This document shows positions 1-64,000 of a DNA stretch of 64,000 nt, in pieces. Both the position numbers and the translations under genes were made by a program. Source of the stretch: Agromyces subbeticus DSM 16689 (GTDB lineage: Bacteria > Actinomycetota > Actinomycetes > Actinomycetales > Microbacteriaceae). Location of the stretch: the NCBI RefSeq assembly GCF_000421565.1, contig NZ_ATXG01000003.1, forward strand, positions 62,001-126,000, written 5' to 3'. Under the pieces are notes generated by a model. The model saw nothing but the letters and a program-made list of their open reading frames with translations, ran no database searches and was not told the DNA's origin. How positions within the stretch are numbered: position 1 is the first letter of the stretch; each line of letters starts with the position of its first letter.

Positions 1-1
1 G

Positions 2-799
2 CGCCTGACCATCGACGGCATGGTCGATCGTCGCATCGAGCTCAGCTTCGACGACCTCGTGAACATGGGACTCGACGAGTACGCCGTCACGCTCACGTGC
101 GTCTCGAACGAGGTCGGCGGCGAGCTGCTCGGCAACGCGATCTGGCTCGGCGTTCCGGTGCGCGAGGTGTTGCGACTCGCATCGCCGACGTCGGGCGCTG
201 ACATGGTGCTCTCACGCAGCGTCGACGGGTTCACGGCGAGCACGCCGCTCGAGTCGCTCACCGACGACGGTCTCGACGCCATTCTGGCGGTCGGCATGAA
301 CGGCGAGCCGCTGCCGCTCGAGCACGGCTTCCCGGTGCGCATGGTCGTGCCCGGCCTCTACGGCTACGTGTCGGCCACGAAGTGGCTCACGGAGCTGAAG
401 GTCACGAGGTTCGACGCCGACGAGGCGTACTGGACCCCGCGCGGCTACAGCGCGAAGGCCCCGATCAAGCTCTCGTCGCGCATCGACACCCCGCGCATCG
501 TCACGGCCGTCACGGCCGGCCCGACCACGATCGCCGGCGTCGCGTGGGCGCAGCCGGTGGGCATCGAACAGGTCGAGGTGCGGGTCGACGACGGAGCCTG
601 GCAGCAGGCGACCCTCGCGACTCCGATCAGCGGCAACACGTGGGTGCAGTGGTTCCTCGAATGGCAGGCCACGGCCGGCACGCACTACCTCACGGTGCGC
701 GCGACCGACAAGGACGGCACGTTGCAGACCGAGGAACTCGCCCCGATCGCCCCCGACGGCTCGAGCGGCTGGCAGCGCCTGCTCATTCGAGTGAGCTGA
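2..799 (+). CDS. Molybdopterin-dependent oxidoreductase, C-terminal part (5' end outside window)
   Basis: The reading frame is open from base 2, so the gene begins upstream of the window and the ATG at 20 is internal. The visible 265 residues match the end of sulfite-oxidase-like enzymes: first the tail of the Mo-cofactor domain (HGFPVRMVVPGLYGY, then the SATKWLTELKV strand near residue 130), then an immunoglobulin-like dimerisation domain (from about residue 165, ending WQRLLIRVS). The family oxidises small substrates at a molybdopterin centre, often outside the cytoplasm. The substrate and any membrane anchor cannot be judged because the N-terminal two thirds are missing. The gene converges on glyQS across a perfect hairpin at 806-837. 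Confidence 0.85.
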   Translation, partial: RLTIDGMVDRRIELSFDDLVNMGLDEYAVTLTCVSNEVGGELLGNAIWLGVPVREVLRLASPTSGADMVLSRSVDGFTASTPLESLTDDGLDAILAVGMNGEPLPLEHGFPVRMVVPGLYGYVSATKWLTELKVTRFDADEAYWTPRGYSAKAPIKLSSRIDTPRIVTAVTAGPTTIAGVAWAQPVGIEQVEVRVDDGAWQQATLATPISGNTWVQWFLEWQATAGTHYLTVRATDKDGTLQTEELAPIAPDGSSGWQRLLIRVS

Positions 800-805
800 G
801 TGGAT

Positions 806-837
806 GCCGCGTGGCCGGTCATGACCGGCCACGCGGC
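806..837. terminator. Bidirectional terminator hairpin, 16-bp perfect arms
   Basis: GCCGCGTGGCCGGTCA (806-821) is followed without any spacer by its exact reverse complement (822-837). It lies between the converging stops of the molybdopterin oxidoreductase (799) and glyQS (857). There is no U-tract, as is common for actinobacterial terminators. Confidence 0.75.
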
Positions 838-856
838 CCTGCACGGCAGCGCGGCG

Positions 857-2242
857 CTACGCGCCGATGAGCCGTGCTGCCAGGTATCCTTCGAGCTCGG
901 CGAGGGGCACTCGCACCTGCTCCATGCTGTCGCGCTCGCGAACTGTCACGGCGTTGTCGTCGAGCGAGTCGAAGTCGACCGTGATGCAGAACGGCGTGCC
1001 GATCTCGTCTTGGCGACGATAGCGACGGCCGATCGCGCCGGCGTCGTCGAAGTCGACGTTCCAGTGCTTGCGCAGCGACGCGGCGACCTCGCGGGCGAGC
1101 GGCGACAGGCGCTCGTTGCGGCTGAGCGGCAGCACGGCGGCCTTCACGGGGGCCAGGCGCGGGTCGAGCCGCAGCACGGTGCGGGTGTCGACGCCGCCCT
1201 TCGCGTTCGGCACCTCTTCGACGTCGTACGCGTCGACGAGGAAGGCCATGAGCGAGCGGGTGAGGCCGGCCGCGGGCTCGATCACGTAGGGGATCCAGCG
1301 CTCGTTCTTCGACTGGTCGAAGTACGACAGCTCTTTGCCCGAGTGCTCGGAGTGGGTCTTGAGGTCGAAGTCGGAGCGGTTCGCGACTCCCTCGAGCTCG
1401 CCCCACTCGCCGCCCGTGAAGCCGAAGCGGTACTCGATGTCGACGGTGCGCTTCGAGTAGTGCGACAGCTTCTCCGCCGGGTGCTCGAAGCGGCGCAGGT
1501 TCTCGGGGTTCACGCCGAGGTCGACGTACCAGTCCCAGCGGTAGTCGAGCCAGTACTCGAACCACTCGTCGTCGGTGCCGGGCTCGACGAAGAACTCGAG
1601 CTCCATCTGCTCGAACTCACGCGTGCGGAAGATGAAGTTCCCGGGCGTGATCTCGTTGCGGAACGACTTGCCGATCTGGCCGATGCCGAACGGCGGCTTC
1701 ATGCGCGCGGCCTGCAGCACGTTGGCGAAGTTGGTGAAGATGCCCTGCGCCGTCTCGGGGCGGAGGTACTGCAGCCCCGACTCATCCTGAACCGGGCCCA
1801 GGTAGGTCTGCAGCATCATGTTGAAGTCGCGGGGCGGGGTCCACTGGCCGCGGGTGCCGCAGTTGGGGCAGGCGATGTCGCCCATGCCGTTCTCGGGGGC
1901 GCGGCCCTTCTTCTCCTCGAACGCCTCGAGCAGGTGGTCTTCGCGGAAGCGCTTGTGGCAGTGCAGGCACTCGACGAGCGGGTCGGTGAAGACACCGACG
2001 TGGCCGGAGGCGACCCACACCTGCTTGGGCAGGATGACACTCGAGTCGAGGCCGACGACATCATCGCGGCCGGTGACCATGTACCGCCACCACTGCCGCT
2101 TGATGTTCTCTTTCAGCTCGACGCCGAGGGGCCCGTAGTCCCACGCAGACCTCGATCCGCCGTAGATCTCGCCGGCCTGGAAGACGAACCCCCGATGCTG
2201 GGCGAGGGCGATGACGGATTCGAGACGGCTGGGTGCGGCCAC
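857..2242 (-). CDS. glyQS: Glycyl-tRNA synthetase (single-chain, dimeric type)
   Basis: 461 residues, the usual length for the alpha2-type class II enzyme that charges tRNA-Gly. The N-terminus ([22 protein letters not shown]) is diagnostic. A zinc site is formed by C92/C95 and C125/C128 in an insertion. [11 protein letters not shown] at 159-169 is the class II catalytic segment, and the last 100 residues form the anticodon-binding domain. The start is GTG at 2242, preceded by GGAG five bases upstream. It is a single-gene unit, divergent from the esterase gene at 2421. This is a housekeeping gene with no anomaly. Confidence 0.97.
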
Positions 2243-2420
2243 GGTGGCTCCAATGGTCCTGGGATCGGGCGAGAGGTCGGGATCGGGCGAATGCCGGAAG
2301 ACGACACGGTGTCACCATCCTACGGGCGGGCGCGGGCGCGAACGAGCGCGCGCCATCCCGCCGGGCGACTCGGCGTGCCGCTACGCTGTGCCCAACACGA
2401 CCGGGGCCGAGGGGGCAAGG

Positions 2421-3722
2421 GTGTGGGATCTCGTGCTCGAACTGAACGTGATCGATGGTCCGTTCGTCATCGCCGTCGCCGGGCTCTCGGCGCTGGCCCT
2501 GCTCTACCTGCTCTTCCGCGGCTCGGGCTGGTCATGGGTGATGGCCGTGATCGTGCTCGTCATCGTCGGGGGCCTGCTCGGCGTCGCGACGCTCTGGATC
2601 GCGGTCAACCTGCTCGACGCGTTCGGCGGCCCGGTGAACGAGGCGGCCTGGCTCTGGGTGCCTGCCGCGTTCGCCGCGAGCCTCATCGCGATCTGGAACC
2701 TCTGGCACTCGAGATGGTGGCGCAAGGTGATCGCACTGCTGGCGATCCCGCTCTTCGCCGGGGTCGCGGCGCTCGGCGTCAACGCCGCCTACGGCCTGAA
2801 TCCCACCCTCGGCTCGATGTTCCACATCTCGACCGCCGACCCGATCGCCGTGCCCACGCCCGATCCCGCTGATGCCGCCGACCCCGCCGAGCCGCTCTAC
2901 CTGACCTGGGCGCCGCCCGCCGACCTGCCCGCGAAGGGCCAGGTCGGTGTCGTCGAAGGCGGCGTGCCGAACACCGTGTCGGGCTTCCCCGCACGGCCCG
3001 CGCAGCTCTACCTGCCGCCGGCGGCGCTCGTGACGGATGCCCCGCGGTTGCCGCTCGTCGTCATGATGATGGGCCAGCCCGGCGACCCCGACGCGAGCTT
3101 CATCGGCGCGGTGCTCGACGACTTCGCCGCCGAGCACGACGGGCTCGCCCCGATCGCGCTCGTCATCGACCAGCTGAGCGACCCCTCGGTCGACCCGCTC
3201 TGCCTCGACACCGAGCTCGGCATGGTCGAGACCTACGTCACCCAAGACGTCATGCCGTGGGCGAAGCAGCACCTCGACGTGCTGCAGGGCCGGCAGTACA
3301 CCACCATCGCCGGTTACTCGAACGGCGGCGAGTGCGCGGCCTACTTCGGCGCGAAGTACCCCGAGATGTTCGGCAGCATCCTCGCAATCTCGCCGGTCGA
3401 GTTCGCGGGAGCGGAGCAGGCCGCCGATGTGCTCGCGAGCGTCTTCGGCGGCAGCCAGACCGCCTACGACGCAGTGAAGCCCGCGAACATCATGGCGGCG
3501 AAGGCGCCGTACCCCGACACCACCGCGGTCTTCACGGTCGGCGAGCGCGATCGTGCGTTCGAGCCCGGCACCGAGCGACTCGCGGATGCCGCGGCGGCGG
3601 CCGGCATGGCAACGACCTTCTTCGTCGTGGCCGGCGCCGACCACGACGCCGAGGCACTGAACGGCGGACTCGAGAAGGGCTTCGAGGTACTCTCCCCCAG
3701 GCTCGGATTGGCGGCACCGTGA
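2421..3722 (+). CDS. Membrane-anchored alpha/beta-hydrolase (esterase-D / antigen-85 fold)
   Basis: 433 residues. The frame is open further upstream, but GTG at 2421 has a GAGGGGG ribosome site five bases before it. Four hydrophobic helices occupy residues 12-125, followed by an extracytoplasmic hydrolase domain. The nucleophile elbow is GYSNGG with S300, and a histidine in VVAGADHDAE near the end completes the expected triad. The stop codon overlaps the GTG of the MprF-like gene (GTGA at 3719-3722), so the two are translationally coupled. In Pseudomonas, a hydrolase encoded beside an aminoacyl-phosphatidylglycerol synthase removes the amino acid from the lipid; the same role here is inference. 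A predicted -10 (TACGCT) lies at 2382-2387. Confidence 0.85.
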   Translation: MWDLVLELNVIDGPFVIAVAGLSALALLYLLFRGSGWSWVMAVIVLVIVGGLLGVATLWIAVNLLDAFGGPVNEAAWLWVPAAFAASLIAIWNLWHSRWWRKVIALLAIPLFAGVAALGVNAAYGLNPTLGSMFHISTADPIAVPTPDPADAADPAEPLYLTWAPPADLPAKGQVGVVEGGVPNTVSGFPARPAQLYLPPAALVTDAPRLPLVVMMMGQPGDPDASFIGAVLDDFAAEHDGLAPIALVIDQLSDPSVDPLCLDTELGMVETYVTQDVMPWAKQHLDVLQGRQYTTIAGYSNGGECAAYFGAKYPEMFGSILAISPVEFAGAEQAADVLASVFGGSQTAYDAVKPANIMAAKAPYPDTTAVFTVGERDRAFEPGTERLADAAAAAGMATTFFVVAGADHDAEALNGGLEKGFEVLSPRLGLAAP

Positions 3723-6286
3723 CCCGGACGACCGAACACGTCGACGACGCCGAGCCCACCGGGCGCCTGCGCTCGACCGCGGAGACGCTCGGCGGCGTCA
3801 TCCGTCGGGTGCCCTTCAGCATCGCCCTCGCCGTCGTGCTGCTCGGCACGACGATCGCGGCCGGCACCGCCGCCGGAAGCGCCTCCGACGCGACGACCTC
3901 GACCTGGGCTGCCGGCGTGCTCACGACGATCGAGGCCGGCCGCTGGTGGACGGTCGGCTCGGCGCTCGTGATCGCGTTCGACCCCTTCCAGCTCGTGTTC
4001 GGCGTGCTCGCCTCGCTGCTGCTGCTCGGCATCGCCGAACGCCGCATGGGCACCTGGCGCACGATCGTCGCCTTCGTGGTGACCGGCGTGCTCGGCGTCG
4101 CGCTCGGCACCGTGGTGCAGTGGCTCGGTTCACTCGCCGGCGAGTGGTGGGCGACGGGCACCGCCGCCGACCTGACCCTCGACCCGCTCACGGGCATCGT
4201 GGGCGCGCTCATGGCGTCGACGGCGTTCATGGGCACGCTGTGGCGCCGGCGCATCCGCCTCGTCACGGTCGCCTTCATCCTCGTCTTCGTGCTCTACGAC
4301 GGCGACTCGTCGAACGTCTACCGTCTCGTCGCCGCGGTCGCCGGCTACCTGCTCGGCGCCGTGCTCGCGCGCGACGCCTCGACCCTGTCGGCACGCCGGA
4401 GCTCGCACCGCGAAACCCGCACCCTCGTGGCGGCGATCGTCGCCGTGACCGCGGTCGGGCCGATCGTCGCGCTCATCAACCGCTCCGAGCTCACGCCGTT
4501 CGCATTCGGCTCCTACCTCTATCGCGACGACCCGCTCGAGCTGGCCGCGGTGATGGCGCAGTGCGGAGGGAGCACGGGCGGCGGGGCGGCGGGCGACGCG
4601 TGCACCACCCAACTCGCACTGCTCAGCGCCCAGGGCTTCGGCATGTTCCTGCTCTCGTTCGTGCCGGTGCTGCTCCTGCTGCTGGCGGCGTGGGGCCTCC
4701 GCAGCGGGCGACGCTTCGCGTGGTGGCTCGCGATCGCGGTCAACCTCGCCATCCTGCTCTTCGCCCGCACGGCGTTCGACGTCACGGTCACGACGGCCGA
4801 CGTCGACGACGGCACCTGGACGGTGTTCGACCTCGGCGAGCTGGTGGTCTGGATCCTCGCGGTGCTCGCGCTGCCGATCGGCATCATCGTCATGCTGATC
4901 GCCACGAGGCGGCACTTCCAGCTGCGCGCGCCCCGGCGCAGCATCGCGCAGTTCGCGGTGACCGTCGGCGCGACCTTCGTGGTACTGGCCGGCCTCTACT
5001 TCGCCGCGGGCCTCACCACGCTCGGTGAGTACTGGCCGGCCGCGACCGGCTGGGATCTGCTGCTCGACACGCTGAAGCGCTTCGTGCCGCCGCACTTCCT
5101 CGCCGTCGTCGACCCGATCGTGCTGCCGGGGCACGACCTGACGAGCGTGCTCTACCAAGTGGTCGGCCCGCTGTTCTGGGCGGTGTTCATCGTCGCCGCC
5201 GTACGGCTCATGTCGCGGTCGCGCGCCGAGACCGCCGCGAAGACGGCCGACGACGAGCGGCTCCGCGAGCTGCTGCACCGCAACGGCGGCGGCACCCTCG
5301 GCTTCATGGCGACGTGGCCGGGCAACGTGATCTGGTTCGGTGCCGATGGCGACTCGGCGGTCGCCTATCGGGTGATCAACGGCGTCGCCATCACGATGTC
5401 CGACCCGATCTGCCCGCCGAGCGAGGCCGGCCGCGTCATCCGCGAGTTCGCCGCCTTCTGCGACGCCAACAGCTGGGTGCCCGTCTTCTACAGCGTGCAC
5501 CCGCAGTACCTGCCGGTGTTCGACGAGCTCGGCTGGCAGCACATGTCGGTCGGTGAGGAGACCCTCGTGCGCACGACGGGGCTCGAACTCGCCGGCAAGC
5601 CGTGGCAGAAGGTTCGACAGGCGCTGAACCGCGGCATCAAGGAGGGCATGACCACCGTCTGGACGAGCTGGAACGAACTGCCGCTCACGACCGTCGCCGA
5701 GATCAACGCGATCTCAGAGGAGTGGGTCGCCGAGAAGGAACTGCCCGAGATGGGCTTCACGCTCGGCGGCATGGAGGAGCTGAAGGACCCAGAGGTGCGC
5801 CTGATGCTCGCGGTGGGCCCCGATGGCCGGTTGCAGACCGTGACGAGCTGGCTGCCGGTCTTCCGCGATGGCGCGGTCGTGGGCTGGACGATCGACTTCA
5901 TGCGCCGGGCCGACGGCAGCATGAACGGCATCATGGAGTTCCTCATCGCCTCGGCGGCACTGCACATGAAGGAGACGGGGGCCGAGGTGCTGAGCCTCTC
6001 CGGCGCTCCGCTCGCGTCGAAGCCCCTCGCCGACGGCGAGGCGCCACCCGAGCCGACCGTGATGACGCGCTTGCTCGACTGGCTCGCCGCGACGCTCGAG
6101 CCCGCCTACGGCTTCTCGTCGCTGTTCCGGTTCAAGGCGAAGTTCAACCCCGAGTACGAGACCATCTCGATGGCCTACCCCGACCCGCTCGCCCTGCCGA
6201 CCATCGGTCTCGCGATCGGCCGGGCGTACCTGCCCGAGGTGTCGCCCGCAGAGGCCGTCGCACTCGTGAAGACGCTCACGGCGTAG
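3719..6286 (+). CDS. mprF: MprF-like phosphatidylglycerol aminoacyltransferase with rhomboid-like membrane region
   Basis: 855 residues starting at GTG 3719, inside the stop of the hydrolase gene. The first part (about 30-240) has a rhomboid-like helix pattern, with AERRMGTWRTI and GIVGALMASTAFMGTLW. More membrane helices follow to about 500. The C-terminal DUF2156 domain (about 520-855) carries the MprF catalytic region, including GGTLGFMATWPGN, an NRGIKEGMT segment, and RFKAKFNPEYE near the end. These enzymes transfer an amino acid from aminoacyl-tRNA to phosphatidylglycerol, lowering negative surface charge and raising resistance to cationic peptides. No lysyl-tRNA synthetase domain is fused, unlike mycobacterial LysX. 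The amino acid used is not readable from sequence. Confidence 0.85.
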   Translation: MTRTTEHVDDAEPTGRLRSTAETLGGVIRRVPFSIALAVVLLGTTIAAGTAAGSASDATTSTWAAGVLTTIEAGRWWTVGSALVIAFDPFQLVFGVLASLLLLGIAERRMGTWRTIVAFVVTGVLGVALGTVVQWLGSLAGEWWATGTAADLTLDPLTGIVGALMASTAFMGTLWRRRIRLVTVAFILVFVLYDGDSSNVYRLVAAVAGYLLGAVLARDASTLSARRSSHRETRTLVAAIVAVTAVGPIVALINRSELTPFAFGSYLYRDDPLELAAVMAQCGGSTGGGAAGDACTTQLALLSAQGFGMFLLSFVPVLLLLLAAWGLRSGRRFAWWLAIAVNLAILLFARTAFDVTVTTADVDDGTWTVFDLGELVVWILAVLALPIGIIVMLIATRRHFQLRAPRRSIAQFAVTVGATFVVLAGLYFAAGLTTLGEYWPAATGWDLLLDTLKRFVPPHFLAVVDPIVLPGHDLTSVLYQVVGPLFWAVFIVAAVRLMSRSRAETAAKTADDERLRELLHRNGGGTLGFMATWPGNVIWFGADGDSAVAYRVINGVAITMSDPICPPSEAGRVIREFAAFCDANSWVPVFYSVHPQYLPVFDELGWQHMSVGEETLVRTTGLELAGKPWQKVRQALNRGIKEGMTTVWTSWNELPLTTVAEINAISEEWVAEKELPEMGFTLGGMEELKDPEVRLMLAVGPDGRLQTVTSWLPVFRDGAVVGWTIDFMRRADGSMNGIMEFLIASAALHMKETGAEVLSLSGAPLASKPLADGEAPPEPTVMTRLLDWLAATLEPAYGFSSLFRFKAKFNPEYETISMAYPDPLALPTIGLAIGRAYLPEVSPAEAVALVKTLTA

Positions 6287-6431
6287 TCGAGCGGATGCCG
6301 CGGGCAGCTGTGAGTGGCGATGAATCGCTGCATTCGAGGGCGCCCCAGAGCTCGCTGAACCGGTCCCCTGCCCCTCTGCCGACTTTTGCCGACTGACCGA
6401 CCAAAGAATACGGACAACTCTCGGCTTTCGC

Positions 6432-6474
6432 TTGACCTATCCGCAAGATGTGCCGTACCGTTCGAAAAAGAACG
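6432..6474 (+). promoter_or_regulatory. Predicted promoter and operator-like palindrome before the isomerase-like gene
   Basis: The 333-base gap 6287-6619 holds no convincing gene. It contains a -35 box TTGACC (6432-6437), an 18-base spacer and a weak -10 TACCGT (6456-6461). Overlapping the -10 is the inverted repeat CGTTC-GAAAAA-GAACG (6459-6474), placed where a repressor would block initiation. The rest of the gap is unremarkable apart from a small GCGAT-ga-ATCGC hairpin near 6314-6325. Confidence 0.45.
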
Positions 6475-6619
6475 CCGGTCGGTTTTGCTGGCAGGCGGTC
6501 TGGGAGCGTGACGACCGGTGTGAACCAGGGCATCGCGAGCCCGTGCGGGGCGAGGTTTCCGCCGCGACATGGCGACGGTGCCGGGTCTCGACACATCCCT
6601 CTTCATGCAAAGGAGCATC

Positions 6620-7777
6620 ATGGACGATCTCATCGAGCGCGACGACAACCCCGAGTTGGGCCGGCGCCTTGGACTCTCGCGGCGACAACTCCTCGCAGCG
6701 ACGACCGGCATGGCCGCGGCCGCCGCACTCGGCGCGGCCGCGTTCGGCGGGGGGCCGGCCCACGCCGCCACCCGTGCGGCCGCCGTGTCGGGGGCGAAGG
6801 GCGCCGGCAACGGCGTGCTCCTGCCCCCGGGCAAGCGCGGCATCATCCTCTACACGGTTCGCGACGCCGTCTCGCGCGACCCGAACACGACCGACCTCGC
6901 GTCGGGCTTCAAGGAGGTCTTCCAAGAGCTCTCGCGCATCGGCTACAAGCAGATCGAGTTCGCCGGATTCGGCCAGCACGCCAACGCCGAGGGCGGCAAC
7001 GTCAACAACGTCGCCGGCGCCCAGTTGCTGCGCACGTGGCTCGACGACAACGGACTCGAAGCCGAGGGCAACCACGGCTCGATCCCGTCGACCGTCAGCG
7101 ATGCCACGATCGCGGCGTTCGACGCGCAGTGCGAGGTCGCGAACATCCTCGGCCTCGGCCACATCGGAACCGGAAACGACCCGACGAACAGCGCCTTCGT
7201 CGCCGATTGGGAACTCGCCGCCGAGCGGTGGAACTTCTTCGGCGAGCGCGCGGCGTCGCACGGGCTCAAGCTGTACACGCACAACCACGACATCGCGTAC
7301 AGCTTCCTGCTCGACAGCGGCCCGCTCGACGCGCTCGGGCGGCCGACCCGATCCAGCGGCATCCGTCGCCTGGAGCACTTCCTGCAGAACACCGACCCGA
7401 GCTACGTGTACCTCGAGATGGACATCTACTGGGCGCACGTGGCGCAGTACAAGCACCGCAGCTTCACCGCGCCCGACGGCACCGTGGTCGAGAGCCTCTT
7501 CGACCCCGCCGGGGTCGTCTCGGCGCAGACCACCCGGTTCCCGCTGTTCCACACGAAAGACGGGCGAATCAACACGGCGACCCCGAACGGCTACGACATG
7601 GTGCCGTTCGGCCAGGGAGACATCGACTACACGACGTTCTTCCAGCGCATCGGTGCCAAGGGCTACCACAACTCGATGTGGGAGCAGGACACGGCACCCG
7701 GTGGCGGCGCGAACCCCGGCCAATCGCTGGCGTTCGCGCAGGTCGCGTACGACGGCATGGCCGCGCTCCGCGGCTAA
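6620..7777 (+). CDS. Secreted xylose-isomerase-like TIM-barrel protein (Tat signal)
   Basis: 385 residues. The frame opens at 6569, but ATG 6620 has AAAGGAG four bases upstream. A Tat signal is clear: LGLSRRQLLAATTGMAAAAA at about 17-37, followed by an AxA-type cleavage region near 45. The mature part is a sugar phosphate isomerase/epimerase TIM barrel (IILYTVRDAV, YKQIEFAGFG, LYTHNHDIAYSF, YVYLEMDIYWAHV), a family that binds a metal through His, Glu and Asp residues. Substrate is unknown. A strong hairpin lies in the 80-base gap to the secreted dehydrogenase gene; the two probably form an operon for an extracellular sugar or sugar derivative. Confidence 0.85.
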   Translation: MDDLIERDDNPELGRRLGLSRRQLLAATTGMAAAAALGAAAFGGGPAHAATRAAAVSGAKGAGNGVLLPPGKRGIILYTVRDAVSRDPNTTDLASGFKEVFQELSRIGYKQIEFAGFGQHANAEGGNVNNVAGAQLLRTWLDDNGLEAEGNHGSIPSTVSDATIAAFDAQCEVANILGLGHIGTGNDPTNSAFVADWELAAERWNFFGERAASHGLKLYTHNHDIAYSFLLDSGPLDALGRPTRSSGIRRLEHFLQNTDPSYVYLEMDIYWAHVAQYKHRSFTAPDGTVVESLFDPAGVVSAQTTRFPLFHTKDGRINTATPNGYDMVPFGQGDIDYTTFFQRIGAKGYHNSMWEQDTAPGGGANPGQSLAFAQVAYDGMAALRG

Positions 7778-7784
7778 AGCACAC

Positions 7785-7818
7785 TGCCCCGGGCCAGGCC
7801 GTAACCCGGCCCGGGGCA
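7785..7818 (+). terminator. Strong hairpin between isomerase-like and dehydrogenase genes
   Basis: TGCCCCGGGCC (7785-7795) pairs perfectly with GGCCCGGGGCA (7808-7818) around a 12-base loop containing CCGTAAC. It lies seven bases after the stop of the upstream gene and 40 before the next start, so it may act as a partial terminator or mRNA stabiliser. A similar hairpin follows the downstream gene (10717-10749). Confidence 0.65.
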
Positions 7819-7857
7819 TTCCTCGTTTCAGCACACCCCTCTTCCAAGGAGACATCC

Positions 7858-10632
7858 ATGTCCAAATCCAGAATCCGGTTGGGCGCGCTCGTGCTCAGCG
7901 GACTGCTGGCGGCGACGTCGCTCACCGTGAGCGCCGGGGCCGCAGCCTTCGCACACGACGGCCATGATCACGGCGACGAGGTCAGCGCCACCACCTGGGC
8001 CAACTACGAACGAGTGACGCTCACGAGAGACGTCGGCGAGCCGATCGACCTCGCCGTGCTGCCCGACTCGCGCGTGCTGACCACGACTCGCGGCGGCCAG
8101 GTGCGCCTCACCGATCCCGCCCAGGGCACCACGGCGGTCGTCAACACGATCGAGGTCTACGCGAACTCCGAGGACGGACTGCAGACGATCACCCTCGACC
8201 CCGACTTCGAGGAGAACGGCTGGGTCTACCTCTACTACGCGCCCCGCACGATGACGGCCCCGTACCCGGCGACGACGCCGACCGGTTCGGCGCCGAACAC
8301 GCTGCCGGCGGGTGCCGACGAGTCGTACTGGAACCAGTGGAAGGGCTACAACCAGCTCAGCCGATTCCACTGGAACGCCGAGACGAACTCGCTCGACCTC
8401 GCGAGCGAGCAGGTGATCATCAAGGTCGAGGTCCAGCGCGGTCAGTGCTGCCACGTCGCCGGTGACGTCGCGTTCGACAACGACGGCAACGTGCTGCTCG
8501 CCACGGGCGACAACACACCCGCGAGCACGCCCGGCGCCAACGGCTACGCGCCGAACAACGACCGTATCGGCTACAACCCCGGTCTCGACTCGCGTCGTGG
8601 CGCCGGCAACTCGAACGACCTGCGCGGCAAGATCCTGAGGATCGATGTGCAGGACGACGGCTCGTACACGATCCCCGCGGGCAACCTCTTCGCCCCGGGA
8701 ACCGAGAAGACCCGCCCCGAGATCTTCGCCACCGGCCTGCGCAACCCGTTCCGCATCGACTACGACCCCGAGACCGGAGCCGTCACTTGGGGCGACTACG
8801 GCCCCGACGCGGGCACGGCGAGCGACCTCCGGGGCCCGATGGGCTATGTGGAGTGGCAGAGCACGACGAAGCCGATCAACGGCGGCTGGCCGTACTGCCA
8901 CGGACCGAACGCGAACTACAACGACTGGGACTACGAGACGCTCGCCCAGGGCGACTGGTTCGACTGCGCCGCCGGGCCGATCAACACCTCGCGCCACAAC
9001 ACCGGCCTGACGCAGCTGCCCGCTGCGACGGCACCGCAGATCTGGTACGGCGACCAGGTCACGCACCAGCCGTGGCCCGAGCTCGGGGCCGGCGGGCAGG
9101 CCCCCATGGGCGGCCCGACCTACCGGTACGACGAGGAGAACGCGTCGACGACGAAGTTCCCCGAGTACTGGGACGGCAAGGCGTTCATGGCCGAGTTCTC
9201 ACGCGACCGCATCTTCGCCTTCAGCCAGGAGGACCCCGACGGCGAGGTCACGAAGATCGAGGACTTCCTGCCGAACGCCTCGCTCAACGCGGCTGGCATG
9301 CCCCCGTGGGACAACGTGATCGACTTCGAGTTCGGCCCTGACGGATCGCTCTACGTACTCGACTACGGCGACGGGTTCTTCCGCCCCAACCCCGACGCCG
9401 GCCTCTACCGGGTCGACTACGTCGAGGGCACGAAGGGTCCGCGCGTCGAGCTCGACGCCTCGGTGACGTCGGGCCAGGGTCCGCTCGAGGTCGATTTCTC
9501 GGCCGCCGAGAGCACCCACCCCGACGGCCTCGCGCTCAGCTTCGCGTGGGACCTCGACGGAACGGGCACCTTCACCGACGGCCCCGCCGAGGTGAGCCGC
9601 ACGTACACGACCGACGGGCAGTACACGGCGCGCGTCCGGGTCACCGACTCGAACGGGCGCGTCAGCCTCTCATCGGTCGTGATCACGGTCGGCAACACCG
9701 CGCCGACCATCGAGATCGTGACTCCCGAGAACGGCTCGTTCGCCGACTGGGGCGACACGGTCGCCTTCGAGGTGAAGGTCACCGATCCTGAAGACACGAC
9801 GATCGACTGCTCGCGCGTGAACTGGAGCTACGCCCTGGGTCACGACAACACGCACGCCCACCCGCTGTTCAGCGGAACCGGCTGCACCGCCGAGATCGAG
9901 ATGCAGGAGGAGGCCGGCCACGGCGAGACCGAGAACATCTACGCCCAGATCGGCGCCTCGTACACCGACGGCGGCAGCGCGACGGCTCCGGCGCTCTCGG
10001 CCGACGACGTGACGCTGCTCAACCCGCGCGAACTGCAGGCCGAGCACGCCGACGCGAAGGGCGGCGAGACGACGATCGTCGACGACGAGACCGCTCACGC
10101 CTTCCGCAAGGTCACCTCGTTCGACGCCGGCGACTGGCTGGCGTACGACCCGGTGAACCTCGTCGGGATCACGGGCGTCGAGGCACGCGCGACGGGCACC
10201 GGGTCGCTCTCACTGCGGTGGGGCAGCGCCGACGCCGAGCCGTTCCTGACGATCGACGTGGCGAGTGCCGGCACCGAGTGGCTCGAGGCATCCGCGCCGC
10301 TGGTCACCGTGCCGGAGGGAACCGATCGGTTGTTCGTGACGAGCACAGGCGGGGTCGACCTCGACCAGCTCGAGTTCACGACGTCGACCAACGACATCCG
10401 TGCGCTGCTCGACAGCCTCGACGACGACGACCGCATCACGCACGGCGCGGCGGCCTCGTTCGGGGACACGCTGGCCGAGGTCGACGCGGCCCTGGCCGCC
10501 GGTGACACGGCAACGGCGATCGGCAAGCTCGAGTTCATCGTCGCGAAGGTCCCGACCCGCATCCGCACCGACGCCGAGGCGGCGGCGCTCGTGATCCGCG
10601 CGACGGAGGCGGTGATCGCCGACCTCCGGTAA
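7858..10632 (+). CDS. Secreted glucose/sorbosone dehydrogenase with PKD and CBM6-like domains
   Basis: 924 residues; ATG 7858 follows AAGGAG by six bases. The signal peptide ends at an AAAFA-type site near residue 31. Residues 45-520 form the six-bladed propeller of soluble PQQ-type glucose/sorbosone dehydrogenases (LAVLPDSRVLTTTRGGQVRL, YLYYAPR, GQCCHVAGDVAFDNDGN, RNPFRIDYDPETG). A PKD domain follows at 530-610 (LSFAWDLDGTGTF), then a second beta-sandwich, and a CBM6-like domain at 720-842 (DAGDWLAYDPVNL). The last 80 residues are helical and FIVAR-like. The protein probably oxidises carbohydrate outside the cell while bound to polysaccharide. Use of PQQ is family knowledge; no PQQ synthesis gene is in the window. 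Confidence 0.88.
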   Translation: MSKSRIRLGALVLSGLLAATSLTVSAGAAAFAHDGHDHGDEVSATTWANYERVTLTRDVGEPIDLAVLPDSRVLTTTRGGQVRLTDPAQGTTAVVNTIEVYANSEDGLQTITLDPDFEENGWVYLYYAPRTMTAPYPATTPTGSAPNTLPAGADESYWNQWKGYNQLSRFHWNAETNSLDLASEQVIIKVEVQRGQCCHVAGDVAFDNDGNVLLATGDNTPASTPGANGYAPNNDRIGYNPGLDSRRGAGNSNDLRGKILRIDVQDDGSYTIPAGNLFAPGTEKTRPEIFATGLRNPFRIDYDPETGAVTWGDYGPDAGTASDLRGPMGYVEWQSTTKPINGGWPYCHGPNANYNDWDYETLAQGDWFDCAAGPINTSRHNTGLTQLPAATAPQIWYGDQVTHQPWPELGAGGQAPMGGPTYRYDEENASTTKFPEYWDGKAFMAEFSRDRIFAFSQEDPDGEVTKIEDFLPNASLNAAGMPPWDNVIDFEFGPDGSLYVLDYGDGFFRPNPDAGLYRVDYVEGTKGPRVELDASVTSGQGPLEVDFSAAESTHPDGLALSFAWDLDGTGTFTDGPAEVSRTYTTDGQYTARVRVTDSNGRVSLSSVVITVGNTAPTIEIVTPENGSFADWGDTVAFEVKVTDPEDTTIDCSRVNWSYALGHDNTHAHPLFSGTGCTAEIEMQEEAGHGETENIYAQIGASYTDGGSATAPALSADDVTLLNPRELQAEHADAKGGETTIVDDETAHAFRKVTSFDAGDWLAYDPVNLVGITGVEARATGTGSLSLRWGSADAEPFLTIDVASAGTEWLEASAPLVTVPEGTDRLFVTSTGGVDLDQLEFTTSTNDIRALLDSLDDDDRITHGAAASFGDTLAEVDAALAAGDTATAIGKLEFIVAKVPTRIRTDAEAAALVIRATEAVIADLR

Positions 10633-10657
10633 CGCATCTCGTCTGCGCTGAGTCCGG

Positions 10658-10691
10658 AAGCCCCGGTTCGCCGATCGGCGGGCTGGGGCTT
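10658..10691 (+). terminator. Terminator after the secreted dehydrogenase
   Basis: AAGCCCC (10658-10664) pairs with GGGGCTT (10685-10691), enclosing an inner palindrome CGCCGATCGGCG (10669-10680), and the stem runs into TTTC. It lies 26 bases after the stop codon. Confidence 0.7.
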
Positions 10692-10716
10692 TCGCACGCT
10701 CGGCGGAAGCAGTGCA

Positions 10717-10749
10717 TTCCGGGCCGCACCCGTAACGCGCGGCCCGGAA
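10717..10749 (+). repeat. Second hairpin, resembling the 7785-7818 hairpin
   Basis: TTCCGGGCCGC (10717-10727) pairs perfectly with GCGGCCCGGAA (10739-10749). The loop holds CCGTAAC, as in the hairpin at 7785-7818. In both places the hairpin is followed by a CACCCCTCTTCC stretch and a purine-rich Shine-Dalgarno-like run, but no reading frame starts here. Confidence 0.6.
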
Positions 10750-10825
10750 CGCTGTGCCACCCCTCTTCCGGAAAGGTAAGCGACTCAGGGTACACCGGGG
10801 CCCCGCCGGCTCCGCGCCCCCCATC

Positions 10826-10831
10826 TAGGGT
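10826..10831 (+). promoter_or_regulatory. Leaderless -10 box for the Nudix gene
   Basis: TAGGGT is seven bases upstream of ATG 10839 and there is no Shine-Dalgarno sequence, which fits transcription starting at the initiation codon. Confidence 0.6.
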
Positions 10832-10838
10832 TGAACCG

Positions 10839-11246
10839 ATGCCTCAACTCACCGACCTCCGCGTCGCGGCGATCGCCCTCGTGCGCGACCGCCGCGTGCT
10901 CATGGTCACCGCACGCGACCGCGATGTCTACTACATGCCGGGCGGCAAGATCGATGCCGGCGAGACGGCCGCCGAGGCCGCCGCTCGCGAGGCGCTCGAA
11001 GAGGTCGCGCTGGTGCTCGACCCGGCCGAGCTCGTCGATCTCTTCGAGGTCGTCGTGCAGGCGCATGGCGAGCCCGATGGCCGCCTGGTGCGCATGCGCG
11101 TCTTCCGCGCCGAGACGGATGCCGCGCCGCTCGCCTCGGCCGAGGTCGGCAGCCTGCACTGGGTGACGACCGCCGAGGTCGACCGGTGCCCGCCAGCCGG
11201 GGTCGAGGTGCTCGAGCGGCTCGCCGCCGCCGGCCTCATCGACTGA
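10839..11246 (+). CDS. Nudix hydrolase
   Basis: 135 residues, a compact single-domain Nudix protein. The Nudix box is readable: G36, E42, R50-E51 and E54-E55, with the usual glycine near the end of the box replaced by alanine (A57). The preceding YYMPGGKIDAGE is typical of MutT-like members that hydrolyse nucleoside diphosphate-linked compounds. The substrate cannot be assigned. The start is supported by the leaderless -10 at 10826. It stands alone and converges on the peptide transporter operon; the 70-base gap is GC-rich, with imperfect repeats of GGCCGCGGGCC but no clean terminator. Confidence 0.9.
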   Translation: MPQLTDLRVAAIALVRDRRVLMVTARDRDVYYMPGGKIDAGETAAEAAAREALEEVALVLDPAELVDLFEVVVQAHGEPDGRLVRMRVFRAETDAAPLASAEVGSLHWVTTAEVDRCPPAGVEVLERLAAAGLID

Positions 11247-11316
11247 CGCGAGTGGCGGCCGCGGGCCGGACCCGCAGGCCGCGGGCCCGCAGGCGGCGGG
11301 TCTGCCGGGCGCGCTG

Positions 11317-12093
11317 CTACCCCGGCAGCACGCCCAGCCCGTCGACGACCGGGATCGCCGCGAGCAGGCGCTGCGTGTACGGGTCCTGCGGCTGCGACCA
11401 CACCTGCTCGACCGGGCCGCGCTCGACGATGCGACCCGCGCTCATCACGGCGACGTCGTCGGCGATCACCCGAACGACCGAGAGATCGTGGCTGATGAAG
11501 AGCAGCGCAGCACCCGTCTCGACGGCGAGCTTGCGCATCAGGATCGCGATGCGGGCCTGCAGCGAGGCGTCGAGCGAGGCGATCGGCTCATCGCCGATGA
11601 GCAGTTCGGGCCCGGCGGCGATGGCGCGCGCGATCGCGACGCGCTGACGCTGTCCGCCCGAGAACTGGTGCGGGTATCGAGTGCGGCTCTCGGCGTCGAG
11701 CTCGACGTGCTCGAGCAGGTCTGCCACGTTCCAGGCGTCGCGGTCGGGGTTGACCCGCAAGCCGTCTTCGATCTGGCTGCCGATCGTGCGCCGCGGGTTC
11801 AGCGAGGCGAACGGATTCTGGAACACCATCTGGATGCGCATGAGCCCGGGGTCGCGCTTGCGCAGTCCGAGCTTGCCGATCGGTCGGCCGTTGAACTCGA
11901 TCGTGCCGGCCGATGCCGCCTCGAGACCGCAGACGGCGCGCGCGAGGGTGGACTTGCCGCAGCCCGACTCGCCGACGAGCCCGAGCACCTGGCGCGGCTC
12001 GAGCTCGAAGCTCACCCCGTCGACTGCGCGCAGCGTGCCACGACCCGGCAGTTTGTACGAGACCTGCAGTTCGTCGAGTTTCAGGAGCGTCAT
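11317..12093 (-). CDS. Oligopeptide ABC transporter ATP-binding protein (DppF/OppF type)
   Basis: 258 residues. ATG 12093 overlaps the stop of the preceding ATPase (ATGA), and the longer upstream frame is not needed. Walker A GESGCGKST, signature FSGGQRQRVAIARAI and Walker B LLIGDEPIASLD are intact. The C-terminal stretch (QDPYTQRLLAAIP) is typical of the Opp/Dpp subfamily. It forms the nucleotide-binding pair with the 12090-12962 product and powers uptake of peptides or similar substrates. Last gene of a five-gene operon. Confidence 0.93.
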   Translation of the reverse strand: MTLLKLDELQVSYKLPGRGTLRAVDGVSFELEPRQVLGLVGESGCGKSTLARAVCGLEAASAGTIEFNGRPIGKLGLRKRDPGLMRIQMVFQNPFASLNPRRTIGSQIEDGLRVNPDRDAWNVADLLEHVELDAESRTRYPHQFSGGQRQRVAIARAIAAGPELLIGDEPIASLDASLQARIAILMRKLAVETGAALLFISHDLSVVRVIADDVAVMSAGRIVERGPVEQVWSQPQDPYTQRLLAAIPVVDGLGVLPG

Positions 12094-12962
12094 GATGCAG
12101 TCTCGCTTCCGGTCGGCGCATCGGAACTCGCACCCGAGTCGGCCTCGGGCAGCGCTTCGATGAGCGACTTCGTGTACGGATGCCTCGGCGCCGTGATCAC
12201 CTGGTGGCGGTCGCCGTGCTCGACGATCTCGCCCATGCGCATCACGGCGATCGTGTCGGCGAGCGCCGACATGACCCCGAGGTCGTGGGTGACCAGCACG
12301 ATGGCGATGCCGAGCTCGTCGCAGAGCTTTCGGAGGAGCCGCAGGATGCCCGCCTGCACCGTCACGTCGAGCGCGGTCGTCGGCTCGTCGGCGATGAGCA
12401 CCGAGGGGTCGCACATGAGTGCAGACGCGATCGCGATGCGTTGCAGCTGCCCGCCCGAGAACTGGTGCGGGTACTTGCGCAGCGCGGCCTCAGGAAGCGG
12501 CACGGCCACGAGGCCCAGCATCTCGAGCGCTCGCGCCTTCGCCGCCCGCTTGGAGGCGCCGGTGTGATGCCGGTAGTGATCGACGAGCTGCGCCTCGATC
12601 GTCAGCATGGGGTGCAGGCTGGCCGTCGGGTCCTGGAAGATCATGGCGATCTTCGCCCCGCGGAAGCGGTTCATGCTGCGCTGCTTGAGCCCGATCAACT
12701 CGGTGCCCTCGAAGCGGATGCTGCCACCGAGCTGCGCACCCGCGGGCAGCAGCCCGCACACGGCGAGACCAGTCATGGTCTTGCCCGAGCCCGACTCGCC
12801 CGCGAGCCCGGTGATCTGCCCGGCCGGCACGTCGAGGTCGATGCCGCGCAGGATCTCTTTGCGGGAGTCACCGCGACCGAAGCTCAAGGTGAGGCCGGAG
12901 ATGACCACGCCGCCCGGGTGTCGCGGTGCCTGCTTCATCATGGCGTCGTTCGTGCTGCTCAC
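12090..12962 (-). CDS. Oligopeptide ABC transporter ATP-binding protein (DppD/OppD type)
   Basis: 290 residues, GTG start at 12962 overlapping the upstream permease stop (GTGA). Walker A is GESGSGKT; the signature is FSGGQLQRIAIASAL, with serine at a position that is often arginine; Walker B is VLIADEPTTALD. RHPYTKSLIEALP near the end is the Opp/Dpp C-terminal motif. It pairs with the following ATPase. Start and stop overlaps throughout this operon indicate translational coupling. Confidence 0.93.
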   Translation of the reverse strand: MSSTNDAMMKQAPRHPGGVVISGLTLSFGRGDSRKEILRGIDLDVPAGQITGLAGESGSGKTMTGLAVCGLLPAGAQLGGSIRFEGTELIGLKQRSMNRFRGAKIAMIFQDPTASLHPMLTIEAQLVDHYRHHTGASKRAAKARALEMLGLVAVPLPEAALRKYPHQFSGGQLQRIAIASALMCDPSVLIADEPTTALDVTVQAGILRLLRKLCDELGIAIVLVTHDLGVMSALADTIAVMRMGEIVEHGDRHQVITAPRHPYTKSLIEALPEADSGASSDAPTGSETAS

Positions 12963-13840
12963 AGCGCCCTCCCCTGCACGGCTTCCTGCGATCGCGGGTC
13001 GAGGGCGTCGCGCAGCGCGTCGCCCAGGAAGTTGAACGCGAGCACGACGGTCAGGATGGCGAGGCCGGGGAACACGGCGATCCACCACGACGAGAAGTTC
13101 TGCACGCCGTCGGCGACCATCGCTCCCCAGTCGGGGGTCGGCGGAATGGCGCCCAGACCGAGGAACGACAGGCCCGAGAGCAGCAGGATCGCCGTGCCGA
13201 CGTCGAGCGTCGCCAGCACCACGACCGGCGAGAGCACGTTCGGCAGGATGTCCTTGCGGAGCGAGGTGAACGGGCCGTTTCCGAGCAGCCGGCCCGCGAT
13301 CACGTACTCGGCGTTGCGGGCGCCGAGCACGAGCGATCGCGTGACACGGGCGTAGGCCGGCCACGACACGATCAGCATCGCGATCACGGCGTTCGTGAGG
13401 CTCGGGCCGAGGGCGGCGGCGATGACCATCGCGAGGATGATCGTCGGGAACGCGAAGACGAGGTCCGCGATGCGCATGATGACCTCGTCGATCGCCTTGC
13501 CGAAATAGCCGGCGATCGCACCGAGGAGCGAACCGATGAGCATCGCGAACACGACGAGCATGAGCGCGAGCGGAATCGAGACCTGGGCGCCGGTGATGAC
13601 TCGCGAGAGCACGTCGCGGCCGACCTGGTCGGTGCCGAACCAGTGCTCGGCGCTCGGCGGCTGCAGGCGCATGAAGTCCTGAGCGAGCGGGTCGAACGGA
13701 CGGATCCACTGCGCGAAGAGGGCGATGAGCAACCAGAAGACGACGATCGCACCGCCGGTGATCGCGAGCGGAGTGCGCAGCTGCTTGGAGATGCGCAACC
13801 GGCCCTTGCGCCGGGTCTGCACTGCGAGGATGTCGGTCAT
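12959..13840 (-). CDS. Oligopeptide ABC transporter permease (DppC type)
   Basis: 293 residues. ATG 13840 overlaps the stop of the DppB-type permease. The N-terminal helix, the HWFGTDQVGRDVLSRVITGA segment typical of DppC (about residues 75-95), and the EAA-like loop (YARVTRSLVLGARNAEYV) that contacts the ATPases are present. Five or six membrane helices. It forms the channel with the 13837-14910 product. Confidence 0.93.
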   Translation of the reverse strand: MTDILAVQTRRKGRLRISKQLRTPLAITGGAIVVFWLLIALFAQWIRPFDPLAQDFMRLQPPSAEHWFGTDQVGRDVLSRVITGAQVSIPLALMLVVFAMLIGSLLGAIAGYFGKAIDEVIMRIADLVFAFPTIILAMVIAAALGPSLTNAVIAMLIVSWPAYARVTRSLVLGARNAEYVIAGRLLGNGPFTSLRKDILPNVLSPVVVLATLDVGTAILLLSGLSFLGLGAIPPTPDWGAMVADGVQNFSSWWIAVFPGLAILTVVLAFNFLGDALRDALDPRSQEAVQGRAL

Positions 13841-14910
13841 GCCACTCTCACCCTCGGGTCGATGACGCCGTACAGCACGTCGATCAGGAAGTTCAGTCCG
13901 ATGTAGACGAATCCCACGATGAGGCCGACGCCCATGATGGCGGGGAGGTCGAGCTTCGTCGCCGCCGAGTACGCGTATTCGCCGAGGCCGTGCCAGGAAT
14001 AGACCTTCTCGACGAGCACGGTGCCCGACAGCAGCGAGCCGAACGCGACGCCGAGCACGGTGATGATCGGCACGAGTGCGCCGCGCAGCACGTAGCGGCC
14101 GACGACGATCCGCCCCGGCAGGCCCTTGGCGCGGGCCGCGCGCACGTAGTCGAGATCGAGTACCTCGAGGATCGCTGAGCGGGCGAACCGCGTGAGCAGG
14201 CCGATCGTGTAGAGCGCGAGCACCGCCGCGGGCAGGATCAGGTGCGAGACGGCGTCGCCGAAGGTCGCCCACTGACCGGCCAGCAGCGAGTCCACCGTGT
14301 ACATGCCGGTCACCTTCGGTGGCGGGATGGCCGCGGGCGAGAGCCGGCCGGAGCCGGGGAACCAGTGCAGCTGCGAGAAGAAGACGAAGTAGACCACGAG
14401 TGCGAGCCAGAACGACGGCACCGAGATACCGATCAGGCTGACGACGCGGATCACCTGGTCGGTGATCGTGCGGCGCCTGAGTGCGGCCCACATGCCGAGC
14501 CCGATGCCGATGACGATCGAGATGAGGATGGCCGCGAGCGCGAGCTCGGCGGTCGCGGGGAACGCCTTGCCGAGGTCTTGGGCGACCGGCGCCCTCGTCT
14601 GCTGCGAGATGCCCCAGTCGCCCTGCAGCAGGTTGCCGACGTACGTGATGTACTGCACCGGGAGCGGCTGGTCGAGTCCTGCATCGGCGCGGAACTGCGC
14701 GACGATCTCGGGGTCCGCGGCGGCCTGCTCGCCGAGTGCCGCCTGCACCGGGTCGGCCGGCACGAGGTTCGTGAGCGTGAAGGTGACGAGCGTGACGCCG
14801 AACAGGAGCAGGACGGTCAACGCCGCCCGGATGCCGAGATAGCGCGCGAGCGGGTGGATGCCCGCTCGCGCGCCCTGCTCCCGAGGAGCCGTGCTATTCG
14901 ATTCCGGCAA
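13837..14910 (-). CDS. Oligopeptide ABC transporter permease (DppB type)
   Basis: 357 residues. ATG 14910 lies 17 bases inside the end of the binding-protein gene, so translation is probably coupled. The first helix (ALTVLLLFGVTLVTFTLTNL) and following VPADPVQAALG are typical of DppB, as is the GDWGISQQTR segment. The EAA-like loop YVRAARAKGLPGRIVVGRYV is near the C-terminal half. Six membrane helices are expected. Confidence 0.93.
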   Translation of the reverse strand: MPESNSTAPREQGARAGIHPLARYLGIRAALTVLLLFGVTLVTFTLTNLVPADPVQAALGEQAAADPEIVAQFRADAGLDQPLPVQYITYVGNLLQGDWGISQQTRAPVAQDLGKAFPATAELALAAILISIVIGIGLGMWAALRRRTITDQVIRVVSLIGISVPSFWLALVVYFVFFSQLHWFPGSGRLSPAAIPPPKVTGMYTVDSLLAGQWATFGDAVSHLILPAAVLALYTIGLLTRFARSAILEVLDLDYVRAARAKGLPGRIVVGRYVLRGALVPIITVLGVAFGSLLSGTVLVEKVYSWHGLGEYAYSAATKLDLPAIMGVGLIVGFVYIGLNFLIDVLYGVIDPRVRVA

Positions 14911-16477
14911 GGTCGACGGTCCAGGTCGGGTTGAGCGGCACCGTCGTGATGCTCGGTGCCGTGACGACGTTCTGCGCGGGCTGCAGCAGCGGGATGAACG
15001 GTCCGCTCGCGTTCTGCGCCTGCTGCAGCTCTTCGTAGGCTGCGGCGCGTGCAGCGGGGTCGGTCGCCGCGACGGCGGTCGCCGCGAGATCGGTCACGGT
15101 CGGGTCGGCGCCCGCCGCCCAGCCGGCGCGCAGGCCCACGAGCTCACCCGGGGTGAACGCGAGGTAGTTCGAGGGGTCCGGGAAGTCGGGGCCCCAGTAC
15201 CAGAGGCCGACCGTCTCCTTGCCGTCACGATAGGCGTCGAGCTCGGTCGCGACGGGTGCCGGCGCGAGCGTGATGGTGATGCCGACCTCCTTCAGCTGCG
15301 CCTGGATCGACTCCGCGATGCTCTGCAGCGAGAGGCCCTGCACGGTGATGTCGTTGGGGAAGTTCAGCGTGACCTCTTCGCCGGCGTACCCGGACTCGGC
15401 GAGGGCGGCTGCCGCGGCATCCGCGTCGAACTGATTGCCGTCGGCCGCGTCGAGCGCTCCGTTGAAGATCGAGGGGATGAAGCCGCCGGGGCGCACCGAA
15501 CCCTCACCGGCGAGATCGACGATCTTGTCGTAGTCGATGCCGAGCTTGACCGCCTCGACGAACTTCGGGTTGCTCGTGATCTCGCTGACGGCCGGGTCCT
15601 GGTTCAGCAGCAGGAAGATCATGTACCGCGAGGGGTTCGCGATGATCGACACCTTGGAATCGTCGAGCTCGGCGACCTGGTCGGGGTTCAGGTCGAGGGC
15701 GACCTGCGAGTCACCGGCCTCGACGTTCAGCTTCTGCGTCGGGCCCTGCACGTTGCGCAGCACGACACGCTCGTACGCCGGCTTGTCGCCCGAGTACTCG
15801 GGGTTCGCCGTGAACACGACCTGGGACGCCGCGTCGAAGGACTCGAGCACGTACGGGCCCGAGCCCGCCGAGGTGGTGTTGAGGAAGGTCTCTGCATCGT
15901 CGTCGGCCGTGGTGCTGCCGCCGTTCTCTTCGACGACCTCCTGGTTGACCACGCCGAGGGCGGGGTTCGGCAGGATGAAGGGCAGCGCGGGGTTGGGGGT
16001 CGCCGAGGTCAGCGTGAGCGTGGCGTCGGAGGTCTTCTCGACGGTGACGCCGTCGAGCAGGAACGAGGGGTTGCCCTTGACCCCCTGCACGCGCTGCAGC
16101 GAGAAGACGGCGTCGTCGACGGTGACCTCCGACCCGTCGGAGAACGTGTGGCCCTCGTTCATCGTGAGGGTGAGCACCGTGTTGTCGGCGTTCATCTCGT
16201 AGCTCGCGAGGCCGTCGACCGGCGTGGTGACGTCGTCGCCGTCGAACGTGAGGAGCGTCTCATACAGGGCCTTGGCCACGATCGAGCCGGTCGTCTCGTA
16301 CTCGCGGTTGGGGTCGGCGGTCTTCAGGTCGAACGACGCATCGACCACGAGCGAACCGCCCGAAGGGGCTTCGGAGGAATCAGGAGCAGCGCAGGAGCTG
16401 AAGGCGAGCGAAGCGGCGACGGCCAGGCCGACGGCGACTGCGCTGCGCCGTGCTGTGCGGCGGAACGATCGAGACAC
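14894..16477 (-). CDS. Oligopeptide ABC transporter substrate-binding lipoprotein
   Basis: 527 residues. A signal peptide (RRSAVAVGLAVAASLAF) ends in a lipobox-like FSSC, so the protein is probably a lipoprotein on the outer membrane face. The body is a family 5 extracellular solute-binding protein (DLKTADPNREYETTGSIVAKALYETLL; later NFPNDITVQGLSLQSIAESI). Ligands of this family range from peptides to nickel and opines. The nearby Lrp regulator and aminopeptidase P favour peptides (inference). A GAAGGAG-like ribosome site precedes the start. First gene of the operon. Confidence 0.92.
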   Translation of the reverse strand: MSRSFRRTARRSAVAVGLAVAASLAFSSCAAPDSSEAPSGGSLVVDASFDLKTADPNREYETTGSIVAKALYETLLTFDGDDVTTPVDGLASYEMNADNTVLTLTMNEGHTFSDGSEVTVDDAVFSLQRVQGVKGNPSFLLDGVTVEKTSDATLTLTSATPNPALPFILPNPALGVVNQEVVEENGGSTTADDDAETFLNTTSAGSGPYVLESFDAASQVVFTANPEYSGDKPAYERVVLRNVQGPTQKLNVEAGDSQVALDLNPDQVAELDDSKVSIIANPSRYMIFLLLNQDPAVSEITSNPKFVEAVKLGIDYDKIVDLAGEGSVRPGGFIPSIFNGALDAADGNQFDADAAAAALAESGYAGEEVTLNFPNDITVQGLSLQSIAESIQAQLKEVGITITLAPAPVATELDAYRDGKETVGLWYWGPDFPDPSNYLAFTPGELVGLRAGWAAGADPTVTDLAATAVAATDPAARAAAYEELQQAQNASGPFIPLLQPAQNVVTAPSITTVPLNPTWTVDLAGIE

Positions 16478-16513
16478 GGGGGTGCTCCTTCTCTGGTTGG
16501 AGGGATGAGTGCG

Positions 16514-16542
16514 AAAGTAGTGCGACCGCAGTCATTCGTCAA
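16514..16542 (-). promoter_or_regulatory. Promoter of the peptide transporter operon
   Basis: Read on the minus strand: -35 TTGACG (16542-16537), a 17-base spacer, and -10 TACTTT (16519-16514). The remainder of the intergenic region to the divergent Lrp gene (16543-16640) is notably AT-rich and is the likely landing zone for the regulator, though I see no clean palindrome in it. Confidence 0.6.
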
Positions 16543-16651
16543 TCATCGATGCGGTAACGAAGAAGAAATGTCTCGATATTGTGGCGATACTGGCATATTC
16601 TCTCAGGTACTGCCTCACCCTATTGCTGTGACTGGACAGATGGAGTCCCCG

Positions 16652-17212
16652 ATGCAACTCGATGACACGCACGTTCGCATGCTGGAGCTCCTGCGAGAAG
16701 ACGGTCGCACCTCGGTCGCGTCGCTCGCCGAGCAGCTCGGCATCTCTCGTTCGAACGCGTACACGCGCTACGAGGCGCTCGTTCGGGGCGGGGTCATCAA
16801 GGGCGTGCACGCCGAGGTCGACCCGGCCTCGGTCGGCATCGGAGTCGCGGCGATGGTCTTCATCACGCTGCGGCAGAGCCAGTGGGCCGACTTCCGGGCC
16901 CGGCTCACCTCAGTTGCCGAGCTCGAGTACTACGCCGTCATGACGGGCGAGCACGATGCCATGCTGATCGTGCGGGCGCCCGACGTGGCGGCGATCCACG
17001 AGCTCGTCGCGACCAGGCTCGCCCAGTGGCCGTCGATCAAGGCGACCACGACGGTGTTCATCATGGACGAGGAGCGGGCTCACGTGTCACTGCGCATGGC
17101 GCGCACCGCGAGCAGCTCGGTCGAAGACTCGGGCGAGCGCTTCGGCATGACCCGCTTCGTGCGCACGAGCGACGACCGCGCGCAGCGCGTGCCCGAGCGG
17201 CGACGGCGCTGA
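16652..17212 (+). CDS. Lrp/AsnC-family transcriptional regulator
   Basis: 186 residues. ATG 16652 has GGAG six bases upstream; ATG 16640 is an alternative with a weaker site. The N-terminal AsnC-type helix-turn-helix (DDTHVRMLELLREDGRTSVASLAEQLGISRSNAYTR, quoted in part from residues 4-40) is followed by the effector-binding RAM-like domain (EYYAVMTGEHDAMLIVRA). A charged tail of about 40 residues is longer than usual. Lrp-type proteins respond to amino acids. Divergent placement next to the peptide ABC operon suggests it controls that operon and possibly itself. Confidence 0.9.
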   Translation: MQLDDTHVRMLELLREDGRTSVASLAEQLGISRSNAYTRYEALVRGGVIKGVHAEVDPASVGIGVAAMVFITLRQSQWADFRARLTSVAELEYYAVMTGEHDAMLIVRAPDVAAIHELVATRLAQWPSIKATTTVFIMDEERAHVSLRMARTASSSVEDSGERFGMTRFVRTSDDRAQRVPERRRR

Positions 17213-17239
17213 CCCGGCCGCCGGCGCAGCAGGTTCAGC

Positions 17240-17629
17240 TCAGGCCGGTCCAGCCCCCAGCACCTCACGGCACACGCTCGTATGCAGTGCACCATCGGGG
17301 GTGCGGTACTCCTCGGTGAGCAGAAGCGCGCCATCGTCGGCGAGCGAGATCACCGACGAGGCGCTGCCGGTGACGGTACCGACCCGGGGGCCGCGGTGCA
17401 CGAACGAGATGTCGATGCGGGCCTCGTTCCGCACGCCGCAGAAGCGACCGATCGACACCGTGTCGCCGAGATACTCGCCCCAGATCACACCGTCGGCCTC
17501 GCGGTAGACGAAGCGCGTCGGGGCGTCGGCATCCACCACGCTCGAGGTCGACGAGACCATGTCGAACACCCGCTGATCGAGATCGATGTCGAGAGTGGTC
17601 GAGGGGTGCTCGTGGTGCGATCCGGTCAT
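17240..17629 (-). CDS. Small beta-rich protein of a family often labelled n-acetylglutamate synthase
   Basis: 129 residues from ATG 17629; a longer form from TTG 17665 is possible, and neither has a convincing ribosome site. The body has alternating short strands (FVYREADGVIWGEYLGD, VSIGRFCGVRNEARIDISFV, ALLLTEEYRTPDGALH) as in a small beta-barrel family of about 110 residues that databases often call n-acetylglutamate synthase without biochemical support. No catalytic residues can be named. It is transcribed away from aminopeptidase P across a 183-base gap. Confidence 0.7.
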   Translation of the reverse strand: MTGSHHEHPSTTLDIDLDQRVFDMVSSTSSVVDADAPTRFVYREADGVIWGEYLGDTVSIGRFCGVRNEARIDISFVHRGPRVGTVTGSASSVISLADDGALLLTEEYRTPDGALHTSVCREVLGAGPA

Positions 17630-17719
17630 GACGCCATTGTGTGGAGGCGGCGAAAGGGGTGTCAAACCGTCGCGCGTTCCGTCTCGTGTCGACGTGCGTC
17701 CGGGCGGCGTTTCGAGACA

Positions 17720-17746
17720 AATCGTACGATTCGTCGGCAGTACTGC
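17720..17746. promoter_or_regulatory. Two adjacent perfect palindromes upstream of aminopeptidase P
   Basis: AATCGTACGATT (17720-17731) and GCAGTACTGC (17737-17746) are both perfect inverted repeats in the 183-base gap between the small beta-rich gene and pepP. Their position 70-90 bases before the pepP start fits a regulator site for either divergent gene. The binding protein is unknown. Confidence 0.4.
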
Positions 17747-17812
17747 GGATGTTTCGCCGATTCGAACCTCCGGCTGTTGACGTCCTTTCGTGCTGCTGGC
17801 TTACTGGGCACC

Positions 17813-19243
17813 ATGCGTCCAGAGACTTTCTCCTTCCGCGACCCTCGCACCCAGCCGCTGCCCGAGACCGAGGCGTTCCGCGACTACATGGCGGCGGGCT
17901 GGGGCCCGGCCGACCGCCACGCCGACGTCGCACCCGGCGCCGGCGCTGCCGCGGCCCGGCATCGCACCCGCATCGGCGAGCAGTTCACCGGGCGAACGAT
18001 CGCGGTGGCCGCCGGTCGTTCGCACGTGCGCTCGAACGACACCGAGTTCGGCTTCCGCGCCGACAGCGACTTCGTGTGGCTCACCTCGTGCCAGACCGAG
18101 GGCGCCGTGCTGGTCATGACGCCCTCCGGCAGCGGGCACGATGCCGTCGTGTACCTCGCCGAGCCGATCGGCCCAGGAAGCGACGCCTTCGCGGCCGACG
18201 CATTGCGCGGCGAACTGTGGATCGGCCCCGCTGCGGGCCTCGCCGACTGGTCGAGCGCGCTCGGTGTCGACGTGCGTTCCCTCGAACGGCTCGACCACGC
18301 GCTCGACGCCCTGCCGGCCGACACCCTCATCGCGGGCGCCGCCGAGCCGCGACTCGGCGACCGCTTCGCGCCTTCGGCCGAACTCGCGATCGCGCTCTCG
18401 GCCGCGAAGCTCGTGAAAGACGAGTGGGAGATCGCGCAACTGCGCTCGGCGGTCGATGCGACGGTCGCCGGGTTCCGTTCCGTCGCGCGTGAGCTGCCGG
18501 CCGCGGCCGAGTTCGGCGGCGAGCGCTGGCTGCAGGCGACGTTCGATCGCCACGCCCGCACCGTCGGCAACGGCGTGGGCTACTCGACCGTCGTCGGCAG
18601 CGGCCCGCACTCGCCCACGCTGCACTGGACCCGCTGCGACGGCCCGGTGCTGCCCGGGCACGTGGTGCTCCTCGACGCCGGGGTCGAGGCGCGCACCCTC
18701 TACACCGCCGACGTGACCCGCACGCTGCCGGTGAGCGGTGCCTTCAGCCCGGCACAGCGCACGGTGCACGACCACGTCGAACGTGCGCATCGAGCGGCCA
18801 TGGGACAAGTCGGGCCCGGCCGGTCGTTCCGCGATATGCGAACCACGGCATATGAGTCGATCGCGACGAGCCTGCACGAGCTCGGCATCCTGACGGTGTC
18901 GGTCGACGAGGCGATGTCGGCCGACGGCCAGCAGCACCGTCGCTACCTGCCGTGCGGCACCGGGCATCATCTCGGCCTCGACGTGCACGACTGCGCTCGC
19001 ATCGGCGACGAGCGCTACCTCGACGAACCCCTGCTGCCCGGCGCCGTACTCACGGTCGAGCCGGGACTCTACTTCCACGCCAACGACCTCACCGTGCCGC
19101 CGGAGTTGCGCGGCATCGGCGTGCGCATCGAAGACGACCTGCTCGTGACCGACTCGGGGCACGAGGTGCTCTCGGCTGCCCTGCCCATCGACGCCGACGG
19201 CATCGAGGCGTGGCTTCGGGGAGTAGTCGGCTCGCCCTCGTAG
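17813..19243 (+). CDS. pepP: Xaa-Pro aminopeptidase (aminopeptidase P)
   Basis: 476 residues from ATG 17813. The frame is open further upstream, but FRDPRTQPLPETEAFRDYMAAGW is the usual actinobacterial N-terminus, quoted in part. The N-terminal creatinase-like domain covers about 50-190, and the pita-bread catalytic domain carries all metal ligands: the aspartates in LLDAGVEARTLYTADVTR, the histidine in GTGHHLGLDVHD, and the glutamates in LTVEPGLYF and GVRIEDDLLV. The enzyme removes N-terminal residues preceding proline. Context with the peptide ABC operon suggests use of imported peptides. The ribosome site is weak; TTGACG at about 17777 and TACTGG at about 17802 may be a near-leaderless promoter. 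Confidence 0.93.
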   Translation: MRPETFSFRDPRTQPLPETEAFRDYMAAGWGPADRHADVAPGAGAAAARHRTRIGEQFTGRTIAVAAGRSHVRSNDTEFGFRADSDFVWLTSCQTEGAVLVMTPSGSGHDAVVYLAEPIGPGSDAFAADALRGELWIGPAAGLADWSSALGVDVRSLERLDHALDALPADTLIAGAAEPRLGDRFAPSAELAIALSAAKLVKDEWEIAQLRSAVDATVAGFRSVARELPAAAEFGGERWLQATFDRHARTVGNGVGYSTVVGSGPHSPTLHWTRCDGPVLPGHVVLLDAGVEARTLYTADVTRTLPVSGAFSPAQRTVHDHVERAHRAAMGQVGPGRSFRDMRTTAYESIATSLHELGILTVSVDEAMSADGQQHRRYLPCGTGHHLGLDVHDCARIGDERYLDEPLLPGAVLTVEPGLYFHANDLTVPPELRGIGVRIEDDLLVTDSGHEVLSAALPIDADGIEAWLRGVVGSPS

Positions 19244-19246
19244 ACT
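19241..19246 (+). promoter_or_regulatory. Leaderless -10 box overlapping the pepP stop codon
   Basis: TAGACT begins with the TAG stop of pepP and stands six bases before ATG 19253, so the downstream hydrolase can be transcribed as a leaderless mRNA. Confidence 0.6.
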
Positions 19247-19252
19247 TCGGGC

Positions 19253-20839
19253 ATGGCGACCACCCGCGTATTCCGCAGCGGCGAATGGGTCACGCTCATC
19301 ACGCGCACCGGCATCGACGACGGCCCGGACTACGTGCTGGTGCACGGCATCGGCATGGCGCACGAGTACTGGTCGGATGTCGCGGAGGCGCTCGGTCGCA
19401 CCGGCACCGTGTACGCGCTCGACCTGCCCGGTTTCGGTGAAGCACCCGAACCCGAGCATCCGCCGTCGATGCCGGCCGCGGGCGACCTGCTCGCCGAACT
19501 CGTTCGTGCCGAGCGCATCGAGCGGCCGGTGCTCGTCGGACACTCCGCCGGCGCGCAAGTGGTGGCAGAGGCTGCTGCGCGGCATCCCGAGCTCTTCCCA
19601 TGCATCGTGCTCATCGGGCCGACCGTGAACCCTCGGGAGCGGACCGTGGCCAAACAGGCGGGGCGACTCGCGCAAGACCTCGTGCTCGCGCACCCCAAGG
19701 TGCTCACCCTCGGCCTGGTGTCGTACGCCAAGGCCGGCGCGGGTTGGTACCTCGAGTCGCTTGCGCCCGTCATGGAGCACGAGATCGAGCGCACGTTGCC
19801 GAAGATCACCGCCGACACGCTCGTCATCCGCGGCGAGCGCGACCGAATCGTGCCCCGTGACTGGGCGAAGCAGGCCGCGGCACTCGTGCCGAACGGCCGG
19901 TACGCCGAGGTGCCGGGGCGCGGCCACGAGACCATGATCACCGCCGGGCCGCTGGTCGCCGACCTCATCGCGCGGCACGCGCGTGGCGAAGCGGTCGGGC
20001 GCGAGGTGCCGCGCACCGCGCCGACGGTGCGCAGCGGCGAACCCGTGCAGCCCGATGCCCCGATCGCGAGCAGCGCCACGGTTCCCGACGCACCGGCACC
20101 GCTCCCTCCGCTCGCGGCCGCGGGCTGGTGGGCACTCGACTACCTCGACGCGGTGCGCCAGCAGTTGCGGGTGCTGACGTTGCCGAACGCGTCGAAGCGG
20201 TGGTCGACGGGTGATGCAGGCAAGCCGACGATCCTGCTGCTGCCGGGCGTCTACGAGCACTGGTCGTTCATGGCGCCGCTCGGCGACGATCTCAATCGCC
20301 ACGGCTATCGCGTGCAGGTCGTGCACGGCCTCGGCGCGAACCTGCTCGGCATCTTCGAGACGGCCGCCCGCATGGCCCGCGCCCTCGAGCGCGCGCCGAC
20401 GCCGCCGGCGGGCTTCGTCATGGTGGCGCATTCGAAAGGCGGCTTGGTCGGCAAGCGGATGCTGCTGAGCGACGCCGACCGGCGGCTCGGGCTCATCGGG
20501 GTGGTCGCCATCGCCACCCCGTTCGGCGGCTCGCGCCTCGCGCGCTACCTGCTCGACCCCGGATTGCGGGAGTTCCTGCCCGAGGGAGCGACGATCACGG
20601 AGCTCACCGGCGCCGCGTCGATGAACTCGCAGATCGTGTCGGTCTTCGGCACCTTCGACCCGCACGTGCCTGAGGGCAGTGTGCTCGCCGGGGCGAAGAA
20701 CGTGCAGGTGCCCGTCGCCGGGCACTTCCGCATCCTCTCGGCGCCAGAGACGAGCGCGGCCGTCGTGGCCGGGATCGAATCATTCGCCGTGCCGGCGCGG
20801 GCCGCCACCATTTCGGCGAAAACCCCCCGATCGGCCTGA
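19253..20839 (+). CDS. Double alpha/beta-hydrolase: esterase-like domain fused to lipase-like domain
   Basis: 528 residues, nearly twice the length of a single hydrolase. Domain one (1-245) has the oxyanion-loop VHGIGMAHEYW, the nucleophile elbow GHSAGA and the late GRGHETM histidine segment, an intact triad. A proline/alanine-rich linker covers about 250-290. Domain two (about 300-520) resembles triacylglycerol lipases or acetyltransferases: LLLPGVYEHWSFM, the elbow AHSKGG, then ATPFGGSRLARYL, and VAGHFRIL for the histidine. No signal peptide, so it is probably cytoplasmic. The substrate is unknown. The start is set by the leaderless -10 at 19241. Confidence 0.82.
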   Translation: MATTRVFRSGEWVTLITRTGIDDGPDYVLVHGIGMAHEYWSDVAEALGRTGTVYALDLPGFGEAPEPEHPPSMPAAGDLLAELVRAERIERPVLVGHSAGAQVVAEAAARHPELFPCIVLIGPTVNPRERTVAKQAGRLAQDLVLAHPKVLTLGLVSYAKAGAGWYLESLAPVMEHEIERTLPKITADTLVIRGERDRIVPRDWAKQAAALVPNGRYAEVPGRGHETMITAGPLVADLIARHARGEAVGREVPRTAPTVRSGEPVQPDAPIASSATVPDAPAPLPPLAAAGWWALDYLDAVRQQLRVLTLPNASKRWSTGDAGKPTILLLPGVYEHWSFMAPLGDDLNRHGYRVQVVHGLGANLLGIFETAARMARALERAPTPPAGFVMVAHSKGGLVGKRMLLSDADRRLGLIGVVAIATPFGGSRLARYLLDPGLREFLPEGATITELTGAASMNSQIVSVFGTFDPHVPEGSVLAGAKNVQVPVAGHFRILSAPETSAAVVAGIESFAVPARAATISAKTPRSA

Positions 20840-20909
20840 TCCGCCCGATTCGATCCGATCTCGTGGCGATCCCCGATCTCGTGGTGCCCGAGCCTCGAGC
20901 GAACGCGAA

Positions 20910-20948
20910 GACGCGGGGCGGTCACGGATCCCGTGATCACCCCGCGTC
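20910..20948. terminator. Bidirectional terminator hairpin
   Basis: GACGCGGGGCGGTCAC (20910-20925) pairs with GTGATCACCCCGCGTC (20933-20948) with two imperfect pairs around a seven-base loop, between two convergent genes ending at 20839 and 20969. Confidence 0.7.
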
Positions 20949-20968
20949 GAATTCGTGCGGTGCGAGAC

Positions 20969-21859
20969 TCAGCGCGTGGCGAAGCGACGACGCACGAGCA
21001 CGCCGGCTGCGCCGAGCACGAGAAGCCCTGCTGCGAGCGCGCCGACCGTCAGGTCGACACCGGTCTCGGCGAGCTTGGGGCCGGTCGCGGCCGGGGTCGA
21101 GCTCTCGCCGGCCGGAACCACCGCAGCGGCGATGACGGGGGCTTCGCCCTCGATGAAGCGGCCCGTCTCGTCCCCGCTGAAGTAGTAGGCGAGGACGTCG
21201 CCGACCTGTGCGCCCGGGATCGTGGCAGTGACCGTGCCTGCGCCGGCTGCGTCGGCGACCGTCTCTTCGAGACCGGCGAAGTCGCCGACCGGCTCGCCGT
21301 CGCGGAGCAGCTGGAATCCGTAGTAGACCGGCTCATCGGCACCGAAGCCCGCGAAGTTCGCGGTGAGGCCGGTGGCGAGCTGCTCGGGCGAAACCACCTG
21401 TCCGAGGCTCACGCCGGGCTCCGGCAGGTCCGACTCGGTGATCGTCAGCGCGACCGAGTTCGACACGAGCCATTCGGTCTCATCGAGCTGCTGCCTGGCG
21501 TTCACGGAGACCCGGGGGTAGTCGGACTCGCTCGTGACCGGAGCATCGCGGATCGGGACGACCTGCGCATCGATCGCACCCTCGGCATCTGGCGTCACGG
21601 TGATCTCGTAGAGGCCCTCGCCCGAAGAAGGGCCAGCGGCGACGCCGACCGACACCGTCACGTCACCGGTGCCGATGAAGCCGGTGCCCGTGATGTGGAA
21701 GCCCGCACCCCACTCGCCTGCGGGGAACGAAGTGGTGTCGAGCGCGATCACCGGGGCGTCGGCTGCTTGGGCCGGAGCGGCGGCGAGCAGGCCGGCGAAG
21801 GGGAGCGCAACGACTGCGGCGATGGCAGCCGCACGGACTCGCAAGGAGATGGGACGCAT
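20969..21859 (-). CDS. Cell-wall-anchored surface protein with LAETG sorting signal
   Basis: 296 residues from ATG 21859; the frame is longer upstream, but a GAAAGG site and the signal peptide support this start. The signal peptide (RVRAAAIAAVVALPFAGLLA) ends near AQA at about residue 32. The mature part is acidic, serine/threonine-rich and apparently beta-sandwich, with no recognised enzymatic motif. The C-terminus is a classic sorting signal: LAETG at 263-267, a hydrophobic helix, then RRRFATR. LAxTG is the motif used by class E sortases of high-GC actinobacteria. No sortase is in the window. Predicted role: wall-exposed adhesion or structural protein. Confidence 0.8.
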   Translation of the reverse strand: MRPISLRVRAAAIAAVVALPFAGLLAAAPAQAADAPVIALDTTSFPAGEWGAGFHITGTGFIGTGDVTVSVGVAAGPSSGEGLYEITVTPDAEGAIDAQVVPIRDAPVTSESDYPRVSVNARQQLDETEWLVSNSVALTITESDLPEPGVSLGQVVSPEQLATGLTANFAGFGADEPVYYGFQLLRDGEPVGDFAGLEETVADAAGAGTVTATIPGAQVGDVLAYYFSGDETGRFIEGEAPVIAAAVVPAGESSTPAATGPKLAETGVDLTVGALAAGLLVLGAAGVLVRRRFATR

Positions 21860-21985
21860 GCTTGGGGCGCCTTTCGGAGAGAGGTGTTGTGAGAGAGGAG
21901 CCTCTCCGCAGCGACCATACCAACCGGACGACATCCTCCGTATGGGGAGCACTGCCCATGACCCGCGACCTGTAACCGGGAGAGC

Positions 21986-22936
21986 TCAGTGCACGTACTC
22001 GAGCAGGTCGAGACCGACCTGGCGCATGCCGTCGAGCACCGCCAGGCGCGAGGAGATCATCGTGTCGGCGTAGTACATCGACACGGCGTACGAGACGCTC
22101 GCCCGCGGGCCGCGCAGCACGCCGACCTCGCTGCGCACGCCGCCGTCGGTGCCGGTCTTGTTCATGAGCAGCACGTTGTGGTCGGGGGTGCGATGCGCGA
22201 GCGGGTCGAGGCCGAAGGCGCTCGCCACCATCGACAGGTCGGCGTTCAGCGAGAGCCAGCCGACGACGCGCTGCGACACCTCGGGCGAGACGATCTCGCC
22301 GCGAGCGAGCGAGGCGAAGAGCCAGGTGAGCTCTTTCGCCGAGCCGATCGACAGTTGCGGTGCGTCGTCGGGGCCGCGATGGTCGCGCACGAGGTCGAGC
22401 AGCGCCGTGCGGGTGAGGCCGAGCGTCTCGGTGCGAGCGCGCACGGCCTCAAGGCCGACGTGGCGGATGAGCACGTTCGTGGCGAGATTGTCGCTCGTCG
22501 CCCCGATGAGCGCCGCGAGGTCGGCGAGGGGCAGCGACGGCGATTGCATGTGCTGCCAGATGCCCGAGTCGCCGACGGCGTCGCGCGGCGCCCGGTCGAG
22601 CACGGTGAACGCCTCGCTGCCGTCGCCCGAGAGTCGCGAGGCGACCTCGACGAGCAGCAGCACCTTGCCGATCGACGCCGTGGGCATCACGACATGGTCG
22701 TCGACGGAGAAGAGCACCTTGCCGGTGGCCAGGTCGGTCGCCCTGGCCGACACCTGCACGCCCGCGAGCGCGAGTTCGCCGAGCGCGTCGAACCCGCGTG
22801 CGAAGTTCTCGTTCGCCTCTTCGGTGCGATGCTTGCCGCGCCGGATGTCGCTATGCCGTGCACGCCGCTCCGAACCCTGCGACGACGTCACCACGGTGAT
22901 TCCACTGCCTTCCTCTGGCGGTCGGCGCTCCCCCAC
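21986..22936 (-). CDS. Class-A beta-lactamase-like serine hydrolase without signal peptide
   Basis: Up to 316 residues from GTG 22936. GTG 22894 or 22891, which follow a GAGGAAGG stretch, are plausible shorter starts. Motifs of the penicillin-recognising fold are intact: S88-x-x-K91 (TASIGK), S148-D149-N150, and K260-T261-G262. The omega-loop glutamate that deacylates penicilloyl-enzyme in true class A enzymes is not obvious: the segment reads DLVRDHRGPDDAPQL. No secretion signal is visible. It may therefore be a non-lactamase hydrolase or a peptidoglycan-related enzyme rather than a resistance factor. Confidence 0.8.
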   Translation of the reverse strand: MGERRPPEEGSGITVVTSSQGSERRARHSDIRRGKHRTEEANENFARGFDALGELALAGVQVSARATDLATGKVLFSVDDHVVMPTASIGKVLLLVEVASRLSGDGSEAFTVLDRAPRDAVGDSGIWQHMQSPSLPLADLAALIGATSDNLATNVLIRHVGLEAVRARTETLGLTRTALLDLVRDHRGPDDAPQLSIGSAKELTWLFASLARGEIVSPEVSQRVVGWLSLNADLSMVASAFGLDPLAHRTPDHNVLLMNKTGTDGGVRSEVGVLRGPRASVSYAVSMYYADTMISSRLAVLDGMRQVGLDLLEYVH

Positions 22937-22989
22937 CGCGTTCAGCGGCGCGCTCGAATTTCGGTGTTCTTGCGGTTGTGGATCTGCGA

Positions 22990-25038
22990 CTACCAGATCG
23001 TCACCCGCTCGGCTGGATCGAGCCAGAGCGCGTCATCGGGAGTCACTCCGAAGCTAGCGTAGAACTCGTCGATGTTTCTGACGATCTGGTTGCACCGGAA
23101 CTCGTTCGGCGAGTGCGGATCGATCGCCAGCAGACGGATGACCTCTTCGTCGCGGCCCTTCATCTGCCAGGCCTGCGCCCACGACAGGAAGAACCGCTGC
23201 GCGGCGGTCAGGCCGTCGATCACCGGGGCCGCCTCGACGTCGCCGCCGAGCGAGAGCACGTAGGCCTTCCACGCGATGGCGAGGCCGCCGAGGTCGCCGA
23301 TGTTCTCGCCGATCGTGAGCGCACCGTTGACGTGGGCGTCGCCGTTGACGTGCGCCTCACCGTTGCCTTCGCTCTCGCCTTCTCCGTCGGCGTCGCCCGC
23401 TTCCGCCACGTCGACCCGCCCGGTGAGCAGCTGCTCGGGAACGAGGGCGTCGTACTGGTCGATGAGCGCCGTCGTGCGCTCTTCGAACGCGGCGCGGTCG
23501 GCCTCGGTCCACCAGTCGGTGAGGCGCCCGTCGCCGTCGTACTTCGAGCCCTGGTCGTCGAAGCCGTGCCCGATCTCGTGCCCGATCACGGCGCCGATGG
23601 CACCGTAGTTCGCCGCGGCATCCCGCTCGGCATCGAAGAAGGGGTACTGCAGGATCGCCGCGGGGAACACGATCTCGTTGAACCCCGGGTTGTAGTACGC
23701 ATTGATCGTCTGCGGCGTCATGAACCACTCGTCGCGGTCGAGCGGTTTGCCGATCTTGCCGAGCTCGCGGTTGAACTCGAACTCGGCGGTCGCCCGCACG
23801 TTGCCGACGAGGTCGTCGGAGATCTCGAGCACTGAGTAGTCGCGCCACTTCACTGGAAAGCCGATCTTCGGCGTGAACTTCGCGAGCTTGTCGAGCGCCT
23901 TCGCGCGCGTCTCTTCGCCCATCCATTCGAGCCCGGTGATCGACTGCCGGTAGGCCTCGACGAGGTTCGCCACGAGGTCGTCCATCGCCACCTTCGCGGC
24001 TGGCGGGAAGTGCCGTTCGACGTAGATGTGCCCGACGGCCTCGCCCATGGCGCCCTCGACGAGCGAGACGCCGCGCTTCCAGCGCTCGCGCATCTGCGGC
24101 GTGCCGGTGAGGGTGCGCCCGTAGAAGTCGAAGTTCGCCTCGACGAAGTCGTTCGAGAGGTACGCCGCACTGCCGCGGACGACCTGCCAGGCGAGCCAGT
24201 CCTTCCACGCGGGCAGGCGGTCTTCGGTGAGCAGCGCGCCGAGGCCCTGCACGAACGACGGCTCGCGCAGCACGATCTCGTCGAACGCACCCGTGGGCAC
24301 GCCCATCGCATCGCGCCAGACGTCGAGGTCGGCGGATGCCTCCGCGACCGCGTCATCCCACGAGTACAGGTTGTACGTCTTCTCGCTGTCGCGGGTCTCG
24401 ACGTTGTTCCAGTGCGCGGCCGCGATCTCGGTCTCGAGCTCGTACACCCGCGCCGCACGCACCTCGGGCTCGTCGAGCTGCGCGAGCCGCAGCATCCGCT
24501 CGAGGTGCGAGCGGTACGCCTCGCGCACCGACTCGAACCGCTCTTCACGGAAGTAGCTCTCGTCGGGCAGGCCGATGCCGCCCTGCTCGACGAAGACGAG
24601 GTAGCGCTCGGGGTCGCCCGGGTCGTTGTCGACGTAGAGCTGCAGGAAGCCCGGCACGCCCTGTCGCTCGAGTTGCCCGAGCGTCGTGAGGAACGCCCCG
24701 ACCGAGCTGATCAGCTCGACCTCGACGAGCTGGCCGGCGATAGGCGTGGCGCCCAGCAGGTTCGCGCGCTCTTCGTTCAGGAAGCTCGCGTAGAGGTCGC
24801 CCACCTTGCGCGCCTCGGTGCCGGGCTCGGCGCCTTGCGACTCCTCGATGATCTCGCGCACAGCCTGCTCGGCCTCTTCGTGCAGCACGAGGAACGAGCC
24901 GTATCTCGCCTTGTCGGCGGGGATGTCGGTGCGCTCGATCCACCGGCCGTTGACGTGCCGGAAGAGGTCGTCTTGCGGCCGGATGCCCGCATCGAGCTCG
25001 TCGTGCTTGATTCCGGAGGGCAGCGCGGCATCGGTCAT
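22990..25038 (-). CDS. M13 family zinc metallopeptidase (neprilysin/PepO-like)
   Basis: 682 residues, slightly longer than typical bacterial M13 enzymes. The zinc motif HEIGH starts at H487, and the downstream GENIGDLGG provides the third ligand. The C-terminal RCNQIVRNIDEFYASFGV is typical. No signal peptide, so it probably acts on peptides in the cytoplasm. Just before GENIGDLGG there is an acidic low-complexity insert (DADGEGESEGNGE) followed by a duplicated AHVNG; the DNA shows CCGTTGACGTG repeated at 23324-23334 and 23342-23352. The start is supported by a leaderless -10. Confidence 0.92.
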   Translation of the reverse strand: MTDAALPSGIKHDELDAGIRPQDDLFRHVNGRWIERTDIPADKARYGSFLVLHEEAEQAVREIIEESQGAEPGTEARKVGDLYASFLNEERANLLGATPIAGQLVEVELISSVGAFLTTLGQLERQGVPGFLQLYVDNDPGDPERYLVFVEQGGIGLPDESYFREERFESVREAYRSHLERMLRLAQLDEPEVRAARVYELETEIAAAHWNNVETRDSEKTYNLYSWDDAVAEASADLDVWRDAMGVPTGAFDEIVLREPSFVQGLGALLTEDRLPAWKDWLAWQVVRGSAAYLSNDFVEANFDFYGRTLTGTPQMRERWKRGVSLVEGAMGEAVGHIYVERHFPPAAKVAMDDLVANLVEAYRQSITGLEWMGEETRAKALDKLAKFTPKIGFPVKWRDYSVLEISDDLVGNVRATAEFEFNRELGKIGKPLDRDEWFMTPQTINAYYNPGFNEIVFPAAILQYPFFDAERDAAANYGAIGAVIGHEIGHGFDDQGSKYDGDGRLTDWWTEADRAAFEERTTALIDQYDALVPEQLLTGRVDVAEAGDADGEGESEGNGEAHVNGDAHVNGALTIGENIGDLGGLAIAWKAYVLSLGGDVEAAPVIDGLTAAQRFFLSWAQAWQMKGRDEEVIRLLAIDPHSPNEFRCNQIVRNIDEFYASFGVTPDDALWLDPAERVTIW

Positions 25039-25044
25039 TGCTCC

Positions 25045-25050
25045 AGCCTA
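25045..25050 (-). promoter_or_regulatory. Leaderless -10 box for the M13 peptidase
   Basis: On the minus strand TAGGCT stands six bases before ATG 25038. No Shine-Dalgarno sequence is needed in that arrangement. Confidence 0.6.
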
Positions 25051-25079
25051 AGTGTCGGCCCGCCGACGGGTCACCTGTC

Positions 25080-25778
25080 TCAGCGAAGCTGGGCGAAACT
25101 CTCAGCACTCGCAGTCGGCCCGACGACGAGGATCGTGTCACCGGCCTGCAGCATCGTGTCGGCGTCGGCGTTGCGCCACTGCTCGGCGTCGCGCTTGAAC
25201 GCCGCGATCGTGACACCGTATGCGGCGCGCAGGCCCGTGTCGCCGAGCCGCTTGCCGAGCAGCTCGTTCGGTGCGGCCGCCTTCACGAGGGCGTACCCCG
25301 AGTCGACCTCGATGTAGTCGAGCGCGGCTCCGCGCACGAGGTGCGCGACCCGACGCCCCATGTCCTTCTCGGGGTAGATCACGTGGTGCACCCCGAGCTG
25401 GTCGAGGATCAGGCCGTGCCGGTCGTCGACGACCTTCGCCCAGATCACCGGGATGTTCATGCTGAGCAGCACCGAGCACGTGAGGATCGACGCCGAGATG
25501 TCGTCGCCGATGGCCACGACGACCCGGTCGAACTCGTCGATCGCGAGTTGGCGCAGCGCCTCCTCCTTGGTCGAGTCGGCGCGCACCACTTGCGTCAGCT
25601 GGCCGTTCATGGCCTGCACGAGGTCTTCATCGAGGTCGATGCCGAGCACCTCGGTGCCTGCGGACATGAGCTCGAGGGCGAGCGAGCTGCCGAAGCGGCC
25701 GAGGCCGATGACGGCGACCGAGTCGGCCTCTGCGATGCGACGAGAGGTATCGCCGCCGAAGAACGGGAACTTAGCCAA
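25080..25778 (-). CDS. ktrA: Potassium uptake regulatory subunit KtrA (RCK protein)
   Basis: 232 residues. The N-terminal nucleotide-binding Rossmann fold has VIGLGRFGSSLA (about 23-34) and the acidic VLGIDLDED end of strand two. An RCK_C domain follows (about 145-232, ILVVGPTASAE at the end). KtrA binds ATP, ADP or NAD(H) and gates the KtrB channel. The start overlaps the ktrB stop by eight bases, so the two are translationally coupled in one operon. Confidence 0.95.
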   Translation of the reverse strand: MAKFPFFGGDTSRRIAEADSVAVIGLGRFGSSLALELMSAGTEVLGIDLDEDLVQAMNGQLTQVVRADSTKEEALRQLAIDEFDRVVVAIGDDISASILTCSVLLSMNIPVIWAKVVDDRHGLILDQLGVHHVIYPEKDMGRRVAHLVRGAALDYIEVDSGYALVKAAAPNELLGKRLGDTGLRAAYGVTIAAFKRDAEQWRNADADTMLQAGDTILVVGPTASAESFAQLR

Positions 25779-27150
25779 TGGCGGGCCTTTCCTTGGGGAA
25801 TTCGTACAGGATGCGCCGATCGCGCAGGGCGATCGCGGTGCCGAGGGTGAGCGGGCCGAGCCGGCCCGCGAACATCAGCAGCACGAGCACGAGCTGCGCC
25901 GCGTCGGGCAGGTCGGCCGTGATGCCGGTCGAGAGGCCGACCGTGGCGAACGCCGACACCGCCTCGAACAGCACGCGGTCGAGGTCGAGGCCGGTGAGCA
26001 GCAGCAGCACCGCCGTCGAGACCACCACCGCGGCGACGGCGATCAGCACGACCGTGATCGCCTGCCGGTGCACCGCACGCGAGAGCCGCTTGCCGAAGAT
26101 GTTCACGGATGCTTCGCCGCGCAGCTCGGTGAGCATGATGAAGAAGAGCACGGCGAACGTCGTCACCTTGATGCCGCCAGCGGTGCCCGCCGGGCCGGCG
26201 CCGATGAACATCAGCACGTCCATGCCGAGCCAGCTCGCGTCGTTCATCGCGCCGATGTCGATCGAGTTGAAGCCCGCGGTGCGAGTCTGCACCGACTGGA
26301 AGAAGCCCGCGAGCACCCGCGCCGCCGGGTCGAGCCCGCCGAGGGTGTCGGGGTTGTTCCACTCGATCACCGTGAGGTACACCGTGCCGGCGATGAGGAG
26401 CACGACGGTCGCCCAGAGCACGATCTTCGTGTTCATCGACCAGTGCAGGGGCCGCGTGAACTCCTTTCGCAGCTGCATGATCACCGGAAAGCCGAGGCCG
26501 CCGAGGATGATCGCCGCCGAGATCGGCAGACAGATGAACGGGTCGGAGACGAAGCCCATCAGGTTGTCGGAGAACAGCGCGAAGCCGGCGTTGTTGAACG
26601 AGGAGACGGCGAGGAATCCCGCGTGCCATGCCGCCTCGCCCGGCGCGTAGCCGTAACCGATCAGGAACCGCGCGCCGAGCAGCAGGAACACCGCGGCTTC
26701 GATCGTCAGCGAGATGAGCACGATGCCGCGCACGAGGCCGCGCACATCGGCGAAGCCGACCGCCTTCGCCTCTGCGGCCGTGTTGAGCCGCGACCGCACC
26801 GAGAGCTTGCGCGCGAGCACGAGGCCGATGAGCGAGGCGAAGATCATGATGCCGAGGCCGCCGAGCTGGATCAGGATCATGATGACGACCTGCCCGAACG
26901 GCGACCAGTGGGTCACCGTGTCGACGACCGTGAGGCCCGTCACGCACACCGCCGACGTCGCCGTGAAGAGCGCGTCGATGAACGAGGCCCCGCCCGGCCC
27001 GGCCTTGGCGATCGGGAGCATGAGCAGCATCGTGCCCACGAGCACTGCGAGCGCGAAGCCGATCACCACGGCCTGCGCCGGGTGGAGGCGGAACGCGGTG
27101 CGCCTCCGCGACCTTCGGCGGCTCGTCGCGGTCGGCATCCGTGTCGTCAC
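25771..27150 (-). CDS. ktrB: Potassium uptake channel KtrB (TrkH family)
   Basis: 459 residues from GTG 27150, chosen because TAGAGT lies seven bases upstream in the leaderless arrangement; ATG 27138 is the alternative. After an arginine-rich N-terminus come the four TrkH repeats with their selectivity loops: TSAVCVTGLTVVDT, SSFNNAGFALFSDN, TRTAGFNSID and SAFATVGLSTGIT, each with the conserved glycine. It forms the K+ pathway in the cytoplasmic membrane with KtrA. Confidence 0.95.
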   Translation of the reverse strand: MTTRMPTATSRRRSRRRTAFRLHPAQAVVIGFALAVLVGTMLLMLPIAKAGPGGASFIDALFTATSAVCVTGLTVVDTVTHWSPFGQVVIMILIQLGGLGIMIFASLIGLVLARKLSVRSRLNTAAEAKAVGFADVRGLVRGIVLISLTIEAAVFLLLGARFLIGYGYAPGEAAWHAGFLAVSSFNNAGFALFSDNLMGFVSDPFICLPISAAIILGGLGFPVIMQLRKEFTRPLHWSMNTKIVLWATVVLLIAGTVYLTVIEWNNPDTLGGLDPAARVLAGFFQSVQTRTAGFNSIDIGAMNDASWLGMDVLMFIGAGPAGTAGGIKVTTFAVLFFIMLTELRGEASVNIFGKRLSRAVHRQAITVVLIAVAAVVVSTAVLLLLTGLDLDRVLFEAVSAFATVGLSTGITADLPDAAQLVLVLLMFAGRLGPLTLGTAIALRDRRILYEFPKERPAIG

Positions 27151-27157
27151 TCCTCGT

Positions 27158-27163
27158 ACTCTA
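27158..27163 (-). promoter_or_regulatory. Leaderless -10 box for ktrB
   Basis: TAGAGT (minus strand) ends seven bases before GTG 27150. This supports GTG rather than the downstream ATG as the start of ktrB. Confidence 0.55.
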
Positions 27164-27217
27164 CGACCCGGGCGACGGATGCCGCGACGCCCGCGTCGGC
27201 GGCGCGGCATAGGCTCG

Positions 27218-28603
27218 ATGCGGCCCATGAGCAGCAACGACCCCGACCCACGACCCTCGGCGCGATCCGTGCCGCGATCCGCGCCGCGATCCGTCGACCG
27301 CGACATCCTGCGCCTCGCCGTGCCGGCGCTCGGCGCCCTCATCGCCGAACCGCTGTTCCTGCTCGCCGACACGGCGATGATCGGGCACCTCGGCGCCACG
27401 CCGCTCGCCGGTCTCGGCCTCGCGAGCGCCGTGCTGCAGACGATCATCGGGCTCATGGTGTTCCTCGCCTACGCGACGACGCCCGCCGTCGCCCGGCGCG
27501 TGGGGCTCGGCGACGAACGCGGCGCCGTGGCATCCGGCGTCGACGGGCTCTGGCTCGCGCTCGGGCTCGGCGCGGTGCTCGCGGTCGCCGGCTGGTGGGC
27601 CGCCCCCGTGTTGGTGGGGGCCTTCGGCGCGAGCCCCGACGTGGCCGCCGAGGCATCCGTCTACCTCACGATCTCGATGGCCGGGCTGCCCGCGATGCTC
27701 GTCGTCTTCGCCGCAACCGGCCTGCTGCGCGGCCTGCAAGACACTCGCACGCCGCTCTGGGTCGCCGGTATCGGCTTCGCGGTGAACATCGTGCTCAACT
27801 ACGTGTTCATCTACGTCGCCGGGTGGGGCATCGCGGGCTCGGCGCTCGGCACCGTGGTCGCGCAGTGGGGCATGGTCGCGGTCTACCTGGTCGTCGTCGG
27901 GCGGCACGCCGCCCGCGTGGGCACGAGCCCGTGGCCGCATCACGCCGGAGTGCTGCGCGGCGCCGCCTCGGGCGGGTGGCTGTTCCTGCGCACCCTGAGC
28001 CTGCGGCTCGCGCTGCTGCTCGCGACGTGGACGGCGACCTCGCTCGGCCCGAACGAGCTCGCGGCGTTCCAGGTGGCGATGACCATCTACTTCACGATCG
28101 GCTTCGCCCTCGACGCGCTCGCGATCGCCGCGCAGGCGCTCATCGGCCGCGACCTCGGCGCGGGCGACCTCACCGCCGTCCGGGCCGTACTGCGACGCTG
28201 CCTGCAATGGGGCGTCGGCAGCGGCGCCGTTGTCGGCGTGATCGTGCTCGCGACGGCGTGGGTGCTGCCCGCGGTCTTCACGAGCTCGGCGGATGTCGCG
28301 GCGCTGCTGCCCCCGACGCTCGTCGTGCTCGCGCTCTCGGCGCCGCTCGGCGGCATCGTGTTCGTGCTCGACGGCGTGCTCATCGGCGCGGGCGACGCCC
28401 GCTACCTCGCCTGGACCGGCGTGGTGAACCTCGCCGTGTTCGTGCCGCTCGCACTCTGGGTCGTCGCGGTGGCCCCGCCGGGGGCCGCCGGCCCGGCGTG
28501 GCTCATGGCCGCGTTCGCGCTCGGTTACCTCGGCGCACGGGCGGTGACCCTCGGGCTCAGGGCGCGCGGGTCGGCGTGGATGGTGGTCGGCGCCGGGCGC
28601 TGA
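27218..28603 (+). CDS. MATE family efflux transporter (DinF type)
   Basis: 461 residues from ATG 27218; ATG 27227 is an equally possible start. Twelve membrane helices in two bundles are visible. MATE hallmarks include PALGALIAEPLFLLADTAMIG at 35-55 (quoted in part), QTIIGLMVFLAYATTPAVAR, and GLLRGLQDTRTPLWVAG, a typical DinF segment. It would export organic cations or metabolites in exchange for H+ or Na+. A TAGGCT at 27210-27215 may be a -10 box. It is divergent from ktrB with 67 bases between and converges on the M20 gene. Confidence 0.92.
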   Translation: MRPMSSNDPDPRPSARSVPRSAPRSVDRDILRLAVPALGALIAEPLFLLADTAMIGHLGATPLAGLGLASAVLQTIIGLMVFLAYATTPAVARRVGLGDERGAVASGVDGLWLALGLGAVLAVAGWWAAPVLVGAFGASPDVAAEASVYLTISMAGLPAMLVVFAATGLLRGLQDTRTPLWVAGIGFAVNIVLNYVFIYVAGWGIAGSALGTVVAQWGMVAVYLVVVGRHAARVGTSPWPHHAGVLRGAASGGWLFLRTLSLRLALLLATWTATSLGPNELAAFQVAMTIYFTIGFALDALAIAAQALIGRDLGAGDLTAVRAVLRRCLQWGVGSGAVVGVIVLATAWVLPAVFTSSADVAALLPPTLVVLALSAPLGGIVFVLDGVLIGAGDARYLAWTGVVNLAVFVPLALWVVAVAPPGAAGPAWLMAAFALGYLGARAVTLGLRARGSAWMVVGAGR

Positions 28604-28633
28604 GGGCGGCTCGCGCTCCGCGTCAGGGGCAGG

Positions 28634-29860
28634 TCAGGCCTCGGTCGAATCCAGCCACTCTCGTGCGGCGGCGACGAGGGCGGCGACGCCGACGTCGAGC
28701 GTCGGCTCGATGAGCGGCGCGAAGAACGGCGAGTGGTTCGACGGGATGTCGTCGGGCATGCGCCCGGTCGCGAGCGCGTCGCCGAAGAGCGACGGGTCGG
28801 CGCCACCGAGGAACCAGTAGACGAGGGGTGCGCCCGCAGCCGTGGCGAGAACGCCGACGTCTTCGCTGCCCGAGACGAGCCCGGGGTCGATGACGCGCTG
28901 CTCGCCGAGCGCTCGCCGCAGTGCCGCGGCGGTGCGTTCGGTCGCCGCCGGCTCGTTCACCGTGAGCGGGAAGCTCTCTTCGAAGGTGATCTCGGGCTCG
29001 CGCGGTGCACCCGACGCCGCGGCTTCGGCCTTCGCGATGCGCTCGATCGCGGCGAGCACCTTCGTGCGCACGGTCTCGTCGAAGCTGCGCACGCTGAGTC
29101 CGAGGGTCGCCTCCGCCGGGATGATGTTGCTCTTCGTGCCCGCGTGGATCTGGCCGACGGTCACCACCGCGGCATCCGTCGCCGCCAGCTCGCGCGCGAC
29201 GATGCCCTGCAACCGCACCGTGGTCGACGCGGCGAGGTACACGGGGTCGACCGTCGTCTCGGGGCGCGAGCCGTGCCCGCCGGTGCCGTGCAGGCGCACC
29301 GAGAGCGAGTCGGCGGCGGCCATCGCGACGCCGGCATGCACGCCCGCGAAGCCCGCCGGGAACGGCGCGACGTGCTGGCCGAGCACGATGTCGGGCTTCG
29401 GCACGCGGTCGTACAGGCCGTCGGCGACCATCGCCTCTGCGCCGCCGCCCCACTCCTCGGCGGGCTGGAAGAGCGCGATCAGCGTGCCCGACCAGCTGGC
29501 CCGGTCGGCGACGAGGCGCTCGGTCGCGCCGAGCAGGCACGTGACGTGCACGTCGTGTCCGCACGCGTGCATGACGGGCATGTCGTTGCCCTCGTGGTCG
29601 GTGCCGCGGGCCGTGCTCGCGTAGGGCAGGCCGGTCACCTCGAGCACGGGCAGGCCGTCCATGTCGGCGCGCAGCAGCACGGTCGGGCCGGCGCCGTTCT
29701 CGAGCACGCCGACGACGCCCGTGCGGCCGATGCCGGTGGTCACGATCAGTCCGAACGAGGTGAGCGCCTCGGCGACGATGCCCGCGGTGCGGTGCTCCTG
29801 GAACGAGAGCTCGGGGTGTTCGTGCAGGTCGCGGTAGACGGCGGCGAGGTCGAGGGTCAT
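28634..29860 (-). CDS. M20-family amidohydrolase
   Basis: 408 residues. The metal-binding motifs of the M20D peptidase/amidohydrolase group are present: LRADMDGLP, MHACGHDVHV, the bridging PAEEWGGGAEAM, and HGTGGHGSRPETTVDP of the dimerisation domain. Relatives hydrolyse N-acyl amino acids, indole-3-acetyl-amino acids or hippurate; the precise substrate is not readable. A leaderless -10 supports the start. Monocistronic. Confidence 0.93.
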   Translation of the reverse strand: MTLDLAAVYRDLHEHPELSFQEHRTAGIVAEALTSFGLIVTTGIGRTGVVGVLENGAGPTVLLRADMDGLPVLEVTGLPYASTARGTDHEGNDMPVMHACGHDVHVTCLLGATERLVADRASWSGTLIALFQPAEEWGGGAEAMVADGLYDRVPKPDIVLGQHVAPFPAGFAGVHAGVAMAAADSLSVRLHGTGGHGSRPETTVDPVYLAASTTVRLQGIVARELAATDAAVVTVGQIHAGTKSNIIPAEATLGLSVRSFDETVRTKVLAAIERIAKAEAAASGAPREPEITFEESFPLTVNEPAATERTAAALRRALGEQRVIDPGLVSGSEDVGVLATAAGAPLVYWFLGGADPSLFGDALATGRMPDDIPSNHSPFFAPLIEPTLDVGVAALVAAAREWLDSTEA

Positions 29861-29866
29861 GACGTC

Positions 29867-29872
29867 AGCCTA
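29867..29872 (-). promoter_or_regulatory. Leaderless -10 box for the M20 amidohydrolase
   Basis: TAGGCT on the minus strand stands six bases before ATG 29860, identical in sequence and spacing to the box before the M13 peptidase. Confidence 0.6.
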
Positions 29873-29901
29873 CGGTCGGCGACGCCTGGCGAGTCGACGC
29901 C

Positions 29902-29988
29902 GTGCACAACTCCGGAGCCAGGTGCCAACACGCCGCTGGCCGACCCGCCTCCGCCGGCGTGTCGGTCGAAATCTCCGGAGTTGCGCAC
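29902..29988. repeat. Nested inverted repeat in the gap between lacI-type gene and M20 gene
   Basis: GTGCACAACTCCGGAG (29902-29917) is inverted as CTCCGGAGTTGCGCAC (29973-29988) with one mismatch. Inside lies a second perfect pair, ACACGCCG (29928-29935) with CGGCGTGT (29955-29962). The whole can fold as one long stem-loop. It could terminate the upstream regulator transcript, or be a REP-like element; position alone does not decide. Confidence 0.6.
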
Positions 29989-30038
29989 AGCGCCTGCGCC
30001 GCCGCCCGCCGCCTGCACGGCGACCCGAGATCTCGGAG

Positions 30039-31109
30039 CTACGCGCCGATCGGGCGCGGGGGCGCGGTCGTGTCGCCGACGTGCAGCGTGCTCGTGAAGC
30101 AGCGCGACCGCGGCGGCTCGCCGGCGAGCATCTGCACGACGGCCTCGCCGGCCGCACGGCCCTTCGCGACCGAGGGTTGCACGAGCGTCGTGAGGTCGTG
30201 CTGCAGCCCGTCGACCCGGATGCCGTCGAAGCCGAGCACGCTGAGCTCGGCCGGCACGCGGAGGCCGAGCTCTTCAGCCGCCTGGATGACCCCCGCCGCG
30301 AGCAGGTCGCTCTGCGCGATGATGGCCGTCGGCCGCTGTGCGGCATCAGCGAGCAGCGCGCGCCCCGCCTCGAGCCCCTCTTCGATCGAACTCGCGGCGG
30401 CCACCCGCCCGGTCGCATGCGGGAACACCTCGCGGGCGCCGGCGAGTCGTCGGCTCGCCGTGGCGGCCGTGCTCGCCGCCAGCAGCTCATCGGTGATCGG
30501 GCCGCGAGTACGGTCGGCGTCGAAGGGCAGGGTGACGATCGCGACATCCGTGTGGCCGAGCTCGCGAAGGTAGTCGGCACCCCGCCTCGTCGCCGCTTGG
30601 TTGTCGATCGAGATCTCGGGAATGTCTTCGCCGGTCTCGCCCTCGATGGCGACGGCAGGGATGCCGCGGCGGCGCAGTGCCTCGATCGACACGGCGAGCC
30701 GCGGGCTGCAACCGATCAGCACGACCGCGTCGACCGGAGCGCTCTCGATGCCGACGGCGTTGCCGCCGACCTCGCCCGTGTCGGTGAGCAGCAGCAGGCC
30801 CGCGCCGAGCGGGGCGATGCCCTCGGAGATGCCGTCGAGCATCTGGATCTTCACGGGGTCGAGGAACGCGGCGCGCACCCGCTCCTCGAGCACGACGCCG
30901 ACGATGCCCGAACGTCCTCGGCGCAGCGAGCGAGCCCGGGGGTCGGGGCCGGCGTAGCCGAGGTCGGATGCCGCGGCGCGCACGCGTTCCTTCGTGGCAT
31001 CCGACACGGGGCCCGAGCCGCTGAAGGCGAGCGACGCCGTCGACGGAGAGACACCGGCGCGCGCGGCGACGTCGGCGAGTGTCGGGCGGGACGCGGCGTC
31101 GGGCTGCAT
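30039..31109 (-). CDS. LacI-family transcriptional repressor
   Basis: 356 residues from ATG 31109, fixed by a leaderless -10 at 31117-31122. The HTH (TLADVAARAGVSPSTASLAF at 10-29) and hinge are followed by a periplasmic-binding-protein-like effector domain (GIVGVVLEE; LLLLTDTGE; ELSVLGFDGI). The recognition helix reads STASLAFSG instead of the common STVSRVLNG, so its operator should differ from the classic one. A CGAATCGATTCG palindrome lies just upstream of its own -10 box, and the same palindrome occurs before the MFS gene at 39.4 kb. Confidence 0.92.
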   Translation of the reverse strand: MQPDAASRPTLADVAARAGVSPSTASLAFSGSGPVSDATKERVRAAASDLGYAGPDPRARSLRRGRSGIVGVVLEERVRAAFLDPVKIQMLDGISEGIAPLGAGLLLLTDTGEVGGNAVGIESAPVDAVVLIGCSPRLAVSIEALRRRGIPAVAIEGETGEDIPEISIDNQAATRRGADYLRELGHTDVAIVTLPFDADRTRGPITDELLAASTAATASRRLAGAREVFPHATGRVAAASSIEEGLEAGRALLADAAQRPTAIIAQSDLLAAGVIQAAEELGLRVPAELSVLGFDGIRVDGLQHDLTTLVQPSVAKGRAAGEAVVQMLAGEPPRSRCFTSTLHVGDTTAPPRPIGA

Positions 31110-31116
31110 GCGCCCG

Positions 31117-31137
31117 ATTCTAGGCCGAATCGATTCG
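31117..31137 (-). promoter_or_regulatory. LacI autoregulatory promoter: -10 box plus CGAATCGATTCG operator
   Basis: Minus-strand TAGAAT (31122-31117) is seven bases before ATG 31109. The perfect 12-bp palindrome CGAATCGATTCG (31126-31137) sits between the -10 and the expected -35, an ideal place for repression. The central CpG is typical of LacI-family operators. Confidence 0.65.
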
Positions 31138-31240
31138 ATTCCCGTTGATCGGGCGGAAACACGCCCTCGGCCTCCGCCCGGAGGGCGTGTTTGTGCCATC
31201 TCAACGAGGTGGGCGGGAGGAGGTGGGAGGAGGCCTGGGG

Positions 31241-32427
<1,187 letters not shown>

Positions 32428-32428
<1 letters not shown>

Positions 32429-33471
32429 CAGAGCTCCGTCCAATCGAGGATGACCTTGCCGACGCCGCCCGAGGCGGCCGCATCGAACGCCGTGCGCCAC
32501 TCGCGTGCCGGGTAGCGATCGGAGATGATCGACGCCACGCGACCGCGCAGTTCGGGGCTCGTCTGCAGCATCGCGCTCATCGAGTTCCACGTCTCGAACA
32601 TCTCGCGCCCGTAGATGCCCTTCATGGTGAGCATGTGGGTGACGACCTTGCCCCAGTCGATCGCGAAGGGCTCGGCGGGCAGCCCGAGCAGCGCCATGCG
32701 CCCGCCGTGGTTCATGTTCTCGATCATCTCGGGCAGCGCCTTCGCCGAGCCCGACATCTCGAAGCCGACGTCGAAGCCCTCGCGCATGCCGAGTCGCCCC
32801 TGCGCCGAGCGCACGCGCTCCTTCGACACGTCGACGACGGCGTCGGCGCCCATCGACAGCGCCAGCTCGAGGCGTGCGGGCGAGACATCCGACGCCACGA
32901 TGAACCGGGCGCCGACGTGGCGCGCCACCGCGATCGACATCAGCCCGATCGGCCCGCAGCCGGTCACGAGCACGTCTTCGCCGACCACCGAAAAGGCGAG
33001 CGCGGTGTGCACGGCGTTGCCGAAGGGGTCGAAGATCGCGCCGACCTCTGGCTCGATGTCGGCGTGGTGCACCCAGACGTTCTCGCCGGGCAGCACGACG
33101 AACTCGGCGAACGCGCCGTCGCGGTGCAGCCCGACACCCTTCGTGCGGATGCACATCTGGCGGCGCCCCGCACGGCAGTTTCGGCACATGCCGCACACGA
33201 TGTGGCCCTCGCCCGAGACCCGGTCGCCGACGGCGACGTCGTGCACGAGCGGCCCGACCTCGACGACCTCGCCGTAGAACTCGTGGCCGGGAACGAGCGG
33301 CGCGGCGATCGTCGACGCGGCCCAGTCGTCCCACTTCTCGATGTGCAGGTCGGTGCCGCAGATGCCGGTGCGCAGCACCCGGATCTTCACGTCGGCAGGC
33401 CCGATCTCGGGCTCGGGCCGATCGACGTACTCGAGGCCGGCGCCAGGCGCGGGTTTGTACAGGGCCTTCAT
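32428..33471 (-). CDS. tdh: L-threonine 3-dehydrogenase
   Basis: 347 residues from ATG 33471, with GGAG nine bases upstream. It is a zinc medium-chain dehydrogenase: catalytic C38, H63 and E64, and structural-zinc cysteines C93, C96, C99 and C107. The HIEKWDDWA segment is characteristic of Tdh rather than general alcohol dehydrogenases. NAD-dependent oxidation of threonine gives 2-amino-3-ketobutyrate, the substrate of the downstream Kbl. First gene of the two-gene operon. Confidence 0.95.
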
Positions 33472-33599
33472 CGGCGAAACTCCATTGTTCGGCGCACGAG
33501 CCACTGGGTGCGGCGGCTCATGCGAGTGGTCCGGTGGGTGCGCCGGATGACTCAGCCATCGTATCCGGGCGCTCGCATCAAGACAGGCGAGCGGATGTC

Positions 33600-34793
33600 T
33601 CAGGCCCGCGACACCGCGGCGGGCTCGACCTGCCCCGCCTCGAAGTACGCGACGAGCCCGGCGTCGAGCTGCGGCACCGCGAGCGCAGCGCCGCCGCCGC
33701 GGAGCGACTCGGTCGCTTGGATGCCGACGGCCACCGCCTCCCGCGCGGCGACGGGCGAGGTCTCGGTCGCACCGCCCTCGCGCACGAAGCGCAGGAACTC
33801 GGCGACGAGCAGCGCGTCGGCGCCATCGTGACCGGCCGCTTCATCGGCCTCGGGCACGATGAAGGTCTCGTCGGCAGGCGCAGCGCCCTGGTGCCGACGG
33901 TTCCAGAGCCGCACCTCGGCGCCCGCGACATCCCCGAGGTTCTCGATGCGCCCCTCGGTGCCGATCACCGTGTAGTTGCGCCAGTAGTCGGGAGTGAAGT
34001 GGCACTGCTGGTAGCTCGCGAGCACGCCGTTGCCGAGGCGCATGTTGACCATCGAGATGTCTTCGACGTCGATCACGGGGTTCAGGCCGGTCTGCGATGC
34101 CGGCGGCCAGTTGTCGAGGCTGAACCAGTCGCGCATACGCTCGTCGGAGCGGTCGCGCCGGTCGTCGATGTCGCCGTAGACGCTGAGCGAGCCCATCGCC
34201 TGCACCTGCTCGGTGTAGGCGCCGGCCAGCCAGTGGATGACGTCGAGGTCGTGCGCGCCCTTCTGCAGCAGCAGCCCGGTGGTCTTCGCTCGCTCGGCGT
34301 GCCAGTCCTTGAAGTAGTAGTCGCCGCCGTTGCCCACGAAGTGCCGGCACCACACGGCCTTCACCTCGCCGATGCGCCCCTCGAGAATGAGCCGTCGCAT
34401 GAGCACGATCGCCGGCATGTGGCGCATGTTGTGGCCGACGTAGAGTCGGGTACCGGTGCGCCGGGCGGTCTCGAGCATGGCGTCGGCGTCGGCGATCGTG
34501 ACGGCGAGCGGCTTCTCGCAGAACACCGGCACGCCGGCCTCGAGCGCGGCGATCGCCACGGTCGCGTGCTGGTGGTCGGGCGTCAGCACCATCACGGCGT
34601 CGACGCCGGCGGCGAGCAGTTCGTCGAGCGAGTCGTTGACGGATGCCTCGGGCAGCGCCGCTCGCGCGTCGGCCCGCGATCGCTCGGAGAGGTCGCACAC
34701 CGCGACGACGCGGGAGCCCTGCCCGGGCCGGTGCGCCTCGTTCCAGAGCGACGCGCGCGCGCCGAAGCCGATGATGCCGATGTTCAGATCCAC
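33600..34793 (-). CDS. Gfo/Idh/MocA-family oxidoreductase
   Basis: 397 residues from GTG 34793, which has GGAG nine bases upstream. The N-terminal NAD(P)-binding fold begins LNIGIIGFGARASLW; EKPLAVTIADADAM carries the conserved EKP lysine. The C-terminal substrate domain includes LLLQKGAHDLDVIHWLAG with the catalytic-type histidine. The family oxidises or reduces sugars and inositols. As the last gene of a sugar ABC operon with its own LacI regulator, it probably performs the first intracellular step on the imported sugar; that sugar is unknown. Confidence 0.9.
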   Translation of the reverse strand: MDLNIGIIGFGARASLWNEAHRPGQGSRVVAVCDLSERSRADARAALPEASVNDSLDELLAAGVDAVMVLTPDHQHATVAIAALEAGVPVFCEKPLAVTIADADAMLETARRTGTRLYVGHNMRHMPAIVLMRRLILEGRIGEVKAVWCRHFVGNGGDYYFKDWHAERAKTTGLLLQKGAHDLDVIHWLAGAYTEQVQAMGSLSVYGDIDDRRDRSDERMRDWFSLDNWPPASQTGLNPVIDVEDISMVNMRLGNGVLASYQQCHFTPDYWRNYTVIGTEGRIENLGDVAGAEVRLWNRRHQGAAPADETFIVPEADEAAGHDGADALLVAEFLRFVREGGATETSPVAAREAVAVGIQATESLRGGGAALAVPQLDAGLVAYFEAGQVEPAAVSRA

Positions 34794-34816
34794 GGGGTGG
34801 TGCTCCTTCAGAGGTG

Positions 34817-35923
34817 TTACGGAAGAACGGTGGCGCGCGAGCTGCGCGGCGGGGCGTCGAGATCGGTCGAACCGCCGGGGAACAGTGACCACGGGAACTC
34901 GTGCAGCTGCGGTTCGTGCGCGTCGGCGTCGAGGGCGCGCGCCACGATGATCTCGGCCTGGCGCTCGTAGAAGTCGCTCGGGCCGACGGTCGTCAGCGTC
35001 GGAGCGACGAGCTGCGCGTCGGGCGTGTTGCCGATGCCGACCACGGCCACGTCGTGCGGCACCCGGAGCCCGAGCATGTGGGCGGCGTTGATCGCCGCGA
35101 TCGCCGCGAAGTCGGTCGTCGCATAGATCGCGGTCGGCCGGTGCTCCTGCGAGAGCAGCGCGACCGCCGCGGTGAAGGCGTTCGCCTGCGTGTCGGCGTA
35201 GCTCGCGGTGTGCGCCGGGACGATCGGCAGCCCTCGCTCACGCATGCGCTCGAGGTACGGCGAGTACCGCGAGGGCTCCGGCGAGCGCACGGCACCCTCG
35301 GCCACGAGGCATCCGATCGCCGTATGCCGCTCGAGCAGGTGGTCCATCGCGAGGTAGCAGCCCGGCATCGCGTCGGAGCGGATCACGTCGTAGCCGTCGG
35401 GCTCGAGCGTCTCTGAGAACACCACGAGCCGCTGGCCCCGCCGGGCGAGTTCGCGCAGCTTGCGCTTGCCCTCGTCGGTGGTGCCGACGCCGTCGAGATA
35501 GGCGACGTCGCTCTCGACGCGGTCGAGCGCCGCGTACCAGTCGCCGTCGGCGAGGATCAGCGTCGTGAGGCCGTGCCGATTCGCCTCGTCGTTCACCGCC
35601 GCGGCGACCGCGAGCGACCAGGGGTCGCTCAGCATGTGCAGCGACAGCTGCACGGTGTCGCTGCGGCCCGTGCGAATCGTGCGGGCCGCGCGGTTCGGCC
35701 GGTAGTTCAGTTGATCAGCGGCTTCGAGCACACGCTTCGCGGTCGGCTCGGCGACCCCCGAGTCACCGCCGTTGCGGCCCGAGAAGACGTACGACACCGT
35801 CGCCGTCGAAACGCCGGCGAGCTCGGCGACCATTCGCAGCGTCGGCCGGCGGCGAGGCGCAGCGGCGCGCTCGTCGCGCTCACCGGCCACGTCGCGCTCG
35901 TCATCGTCGTGCGCCTGCGTCAT
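34817..35923 (-). CDS. LacI-family regulator of the sugar ABC operon
   Basis: 368 residues. An arginine/aspartate-rich N-terminal extension of about 28 residues precedes the HTH (TLRMVAELAGVSTATVSYVF). The effector domain covers about 90-350 (TVQLSLHMLSDP; TAIYATTDFAAIAAINAAH; VAVVGIGN). Located five bases after the second permease and inside the operon it probably controls. The likely operator is at 39192-39207, over the predicted operon transcription start. Confidence 0.92.
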   Translation of the reverse strand: MTQAHDDDERDVAGERDERAAAPRRRPTLRMVAELAGVSTATVSYVFSGRNGGDSGVAEPTAKRVLEAADQLNYRPNRAARTIRTGRSDTVQLSLHMLSDPWSLAVAAAVNDEANRHGLTTLILADGDWYAALDRVESDVAYLDGVGTTDEGKRKLRELARRGQRLVVFSETLEPDGYDVIRSDAMPGCYLAMDHLLERHTAIGCLVAEGAVRSPEPSRYSPYLERMRERGLPIVPAHTASYADTQANAFTAAVALLSQEHRPTAIYATTDFAAIAAINAAHMLGLRVPHDVAVVGIGNTPDAQLVAPTLTTVGPSDFYERQAEIIVARALDADAHEPQLHEFPWSLFPGGSTDLDAPPRSSRATVLP

Positions 35924-35927
35924 CGCG

Positions 35928-36836
35928 TCATCCCTTCGTTCCCGAGAACGCGATGCCCTGGATGAACTGCTTCTGCAGGATCATGAACGTGATCAGCATC
36001 GGCAGCGTCGCGAGCAGGGCGCCGGCCATGAGCACAGGGTAGTCAGTGCCGTGCAGCCCGACGAGTTGCGACAAGCCGACCGAGAGCGGCATCTTCTCGG
36101 GATCCGTGGTCACGACGAGCGGCCAGAGCAGGTCGTTCCACGACCACAGCACCGTGAACACGACGAGGGCGATGATGCCCGGCCGGGCGAGCGGCACCAT
36201 GACGCGCCAGAAGGTCTGCCACGGGTTGGCGCCGTCGATGCGGGCCGCCTCTTCGAGCTCAGCCGGCATCGACATGAAGAACTGCCGCATGAGGAAGGTG
36301 CCGAAGGCGCTGAAGATGCCGGGCACGATGAGCGCCTGCAGCGTGTTCAGCCAGCCGAGCGACTGGATGATCTCGTACTGCGGCAGCAGGTACAGCTGCG
36401 AGGGCACCATGAGCACCGACAGGAACACGACGAACACGATGTTGCGCCCCTTGAAGGGAATGCGTGCGAAGGCGTAGCCCGCCATCGTGCAGAGCACCAC
36501 CTGGCCGACCGTGCGACCGATCGTGAGCACGACCGAGTTGAGGAACATCTGCCCGAACGGCATCGAGTCGAAGACCTCGGCGAAGTTCGAGAACACCCAC
36601 GGGTCGGGCAGGATCACGGGCGGCACCTGCACCGAGTCCTGGAACGTCTTGAACGCCGTCAGGGTCTGCCAGATGAACGGGAACACCATGATCACGGCGC
36701 CGCCGCCGAGCAGCAGGTGCACGATCCAGTGGCCGCGGTTGCGCCGACGGCCACGAGCAGCGGATGCCTCGCGCCGACGGCTGCCAGCGGCATCCGTGCC
36801 GGTCATCGCACGAGTGTCGAGCGAGAGGTCACTCAT
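35928..36836 (-). CDS. Sugar ABC transporter permease (MalG type)
   Basis: 302 residues. Six membrane helices, with the EAA loop EEAARIDGANPWQTFWRVMVP (about 195-215; quoted in part) that contacts the ATPase and the typical start of the channel domain FNSVVLTIGRTVG. The ATG overlaps the MalF-type gene's stop by eight bases. No ATPase gene is in the operon, so a shared MsiK-like ATPase encoded elsewhere is expected, as in many actinobacterial CUT1 systems. Confidence 0.93.
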   Translation of the reverse strand: MSDLSLDTRAMTGTDAAGSRRREASAARGRRRNRGHWIVHLLLGGGAVIMVFPFIWQTLTAFKTFQDSVQVPPVILPDPWVFSNFAEVFDSMPFGQMFLNSVVLTIGRTVGQVVLCTMAGYAFARIPFKGRNIVFVVFLSVLMVPSQLYLLPQYEIIQSLGWLNTLQALIVPGIFSAFGTFLMRQFFMSMPAELEEAARIDGANPWQTFWRVMVPLARPGIIALVVFTVLWSWNDLLWPLVVTTDPEKMPLSVGLSQLVGLHGTDYPVLMAGALLATLPMLITFMILQKQFIQGIAFSGTKG

Positions 36837-37821
36837 AGTGCACCCACTTCTTCTGCAGCCGGAACTGCACGACGGTCAGCACCAGGATGATGAGGAGCAG
36901 CAGGAACGCGATCGCCGCCGCGTAGCCGCGCTCGTTGTCGAGGAACCCCGCCTGGTAGAAGAGGTACACGATCGTGCGGGTGTTCGGCATCGCCGGGTTG
37001 TTGCGGCCGAGCATCATGTAGACGAGGTCGAAGACCTGCAGCGCTCCGATCACGCTGATCACGCTCACGAAGAAGATCGACGGCGAAAGCAGCGGCATCG
37101 TGATCGAGAAGAACTTGCGCACGGGGCCGGCGCCGTCGAGGTCGGCGGCCTCCATGACCGTGTCGGGGATGCCCTGCAGACCGGCCAGGAAGATGACGAT
37201 GTTCGTGCCGAGACCGGCCCAGATGCCGACCACCGCGATCGCGACGAGCGCCGTGTTCGGGTCGGTGAGCCAACTGCGGCCGTCGATGCCGACGACGCCG
37301 AGCACCTCGTTGAGCACGCCGTAATCGCCGTTGTAGATCATGCGCCAGACGAGTGCGATCGCGGCCGGCATCGTGACGACCGGAATGAAGTAGAGCGTGC
37401 GGTAGACGCCGCGACCGCGCAGGTTCGTGGTGTTGAGCAGGGCCGCGATGCCCACGGCGAGCGGAATGCCGATGAGCACGATGACGGTGTAGACCGCCGT
37501 GTTCCGGAGCGCGCCGATGAGTTCGGGGTCTTGGAGGAGCTCGGCGTAATTGTCGAAGCCGACGAACTCGGAGCCGCCGAAGGGACCCGACTTCGTGAAC
37601 GAGAGGATGAGGGTGCGCACGGTCGGCCAGAGGTAGAACGCCAAGAGGCCGGCGGCGGTGGGCCCGATGAAGAGCAGGGCCCACCAGCCCGACTGGCCAG
37701 GGCCGCGCCGGCGGCGCTTGCCGGCTGCGGCCCGGCCGGGACCGGGGGCGGCTCCCCCTGGCCGCCCCCCGTCGAGCTCGGCGATCGGCGCCGCGGTGCG
37801 CTGCGCGATCAGGTCGGTCAT
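36829..37821 (-). CDS. Sugar ABC transporter permease (MalF/UgpA type)
   Basis: 330 residues. A basic, glycine/proline-rich N-terminus of about 40 residues is followed by six helices and the EAA loop MEAADLDGAGPVRKFFSITMP (quoted region about 225-245). It forms a heterodimeric channel with the 35928-36836 product. Four bases separate it from the binding-protein stop. Confidence 0.93.
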   Translation of the reverse strand: MTDLIAQRTAAPIAELDGGRPGGAAPGPGRAAAGKRRRRGPGQSGWWALLFIGPTAAGLLAFYLWPTVRTLILSFTKSGPFGGSEFVGFDNYAELLQDPELIGALRNTAVYTVIVLIGIPLAVGIAALLNTTNLRGRGVYRTLYFIPVVTMPAAIALVWRMIYNGDYGVLNEVLGVVGIDGRSWLTDPNTALVAIAVVGIWAGLGTNIVIFLAGLQGIPDTVMEAADLDGAGPVRKFFSITMPLLSPSIFFVSVISVIGALQVFDLVYMMLGRNNPAMPNTRTIVYLFYQAGFLDNERGYAAAIAFLLLLIILVLTVVQFRLQKKWVHYE

Positions 37822-37825
37822 GCGA

Positions 37826-39091
37826 CTACTCCGACTCCGCGTCGAGGGCTGCCTGCATCTCGTCGGCGAGCTGCTGCAGCCCGGCCTCGGGGGTGAGCGT
37901 GCCCGCCCAGACCTGCGCGAGCACCTCGCTCTCGATCGCGGTCCACGCGGCGGTGTTCTTCGACACCGGGTACGGCACCGCGGTCTCGAGGGCGTCGATG
38001 TAGACCTGCAGGTCGTACTGCGGCAGCGCTTTCACCCAGGTGTCCTGCGTGCCGTTGAACGCGGGAATGACGGTGCCGCTCTCGGCCTGGATCTTCGCGG
38101 CGGCCTCGCTGCTCGCGAACGCGGCGAACTCGGTGGCGACATCGAGGTGCGCGCTCTTCGCGTTGGCGACGTTGCCGATGCCGTGGATGACGCTCTGGTT
38201 GCCCTCGGGGCCGGCGGGCAGCGGCGCGACGTTGACCTTCTCGGCGATGTCGGGGTTCTCGGCGTAGGCGACCGCGGCCCACGAGCCGTTCTGGAACATG
38301 GCCGACTTGCCCGAGAGGAAGAAGTCCTCGGGGTTGGTGTCGGTCATCTGCTGCGCGGTGGGCGAGGAGCCCGCGGCGATCAGGTCGGTCCAGAGCGCGA
38401 TGCCCTCGAGCGCCTCGGGTGAGCCGTAGCCGCTCTCGGTGCCGTCGGTGCTGATGACCTCGCCTCCGGCCTGCGCGATCGAGTTGTAGAAGTTCTCCTG
38501 GCCGTACTGGCTCGCCGTGATGCCGTAGACACCGGTGGCGGGGTTCGTGAGCTTCGCGGCGGCCGCCTCGAGGTCTGCCCACGTCCAGTCGGCGGTCGGA
38601 TACTCGACCCCGGCTGCGTCGAAGAGCTCGGTGTTGTACCAGAGGCCGACGGTGTCGAAGTCCTTCGGGGCGCCGTAGAGGCTGCCGTCGAAGGTGTACA
38701 GGTCGACGAGGCCCTGCGGGTAGTCGGATGTCTCGACGCTCGCGTCATCGAGGGGGGCGAGCACGCCGTTCGAGGCGTAGAGCTGGAAGTTCGGGCCGTT
38801 CATCCAGAACACGTCGGGCGCGGCGCCGCCCGAGACGGAAGTCTGCAGCTTCGTGAAGTACTCCTTGTAGGGCGTGAGCTGGATGTCGACCGTGACATCG
38901 GGGTGCTCTTCGGTGAATGCGGCGGCGATCTCCTCCATCGCGGGCTCCTGGTTCGGGTCCCAGATGCCGTACGTGAGCGTGACGTCGCCGGTGTCACCGC
39001 CGCCGGCGTCGCCCGATGAGCAGGCGGCGAGGGCGACGAGCGCCACCGAAGACGCGGCAAGGGCCGCGACGGTGCGGGTGCTGTGGAGCAT
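37826..39091 (-). CDS. Sugar ABC transporter substrate-binding lipoprotein (CUT1)
   Basis: 421 residues. The signal peptide ends in lipobox LAAC (residues 21-24), giving a membrane-anchored lipoprotein. It is a family 1 solute-binding protein (TYGIWDPNQEPAMEEIAAAF; MNGPNFQLYASNGVLAPLDD). AAGGAG precedes the start. First gene of the operon binding protein - permease - permease - LacI - oxidoreductase. The ligand is not predictable from sequence alone. Confidence 0.93.
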   Translation of the reverse strand: MLHSTRTVAALAASSVALVALAACSSGDAGGGDTGDVTLTYGIWDPNQEPAMEEIAAAFTEEHPDVTVDIQLTPYKEYFTKLQTSVSGGAAPDVFWMNGPNFQLYASNGVLAPLDDASVETSDYPQGLVDLYTFDGSLYGAPKDFDTVGLWYNTELFDAAGVEYPTADWTWADLEAAAAKLTNPATGVYGITASQYGQENFYNSIAQAGGEVISTDGTESGYGSPEALEGIALWTDLIAAGSSPTAQQMTDTNPEDFFLSGKSAMFQNGSWAAVAYAENPDIAEKVNVAPLPAGPEGNQSVIHGIGNVANAKSAHLDVATEFAAFASSEAAAKIQAESGTVIPAFNGTQDTWVKALPQYDLQVYIDALETAVPYPVSKNTAAWTAIESEVLAQVWAGTLTPEAGLQQLADEMQAALDAESE

Positions 39092-39191
39092 GATTCTCCT
39101 TCGAAGATGCGGAACGTCGGGGGGAATTCGAGAACCCGGCCCCGTCTCGACGCGCTGGGTCGGCGGGCGATGACGGGAGGCGCTCGAACCT

Positions 39192-39240
39192 TGTTAATCG
39201 TTTAGCAGAGGAACCTAGCCGCGCTGCGGCGGCACCGCAA
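39192..39240 (-). promoter_or_regulatory. Promoter and LacI-type operator of the sugar ABC operon
   Basis: Minus strand: -35 TTGCGG (39240-39235), 17-base spacer, -10 TAGGTT (39217-39212). The imperfect palindrome TGTTAATCGTTTAGCA (39192-39207), with central CG and 6 of 8 paired positions, covers the expected transcription start. This is the likely target of the LacI protein at 34817-35923. Confidence 0.6.
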
Positions 39241-39293
39241 GTCCCTCGTTCTCCTCGCTCGCCGTCGGGAGGAACCGCCGCGCTCGCGCTCGG

Positions 39294-39352
39294 TTGCGCT
39301 CACTCGACGTGATCGATATCGTTCACTGGTCGGGGTTATCGAATCGATTCGA
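39294..39352 (+). promoter_or_regulatory. Promoter and operator of the MFS gene
   Basis: -35 TTGCGC (39294-39299), 17-base spacer, -10 TATCGT (39317-39322). Ten bases after the expected start is the perfect 14-bp palindrome TCGAATCGATTCGA (39339-39352), which contains the CGAATCGATTCG operator found before the LacI gene at 31.1 kb. The rest of the 298-base gap 39092-39389 holds no gene. Confidence 0.6.
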
Positions 39353-39389
39353 CCCGGGCGGACGCACCGATGACGAAGAAGCAGAGACG

Positions 39390-40643
39390 ATGAGCGAAAC
39401 ACCCCGAGATTCCGCCGCAACAGCCCGACCTGCCCGAGAACTGCTCGCCTGGCGCAACGCGATCTTCGCGATCTTCTTTCTCAGCGGCCTCAGCCTTGCG
39501 AGCTGGGTGGCTCGCATCCCGGCCATTCGCGACGACACCGGGCTCAGCACGCAGGGCGTCGGCCTCGTCATCCTGAGCGGCTCGATCGGCTCGGTGCTCG
39601 GCCTCATCGCCGCCCCGTGGCTGCTCGCCCGCTTCGGCGCCCGCACTGGCATGATCGGCGCTCTCATGACCGTGTCGGTCGGCCTCGTGCTCGTCGGCAT
39701 CGGCGGGGCCACCCTCTCGTCGGTGCCGCTCGTGGTCATCGGCCTGATCCTCTTCGGCTTCGGCAACGGCGCGGTCGACGTCATGATGAACGTCGAGGGC
39801 GCCGAGGCCGAGCGCGAGATCGGCAAGACCGTGATGCCGCTCATGCACGCCTTCTTCTCGTTCGGCACGGTCGCCGGCGCGGGGCTCGCCGCCGCGGCAT
39901 CCGCTCTCTCGCTCTCGGTGACGGTGCACCTCGGCGTCATCGCCGTGCTCATCGCGATCGCCGTCGTCGTCGCGGTGCGCTACGTACCGCTCCGCGCAGA
40001 GGTCGGCGACGACCTGCACGTCGATGCCCCGCGGCCGCCGTGGACCCAGCGCCTGCGCGACAACCTCGCCGTGTGGGGCGACATGCGACTGCTGCTGATC
40101 GGCGTCATCATGCTCGGCATGTCGTTCGCCGAAGGGTCGGCGAACGACTGGCTCGCCCTCGCGGTCGTCGACGGGCACGGCTTCGACGAGACCACCGGCG
40201 CCGTCGTCTTCGTGGTGTTCACGGTCGCGATCACCGGGGCGCGAGTGCTCGGCGGACCCGTGCTCGACCGGTTCGGGCGTGTGCCCGTACTGCGCGCCCT
40301 CGCCATCATCGGCATCATCGGGCTCAGCATGTTCATCTTCGGCACCGAGCCGTGGGTGCTCATCGTCGGCACGGCGCTCTGGGGCATCGGCTGCTCACTC
40401 GGGTTCCCCGTCGGCATGTCGGCCGCCGCCGATTCGCCAGACGGCGCCGCCGCCCGCGTGAGCGCCGTCGCGATGATCGGGTACACCGCGTTCCTCGCCG
40501 GCCCGCCGCTGCTCGGCTTCCTGGGCGAGCACTTCGGCATCCTCAACGCGCTGCTCGTGATCCTCGGCCTGCTCGTGCTCTCGGCGCTCGCTGCACCGGC
40601 CGCGCGCGAGCGCAGCGGCCCGCGCGCCCGAACCTCCGACTGA
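39390..40643 (+). CDS. MFS transporter (YbjJ/FucP-like)
   Basis: 417 residues from ATG 39390, twelve predicted helices. RIPAIRDDTGLSTQGVG after helix one and the GFGNGAVDVMMNVEGAEAER segment, quoted in part, are typical of a bacterial MFS branch with poorly defined substrates, sometimes annotated as sugar or fucose permeases. A seven-codon upstream frame (39370-39393) ends with TGA overlapping this ATG; its significance is unclear. The operator in the leader suggests control by the LacI protein encoded at 30.0-31.1 kb. Confidence 0.9.
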   Translation: MSETPRDSAATARPARELLAWRNAIFAIFFLSGLSLASWVARIPAIRDDTGLSTQGVGLVILSGSIGSVLGLIAAPWLLARFGARTGMIGALMTVSVGLVLVGIGGATLSSVPLVVIGLILFGFGNGAVDVMMNVEGAEAEREIGKTVMPLMHAFFSFGTVAGAGLAAAASALSLSVTVHLGVIAVLIAIAVVVAVRYVPLRAEVGDDLHVDAPRPPWTQRLRDNLAVWGDMRLLLIGVIMLGMSFAEGSANDWLALAVVDGHGFDETTGAVVFVVFTVAITGARVLGGPVLDRFGRVPVLRALAIIGIIGLSMFIFGTEPWVLIVGTALWGIGCSLGFPVGMSAAADSPDGAAARVSAVAMIGYTAFLAGPPLLGFLGEHFGILNALLVILGLLVLSALAAPAARERSGPRARTSD

Positions 40644-40725
40644 GGCGCCGACGGGCGCGTCGGATTCCGCCTCGCACGGGGTAACGGGCTCGGCGCAAGG
40701 GGGTGACGCCGCGGCCTCCGGCCCG

Positions 40726-40731
40726 CAGAAT
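40726..40731 (+). promoter_or_regulatory. Possible leaderless -10 box for the small protein upstream of nucS
   Basis: CAGAAT stands six bases before ATG 40738, the same spacing as other leaderless boxes here but with a weaker first base. Confidence 0.35.
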
Positions 40732-40737
40732 GCCCTC

Positions 40738-41217
40738 ATGGGCATTCACGACGAGACCGAACGCGCCGACGCCGACACTCCGCGCCCCGAGCACACCCGA
40801 CCGGGTGGCGTGAGCGATGCCACGGTTGCTGCGCTCGGCAAGTATTCGGAGGCCCTCGAGGTGATCGAGGACGCCCGCGGTTCGCTCTACCGGTTCCACC
40901 GCCTCACCGGCACCGCCGACCTTGCGATCGGCGAAGCGGTGCAGCTGTTCCGCGAGGCTGGGCACGATGCGATCGCCGATCGCATCGACGCCGAGATCGT
41001 GGGCCGCAACGTGCTCGAGGGCCGGTGGACGTTCCAGATCGTCGAGGAGTACGACGACGGCTACTTCGCCGCCGTCCGGGCGTCGGAGCGCGCCGCCCGC
41101 GACGAGCTCATCGGCGGCCGCCGGCACCTGTTCGAGGCCGAGATGAAGGAGCGCGAGCGCAGCAACGGCATGCGGCACCACGAGGCTAGGCCGCACGACG
41201 GCCCGCACGACGCGTAG
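40738..41217 (+). CDS. Conserved hypothetical protein upstream of nucS
   Basis: 159 residues, no signal peptide or membrane helix. A disordered acidic N-terminus (1-30) precedes a helical body: YSEALEVIEDARGSLYRFHRL, then LAIGEAVQLFREAGHDAIAD, and a possible coiled segment RASERAARDELIGGRRHLFE. The C-terminus is histidine-rich. I do not recognise the family. The gap to nucS is 39 bases but nucS has its own leaderless promoter, so shared function is only suggested by position. Confidence 0.75.
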   Translation: MGIHDETERADADTPRPEHTRPGGVSDATVAALGKYSEALEVIEDARGSLYRFHRLTGTADLAIGEAVQLFREAGHDAIADRIDAEIVGRNVLEGRWTFQIVEEYDDGYFAAVRASERAARDELIGGRRHLFEAEMKERERSNGMRHHEARPHDGPHDA

Positions 41218-41244
41218 CGCGAGCGCCGCGACATCCGCTCGCCG

Positions 41245-41250
41245 TACACT
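41245..41250 (+). promoter_or_regulatory. Leaderless -10 box for nucS
   Basis: TACACT ends six bases before GTG 41257. No ribosome site precedes the GTG. Confidence 0.6.
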
Positions 41251-41256
41251 CGACAG

Positions 41257-41952
41257 GTGCGTCTCGTCATCGCCCGCTGCTCCGTCGATTACGCGGGGCG
41301 CCTCGCGGCCCATCTCCCCCTCGCCACCCGCCTGCTCATGGTCAAGGGCGACGGCAGCCTGCTCGTGCACTCCGACGGCGGCAGCTACAAGCCGCTCAAC
41401 TGGATGAGCCCGCCGTGCACCCTCACGACGCTCGAGCCCGACGACGACCAGCGCGCCGCGGGCATCGTCCAGCTTTGGAAGGTCGTGCACCAGAAGACGG
41501 CCGACCAGCTGATCGTCTCGATCCACGAGGTCGTGCACGACTCGGCGCACGAGCTCGGCATCGACCCCGGCCTGCAGAAGGACGGCGTCGAGGCGCACCT
41601 GCAGAAGCTGCTCGCCGAGCAGATCGAGCTGCTCGGCGACGGGCACCGGCTGGTTCGCCGCGAGTACATGACCGCGATCGGGCCGGTCGACATCCTGGCG
41701 ACGGATGCCGCGGGCGCCTCGGTCGCCGTCGAACTCAAGCGCCGCGGCGACATCGACGGCGTCGAGCAGTTGACCCGTTACCTCGAGCTCATGAACCGCG
41801 ACCCGCACCTCGCCCCGGTGACCGGGGTGTTCGCCGCGCAGGAGATCAAGCCGCAGGCGCGCACACTCGCCGAAGACCGCGGCATCCGCTGCGTGGTGCT
41901 CGACTACGACGCCATGCGCGGCGTCGACGACGGGCACTCCCGGCTGTTCTGA
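41257..41952 (+). CDS. nucS: Mismatch endonuclease NucS (EndoMS)
   Basis: 231 residues, full length. The N-terminal dimerisation/DNA-binding domain starts [16 protein letters not shown]. The C-terminal nuclease domain has the catalytic GPVDILATD and [20 protein letters not shown] motifs (D, then E-x-K). The last residues SRLF resemble the clamp-binding tail by which NucS contacts the replication beta clamp. In actinobacteria and archaea NucS cuts both strands at mismatches, replacing MutS/MutL. Confidence 0.96.
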
Positions 41953-41986
41953 CCGAACACTGAGCAACCCTCGCAATTCGTGGGCC

Positions 41987-41992
41987 TAGGAT
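41987..41992 (+). promoter_or_regulatory. Leaderless -10 box for the HAD phosphatase
   Basis: TAGGAT ends six bases before GTG 41999. Confidence 0.6.
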
Positions 41993-41998
41993 GTCACG

Positions 41999-42691
41999 GT
42001 GACTTCCGAGACCCTGACGCCCCCGACGACGACCGCGCCGACCCGCACCTGGTCGGCCGTGCTGTTCGACCTCGACGGCACGATCGTCGACTCGGCATCC
42101 GACATCACCGGCTCGCTCGCGTACATGTTCACCGCGCTCGACCTGCCGGTGCCGAGCGAAGAGGTGCTGCTCTCGTACGTGGGCCCGCCCCTGCTCGACA
42201 GCCTGCGCCTCACTGCCGGCTTCGACGACGAAGAGGCGTGGGCGGCCCTCAACATCTACCGCGACCACTACGCCGACCACGTGCTGCGTTCCCCCGTGTT
42301 CCCGGGCGTCGCCGGCGTGCTCGAGCGGCTGCACACCGCTGGCATCCCCGTCGCCCTCGCGACCTCGAAGCCCGAGTCGATGGCCACGAAGGTGCTCGAC
42401 CACCAGAACCTGAGTCAGTACTTCACGGTGATCGCGGGCGCGAGCGACGATGAGGAGCGCAGCACCAAGGCCGACGTCGTGGCCGAGGCACTGCGCCGCC
42501 TGAACGCGCTCGGCATCAACACCGAGCGCTCGGTCATGGTCGGCGACCGCGGCTACGACACGCTCGGAGCCCTCGCCAACGGTGTGCCCACGATCCTCGT
42601 GGAGTGGGGCTACGGTTCCCCCGACGAGGCCGCCGACGCCATGGCGGTCGTGCACTCGGCCGACCAGCTGCGGAGCCTGCTCCTAGGCTGA
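41999..42691 (+). CDS. HAD-family phosphatase (phosphoglycolate phosphatase-like)
   Basis: 230 residues from GTG 41999. Motif I FDLDGTIVDS, motif II threonine/serine in ALATSKPES, the motif III lysine near STKADVV, and motif IV VGDRGYDTLGA are all present. The helical cap domain lies at about 35-100. Such enzymes remove phosphate from phosphoglycolate, nucleotides or sugar phosphates. GTG is supported by the leaderless -10. The GYGSPDEA stretch is common to Gph-like members. Confidence 0.9.
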   Translation: MTSETLTPPTTTAPTRTWSAVLFDLDGTIVDSASDITGSLAYMFTALDLPVPSEEVLLSYVGPPLLDSLRLTAGFDDEEAWAALNIYRDHYADHVLRSPVFPGVAGVLERLHTAGIPVALATSKPESMATKVLDHQNLSQYFTVIAGASDDEERSTKADVVAEALRRLNALGINTERSVMVGDRGYDTLGALANGVPTILVEWGYGSPDEAADAMAVVHSADQLRSLLLG

Positions 42692-42738
42692 GGCGCACCG
42701 GGACCGCGTCGCGAGCTACGGGTCGCGCCGCGCCTGTC

Positions 42739-42831
42739 TCAGTAGCCGAGTTCGACGACGACCGGCGCAGGCAGGGTGTCGGTGCTGCATCCGGCGAGCG
42801 CGACACGGTCGACGGCTGCGACCATGAGCAC
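42739..42831 (-). CDS. Possible tiny lipoprotein or remnant in the 393-base gap
   Basis: The gap 42692-43084 has no long frame. On the minus strand GTG 42831 (or ATG 42825) opens about 30 codons reading VLMVAAVDRVALAGC then STDTLPAPVVVELGY. The hydrophobic start followed by the lipobox-like LAGC looks like the beginning of a lipoprotein, but the stop comes 19 residues later and the ribosome site is weak. It may be a degraded gene or chance. Confidence 0.25.
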   Translation of the reverse strand: MLMVAAVDRVALAGCSTDTLPAPVVVELGY

Positions 42832-43084
42832 GATCCACTTCGAATCAGAGTCGACGAATCCTCATGATGAGCGGGATGCAAGAATCGCCCCCATTCGGGT
42901 GACACGCGCGCATGATCGACGTGAATCTCGAGGCCCACGCAACAGACGCGCGTCGTACTCGGCGAAGCCCTCACAGCTCTTCCATAGGCGCCGCGATGCA
43001 CGGCAGGATTCCGAGTACGTTCGCCCACCGACGAACAAGCATGCGGCCCGCGGTCACCTCCGCGGGTCGATCGAAGGGAGAAGC

Positions 43085-45925
43085 ATGTCTGGATTCACGG
43101 GCCGCACGCGGAAGCGCGCGGTTGCGGTCATCCCGATCTTCGCGCTCGCGGCCACCGGTCTGGTGTCGTTGGGTGCGAGCGGGGCGGTCGCAGCTGAAGC
43201 ACCGGTGTCGCCACCGGTGATCAGCGACTCCGAGTACTACATGAACTACGTCGCGCCGCGCGCCGACCTCACGGTCGACACCGACGGGGAGGTGCTCGTC
43301 GACGGCGTCACCGCCAAGTCGTCAGCGCAGGTTCAAGCCGACGCAGAGGCGTTCGATCAGAAGTACTCGCAGGGCAACCCGATCGCCGCGAAGGGACTCG
43401 CCACGCTGGAGGCGAAGTCGATCGCGACGGGGAAGAACCCGAAGGAGCTGAAGAAGCCCAAGCACGACAAGAAGCCCAAGAAGTCGAACTTCAAGCAGGC
43501 CGAGTCGACGCAGGAAGCGAAGCTGCTGACGATCCTCGTCGAGTTCAACGAGAACGCGAACGACGACTTCACGAACACCTACGTGCCGACCGAGTTCGGC
43601 TCGAAGCAGTGCATGCTCGGCAACGTGCAGAACGGGCCGACGCACAACGGCATCCCCGACCCCGCGAGCTACGAGCTCGAAGACAACAACTCGATGTGGG
43701 TGCCCGACTTCTCGTCGGAGCACTACAACAAGATGCTCTTCACCGACGAAGGCATCACCGATCGAGTCCGCACCGACCTCACCGGCCCCGACGGCCAGCC
43801 GGGCTTCGACATCTCGGGCTACACGATGAAGTCGATGTACGAAGAGATGTCGCGCGGCGCCTACACCGTCTCCGGTGAGGCCACCCCGTGGATCACCGTG
43901 CCGCACTCCGAGGGCTGGTACGGCGCGAGCGTCTGCTTCCAGAACGAGGAGGGCGTCTACGAGGCAGGCGAGATCCAAGACCAGCAGGGCCACCCCGACA
44001 ACCCCAAGGGACCGGGCCAGCTGCCGATCGACGCGGTCGCGGCACTCGCCGAGGCACAGCCCGACTTCCCGTGGTCCGAGTACGACATCGAAGACCAGGG
44101 CGACCGTGACGGCGACGGCGACTTCAACGAGCCCGACGGCGTCATCGACCACGTCGTGCTCGTGCACGCCGGCGAAGACAAGTCCGGAAACGGCGGCGCG
44201 CAGGGCACCTACGCCATCTGGGCGCACTCCTCCGCCGTCGCAGGCGGCGCCGACATCCCCGGCACCGACCTCAAGCTCTCGAACTACATCGTGCAGCCCG
44301 AAGACTCGGGTGTCGGCGTGTTCGCGCACGAGTACGGCCACGACCTCGGCCTGCCCGACCTGTACGACACGTCGAACCAGGGCAACTCCGACGTCGACTT
44401 CTGGGACCTCATGTCCTCTGGTTCGCACGCCGGCCCCATCTTCCAGTCGATGCCCACGCACATGGGCATCTGGGACAAGTGGGTGCTCGGCTGGGTCGAC
44501 CCGGTCGTGATGAACCCCGGTGACGACACCGAGACCATCAAGGTCGGCCAGGCGTCGCGCTCGCCCAAGGGCTCCGAAGACGGCGTGAAGGTCAACCTGC
44601 CCGACAAGGTGATCACGCTCGCCGAGCCGGCCAGCGGCGAGAACATGTGGTACACCGGTGCCGATCAGGACTGGGGCGACATCCGCATCTCGCGCACCGT
44701 CGACGTGCCGACCGACGCGAAGTTCTGGATGAGCAACAACTTCGTCATCGAAGCAGACTGGGACTTCGGATTCGTCGAGGTCTCGACCGACGGCGGCACC
44801 ACCTGGACCGACGTCAAGGTCTTCAACGAAGACGGCACCGAGGCGACCACGCCCGATGGCTACCCCGACCCGAACGGCAACCTCGCCACCTTCGGTGACA
44901 AGAAGTACGGCCTCACGGGCGACTCGCACGGGTGGGCTCGCCAATACGTGGACCTCTCGTCGTACGCGGGCACGACGGTCGGCGTTCGACTGCGCCTCGC
45001 CACCGATGCGGCCTACCAGGATCGCGGCTGGTTCGCCGACGACTTCGCCGTCACGAGCGGAACCGACACGGTGTGGACCGACGACGTCGAGAGCGGTGAG
45101 AACGGCTGGACCGCTGAGGTCACGACGTTCGCCGACACGACCGGCCCGGGCTGGCGCATCGACACCGGCACCTCGAGCAAGGCCCAGTACTACATGGTCG
45201 AGTGGCGCAACTTCGACGGCTTCGACGAGGGCCTGAAGTACGGCTACAACTCGGTGTACAGCGACGGTGCGTGGAAGGTCGAGAAGCTCGCCTACAACGC
45301 TCCCGGAGCGTTGGTCTGGTACCGCGACACGACGTACGGCGACACCAACCACGTGCGCACGAACGAGACGGCACTGCCGAGCTACGGCGCCAAGGGCGGC
45401 CTGCTGCTCGTCGACAGCCACTTCGACCCGCTGCGCCGCACCGGTGACGCAGCGGCGGCCGACGGCACGCTGCAGCACAACCTGCCGTCGCGTGCGCAGT
45501 CCTCCGACGTCGCCTTCGGCCTCACCCCGACGCACGCCTTCACGGAGTGCTTCCCGGGTGCGGAGCTGACGACCGAGCACTGCACCGACATCCCGTCGCG
45601 CGAGCCGGTGAGCACCTTCACCGACGACCTCGGATGGACGTCGGGCCTCGAAGTGCTGCCCGACGGCCGCATGGCCCGCCGCTTCCGCGACGGTTCGGTG
45701 GTCGTGCCCTCGGTCGGCAACGCGCCGTACAGCACGCGCATCGTCGACTTCGACGGCAACCCGCTGACCGATCTGTACGGGGCAGCGAGCCCGCTCGGCG
45801 GCGTCTTCGGCACGGGCAACCCCGCCGATGACGGTGTCGGCTACGGCACGGTGGTGCAGGTGAAGAAGGCGTTCAAGGGCAACCAGTCCGCGCTCATCAC
45901 CATCACCCCGCCCGCCGCAGGCTGA
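43085..45925 (+). CDS. Secreted M6 (immune inhibitor A-type) metalloprotease
   Basis: 946 residues from ATG 43085, preceded by AAGGGAG. Signal peptide about 1-37 (RAVAVIPIFALAATGLVSLG), then a propeptide with a lysine-rich stretch (KELKKPKHDKKPKKSNFKQ). The zinc motif HEYGHDLGLPD starts at H415. Downstream domains include a VEG/MAM-like beta-sandwich (WTDDVESGENGWTAEV) as in InhA proteases. The family cleaves host or environmental proteins outside the cell. Single-gene unit ending at a bidirectional terminator. Confidence 0.94.
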   Translation: MSGFTGRTRKRAVAVIPIFALAATGLVSLGASGAVAAEAPVSPPVISDSEYYMNYVAPRADLTVDTDGEVLVDGVTAKSSAQVQADAEAFDQKYSQGNPIAAKGLATLEAKSIATGKNPKELKKPKHDKKPKKSNFKQAESTQEAKLLTILVEFNENANDDFTNTYVPTEFGSKQCMLGNVQNGPTHNGIPDPASYELEDNNSMWVPDFSSEHYNKMLFTDEGITDRVRTDLTGPDGQPGFDISGYTMKSMYEEMSRGAYTVSGEATPWITVPHSEGWYGASVCFQNEEGVYEAGEIQDQQGHPDNPKGPGQLPIDAVAALAEAQPDFPWSEYDIEDQGDRDGDGDFNEPDGVIDHVVLVHAGEDKSGNGGAQGTYAIWAHSSAVAGGADIPGTDLKLSNYIVQPEDSGVGVFAHEYGHDLGLPDLYDTSNQGNSDVDFWDLMSSGSHAGPIFQSMPTHMGIWDKWVLGWVDPVVMNPGDDTETIKVGQASRSPKGSEDGVKVNLPDKVITLAEPASGENMWYTGADQDWGDIRISRTVDVPTDAKFWMSNNFVIEADWDFGFVEVSTDGGTTWTDVKVFNEDGTEATTPDGYPDPNGNLATFGDKKYGLTGDSHGWARQYVDLSSYAGTTVGVRLRLATDAAYQDRGWFADDFAVTSGTDTVWTDDVESGENGWTAEVTTFADTTGPGWRIDTGTSSKAQYYMVEWRNFDGFDEGLKYGYNSVYSDGAWKVEKLAYNAPGALVWYRDTTYGDTNHVRTNETALPSYGAKGGLLLVDSHFDPLRRTGDAAAADGTLQHNLPSRAQSSDVAFGLTPTHAFTECFPGAELTTEHCTDIPSREPVSTFTDDLGWTSGLEVLPDGRMARRFRDGSVVVPSVGNAPYSTRIVDFDGNPLTDLYGAASPLGGVFGTGNPADDGVGYGTVVQVKKAFKGNQSALITITPPAAG

Positions 45926-45959
45926 TCGGGCGACATCGAGAGACACCAGCACGAACGAC

Positions 45960-45993
45960 GAGGCGTCGGCTCCCCTCGGGGAGTCGGCGCCTC
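45960..45993. terminator. Bidirectional terminator hairpin
   Basis: GAGGCGTCGGCTCCCC (45960-45975) pairs with GGGGAGTCGGCGCCTC (45978-45993) with two imperfect pairs around a two-base loop, between the converging M6 protease and DUF389 genes. Confidence 0.7.
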
Positions 45994-46049
45994 GCCGCGT
46001 CACGCCGTGGCACCGCCCGTGCAAAGGCCCCGTCTGCGCACGGCTCGGC

Positions 46050-47018
46050 CTACGACCGCGGATGCGCCTGTCCGAGGAGGCGCTGCTCGCGCCGACGAGC
46101 CGCGCGGTGCTGCACCCGGAGCTGCACGGCGAGCGTCAGCACGCCGCCGGTCACGATCGAAACCAGGTTGACGATGAGTTGCAGCGTCGAGTTGCCGGCC
46201 TGTTCCCATTGCGTGTCGGCGATCGCGACGGCGATCGCACCGGCTGCGGGGATCGTGGTCACCGAGATGAGCACGCCGATGAGGGCTCCGGATTTCGCCG
46301 AGGTGAGCGAGAGCACTCCGGCGATGCCGGCCAGGAAGCCGACGACGTAGCTGAGGGCGTTCGGCTGCCAGATGAACTCGGTCATCGGATGCGCCTGTGC
46401 GAGTGGATCGGCCGGGAAGATGCCGATCGCCTCGAGCACGAGCGCGAAGCCGATCGTGACGGCAATCGCCGACAGATAGCCGATGAGCAGCGTCGCGGTC
46501 GAACGCCAGACGACGCGTGGCCTTCGCCGAACGATGCCGACGGCGATCGCCGCGAGGGGGCCGAAGTCGGGGCCGACCACCATCGCCCCGACGATGAGGA
46601 TCGGCTGATCGGTCACGACGCCGACCGCTGCGATCATCGTCGCGACCGCCATGAAGACGAGGAAGGTCGCCGAGAGCCGCACCTCGTCGTCGGTGCGCGC
46701 CTCGACCTCCTCCCACACGACGGCGTCGTCGTCGTTGCCGAACACGGTCGCGGCGCTGTGCCGGCGCTTGCGGCCGAGTGCGAGATCGACGGACTCGACG
46801 GCGATCGAGCCCTGCTCGTCGAGGCCGAGACCGTGCAACTCGGCGAGCAGCGAACTCGTCGCGTCGCGATCGATGTCGCAGAGGATCACGTCGCCGGACG
46901 GGTCGACGCCGGCGCCCGGCAGCACCACGAGGTTCGTGACCGGCGCATCGGGCGCCCGCAGCACGCGATCGACATCGGTGCGGAGGGCCGGCGGCACGAT
47001 CATTCGCAGATGCAGCAC
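46050..47018 (-). CDS. DUF389-family membrane protein
   Basis: 322 residues from GTG 47018 (VLHLRMIVPP, the usual DUF389 start); ATG 47003 is possible. A soluble ferredoxin-like N-terminal domain covers about 1-100. Six membrane helices follow, with the family-typical VGAMVVGPDFGPLAAIAVGIV and LIGVLISVTTIPAAGAIAVA. The biochemical role of DUF389 proteins is not established. It is separated by 67 bases from an upstream TetR gene on the same strand. Confidence 0.88.
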   Translation of the reverse strand: MLHLRMIVPPALRTDVDRVLRAPDAPVTNLVVLPGAGVDPSGDVILCDIDRDATSSLLAELHGLGLDEQGSIAVESVDLALGRKRRHSAATVFGNDDDAVVWEEVEARTDDEVRLSATFLVFMAVATMIAAVGVVTDQPILIVGAMVVGPDFGPLAAIAVGIVRRRPRVVWRSTATLLIGYLSAIAVTIGFALVLEAIGIFPADPLAQAHPMTEFIWQPNALSYVVGFLAGIAGVLSLTSAKSGALIGVLISVTTIPAAGAIAVAIADTQWEQAGNSTLQLIVNLVSIVTGGVLTLAVQLRVQHRAARRREQRLLGQAHPRS

Positions 47019-47085
47019 GGAGTAAGTCTCGCGCGCGCAGATGCCGCAACCCGCGTGCCGCGCGGGGGTGCGCGAGGTCGGTCGC

Positions 47086-47802
47086 TCAGGCGATGGCGCG
47101 AGTGCCGACGCCCGCGAGGATGCCGTCGAGCAAGCGGTCGATGCCCCAAGCGAACGCGGTGTCGGGGCTGTTGACAGCTTCGGCAGTTGCGGCTTCGCTC
47201 GACTCCTCGGCGCCCGCGCCGATGCCGGCCACGAGGTGCGCGGTCGCCTCGGTGAGCGGATGGCTCGCAGCATCCGACCAGAGCGCGCCCGTCGAAGCGC
47301 GGCCGGCCGGGGCGTCGGCGTCGCCGGCCCGCTCGGCGGCATCGAGGGCGGCGACCCCGAGCATGTGGGCGCGCACGGCGTGCGCGGCGCGGGCGGCGTC
47401 ATCGAGCGGCATCCCCTCGCCCATGAAACCTGCGATGAGGGTTTCATTGAGTCCGAGGGCGTGCTGCCCGTCGAGCGGCCCGCTCGTCACGAGCACCATC
47501 GCGCCCGTGTGCTCGGCGAGGCGTGCGCGGAGCCCGGCGGCGAGCGCGTGCACACGACTGCGCCACTCGACCGAGGCGTCGGATGCCGCGTGGAGGTCGA
47601 GGCTCGAGAGCAACTCTTCGACCATGGCCCGCAGCAGGGCGTTCTTCGAGGGGAAGTACGTGTAGATCGCAGTGGGCGTCAGACTGAGTGCCGCGGCCAC
47701 CCCGCGCACCGAGACGGCGGCGAAGCCCTTCTGCTCGAGGATCTCGAACGCCGCATCGACGATGTCGACCTGGCTGACGCTGCGCCTCGGTCCGGGTTTC
47801 AT
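47086..47802 (-). CDS. TetR-family transcriptional regulator
   Basis: 238 residues with GAGGAG four bases before ATG 47802. The HTH is clear (SQVDIVDAAFEILEQKGFAA at about 9-28; then SLTPTAIYTYFPSKNALL). The ligand domain is TetR_C-like with alanine-rich helices. It lies between DUF389 and ThrE, all on the same strand; ThrE as a target is possible but no operator is evident. Confidence 0.9.
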   Translation of the reverse strand: MKPGPRRSVSQVDIVDAAFEILEQKGFAAVSVRGVAAALSLTPTAIYTYFPSKNALLRAMVEELLSSLDLHAASDASVEWRSRVHALAAGLRARLAEHTGAMVLVTSGPLDGQHALGLNETLIAGFMGEGMPLDDAARAAHAVRAHMLGVAALDAAERAGDADAPAGRASTGALWSDAASHPLTEATAHLVAGIGAGAEESSEAATAEAVNSPDTAFAWGIDRLLDGILAGVGTRAIA

Positions 47803-47854
47803 GGTGCTCCTCGTGGGTCCTCACCACCGTACCGGCACGCGAGAACCGCTTCGA

Positions 47855-49303
47855 TCAGAGCGGCGGCCGCCGCATCCGGTCCGACACGATCGAGCCGGCG
47901 AGCACCCCGAGCGAGATCGCGATCATCGTCGTCAGCGTGGCGATCAGCGAGGCGGTGCCGCCGACATCACCGCCGAGCACCTCTGCCACGCCCACGAGGC
48001 CGAGCGCGCCCGGCACGAGCAGCCAGAACGCGGGGATGAAGCTCACCATCGCGGCCGGGCCGGTGGACTGGCGGGCGACGAGCGCCGTCACGGGCGTGAC
48101 GACGAGCGCGCCGACGAAGGCCGACAGCACGCCGCCGAGCAGGACGCCGCCGATGACCTGCGCGGCATAGGCGACGTAGAGCACGAACATCATCCACAGC
48201 ATGGCGCGGGGCGGCGCGCACTGGTGCACGGCGATGCCCACCCCGAAGACGGCCACGGCGACCCACGGCGCGATCGGGCCGAGCGCCTCGGGATTCTCGG
48301 TGAACTCGAGGTCGGGCACGCCGACGAGCGCGCCCGCACTGACGATGCCCGCCGCGATGAGCACGAGCTGCATGCCGCCCGCGGCGAGGCGGCCGGCGCC
48401 CGCGATCATCTGGCCGGTCGACAGTTCGAGCGCCGCGGTCGTCAGCAGCACGCCCGGGAGCAGCACGACCAGTGGCCCGATCAGCGCGGCCAGGAGTCCG
48501 GGGCCGAATCCAGCGCGCATCAGCACGAACACGACGAGCGCGACGGCAAACGCCACGGTCACGGTGATGAGGGCGCCGTAGCGGTTCGGCAGCCGCTCGC
48601 CGATGAGGAGCAGCGTGCCGACGACGGCGCCCAGCGCGCCCGCGACGCCGATGCCGAGCCACGACGCACCGAGCATCGCCGAGAGCCCGGCGCTGAGCAT
48701 GACGTACCCGAGCGCGCGCAGCACCCGCCCGTACGGCGGCTTCATCTCGCGCACCCAGCGGATGCGGTCGATCGTCGAGGCGGGGTCGAGCAGGCCCGTG
48801 CGCGCTGCGTCCACCGTGCGCTGCACCTCGTCGATCTGGCAGAGGAGCAGACTGCCCTCGCCGCTCAGGACCGCACCGGTGCGCTCCTCCCCCTCCCGGC
48901 GCTCGTGGCCCTCCTGCTTCTCGCCCCGAGCCGACACGAGGAGCGCGGTCGGGAAGACCACGACCTGGCTCGCCGGGAGGCCGTTCACGCGCGCGATGTC
49001 GTCGAGGGCGTTGCGCACCGTCATGACCGAGTACCCGGCGTCGGTCATGGCGGCGCCGACCGCCTCCGTCGCGGCGAGCGCTGCCGCCGGGTCGGGGTCG
49101 CCGGTCGATGGCACCGGCACCGCTCCCGTGCCCACCGCGGAGCGAGCGCTCGCGGCCAGGTCGGGGTCGGCGCGGCGGCGCAACGCGAACAGCACGACGG
49201 CACCGGCGAGCAGCACGGCGATGGCGACGAACGTCGACAGGGGTGACTCGCCGAGGCGCTCGAGCACGGGGGCGATCGGATCCGGTGCGAACTTCGCGAT
49301 CAT
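47855..49303 (-). CDS. thrE: Threonine/serine exporter (ThrE family)
   Basis: 482 residues from ATG 49303, selected by the leaderless -10 six bases upstream; the upstream extension to 49369 is not needed. The size agrees with Corynebacterium ThrE (489). The cytosolic ThrE domain comes first (VGAAMTDAGYSVMTVRNALDD, quoted region about 75-95; VVVFPTALLVSA). Ten membrane helices follow (PGVLLTTAALELSTGQMIAG, a family hallmark). It exports threonine and serine using the proton gradient. With tdh/kbl in the window, two threonine outlets are present. Confidence 0.9.
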   Translation of the reverse strand: MIAKFAPDPIAPVLERLGESPLSTFVAIAVLLAGAVVLFALRRRADPDLAASARSAVGTGAVPVPSTGDPDPAAALAATEAVGAAMTDAGYSVMTVRNALDDIARVNGLPASQVVVFPTALLVSARGEKQEGHERREGEERTGAVLSGEGSLLLCQIDEVQRTVDAARTGLLDPASTIDRIRWVREMKPPYGRVLRALGYVMLSAGLSAMLGASWLGIGVAGALGAVVGTLLLIGERLPNRYGALITVTVAFAVALVVFVLMRAGFGPGLLAALIGPLVVLLPGVLLTTAALELSTGQMIAGAGRLAAGGMQLVLIAAGIVSAGALVGVPDLEFTENPEALGPIAPWVAVAVFGVGIAVHQCAPPRAMLWMMFVLYVAYAAQVIGGVLLGGVLSAFVGALVVTPVTALVARQSTGPAAMVSFIPAFWLLVPGALGLVGVAEVLGGDVGGTASLIATLTTMIAISLGVLAGSIVSDRMRRPPL

Positions 49304-49309
49304 CTGCAC

Positions 49310-49315
49310 ACTGTA
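49310..49315 (-). promoter_or_regulatory. Leaderless -10 box for thrE
   Basis: TACAGT on the minus strand ends six bases before ATG 49303. Confidence 0.6.
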
Positions 49316-49441
49316 GATCGGCCGGGTGCTCGCGCGGTATGTCGCGCTGGAGTCGCCACGTGTTCCCACGTGATCGACCCGGGGACGACCGCGTCGACAC
49401 CGCCGCCGCCGCCCGTCGTCGTCGTCGTCGGGCGAGCTCCT

Positions 49442-49801
49442 TCAGCCGAGCGGTGTCAGGAACGTCAGCACCGAACCGCGCTCGACGATCAAGGGGCCGA
49501 GCGCGGCGTTGAAGTCGGCGCCGTAGGGGGCGGCGAGATGCTCGGCGAACGCGGCGGCATCGCGATAGGCCTCGGTCACGACGAAGCGCGCGCCGACCGG
49601 CGCCGGTCCCGCCGCCGCAGCAGCAGCAGCCATGAAGGCCCGCCCGGTGGGTGCCGGGGCCACTCGGTGCGGCGTGAAGTCGAGGCATCCGCTCTCTCGG
49701 CGAACCTCGGCGGTCAGCGCGAGGAGGAGGCGCTCGACCTCCTCCTCGCGACCGGCGATCGCGGTGAACTCGGCGATCAGCTCGACCCGGGCTCCGCTCA
49801 C
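49442..49801 (-). CDS. ABM-fold protein coupled to the fructose transporter operon
   Basis: 119 residues. GTG 49801 overlaps the ATPase stop (GTGA). The dimeric alpha/beta-barrel fold of antibiotic biosynthesis monooxygenases is recognisable: AEFTAIAGREEEVERLL, ESGCLDFTPHRV, FVVTEAYRDAAAFAEHLA and the end SVLTFLTPLG. An alanine run (AAAAAAAG) loosens the middle. ABM-fold proteins include heme oxygenases, quinol monooxygenases and the LsrG isomerase of the autoinducer-2 operon. Its place at the end of a sugar operon makes a role in sugar or sugar-phosphate isomerisation plausible, but this is inference. Confidence 0.8.
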   Translation of the reverse strand: MSGARVELIAEFTAIAGREEEVERLLLALTAEVRRESGCLDFTPHRVAPAPTGRAFMAAAAAAAGPAPVGARFVVTEAYRDAAAFAEHLAAPYGADFNAALGPLIVERGSVLTFLTPLG

Positions 49802-50610
49802 GCGCGCAGCGCGCCGGTCATGATCGCCACCGCGTCGGTCATGGTGTGCGACTCGGGAGTGATCGTCGCGGCACGCTTGCCGAGTCGCTGGATGTGGATG
49901 CGATCGGCGACGTCGAAGACGTGCGGCATGTTGTGCGAGATGAGGATGACGGGGATGCCGCGATCGCGCAGGTTCCTGATGAGCTCGAGCACCTGGTTCG
50001 ACTCGCGCACGCCGAGTGCCGCCGTCGGTTCGTCGAGCACGACGACCTTCGATCCGAAGGCCGCGGCCCGGGCCACCGCGACCGCCTGACGCTGCCCGCC
50101 CGAGAGGTTCTCGACGGGCACGGTCACGTCTTGCAGCGTCGAGATGCCGAGCGCGCGCAGTTCGTTGCGCGCCTTCTCGCGCATGCCCTTCTGGTCGACG
50201 ATGCGGAACACCGAGCCGAGGATGCCGCGCTTGCGCTCCTCCCGCCCGAGGAACAGGTTCGTGGCCACGTCGAGCGCCGGCGAGACGGCGAGGTTCTGGT
50301 AGACGGTCTCGATACCCGCGGCCCGGGCGTCTTGCGGGCGCTTGAAGTGCACGGGCTTGCCGTCGAGGAAGATCTCGCCTTCATCGGGGATCTCGGCGCC
50401 GGTGAGGCACTTGATGAGCGTCGATTTGCCGGCGCCGTTGTCGCCGATGATCGCGAGCACCTCGCCGGGGTACAGCTCGAGGCTCACCCCGTCGAGGCCG
50501 ACGACGCGGCCGAAGGTCTTCACGAGCCGGCGGGCACTCAGGATCGGGGTGCGGGTCTCGGCGGGGCCGGCGGCGGGCACCTGGCCCGCGGCATCCGTTG
50601 CGGTGGTCAT
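49798..50610 (-). CDS. frcA: Fructose-type ABC transporter ATP-binding protein (single domain)
   Basis: 270 residues. One nucleotide-binding domain only (Walker A GDNGAGKST, signature LSGGQRQAVAVARA, Walker B VVVLDEPTAALG), unlike the duplicated RbsA of about 500 residues. This matches FrcA of the CUT2 fructose importer. The ATG overlaps the permease stop. It energises uptake through FrcC. Confidence 0.9.
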   Translation of the reverse strand: MTTATDAAGQVPAAGPAETRTPILSARRLVKTFGRVVGLDGVSLELYPGEVLAIIGDNGAGKSTLIKCLTGAEIPDEGEIFLDGKPVHFKRPQDARAAGIETVYQNLAVSPALDVATNLFLGREERKRGILGSVFRIVDQKGMREKARNELRALGISTLQDVTVPVENLSGGQRQAVAVARAAAFGSKVVVLDEPTAALGVRESNQVLELIRNLRDRGIPVILISHNMPHVFDVADRIHIQRLGKRAATITPESHTMTDAVAIMTGALRA

Positions 50611-51647
50611 TTGCGTACCTTTCGAATCCACTGGTCGACCGAGACGGCGACGACGATGAGCACGCCGACCGCGAAGGTCTGCCAGAGCACGTCGAGCCCC
50701 GCGAGCGAGAGGCCGTTGCGGAAGACACCGACGATGAGAGCGCCGAGCAGGGTGCCCCAAACGGTGCCGCGACCGCCGAAGAGGCTCGTGCCGCCGATGA
50801 CGACGGCGGTGATCGAGTCGAGGTTGAGCTCTGCGCCCGCGTTGGGCGATGCCGCGTTCGTGCGGCCGATCTGGATCCAGGCACCGAGGGCGAGGATCGC
50901 GCCCGCCGCGAGGTAGACGCTCATCAGCACCCGGTTCACACTGATGCCGGCGAGGCGCGCGGCCTCGGGGTCGTCGCCGACCGCGTAGACGTGTCGGCCC
51001 CAGGCGGTCTTCGCGAGGATCAGGGAGATCACCACGTAGAGCACCAGCATCATCAGCACGCCCACGGTGAAGTTCACGCCGCCGATGGTGAAGGTGGCGC
51101 CCATCGCGGTGAGCAGTTCGGGCATCTCGGCGCCGCGCACGGTCGCGCCCCCCGAGTACAGCAGGGTGAGCGCGACGAAGATGCTGAGCGTGCCGAGCGT
51201 CACGATGAAGGGCGGCAGCTTCAGACGGGTGACGAGGAAGCCGTTGAGGGCGCCCGCTGCGAGGCCGACGACGAGGCCCAGGACAATGGCCAGAATGCCC
51301 GGGAGGCCGAGCTGCACGCTCGTCTGCGCCATCACCATCGAGCTCAGCACCATGACGGCGCCGACCGAGAGGTCGATGCCCGCGGTGAGGATGATGAGGG
51401 TCTGGGCGACGGCGAGCGTACCGACCACGGCGACCTGCTGCGTGATGAGCGAGAGGTTCGCCGGGTTCAGGAACCGGTCGTTGAGCAGTCCGAAGACGAT
51501 CACGGCGAGCACGAGCACGAGCGCCGGGCTGATCGCCGGGTAGCGGTGCAGGGTGTTCCGGATGCGGCTGAGCGGGGTGGTTCGGTCGAGGAACTCCTCG
51601 GCCAGGTCGAGCGCCGAGGTCGGCGGCTCGGTGGTCTGCTGGGTCAC
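50607..51647 (-). CDS. frcC: Fructose-type ABC transporter permease
   Basis: 346 residues from GTG 51647 with GGAG seven bases before it. A CUT2/RbsC-type permease with about ten helices: LLNDRFLNPANLSLI, LIILTAGIDLSVGAVM, GALNGFLVTRLKLPPFIVTL and TSLFGGRGTVWGTLLGALIV are family hallmarks. It works with the FrcA ATPase and FrcB binding protein. Confidence 0.93.
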   Translation of the reverse strand: MTQQTTEPPTSALDLAEEFLDRTTPLSRIRNTLHRYPAISPALVLVLAVIVFGLLNDRFLNPANLSLITQQVAVVGTLAVAQTLIILTAGIDLSVGAVMVLSSMVMAQTSVQLGLPGILAIVLGLVVGLAAGALNGFLVTRLKLPPFIVTLGTLSIFVALTLLYSGGATVRGAEMPELLTAMGATFTIGGVNFTVGVLMMLVLYVVISLILAKTAWGRHVYAVGDDPEAARLAGISVNRVLMSVYLAAGAILALGAWIQIGRTNAASPNAGAELNLDSITAVVIGGTSLFGGRGTVWGTLLGALIVGVFRNGLSLAGLDVLWQTFAVGVLIVVAVSVDQWIRKVRK

Positions 51648-51697
51648 GTTGATACTCCGTTGTTCGGTGAGTGAGCGGTGCGGGCCGGGAGGGACCG

Positions 51698-51773
51698 GAT
51701 GCCGCGGGGTGGGTCATGATCAGGAGAGCCGCGCCGCGGCATCCTCACCGACCCGCACCACTCACGGTGCGGT
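51698..51773 (-). terminator. Two hairpins between frcB and frcC
   Basis: GGATGCCGCGG (51698-51708) pairs with CCGCGGCATCC (51735-51745); CCGCACC (51754-51760) pairs with GGTGCGG (51767-51773). They lie within the 134-base gap inside the operon, where partial termination or mRNA protection would give more binding protein than permease, as in many ABC operons. Confidence 0.5.
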
Positions 51774-51781
51774 GCCGGGGA

Positions 51782-52873
51782 TCAGCCCCAGCAGATCTCG
51801 CCGCCCTGCGTGGTATCGATCGACTCGACACCCTCTTGCGGGTCGTCGGTGACGAGCGCGACGCCCGTGTCGAAGAAGTCGAGCCCCTCGGTCGTCTCGG
51901 GGGCCTCGCCCGTCTTCACGAGGTCGAAGATCGCCTGCACGCCGAGCTCGGCCATCTTGACCGGGTACTGCTGGCTCGTCGCGCCGATGATGCCCTCGGC
52001 GACCTGGTCGACACCGGCGCAGCCGCCGTCGACCGAGACGACGATCACGTCGTCCTGACCGGCTGCCTTGAAGGCCTCGTAGGCGCCGTAGGCGGCCGGT
52101 TCGTTGATCGTGTAGACGACGTTGATGTCGGGGTTCTTCGAGAGCAGGGTCTCGGCGGCGGTGCGGCCGCCGTCCTCGGCGCCACCGGATGCCTCGTTGC
52201 CGACGATCTCGTAGTCGCCGCCGCTGTACGTGCCGCTCTTCGCCTCGTCGCCGTTCACCGCGGCATCCGCCGTGTCGATGCCCATGCCGTCGAGGAAGCC
52301 CTGGTCGCGGTTGTAGTCGACCGAGACGATCTTGTCGTCGAAGAGGTCGATGAGCGCGATGGTCGCCGTCTCGCCGGCGAGCTTGGCCGCGGTCCAGCGG
52401 CCGATCTCCTGGCCGGCCGCGAAGTTGTCGGTCGCGAAGGTGATGTCGACGGCTTCGGGGTCGGCGGGCGGCGTGTCGAGTGCGATCACGAAGAGGCCGG
52501 CGTCGCGGGCCTTGACGAGCGCGTCTTCGACGCCGGGGCCGTTCGGGGTGATCAGGATGCCGGCGTCACCCTTGGAGATGGCGTTCTCGATGGCCTGGAT
52601 CTGGGTGTCCTCGTCGCCGTCCTCCTTGCCAGCGGCGAGCGTGAGGTTCACGCCGAGCTCGTCGGCGGCTGCCTCTGCGCCGTCCTGCATGGCGACGAAG
52701 AAGGGGTTGGTCGTGGTCTTGACGATGAGCGAGACGCCGATTTCTTCGGCGTCTCCGCTGTCGCCCGCATCGGCGCCTGCTGCGCAGCCGGTCAGGGCGA
52801 GCGCCGCGGCGGCGGTGAGCGATCCTGCGGTGATGAGACGGCGGCGGAGCGCACCTGGTGCTGTGTGATTCAT
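51782..52873 (-). CDS. frcB: Fructose-type ABC transporter substrate-binding lipoprotein
   Basis: 363 residues. Signal peptide with lipobox LTGC (about residue 27-30). A periplasmic-binding-protein-like family 4 protein: GVSLIVKTTTNPFFVAMQDG, ILITPNGPGVEDALVKARDA, FATDNFAAGQEIGRWTAAKL. The single-domain ATPase partner and the shared operator with fructan enzymes favour fructose as ligand. A GAGGAG-like ribosome site precedes ATG 52873. First gene of the operon frcB-frcC-frcA-ABM. Confidence 0.9.
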   Translation of the reverse strand: MNHTAPGALRRRLITAGSLTAAAALALTGCAAGADAGDSGDAEEIGVSLIVKTTTNPFFVAMQDGAEAAADELGVNLTLAAGKEDGDEDTQIQAIENAISKGDAGILITPNGPGVEDALVKARDAGLFVIALDTPPADPEAVDITFATDNFAAGQEIGRWTAAKLAGETATIALIDLFDDKIVSVDYNRDQGFLDGMGIDTADAAVNGDEAKSGTYSGGDYEIVGNEASGGAEDGGRTAAETLLSKNPDINVVYTINEPAAYGAYEAFKAAGQDDVIVVSVDGGCAGVDQVAEGIIGATSQQYPVKMAELGVQAIFDLVKTGEAPETTEGLDFFDTGVALVTDDPQEGVESIDTTQGGEICWG

Positions 52874-52903
52874 CGATGAATCTCCTCTGGTGTTGGAAGG
52901 CCC

Positions 52904-52927
52904 GTTGTCGCCTTGACAACGATGTCA
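52904..52927. promoter_or_regulatory. Fructan-regulon operator before frcB
   Basis: TGACAACGATGTCA (52914-52927) is a near-perfect palindrome 41 bases upstream of frcB. It overlaps a second inverted pair GTTGTC (52904-52909) / GACAAC (52915-52920). The same 14-mer recurs at 52993, 58922 and 63651. Confidence 0.75.
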
Positions 52928-52991
52928 TCGATAGGTCTAGCTCACCAAGGCATGTATAGTCAAGTCCAACTTGCACACTTGGGAGCAAATC

Positions 52992-54053
52992 GTGACACCG
53001 TTGTCAAACACGAGTACGGCGCCGGAGAGCGCTCGTTCGCGACCGACGATGCGGCACGTGGCCGCCCTGGCCGGTGTCGGCGTGAAGACGGTCTCGCGCG
53101 TCATCAACGGCGAGCCGAACGTCTCGGCGGCCACGATCGCCAAGGTCGAGGCCGCGGCCCGCACGCTCGACTACCAGCCCGACCTGCACGCGGGCAACCT
53201 GCGCAGGGCCGACGGCCGCACGCGCACGCTCGGTCTGCTCGTCGGCAGCGTCGACAACCCCTTCTCGGGGGCGGTGCACCGGGCCGTCGAAGATGCTGCA
53301 CTCGCTCGCGGGGTCTCGGTGTTCGCGTCGAGCCTCGACGACGACCCCGACCGCGAGCAGGAGGCGGTCTCGGCCTTCCTCCGCCGCCGCGTCGACGGGC
53401 TCATCCTCACCACCATCTCCGAGAGCCAGGCCTACCTCGCACCCGAGCTGCGGCGCGGCACCCCGGTCGTCTTCGTCGACCGCGAGCCGGCCGGGCTAAC
53501 CTCCGACGCCGTCGTCAGCGACAACGCCGACGGCGCCGCCCTCGCGACCCGTCACCTGCTCGAGCAGGGGCACCGCCGCATCGCCTACCTCGGCGATCGC
53601 CACGACATCCAGACCGCGCGCGAGCGCCACCGCGGCTACCTCGATGAACTGGGCCGGGCCGGCGTCTCGACCCGGGGCCAGCAGATCATCGAAGGACTCC
53701 ACAATGAGGCGACCTCGCGTGCCGCGACCCTCGCGCTCTTCGATGCGCCGAACCCGCCCACCGCGATCTTCTCGAGCCAGAACCTCGTGACGATCGGCGT
53801 CATCCGCGCGCTGCGCGAACTCGGGCGCCAACACGACACCGCCCTCGTCGGCTTCGACGACGTGCCGCTCGGCGACCTGCTCGACCCCGGCGTGACGGTC
53901 GTGGCGCAGAACCCGCAGGAGATCGGTCGCACCGCCGCCGAGCGTGTGTTCGCCCGCCTCGACGGCGACATCTCGGCCGCGGCGCGCACCATCGTGCCGA
54001 CGCAGTTGCTCGAGCGTGGCTCGGGCGAGATCGCACCGCGAGCGGAGGGCTGA
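52992..54053 (+). CDS. LacI-family regulator of the fructan/fructose genes
   Basis: 353 residues from GTG 52992, which follows GGGAG by six bases. Classic HTH and hinge (TMRHVAALAGVGVKTVSRVI, then NGEPNVSAATIAKVEAAA). The effector domain covers about 65-340 (LGLLVGSVDNPFSGAVHRAV; TALVGFDDVPLGDLLDPGVT). The operator TGACACCGTTGTCA begins one base into the start codon, so the protein should repress its own translation unit. Divergent from frcB and followed by a PfkB kinase gene four bases after the stop. Confidence 0.93.
   Translation: MTPLSNTSTAPESARSRPTMRHVAALAGVGVKTVSRVINGEPNVSAATIAKVEAAARTLDYQPDLHAGNLRRADGRTRTLGLLVGSVDNPFSGAVHRAVEDAALARGVSVFASSLDDDPDREQEAVSAFLRRRVDGLILTTISESQAYLAPELRRGTPVVFVDREPAGLTSDAVVSDNADGAALATRHLLEQGHRRIAYLGDRHDIQTARERHRGYLDELGRAGVSTRGQQIIEGLHNEATSRAATLALFDAPNPPTAIFSSQNLVTIGVIRALRELGRQHDTALVGFDDVPLGDLLDPGVTVVAQNPQEIGRTAAERVFARLDGDISAAARTIVPTQLLERGSGEIAPRAEG
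52993..53006. promoter_or_regulatory. Fructan-regulon operator over the lacI start codon
   Basis: TGACACCGTTGTCA, one base off the perfect palindrome TGACAACGTTGTCA, overlaps the GTG start of the regulator gene. This placement implies autoregulation. Confidence 0.7.
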
Positions 54054-54057
54054 ACGG

Positions 54058-55017
54058 ATGTCGCAGCAATTGCCGCAGCAGCCCTCTCGGCGAGGCACCG
54101 GGCCCGCCGCCCGCATCACCGTCATCGGCGACGCGCTCATCGACGAGCTGCGCGACCCGACCGGCGCTCGCGAGTTCGTCGGCGGCGCAGCGCTGAATGT
54201 CGCGGTCGGGCTCGCGCTCCTCGGCGAACAGACCACGCTCGTTGCGATGGTCGGCGACGACGAGCCGGGCGACCGCATCCGCGGGTACCTGCGCGACTAC
54301 CGGGTCGGGCTGGCCGAGAGCCCCTCGCCGTTCGGCACCTCTCGAGCGATCTCCGACCGCACCGCGGGAGAACCGCGATACGAGTTCAATGAGGCCGCGC
54401 AGCGGCGCTGCATCCGATTCGACGACGCCACCCGAGCCGCGATCGACGAGGCCGACCTCGTGGTGGTCAGCTGCTTCCCCTTCGACGATGCCGAGCAATA
54501 CGCCGAGCTCGTCGGCGCGATCGCCGACCCCGAGCGACGAGTGATCGTCGACGGCAACCCGCGCGCCGGCATGCTCGCCGATCGGGCCGCGTTCCTCACG
54601 AACTTCGAGGACTTCGCGTCGCGCTCGCTGCTCACGAAAGTGGGCGACGAAGACGCCGACCTGCTGCTCGGCGACTCGCTCGAGGCGTTCGTGAGCCGGC
54701 TTCGGAGCCTGCCGGGCATGCGGGGCGCGATCCTCGCCACGGCCGGGCGCGATGGGGCACGGGTGCACCACGGCGACTCCGTCGTGCGCTCCGGCATCGT
54801 CGAGCTGCCCGGCCCGATCGTCGACACGATGGGCGCCGGCGATGCCACGCTCTCCGCGATCGTGCACCGGGTTGCCGAGGGCGGGCTGCCGCAGACGACG
54901 GATGCCTGGGCCGCGGCACTGCACGAGGCGATGACGATCGCCGCCGCGACCGTGCGCCACGAGGGTGCGCTGCTGCGCGTGCCGCACGCCGACACCGCGT
55001 CCGTCGCTCCGAGCTGA
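54058..55017 (+). CDS. PfkB-family carbohydrate kinase (probable fructokinase)
   Basis: 319 residues from ATG 54058, with GGAGGG about ten bases upstream and only four bases after the regulator stop. The N-terminal PfkB signature is GGAALNVAVGLALLG, and the catalytic base is D262 in DTMGAGDATLSA. A ribokinase-like fold; the substrate is chosen as fructose from context (operon with the fructan LacI, next to frcBCA). Phosphorylation would trap the sugar delivered by FrcBCA. Confidence 0.88.
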   Translation: MSQQLPQQPSRRGTGPAARITVIGDALIDELRDPTGAREFVGGAALNVAVGLALLGEQTTLVAMVGDDEPGDRIRGYLRDYRVGLAESPSPFGTSRAISDRTAGEPRYEFNEAAQRRCIRFDDATRAAIDEADLVVVSCFPFDDAEQYAELVGAIADPERRVIVDGNPRAGMLADRAAFLTNFEDFASRSLLTKVGDEDADLLLGDSLEAFVSRLRSLPGMRGAILATAGRDGARVHHGDSVVRSGIVELPGPIVDTMGAGDATLSAIVHRVAEGGLPQTTDAWAAALHEAMTIAAATVRHEGALLRVPHADTASVAPS

Positions 55018-55204
55018 TCCTCCCCGGATGGAGGCCGCACGGCCGAGGAGCTCGTGATCGGGCGGTAGCGGCGAAGCCGCTCGAAAATGCTCGACGAGGG
55101 TCGGGTAGGATCGCCATGCGATTCGGACGATTCGCTATTGCGCATGCCCATCGGCGGGACCGACGGCAATCGATCGCAACATCTCACGAGTAAGGCACCG
55201 ACAC

Positions 55205-57154
55205 TTGGGCAGCACAACCGACGAATTCGTTCCGGTCGATGACCTCGGTCGAAGCACCCAGGTCGTGCACGCCGAGACGGTGCACGCCGAGATCGATGCT
55301 ACCAAGCAGGTATCGCCAGCCGATGTGCCTCCACCGGGCAGCAGACTCGGCTTCTGGATCATCACGGGCGGAATCGGGGTAGGGGTCGCCCTCACCCTCC
55401 TGGTGATCGTCGCCGCGCTCAATCGCGGATTCGATTGGAGTGATGAGGGCTTCGCCTTCGCGATGATCTCCAGCAATCGGGTGAGCAGCGGCGAGTTCTG
55501 GGGTTTCCAGGTCCTGCTCAATCCGTTGTACGAGCTCTTCGGCAGCAGCATCCTCGCCTTCAGGGTCCTCCGGCTGCTCGGCTATATCGCGCTGTCCATC
55601 GTGCTCTGCGTGATCGCGAGGTCTGCGCTCGACGCGATCGGCGTGCAACTGCGCCGATCGAGTTGGATTCTCGTCATTCTGGTCGCCCAGGCTGGAACGT
55701 TCGCGGCATGGAGCTACCCGCCCCGCTATCTCGGGTACAACGAGCTCTCCTCCTGGCTCACGCAGCTCGCTGGGGCGATCCTCATCCTGCTCCTCGTCCG
55801 CGGCAGGGTGAACACGACGCCGCCCGCGCGACGTCGCGGCCAGTGGGTCCTCTGGGCCCTCGTGGGCTTCCTGATCTGCGGACTCTTCGTCGCGAAGATC
55901 ACTGCGGCCGCCGCGCTCACCGTCATTGCGCTCATCGTCGCACTCCTGCCGGCGAACTCCGGGCGGAGGTGGGTGCGGGTCGGGTTCCTCGCGAGCGGCG
56001 CTGTCGTCGCGGCGCTCGTGATGCTCGTGGCCGGTACGCCCGTCGTCGCCTACACGCAGTCGGTGATCGCTCTGTTCCTGAATCCCGACGACCAAGCGGT
56101 GAGCGGATATTCGCTGACAGACATGCTCAATGCGTACCTGTGGTCCGCGTCGCAGACGATCGGGGTGCTCGCTGCTCCGATCATCCTCGCGGCGGTGGCT
56201 CTGCTCGTGAGCAGAGGAATCCCCCGGACCCCGGCAGACGGGGGCAGGTCGGGCTTGCCCGGGTCGATCGTGCACGTCGCACTCGCGCTCGGGGCCGTCG
56301 CCCTGATCATGGTGGTCTCGATTCCGGCCTTTCCCCCGGCCGGGGTGCACATCTTCAGTGCGCTCGGGTTCGGCACCGCCTTCATGTTCTTCGCCGCGGT
56401 TCTGTCGTTCGCGGTGCTCGCGCCTCGAACTGTTCGGCCCGGTCTTCTGATCGGACATCGCGCGACGACGACGATTTTCCTTCTGGCGCTGTTCGCCCTG
56501 ATCCCCCTGGTCAGCGGAATCGGCACCTTGAACGCACTGTTGGGGCAGACGGTCTTCTCCGCCACCTTCTGGGCGGTCGGCGCCGGTATGGCCCTCGCAG
56601 TGCTGTGGGAGCGTTCCTGGACGACCTCGCCCGTGATGCGGCTGTTCCCGCTCCTGCTGTCGGCCGCGATCGTGGCGGCTGGATCCGTTGCCGTCGCGGG
56701 CGATGTGCTCAATCACCCCTACCGCACCCAGCCGTACTTCTCCCAGAAGACGGAGAGCACGACCGGGGAGTTCAGGGGCCTGCGCTTGACCGAGGGCGAG
56801 GTGGAGTTGCTGGAGTGGCTCGACGACACCGGTACACGACTGGATGCAGACGGGGTTCCGGCGCTGTCGATGGCCTCTCCCGGCGCGCTGATGGCGTTCA
56901 ACGGCAGCGGATGGGCGAACCTCTGGCCGGGCCCCGACTGGGCGAACTCCATGATTCGGGCGTGCGGAGGCGAGCGGCCCGACGACCTCTTCGTGCTTCA
57001 GTCGGCGAGCAGTGGCGACGACTCAGGGATCTACGAACAACTCCAGACAGGACTCGACGGCTGCGGAGTCGATTTCCCGAGAGACTTCGAACGGGTCGCA
57101 GAGCACCCGAGCGAGAATCCCGAGCAGGATGTCACCGTATGGCGGCTCCGCTGA
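55205..57154 (+). CDS. Polytopic membrane protein, GT-C glycosyltransferase-like
   Basis: 649 residues from TTG 55205 (weak AAGG site; an internal start is possible). A hydrophilic N-terminus of about 45 residues is followed by some 12 helices. The first extracytoplasmic loop carries RGFDWSDEGFAFAM, with acidic residues placed as in GT-C enzymes that use polyprenyl-phosphate sugars. A soluble C-terminal domain covers about 510-649 (GEVELLEWLDDTGTRLD). Codon choice is less biased than in neighbours. I do not recognise a specific family; a wall- or capsule-sugar transferase is possible. A 187-base gap before it shows no obvious promoter. Confidence 0.75.
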   Translation: MGSTTDEFVPVDDLGRSTQVVHAETVHAEIDATKQVSPADVPPPGSRLGFWIITGGIGVGVALTLLVIVAALNRGFDWSDEGFAFAMISSNRVSSGEFWGFQVLLNPLYELFGSSILAFRVLRLLGYIALSIVLCVIARSALDAIGVQLRRSSWILVILVAQAGTFAAWSYPPRYLGYNELSSWLTQLAGAILILLLVRGRVNTTPPARRRGQWVLWALVGFLICGLFVAKITAAAALTVIALIVALLPANSGRRWVRVGFLASGAVVAALVMLVAGTPVVAYTQSVIALFLNPDDQAVSGYSLTDMLNAYLWSASQTIGVLAAPIILAAVALLVSRGIPRTPADGGRSGLPGSIVHVALALGAVALIMVVSIPAFPPAGVHIFSALGFGTAFMFFAAVLSFAVLAPRTVRPGLLIGHRATTTIFLLALFALIPLVSGIGTLNALLGQTVFSATFWAVGAGMALAVLWERSWTTSPVMRLFPLLLSAAIVAAGSVAVAGDVLNHPYRTQPYFSQKTESTTGEFRGLRLTEGEVELLEWLDDTGTRLDADGVPALSMASPGALMAFNGSGWANLWPGPDWANSMIRACGGERPDDLFVLQSASSGDDSGIYEQLQTGLDGCGVDFPRDFERVAEHPSENPEQDVTVWRLR

Positions 57155-57222
57155 GCTGAGCTGGCTCCGCATTCCACGCGGCCATGAGAACGCCGGCGTC
57201 CGAGATACTCTGCTCACTGAGG

Positions 57223-57813
57223 TCAGGGACGGGCCTCGGCGCCGATCAGGGTCAAGGCATTGCGGAGGCCCTGCTCGAGGAGGTCGTCGGAGAGCTGCCG
57301 GTCGGTCAGGGCGCGGGAGAGTTGCAGCGTGCCGGCCATCATGCCCAGCAGGCTGAGTGCCTTCACGCGGGCCGAAGGCGGATCTTCGGGTGCCATGCGG
57401 GCGGCGAGGCCGTCGATGACGACCAGAACGCCGTCGGTGTACGCCTGCCGGGTCGCGTCTGCGGTGCGCCCGATCTCGTCGAGCAGGGCGGCGTTGGGGC
57501 AGCCGTCGGCGGTGTCGTCGCGTTGCTGGGGCGAGAGATACCAGCGAACGATCTGTTCGAGGCCGGCCGGCCCGGGCTCCGCGTGCGCGACGAGGTTCGC
57601 GTGCTGCGCGTGAAGCTGATCGGCGATCGCGGCGGCGACGAGGTCGTCTTTGGATTCGAAGTGGGCGTAGAAGGCGCCGTTGGTCAGTCCGGCGTCCTTC
57701 ATCAAGGTCGCGACACCCGAGCCGTCGATGCCGTCTCGCTTGAGCCGTCGGCCGGCCGTCGCGACGATCCGCTGCCGTGTCTCCTGCTTGTGCTCTTTCG
57801 TGTACCGCACCAT
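57223..57813 (-). CDS. TetR-family transcriptional regulator
   Basis: 196 residues from ATG 57813, with GGAGGAA upstream; the frame extends further but lacks support. HTH RIVATAGRRLKRDGIDGSGV then LMKDAGLTNGAFYAHFESKD. The TetR_C domain has GCPNAALLDEIGR, typical of regulators next to oxidoreductases. It follows an SDR gene by 70 bases on the same strand and probably represses it through a palindrome at 58723-58732. Confidence 0.92.
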   Translation of the reverse strand: MVRYTKEHKQETRQRIVATAGRRLKRDGIDGSGVATLMKDAGLTNGAFYAHFESKDDLVAAAIADQLHAQHANLVAHAEPGPAGLEQIVRWYLSPQQRDDTADGCPNAALLDEIGRTADATRQAYTDGVLVVIDGLAARMAPEDPPSARVKALSLLGMMAGTLQLSRALTDRQLSDDLLEQGLRNALTLIGAEARP

Positions 57814-57883
57814 GGGTTCCTCCTTCTCAGCCGAGCTCGCCCCTGATTCCGCTCTCGACGACTCCTGTTGAATTCTCCGGCAC

Positions 57884-58699
57884 TCAGCTCGGCATCCGGT
57901 TGAATCTGCGGATGACGCGGTCGAAGCTGCGGGCCGGAGCGACACGGTGCACCGCGTCGATGGTGCGGGCGGTCGTGCCGGCCGTGCGCCGGAGTTTCGG
58001 GTTGCGGTCGGTGGCCGCTGCGACGATCACCTTGGCGACGACGGCGGGGTCGTCGCCGCTGCTGAGGTTCTTCGCGATCAGCTCGTCGTAGTTGCGTCGC
58101 CCGGCCGCGTAGAGCGGCATGGGGGTATCGGCTTCCACGCTGTGGCCTGCGAACGGCGTGTTGATCGGGCCTGGCTCAACGAGCAGCACTCGGATGCCGT
58201 GCTCGCGCACCTCGTGGTCGAGCGATTGGGAGTAGCCCTCGACCGCGTGCTTGGTCGCGACGTAGGGCGCCATGAACGGACTGGGCACGAACCCGCTGAG
58301 CGAGGAGACGTTGATGATGCGACCGCGGCCGCGGGCGCGCATGTGCGGCAGCACGGCCTTGGTCGTGCGCATGACGCCGTAGACGTTGATGTCGAAGATG
58401 TCTTGCGTCTGGGAGATCGAGAACTCCTCGGCCGCGCCGGTCGTGCCGACGCCGGCGTTGTTGACCAGAACGTCGATGTGCCCGAATCGGTCGATCACCT
58501 GGGTGAGTGCTGCGGCGACCGACTCGTCGCTGGTGACGTCGAGGTCGACGTAGGTCACCCCGGTGAGCGGGGTGAGTCGCGCGGTGTTGCGGCCGGTTCC
58601 GATCACCTGGAAGCCTGCGGCCGCCAGGGCGATCGCTGTGGCTTTGCCGATGCCGGAGGTTGCGCCGGTTACGAACGCGACCCGCTGAGTTGTTGTCAT
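57884..58699 (-). CDS. Short-chain dehydrogenase/reductase
   Basis: 271 residues. Cofactor motif TGATSGIGKATA, NNAG in LVNNAGVGTTG, and the catalytic S...YxxxK (NVSSLSGF; YVATKHAVEG) are intact. Classical SDR length. The substrate is unknown. The gene is first in a two-gene unit with tetR. Confidence 0.93.
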   Translation of the reverse strand: MTTTQRVAFVTGATSGIGKATAIALAAAGFQVIGTGRNTARLTPLTGVTYVDLDVTSDESVAAALTQVIDRFGHIDVLVNNAGVGTTGAAEEFSISQTQDIFDINVYGVMRTTKAVLPHMRARGRGRIINVSSLSGFVPSPFMAPYVATKHAVEGYSQSLDHEVREHGIRVLLVEPGPINTPFAGHSVEADTPMPLYAAGRRNYDELIAKNLSSGDDPAVVAKVIVAAATDRNPKLRRTAGTTARTIDAVHRVAPARSFDRVIRRFNRMPS

Positions 58700-58722
58700 C
58701 GTGAGCTCCTGAAGCTTTAGAT

Positions 58723-58732
58723 TACGATCGTA
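58723..58732. promoter_or_regulatory. Palindrome upstream of the SDR-tetR unit
   Basis: TACGATCGTA is a perfect 10-bp palindrome 24 bases before the SDR start, within an AT-rich stretch that should hold the promoter. It is the natural operator candidate for the co-transcribed TetR protein. Confidence 0.5.
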
Positions 58733-58878
58733 CGACTATAGATCGCGCGAGACTGCGGAAGCAAGGTCCTCCGGAAATTCGGCCTCGTTGTTCGCGATCA
58801 CCTGGATGGCGCCACCGGGTGATACCGCGCCGACGGCCCACTCTCTCGACCGCTCGCAGCGGCGCATCCGCGAACCGC

Positions 58879-58935
58879 TTGCAATGTCCGCCGGACAGTA
58901 CGTAACATCGCCGTCACTGACTGACAACGATGTCA
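58879..58935 (+). promoter_or_regulatory. GH32 promoter with fructan-regulon operator
   Basis: -35 TTGCAA (58879-58884), 18-base spacer, -10 TAACAT (58903-58908). TGACAACGATGTCA (58922-58935), identical to the site before frcB, lies just after the predicted transcription start, where a bound repressor would block elongation. Confidence 0.7.
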
Positions 58936-58976
58936 TCATGGCATCGTGACTCGTGCAACGAAGGGCGAAACGAATA

Positions 58977-61925
58977 ATGACGACGAAATCAGGATGGCGC
59001 GCAGCCGCGGCGGCGGCCACCGTCGCGGCGCTTGCGACCGGCCTCATGGGCGCCGTGCCAGCGGCCGCAGAGGATGCGGCACCGGACCCGGCCTCGGAGC
59101 AGTACCGACCCTCGCTGCACTTCTCACCGGAGCGCAACTGGATGAACGACCCGAACGGCCTCGTCTACGACGACGGCACGTGGCACCTGTTCTTCCAGCA
59201 CAACCCCTCGGGCACCCGCTGGGGCAACATGAGCTGGGGCCACGCGACGAGCACCGACCTCGTGCACTGGGAAGAGCGGCCGGTCGCGATCCCGCAGACC
59301 TTCGACGCGAACGGCGTCGCGATCGAAGACATCTTCTCGGGCTCGGTCGTGGTCGACGAGGAGAACACGAGCGGCTTCGGCACCGCAGAGAAACCGCCGA
59401 TGATCGCGATCTACACGAGCGCCTACACGCCCGCCCACCCGACCCACGCCGGCAAGCAGGCCCAATCGCTCGCCTACAGCCTCGACCACGGGCAGACCTG
59501 GACGAAGTACCTGGGCAACCCGGTCTACGACCGCGACTCCGCGAACTTCCGCGACCCGAAGGTGTTCCGCTACACGAACCCCGCCACGGGCGAGTCGTAC
59601 TGGGTGATGGCCGCGGTCGAGGCCCTGCAGTACAAGGTCGTGCTCTCCCGCAGCGACGACCTGAAGACGTGGACGCACCTCAGCGACTTCGGCCCGGCGA
59701 ACGCGGCTGGCGGCATCTGGGAGTGCCCCGATCTCTTCCCGCTTCCGGTCGACGGCGACCCGGCGAACACCAAGTGGGTCATGGTGGTCAACCTGAACCC
59801 GGGCTCGGTCGCGGGCGGCTCGGGCGGCCAGTACTTCGTGGGCGAGTTCGACGGCACGACGTTCACCTCGGAGAGCACGGTGTCGGATGCCGCGGTGCCG
59901 CCCGGCGACCTCTTCGCCGGGTTCGACGACGGCAGGTACGGCGACTGGGCGGTCGGCAACGAGCCGGGCAACTGGAAGAACGGGCCATGGGGCGACGCTC
60001 CCGCGGCGGGAACGCTGCCGGGCCAGAACACCGTGACCGGCCACCTGGGTGCCGGCCTCGTGAATGGCTTCAACGACTTCGACTGGCCCGTCGGCACGCT
60101 CGAGTCGCCCACGTTCACCGTCGACCGGCCCTTCGTGAACCTGCTCGTCGGCGGCGGCAACCACCCGCACGTCGACGGCACCCGGCTCGGCAACGAGCCG
60201 CCCGCCGGCCGGCTGCTCTTCGACGGTTTCGAGTTCGCCGACGGCACGACGCTCGCCGACACGGGCTGGCAGGCCACCGGCGACCTCGCGATCGACCCGA
60301 GCCGCAGCCCGTCGACGCAGGGCGGCGACTACTTCCTCGGCCAGAAGCGCATCAACACCTTCGAGGCCGGGCCGTTCGGCGACACCAACCGCGGCGATCT
60401 CACCTCGCCGGCCTTCACGATCGAGCCCGGCGAGGATCGCCTGTCGTTCCTGCTCGGCGGCGGCAGGCGACTCAACGGCACGCTCGAGGCGCGACTGCTC
60501 GTCGACGGCGAGGTCGTGCGCACGGCGTACGGCCCCGAGGGCGGCGCGCTGAACTGGCAGTCGTGGGACGTGTCGGAGTTCGTCGGCCGCGACGCGCAGT
60601 TCCAGGTGCACGACGACGCCACCGGCGGCTGGGGCCACCTCACGGTCGACCACCTCGTGCTCGGCGGGGCGCCGGCGCGGGCCCGCTCTGAGGAGACCTC
60701 CGTGAACCTCGTCGTCGGTGGCGAGATCGTGCGCTCCGCGACGGGCAGCAACAGCGAGAACCTCGACTGGGTGAACTGGAACGTCGCCGAGTTCGCCGGG
60801 CAGGAGGCATCCGTCCGCATCATCGACAACAACCGGTTCGGCTGGGGCCACGTGCTTGTCGACCAGGTGATGTTCTCGGATGCCGCGGCCGCACCGCGCA
60901 TCGAGGGCTACGACTGGCTCGACTGGGGCCGCGACTACTACGCGACGGTGTCGTTCAGCAACGCGCCCGACGGCCGCCGCGTGATGCTCGGCTGGATGAA
61001 CAACTGGGACTATGCCAACGACATCCCGACGGGCTCCTGGCGCAGCGCGATGGCGCTGCCGCGCGACGTGTCACTCGTGACGACCGAGCGCGGCCCGCGG
61101 CTCGTGCAGCAGGTCGTGCCCGAGTTCGCTGAGCTCGAGCAGACCGATCGGTCCTTCACGGATGCCTCGCGGCCGATCACCGACGGTGCGGAGACGCTGC
61201 CCGTGGCGGGCGAGGTCGTGCGCATCGACGCCGTGCTGCGACCGGGCGCCGCCGACGCGGTCGGGCTCAGCGTGCTGGGAGACGACGAGTCGGCGACGCG
61301 CATCGGGTACGACGCGACATCGGGCCGGCTGTTCGTCGACCGACGCGATTCGGGCAGCACGGGCTTCCACCCTGCGTTCGCCTCGCTCGATGACGCTCCG
61401 TTGGCGCTGCGCGACGACGGCACGATCGCGCTGACCGCCTACATCGACCGCTCCTCGGTCGAGGTGTTCACCGCCGACGGCCGCACGACGATCACCGATC
61501 AGGTGTTCCCGAACGCCGGCGCCGACGCCATCGGGCTCTGGGCCGACGGCGAGGGCGCGACGCTCGAGTCGCTCACGGTGACGCCGATGCACGGAGCGAT
61601 GTACCAGGAGGCCGGGGTCGACGATGCCACGGCGGCGCCGGCGGCCGCCGAGGTCTCGGCGCTCACGGGCCCGCGAAAGGGTCCGGATGCCGACGGCGAC
61701 TTCGTCATCAAGGTCAAGGTCGCCAAGGGCGAGCCGACGACCGTCGTGCGCCTCGTCGAGAACCGCTCGGTGATCGGCCGGGTCTACCGCTCGGCCGGCG
61801 ACGGCCGTGTCGTCGAGTTCGCCATCACGGATGCCGCGCCGGGCGAGCACCGTTACTCGATCGAGGTCGAGAACTCGGCGGGCGTCACACCGAGCGGCGA
61901 GCTGCTCGTGCGCGTCGCCGGCTGA
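58977..61925 (+). CDS. Secreted GH32 fructanase (levanase/exo-inulinase type) with large insertion
   Basis: 982 residues from ATG 58977; GTG 58953 is an alternative. The signal peptide ends near residue 32 (AAAEDA). The GH32 triad is complete: nucleophile D58 in WMNDPNG, stabiliser D193 in FRDP, acid/base E249 in WECPDLF. Between blade four (GQYFVGEFDG) and blade five (DYYATVSFSN, about 655) lies an insertion of about 320 residues. It is built from repeated beta-rich units (NLLVGGGNHPH near 388; FLLGGGRRLN near 491; VNLVVGGEIV near 577). A C-terminal GH32 sandwich and a further domain follow. It should release fructose from levan or inulin outside the cell. Confidence 0.94.
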   Translation: MTTKSGWRAAAAAATVAALATGLMGAVPAAAEDAAPDPASEQYRPSLHFSPERNWMNDPNGLVYDDGTWHLFFQHNPSGTRWGNMSWGHATSTDLVHWEERPVAIPQTFDANGVAIEDIFSGSVVVDEENTSGFGTAEKPPMIAIYTSAYTPAHPTHAGKQAQSLAYSLDHGQTWTKYLGNPVYDRDSANFRDPKVFRYTNPATGESYWVMAAVEALQYKVVLSRSDDLKTWTHLSDFGPANAAGGIWECPDLFPLPVDGDPANTKWVMVVNLNPGSVAGGSGGQYFVGEFDGTTFTSESTVSDAAVPPGDLFAGFDDGRYGDWAVGNEPGNWKNGPWGDAPAAGTLPGQNTVTGHLGAGLVNGFNDFDWPVGTLESPTFTVDRPFVNLLVGGGNHPHVDGTRLGNEPPAGRLLFDGFEFADGTTLADTGWQATGDLAIDPSRSPSTQGGDYFLGQKRINTFEAGPFGDTNRGDLTSPAFTIEPGEDRLSFLLGGGRRLNGTLEARLLVDGEVVRTAYGPEGGALNWQSWDVSEFVGRDAQFQVHDDATGGWGHLTVDHLVLGGAPARARSEETSVNLVVGGEIVRSATGSNSENLDWVNWNVAEFAGQEASVRIIDNNRFGWGHVLVDQVMFSDAAAAPRIEGYDWLDWGRDYYATVSFSNAPDGRRVMLGWMNNWDYANDIPTGSWRSAMALPRDVSLVTTERGPRLVQQVVPEFAELEQTDRSFTDASRPITDGAETLPVAGEVVRIDAVLRPGAADAVGLSVLGDDESATRIGYDATSGRLFVDRRDSGSTGFHPAFASLDDAPLALRDDGTIALTAYIDRSSVEVFTADGRTTITDQVFPNAGADAIGLWADGEGATLESLTVTPMHGAMYQEAGVDDATAAPAAAEVSALTGPRKGPDADGDFVIKVKVAKGEPTTVVRLVENRSVIGRVYRSAGDGRVVEFAITDAAPGEHRYSIEVENSAGVTPSGELLVRVAG

Positions 61926-61930
61926 GACGA

Positions 61931-61967
61931 ACGGATGCCCCGGGGCGAGGCGCCCCGGGGCATCCGT
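61931..61967. terminator. Bidirectional terminator between GH32 and GH68 genes
   Basis: ACGGATGCCCCGGGGCG (61931-61947) pairs perfectly with CGCCCCGGGGCATCCGT (61951-61967) around a three-base loop, a 17-bp stem between convergent genes. Confidence 0.85.
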
Positions 61968-61978
61968 CGTTCGTGCCT

Positions 61979-63568
61979 CTACTGCACCTTGCCGCCGGGG
62001 TTGACGTCGAGGTTCGCCGGGATGTCGGCCCAGCCGCCCAGCCCGTCGGTGCCGTAGGTGTAGTCGACGGCGCTGTCGGCGCCATCGAGGTCGATCTTCA
62101 CGGTCGGGGCGAGCGTGCCGCCGCGCACGAAGTCATCGTGCGTGCCGATCGTGTCGATGAACGACTGCACCAGTCCGCCGGGCATCACGTAGTGCGAGTA
62201 CGCCTGGAAGTGACCCGGGTGCTGGTTGTAGTCGGGAGCGAACGGCTGACCGCCGGCGAAGTTGAGGTTCGTCGGGTTGCCGAGCGCGAGGCCCGATCCG
62301 CCGTTCAGCGGCTGGAAGTCGCTGCGGATGCCGTCGCCGACGAAGCCGTAGACGCCCTCGGGGCCGTCGATGCCGTTCGCGAACGTGCCGCGGTGGCTGA
62401 TGGTGAAGAGGTAGGCCTTGCCGTCTTCGAAGACGAACTGCGGGCGCTCGGTCTGGTCGGTGACGCAGTTGGCCGACAGGATCGGCGGCAGGAACTCCCA
62501 CTCGGTGAGCTCGTCGTTCTTCGCCTTCGCGAGGCCGATGTTGCCGATCTGGTAGGTCGCACCCGAGGCGTTGACCGCGTCGACCGTCTCGGCGTAGGGG
62601 TCGCCCTCACGGTAGCCGAGGTCCTCCTCGGTGCACTGTGCGGACTCGCGCGGCATGGCCGAGTTGCCCTCGAACACCATGTAGGTCTCGCCGGGGTGCG
62701 CCGGGTCCTCGAAGGTGAACGGGTCGCGGAAGTTGAAGAACTCGTTCTGCGCACCGGTCTGGTAGTACGTGCCATCGGCCTCGAGCAAGCTCGTGACCTT
62801 GTTGAAGCCCGTGAGCTTCACGCCCTGCTTGTTGGCGTGCACGTGCCCGACGCTCAGTGCGATGCGCGGGTCGTAGGGCTTGATGTTGTTGCCGGCTGCG
62901 TCACGGTAGAACGCGACATCCGTGAAGAAGAGCTTGATCTCGCCGCCCTTCATGATGCGCGCGGAACCCGACCACTGGGTCTGGTGGCTGTACGACTGGT
63001 CCTCGAAGATCTGGCCGGTCACGCCCTCGTCGAAGACGAGGCCGCCGTAGGTCCAGCCGCCGTTCTCCGGCCGCTCATCGGCCGAGAGGCCGGCCGGGCG
63101 GAAGAAGTAGCCGATCTTCGCGAAGACGTGCCGGTCGTCGAAGCCGAGGCTGCGGTCGGCGACGAGCGAGAAGATGATCTCCTGGCCGTTGACGCTGTAC
63201 TGGTTGCCGGCCTCGTCGGTGAGCGGCCAGGTGTCCCACACCCAGACCTCGCCGTTCGACATGTCGGGGAAGTCCTGCGGCACCGTCGGCATGGTGAGTG
63301 CGGTCGGCATCGAGTTCTCCCGCGAAGGCGCGCCCGGGTCGGAGAGGCGCTTCAGCTGACGGGCGTCGGCGCGGGTCCACTTCGCGGTGAAGTCGTCTTC
63401 TGGCGCGTAGGCCTCTTGCGTGTGCAGGGTCGGCTCGGGGCCGGGCTGCAGGTCGTCGGGTGCGGCGACCGCTCCCGCCGTGCCCGTGAAGAGGGTCGCG
63501 ACCAGGGCGCCGGCCGCGGCCATTGCTCCGATGAGTGGGCGCTTGATACGCCCCGGTGATGTTGACAT
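61979..63568 (-). CDS. Secreted GH68 levansucrase/fructosyltransferase
   Basis: 529 residues. Signal peptide about 1-36 (IGAMAAAGALVATLFTGTAG). The GH68 triad is readable: nucleophile D112 in VWDTWPL, D282 in RDP, acid/base E374 in TERPQFVF, with WSGSA at 199-203. No LPxTG anchor, so it is released. It would split sucrose and polymerise fructose to levan or inulin-type chains; the product type cannot be told from sequence. The -35 box is covered by the perfect regulon operator. It converges on the GH32 gene that could degrade its product. Confidence 0.95.
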   Translation of the reverse strand: MSTSPGRIKRPLIGAMAAAGALVATLFTGTAGAVAAPDDLQPGPEPTLHTQEAYAPEDDFTAKWTRADARQLKRLSDPGAPSRENSMPTALTMPTVPQDFPDMSNGEVWVWDTWPLTDEAGNQYSVNGQEIIFSLVADRSLGFDDRHVFAKIGYFFRPAGLSADERPENGGWTYGGLVFDEGVTGQIFEDQSYSHQTQWSGSARIMKGGEIKLFFTDVAFYRDAAGNNIKPYDPRIALSVGHVHANKQGVKLTGFNKVTSLLEADGTYYQTGAQNEFFNFRDPFTFEDPAHPGETYMVFEGNSAMPRESAQCTEEDLGYREGDPYAETVDAVNASGATYQIGNIGLAKAKNDELTEWEFLPPILSANCVTDQTERPQFVFEDGKAYLFTISHRGTFANGIDGPEGVYGFVGDGIRSDFQPLNGGSGLALGNPTNLNFAGGQPFAPDYNQHPGHFQAYSHYVMPGGLVQSFIDTIGTHDDFVRGGTLAPTVKIDLDGADSAVDYTYGTDGLGGWADIPANLDVNPGGKVQ

Positions 63569-63635
63569 GTTCGTCGCCTTTCGTGGATGAAGGTACTTCC
63601 TCGAATCCGCGACGCTTGTGCTCCCCCAGCACTGG

Positions 63636-63665
63636 AACCTATGGGAAAACTGACAACGTTGTCAA
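63636..63665 (-). promoter_or_regulatory. GH68 promoter with perfect fructan-regulon operator
   Basis: Minus strand: consensus -35 TTGACA (63665-63660), 18-base spacer, -10 TAGGTT (63641-63636). The perfect palindrome TGACAACGTTGTCA (63651-63664) overlaps the -35. The remaining gap to 63934 holds no gene but contains a second palindrome at 63775. Confidence 0.75.
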
Positions 63666-63774
63666 GTCGTGGACAATATCTTCGAAATGAATGTCTTCGC
63701 ATGCGAATTGGCTGATCAGCAGGCTGGCGCGGATGGTCGCGCGTTCATGGCCGCGATCGGCGCGCCGATGTTTG

Positions 63775-63786
63775 CAAATCGATTTG
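63775..63786. promoter_or_regulatory. Second LacI-type palindrome before the last gene
   Basis: CAAATCGATTTG is a perfect 12-bp palindrome with a central CG, followed at once by a GGAAGCGGTTAGC stretch that also has the AANCGNTT core. They lie 150 bases before the gene at 63935 and differ from the fructan operator, so another LacI protein is expected. Confidence 0.45.
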
Positions 63787-63934
63787 GAAGCGGTTAGCGT
63801 TGCCGACGATTCCTCGAGTGGCGCTTGCGCTCCTCCCCACAGACACAGCTGCGAAGGTGCATCGCCGGTTCCGACGACCACCCCGCGACAGCGGATCTGA
63901 CGGCCCGGCGGTGCACGAACCACGACGGAGGATC

Positions 63935-64000
63935 ATGAACCGCACACACCAGCGTGACGCGCCGGACGGCGCGGCGACGCGCGTGCGCTCGGGCCGATGG
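63935..64000 (+). CDS. Start of a truncated gene at the window edge
   Basis: ATG 63935 is preceded by GGAGG at four bases' distance. The 22 visible codons (MNRTHQRDAPDGAATRVRSG, then RW) are basic and hydrophilic and show no signal peptide. No function can be assigned. The LacI-type palindrome upstream suggests a sugar-related gene, perhaps a transporter subunit with a cytoplasmic N-terminus. Confidence 0.6.
   Translation, partial: MNRTHQRDAPDGAATRVRSGRW

Follow-up and report, generated by a model that had tools for sequence, protein, structure and literature searches.

The esterase and synthase genes that overlap in the 64,000-nucleotide stretch of Agromyces subbeticus DSM 16689 DNA analysed here (contig NZ_ATXG01000003.1, positions 62,001 to 126,000; hereafter the window) appear, judging from sequence comparisons, to be a further case of the known actinobacterial arrangement in which PesT, a putative esterase, is encoded with AlaDAGS, an alanyl-diacylglycerol synthase. 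The least familiar feature of the pair is a rhomboid-fold domain of the synthase, without a catalytic histidine or a conserved serine, where MprF has its flippase. A preliminary description had placed here a membrane-anchored hydrolase and a lipid aminoacyl transferase with a rhomboid-like N-terminal region, joined by a GTGA overlap. Both open reading frames and the overlap are present at the positions given in Table 1, and the three assignments held up, i.e., the hydrolase through four predicted transmembrane helices and a Ser-Asp-His triad, the transferase through its match to PF09924, and the rhomboid-like region through its Pfam score when scanned in isolation and its fold match to GlpG.

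Table 1. Features of the esterase/synthase locus (positions in the window)
Feature	Position	Strand	Remarks
-10-like element GCTACGCTG	2380..2388	+	9/9 genus loci carry a similar hexamer 5' of the start
PesT-like membrane-anchored esterase (putative)	2421..3722	+	GTG 2421 to TGA 3720-3722; 433 aa + stop
GTGA overlap	3719..3722	+	synthase start GTG 3719-3721 / esterase stop TGA 3720-3722
AlaDAGS-type aminoacyl-tRNA-dependent lipid aminoacyl transferase (putative)	3719..6286	+	GTG 3719 to TAG 6284-6286; 855 aa + stop
Rhomboid-fold domain	3800..4381	+	synthase residues about 28-221; without catalytic dyad
Second membrane module	4412..5230	+	synthase residues ~232-504
GNAT-like LPG_synthase_C catalytic domain	5231..6238	+	synthase residues ~505-840

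Translation of the two genes may be coupled through this overlap. A TACGCT or TACCCT hexamer was found 35-43 nt 5' of the matched start in all nine genus loci inspected, a count given without a statistic. A sigma-70 consensus scan returned no promoter at the locus, and a terminator scan of the locus gave no sites.

The upstream gene product matches the Pfam Esterase family (PF00756, 41.1 bits; cut-off 22) and is predicted to contain four transmembrane helices (residues 14-31, 37-64, 74-96 and 99-124) followed by an alpha/beta-hydrolase domain (residues ~139-433) with S300, the serine of a GYSNGG motif, D377 and H408. In a chosen subset of 22 aligned esterases (alignment A3), S300 and H408 were conserved in all 22 sequences and D377 in 18. 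The mean number of Lys plus Arg residues was 2.09 in loop 1-2 and 3.18 in loop 3-4, as compared to 0.23 in the N-terminus and loop 2-3 of the esterases, which indicates that the catalytic domain lies outside the cell. In fold comparisons, the closest structures were plain esterases (Z up to 25.6), ranked above the Ag85/MytA mycolyltransferases (Z about 20-21); as the fold is common to esterases and these transferases, transacylation is chemically plausible.

The downstream gene product is an LPG_synthase_C protein (PF09924, 269.8 bits; cut-off 27.5). It is not a LysX, as it lacks the C-terminal LysRS domain and scores 186 bits against the LysX model NF002821 (cut-off 742), covering only profile positions 58-565 of 1102. 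The MprF flippase domain (LPG_synthase_TM, PF03706) gave no match in the synthase at E <= 1 and none in the whole genome at E <= 0.001, while 11 of 14 control genomes were positive. The NCBIfam LysX and MprF models match the synthase from residues 307 and 387 onward, respectively, and alignments of the predicted synthase to full MprF begin at residue 184 or 232, with an rmsd of about 20 A. The second membrane module probably takes the place of the synthase-side transmembrane bundle of MprF.

For the N-terminal domain, the Rhomboid family (PF01694) scored 21.1 bits over residues 74-216 of the full-length synthase, below the cut-off of 22.6, and 23.4 bits, over the cut-off, when the N-terminal 250 residues were scanned alone; it matches 11 of 22 members (alignment A6, a chosen subset with n = 22). 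The predicted model of residues 30-221 superimposes on GlpG with a Z score of 17.7 (171 aligned residues, 3.1 A), the domain matches iRhom1 with a Z score of 17.2, and a profile comparison also linked it to GlpG (E 1.6e-5), in the N-terminal half only. Residues 60-225 of the synthase contain not a single His, and a register-free count over 37 homologues (alignment A5, a chosen subset of which 19 were taken from 66 tandem loci described below) revealed no conserved Ser or His column, the best His being present in 10 and the best Ser in 22 of the 37. While the domain shares its fold with GlpG and iRhom1, it thus differs from the rhomboid protease GlpG in having neither the catalytic His nor a conserved Ser, and its identification as a rhomboid protease was rejected on these grounds. 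The iRhoms are likewise inactive.

To relate the pair to Corynebacterium, presumed relatives were used rather than the sequences of C. glutamicum itself. The C. silvaticum genome contains two PF09924 genes, one of LysX size and the other paired with an esterase gene. The window synthase, which has no fused LysRS, is nearer to the non-LysX homologue (residues 93-852, 33.5% identity, E 1.4e-113) than to the LysX-type homologue, to which the similarity is weak (24%, E 7e-17). C. pseudotuberculosis has been reported to carry LysX and AlaDAGS, and the C. silvaticum gene set agrees. The esterase profile aligned over 408 columns (hhalign probability 100, E 6e-75) with that of 18 esterases of one genus, presumed to be Corynebacterium; this alignment (A4) comprised 18 of 20 loci, leaving out L136 (near-identical to L135) and L138 (internal stop). 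When relatives were sought with these genus esterases, 43 Corynebacterium records were among the best 80 of 203, none of them from C. glutamicum.

We consider it rather likely that the pair acts as a PesT-AlaDAGS-type unit, in which the synthase makes an aminoacyl-diacylglycerol (aminoacyl-DAG) and the outward-facing esterase hands the amino acid to phosphatidylglycerol (PG). In the cytoplasm, the GNAT-like domain would transfer a tRNA-borne amino acid, probably alanine, to diacylglycerol in ester linkage; aminoacyl-DAG is a more likely first product than the aminoacyl-PG suggested by the preliminary description. In the absence of an MprF flippase domain, aminoacyl-DAG would cross the membrane unaided or helped by the rhomboid-fold domain. 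The esterase, anchored by its four helices with the Ser-Asp-His site outside the cell, would then take the amino acid off aminoacyl-DAG through an acyl-enzyme and pass it to PG, acting as a transacylase and hence as a second writer, and might hydrolyse some of the aminoacyl-DAG. A bolder version, which we regard as doubtful, is that the inactive rhomboid stands in for the MprF flippase and carries aminoacyl-DAG, or eases its passage, to an outward transacylase made from the same transcript, so that the synthesis of aminoacyl-PG would be divided between the leaflets, with one step on each, and that the same logic would apply to the mycobacterial LysX-linked esterases (Lys-DAG to Lys-PG).

If the esterase is a transferase, the synthesis of actinobacterial aminoacyl-PG would be completed outside the cytoplasm, in a second step; this could account for LysX being reported to produce Lys-DAG yet low Lys-PG being seen; likewise, an inactive rhomboid within a lipid-modifying enzyme would give the pseudo-rhomboid fold another role. 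In place of the original, local idea of a writer plus an eraser, the locus now offers an instance of a broadly distributed two-enzyme pathway that is open to testing.

As to the amino acid, nothing in our data favours alanine over others, and the neighbour of the locus in the genus encodes a glycyl-tRNA synthetase. The gene, glyS, adjoins the locus in 14 genus genomes; as it was not found beside the other loci searched (most with 1.5 to 8 kb of flank), it was rejected as a hint to the amino acid and taken as synteny.

The preliminary description had instead cast the hydrolase as an eraser, i.e., an outward-facing esterase that hydrolyses its partner's aminoacyl lipid, the pair setting a steady-state surface charge. 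The serine esterase fold with its triad, closest to plain esterases, is consistent with such a role, and enzymes that hydrolyse aminoacyl-PG have been described in Pseudomonas aeruginosa and Enterococcus faecium. However, the esterase gave no match to VirJ (PF06057) in Pfam at E <= 1, and PA0919 and AcvB are hydrolases that we take to be of the VirJ type; a VirJ search of the whole genome carries no weight, as neither this genome nor any control genome gave a match. Moreover, in C. glutamicum, which represents the nearest characterised pair, the gene for an MprF homologue that lacks LysRS is reportedly preceded by a putative esterase gene, and the formation of alanyl-PG is said to require PesT. 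Passages of PMC10580965 that discuss AlaDAGS and a pesT mutant partly echo this need for the esterase. Overall, hydrolysis of the partner's lipid is the weaker reading, and we judge it unlikely.

The association of the two genes was then assessed among relatives. The named loci, drawn from the best 80 of 203 relatives, included 66 with the esterase/synthase tandem, 4 with convergent and 1 with divergent genes, and 9 without a synthase in the locus; these represent 80 loci rather than 80 genomes, as L193 shares a record with L212, and L192 a strain with L214. Two of the 66 tandems (L163 and L200) have a synthase split across two frames, and in L163 the esterase is split too. In half of the tandem loci (33/66), an in-frame ATG or GTG would permit the same 4-nt overlap (ATGA or GTGA), where overlap denotes such a codon at this position and not a proven start. 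In the class sample, a strong esterase match occurred in 36 genomes (best 60 matches, E <= 6.9e-44, after G287:C23 was dropped for an internal stop), and a synthase lay within 5 kb in at least 28 of these and somewhere in all 36, as counted from the part of the synthase matches listed. The pairing is thus widespread in actinobacteria, beyond a local accident, and the same is true of the overlap. Within the genus, three genomes retain the synthase without the esterase, two retain the esterase at the site without the synthase there, and a further one retains the esterase next to a broken synthase, which indicates that neither gene strictly requires the other. The "fixed ratio" of both products proposed earlier is more than a 4-nt overlap supports, since relatives show reverse, convergent, divergent and single arrangements.

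The persistence of the esterase where the synthase is missing or broken at the site would also fit an enzyme whose substrate is some other component of the wall or outer leaflet and which shares with the synthase only its regulation, as part of an envelope-stress response. In line with this, two Streptomyces coelicolor genes that resemble the pair by description, sco3396 (Pfam Esterase) and sco3397 (mprF), belong to the class I targets of sigma-E, each with a promoter of its own. On the other hand, the linkage recurs across four gene arrangements and two synthase types, and we find this explanation quite improbable. Although 4-nt overlaps are generally common between adjacent actinobacterial genes, the linkage counts rule out, as vanishingly improbable, that the two are chance neighbours in a dense genome.

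Among known systems, P. aeruginosa resembles the pair, by description only, in encoding an extracytoplasmic aminoacyl-PG hydrolase beside the synthase. Canonical MprF (Rhizobium tropici 7duw, P. aeruginosa 9goe) shares the C-terminal catalytic domain with the window synthase and differs in its PF03706 flippase domain. The mycobacterial LysX/Rv1639c system, as outlined in passages of PMC12637418 and PMC9504009, shares a homologous esterase beside a lipid aminoacyl transferase, as seen in genome G327, where the esterase gene lies directly downstream of a LysX gene (NF002821, 1879.9 bits). It differs in its reversed gene order and in its synthase, which carries LysRS and, in G327, was not hit by the profile of the rhomboid-like N-domain at E <= 1e-4; Rv1639c itself was compared by description. 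According to PMC12637418, disruption of the lysX-linked Rv1639c/MMAR_2446 left lysyl-DAG unchanged, a further point against the eraser reading. PMC10580965 and PMC12637418 disagree on Lys-PG as a second-step product, which appears to be lysX-dependent in the former, whereas the latter refers to its presence even when lysX is lacking. Closest is AlaDAGS/PesT; while the window pair belongs to another family of Actinomycetes and is known here from its genes alone, it shares with this system a synthase 33.5% identical to the presumed C. silvaticum orthologue and an esterase whose homology to the presumed Corynebacterium esterases is nearly full-length.

The membrane-anchored esterase (PesT-like, after 'putative esterase') and the AlaDAGS-type (alanyl-diacylglycerol synthase) lipid aminoacyl transferase, here the synthase, represent two linked families. 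The overlap claimed in the preliminary description is present, the end of the esterase gene and the start of the synthase gene having the bases GTGA in common, and the synthase provides the single PF09924 match in the whole genome.

Genes of the pair and its surroundings in the window
Feature	Position	Strand	Length	Basis or remark
Glycyl-tRNA synthetase gene	857-2242	(-)		beside the pair
Esterase gene	2421 (GTG) to 3720-3722 (TGA)		433 aa	ORF; Pfam Esterase PF00756
Synthase gene	3719 (GTG) to 6284-6286 (TAG)		855 aa	ORF; Pfam LPG_synthase_C PF09924
Isomerase/epimerase-like gene and PKD-type gene	6569-10632 (also at locus L236)			named by eye
Nudix-like gene	10839-11246			

Within Agromyces, the esterase was present in 10 of 19 genomes (own genome and 18 others). 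A complete, close synthase adjoined it in seven of these (in the window's order in six and reversed in G005), two (G004 and G008) kept the esterase at this site with no synthase beside it and encoded a more distant synthase in another part of the genome, and at the degraded site of G012 (locus L227) the esterase was intact and the adjoining synthase was reduced to remnants. Three genomes (G001, G006 and G016) had a synthase 51-52% identical and no esterase match, G014 had a distant synthase only, and the other five had neither gene. At another degraded site (L234, genome G381), the esterase was cut down to an N-terminal piece. The glycyl-tRNA synthetase gene adjoined the locus in all 14 Agromyces genomes in which this region was read, even where one partner of the pair was missing; the remaining loci searched, mostly with short flanks, did not show it. 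The isomerase/epimerase-like and PKD-type genes separate the pair from the Nudix-like gene in the window and come after the pair in G009, and the Nudix-like gene lies nearer to the synthase in G018 and G001.

Among 394 genomes of the class, 109 had esterase matches (E <= 1e-10) and 191 had synthase matches (E <= 1e-20). All 36 genomes with a strong esterase match (E <= 6.9e-44) had a synthase among the matches listed, located within 5 kb of the esterase in 28 (tandem, reversed, convergent or divergent) and not in the other eight; as the genomes are related to one another, such linkage counts do not represent independent events. The esterase was also found in 170 of 251 genomes of the family holding the presumed Corynebacterium and mycobacteria-like genera, including 48 of 101 of the presumed Corynebacterium genus. 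Six mycobacteria-like genomes (G031, G093, G174, G193, G203 and G253) showed three or four esterase matches each, of which one lay no more than 5 kb from a synthase. When named genomes were scanned with a corynebacterial-type esterase alignment, the best 80 of 203 relatives (43 of them Corynebacterium by title) comprised 66 tandem esterase-synthase loci, four convergent, one divergent and nine in which the locus contains no synthase; two of these nine end less than 190 bases from the esterase. In the tandem loci, an in-frame ATG or GTG was found at a 4-nt overlap in 33, another overlap in 16 and a gap in 17.

The predicted model of the synthase (pLDDT 85.1) has three parts. The rhomboid-like N-terminus noted previously was borne out, as residues about 28-221 of the model matched the rhomboid GlpG (Z 17.7; 171 aligned residues, 3.1 A) and iRhom1 (Z 17.2). 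By sequence, the N-domain profile detected GlpG (E 1.6e-5), a match confined to the domain's first half; Pfam gave a borderline Rhomboid (PF01694) match at residues 74-216, and 11 of 22 N-domains scanned alone matched PF01694 at E <= 0.01. Given that residues 60-225 of the window synthase contain no histidine and show no conserved Ser or His column among 37 homologues (best Ser 22/37, best His 10/37), the rhomboid-fold domain should, on sequence grounds, not be a protease. For the putative middle membrane module, alignments with full MprF started at residue 184 or 232 and had an rmsd of about 20 A, and the NCBIfam LysX and MprF models matched from residues 307 and 387 on, respectively. The part from about residue 505 matched the MprF, A-PGS and L-PGS catalytic domains (Z 30.8-33.1). 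The MprF flippase domain (PF03706) had no Pfam match in the synthase and was not found in the genome, a search that was positive in 11 of 14 control genomes. Computationally, the synthase combines an inactive rhomboid fold with the absence of a flippase domain. A search of open-access literature, by title or start of abstract, yielded no paper on a rhomboid domain in MprF or lysyl-PG enzymes; in the accessible text of PMC6656915 a rhomboid and an MprF-like protein are separate genes, and the word 'rhomboid' is absent from that of PMC10580965.

The esterase model (AlphaFold2, 22 aligned sequences, mean pLDDT 92.8) predicts four long helices at the N-terminus and then an alpha/beta-hydrolase domain, and the closest solved folds were feruloyl esterases and S-formylglutathione hydrolases (Z up to 25.6); Ag85 mycolyltransferases and C. 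glutamicum mycoloyltransferase A were also matched (Z about 20-21). In the predicted triad, S300 and H408 were invariant (22/22) and D377 was kept in 18 of 22 sequences. Mean numbers of positive residues were 2.09 and 3.18 in loops 1-2 and 3-4 and 0.23 in both the N-terminus and loop 2-3, which by the positive-inside rule places the catalytic domain outward. Computation thus describes a predicted serine hydrolase whose topology signal is outward. C261 and C305, one of them five residues after the nucleophile, were invariant in all 22 homologues, and a candidate disulphide between them would fit an extracytoplasmic domain.

We propose that the first product of the synthase would be aminoacyl-DAG, which would pass across the membrane, and that the esterase would then effect transfer to PG. 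Lipids built on DAG pass through membranes more readily than those built on PG, which would explain why a flippase is unnecessary. It is possible that the esterase hydrolyses rather than transfers, and the preliminary description took it for a candidate eraser of the aminoacylated PG made by the synthase. Among mycobacteria-like relatives, an esterase homologue lies directly downstream of a LysX gene (NF002821, 1879.9 bits) in G327, and Rv1639c, with its esterase domain, is placed immediately downstream of lysX (PMC9504009). According to a preprint (PMC12637418), disruption of Rv1639c/MMAR_2446 left lysyl-DAG unchanged, which, as a limited test on one lipid in one species, speaks against that gene being a lysyl-DAG eraser and is no demonstration of transfer either. 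PMC10580965 and PMC12637418 disagree on whether Lys-PG depends on lysX.

In Streptomyces coelicolor, an esterase gene (sco3396) and mprF (sco3397) both belong to the class I targets of sigma-E (PMC6767563). C. pseudotuberculosis has two MprF homologues, LysX producing Lys-DAG and AlaDAGS producing Ala-DAG (PMC10580965). The C. silvaticum genome likewise holds two PF09924 genes, one LysX-sized (frame of 1109 aa), the other, of 897 aa, belonging to the pair; the window synthase matched the paired protein at 33.5% (residues 93-852, E 1.4e-113) and the LysX-sized protein at 24% (E 7e-17), which computationally makes it of the non-LysX kind. C. silvaticum is a close relative of C. pseudotuberculosis. 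For C. glutamicum, Smith et al. reportedly found in 2015 that Ala-PG formation needs the AlaDAGS synthase to act together with a putative esterase whose gene lies upstream. The pair is already known in Corynebacterium, and the window pair is a member from another family.
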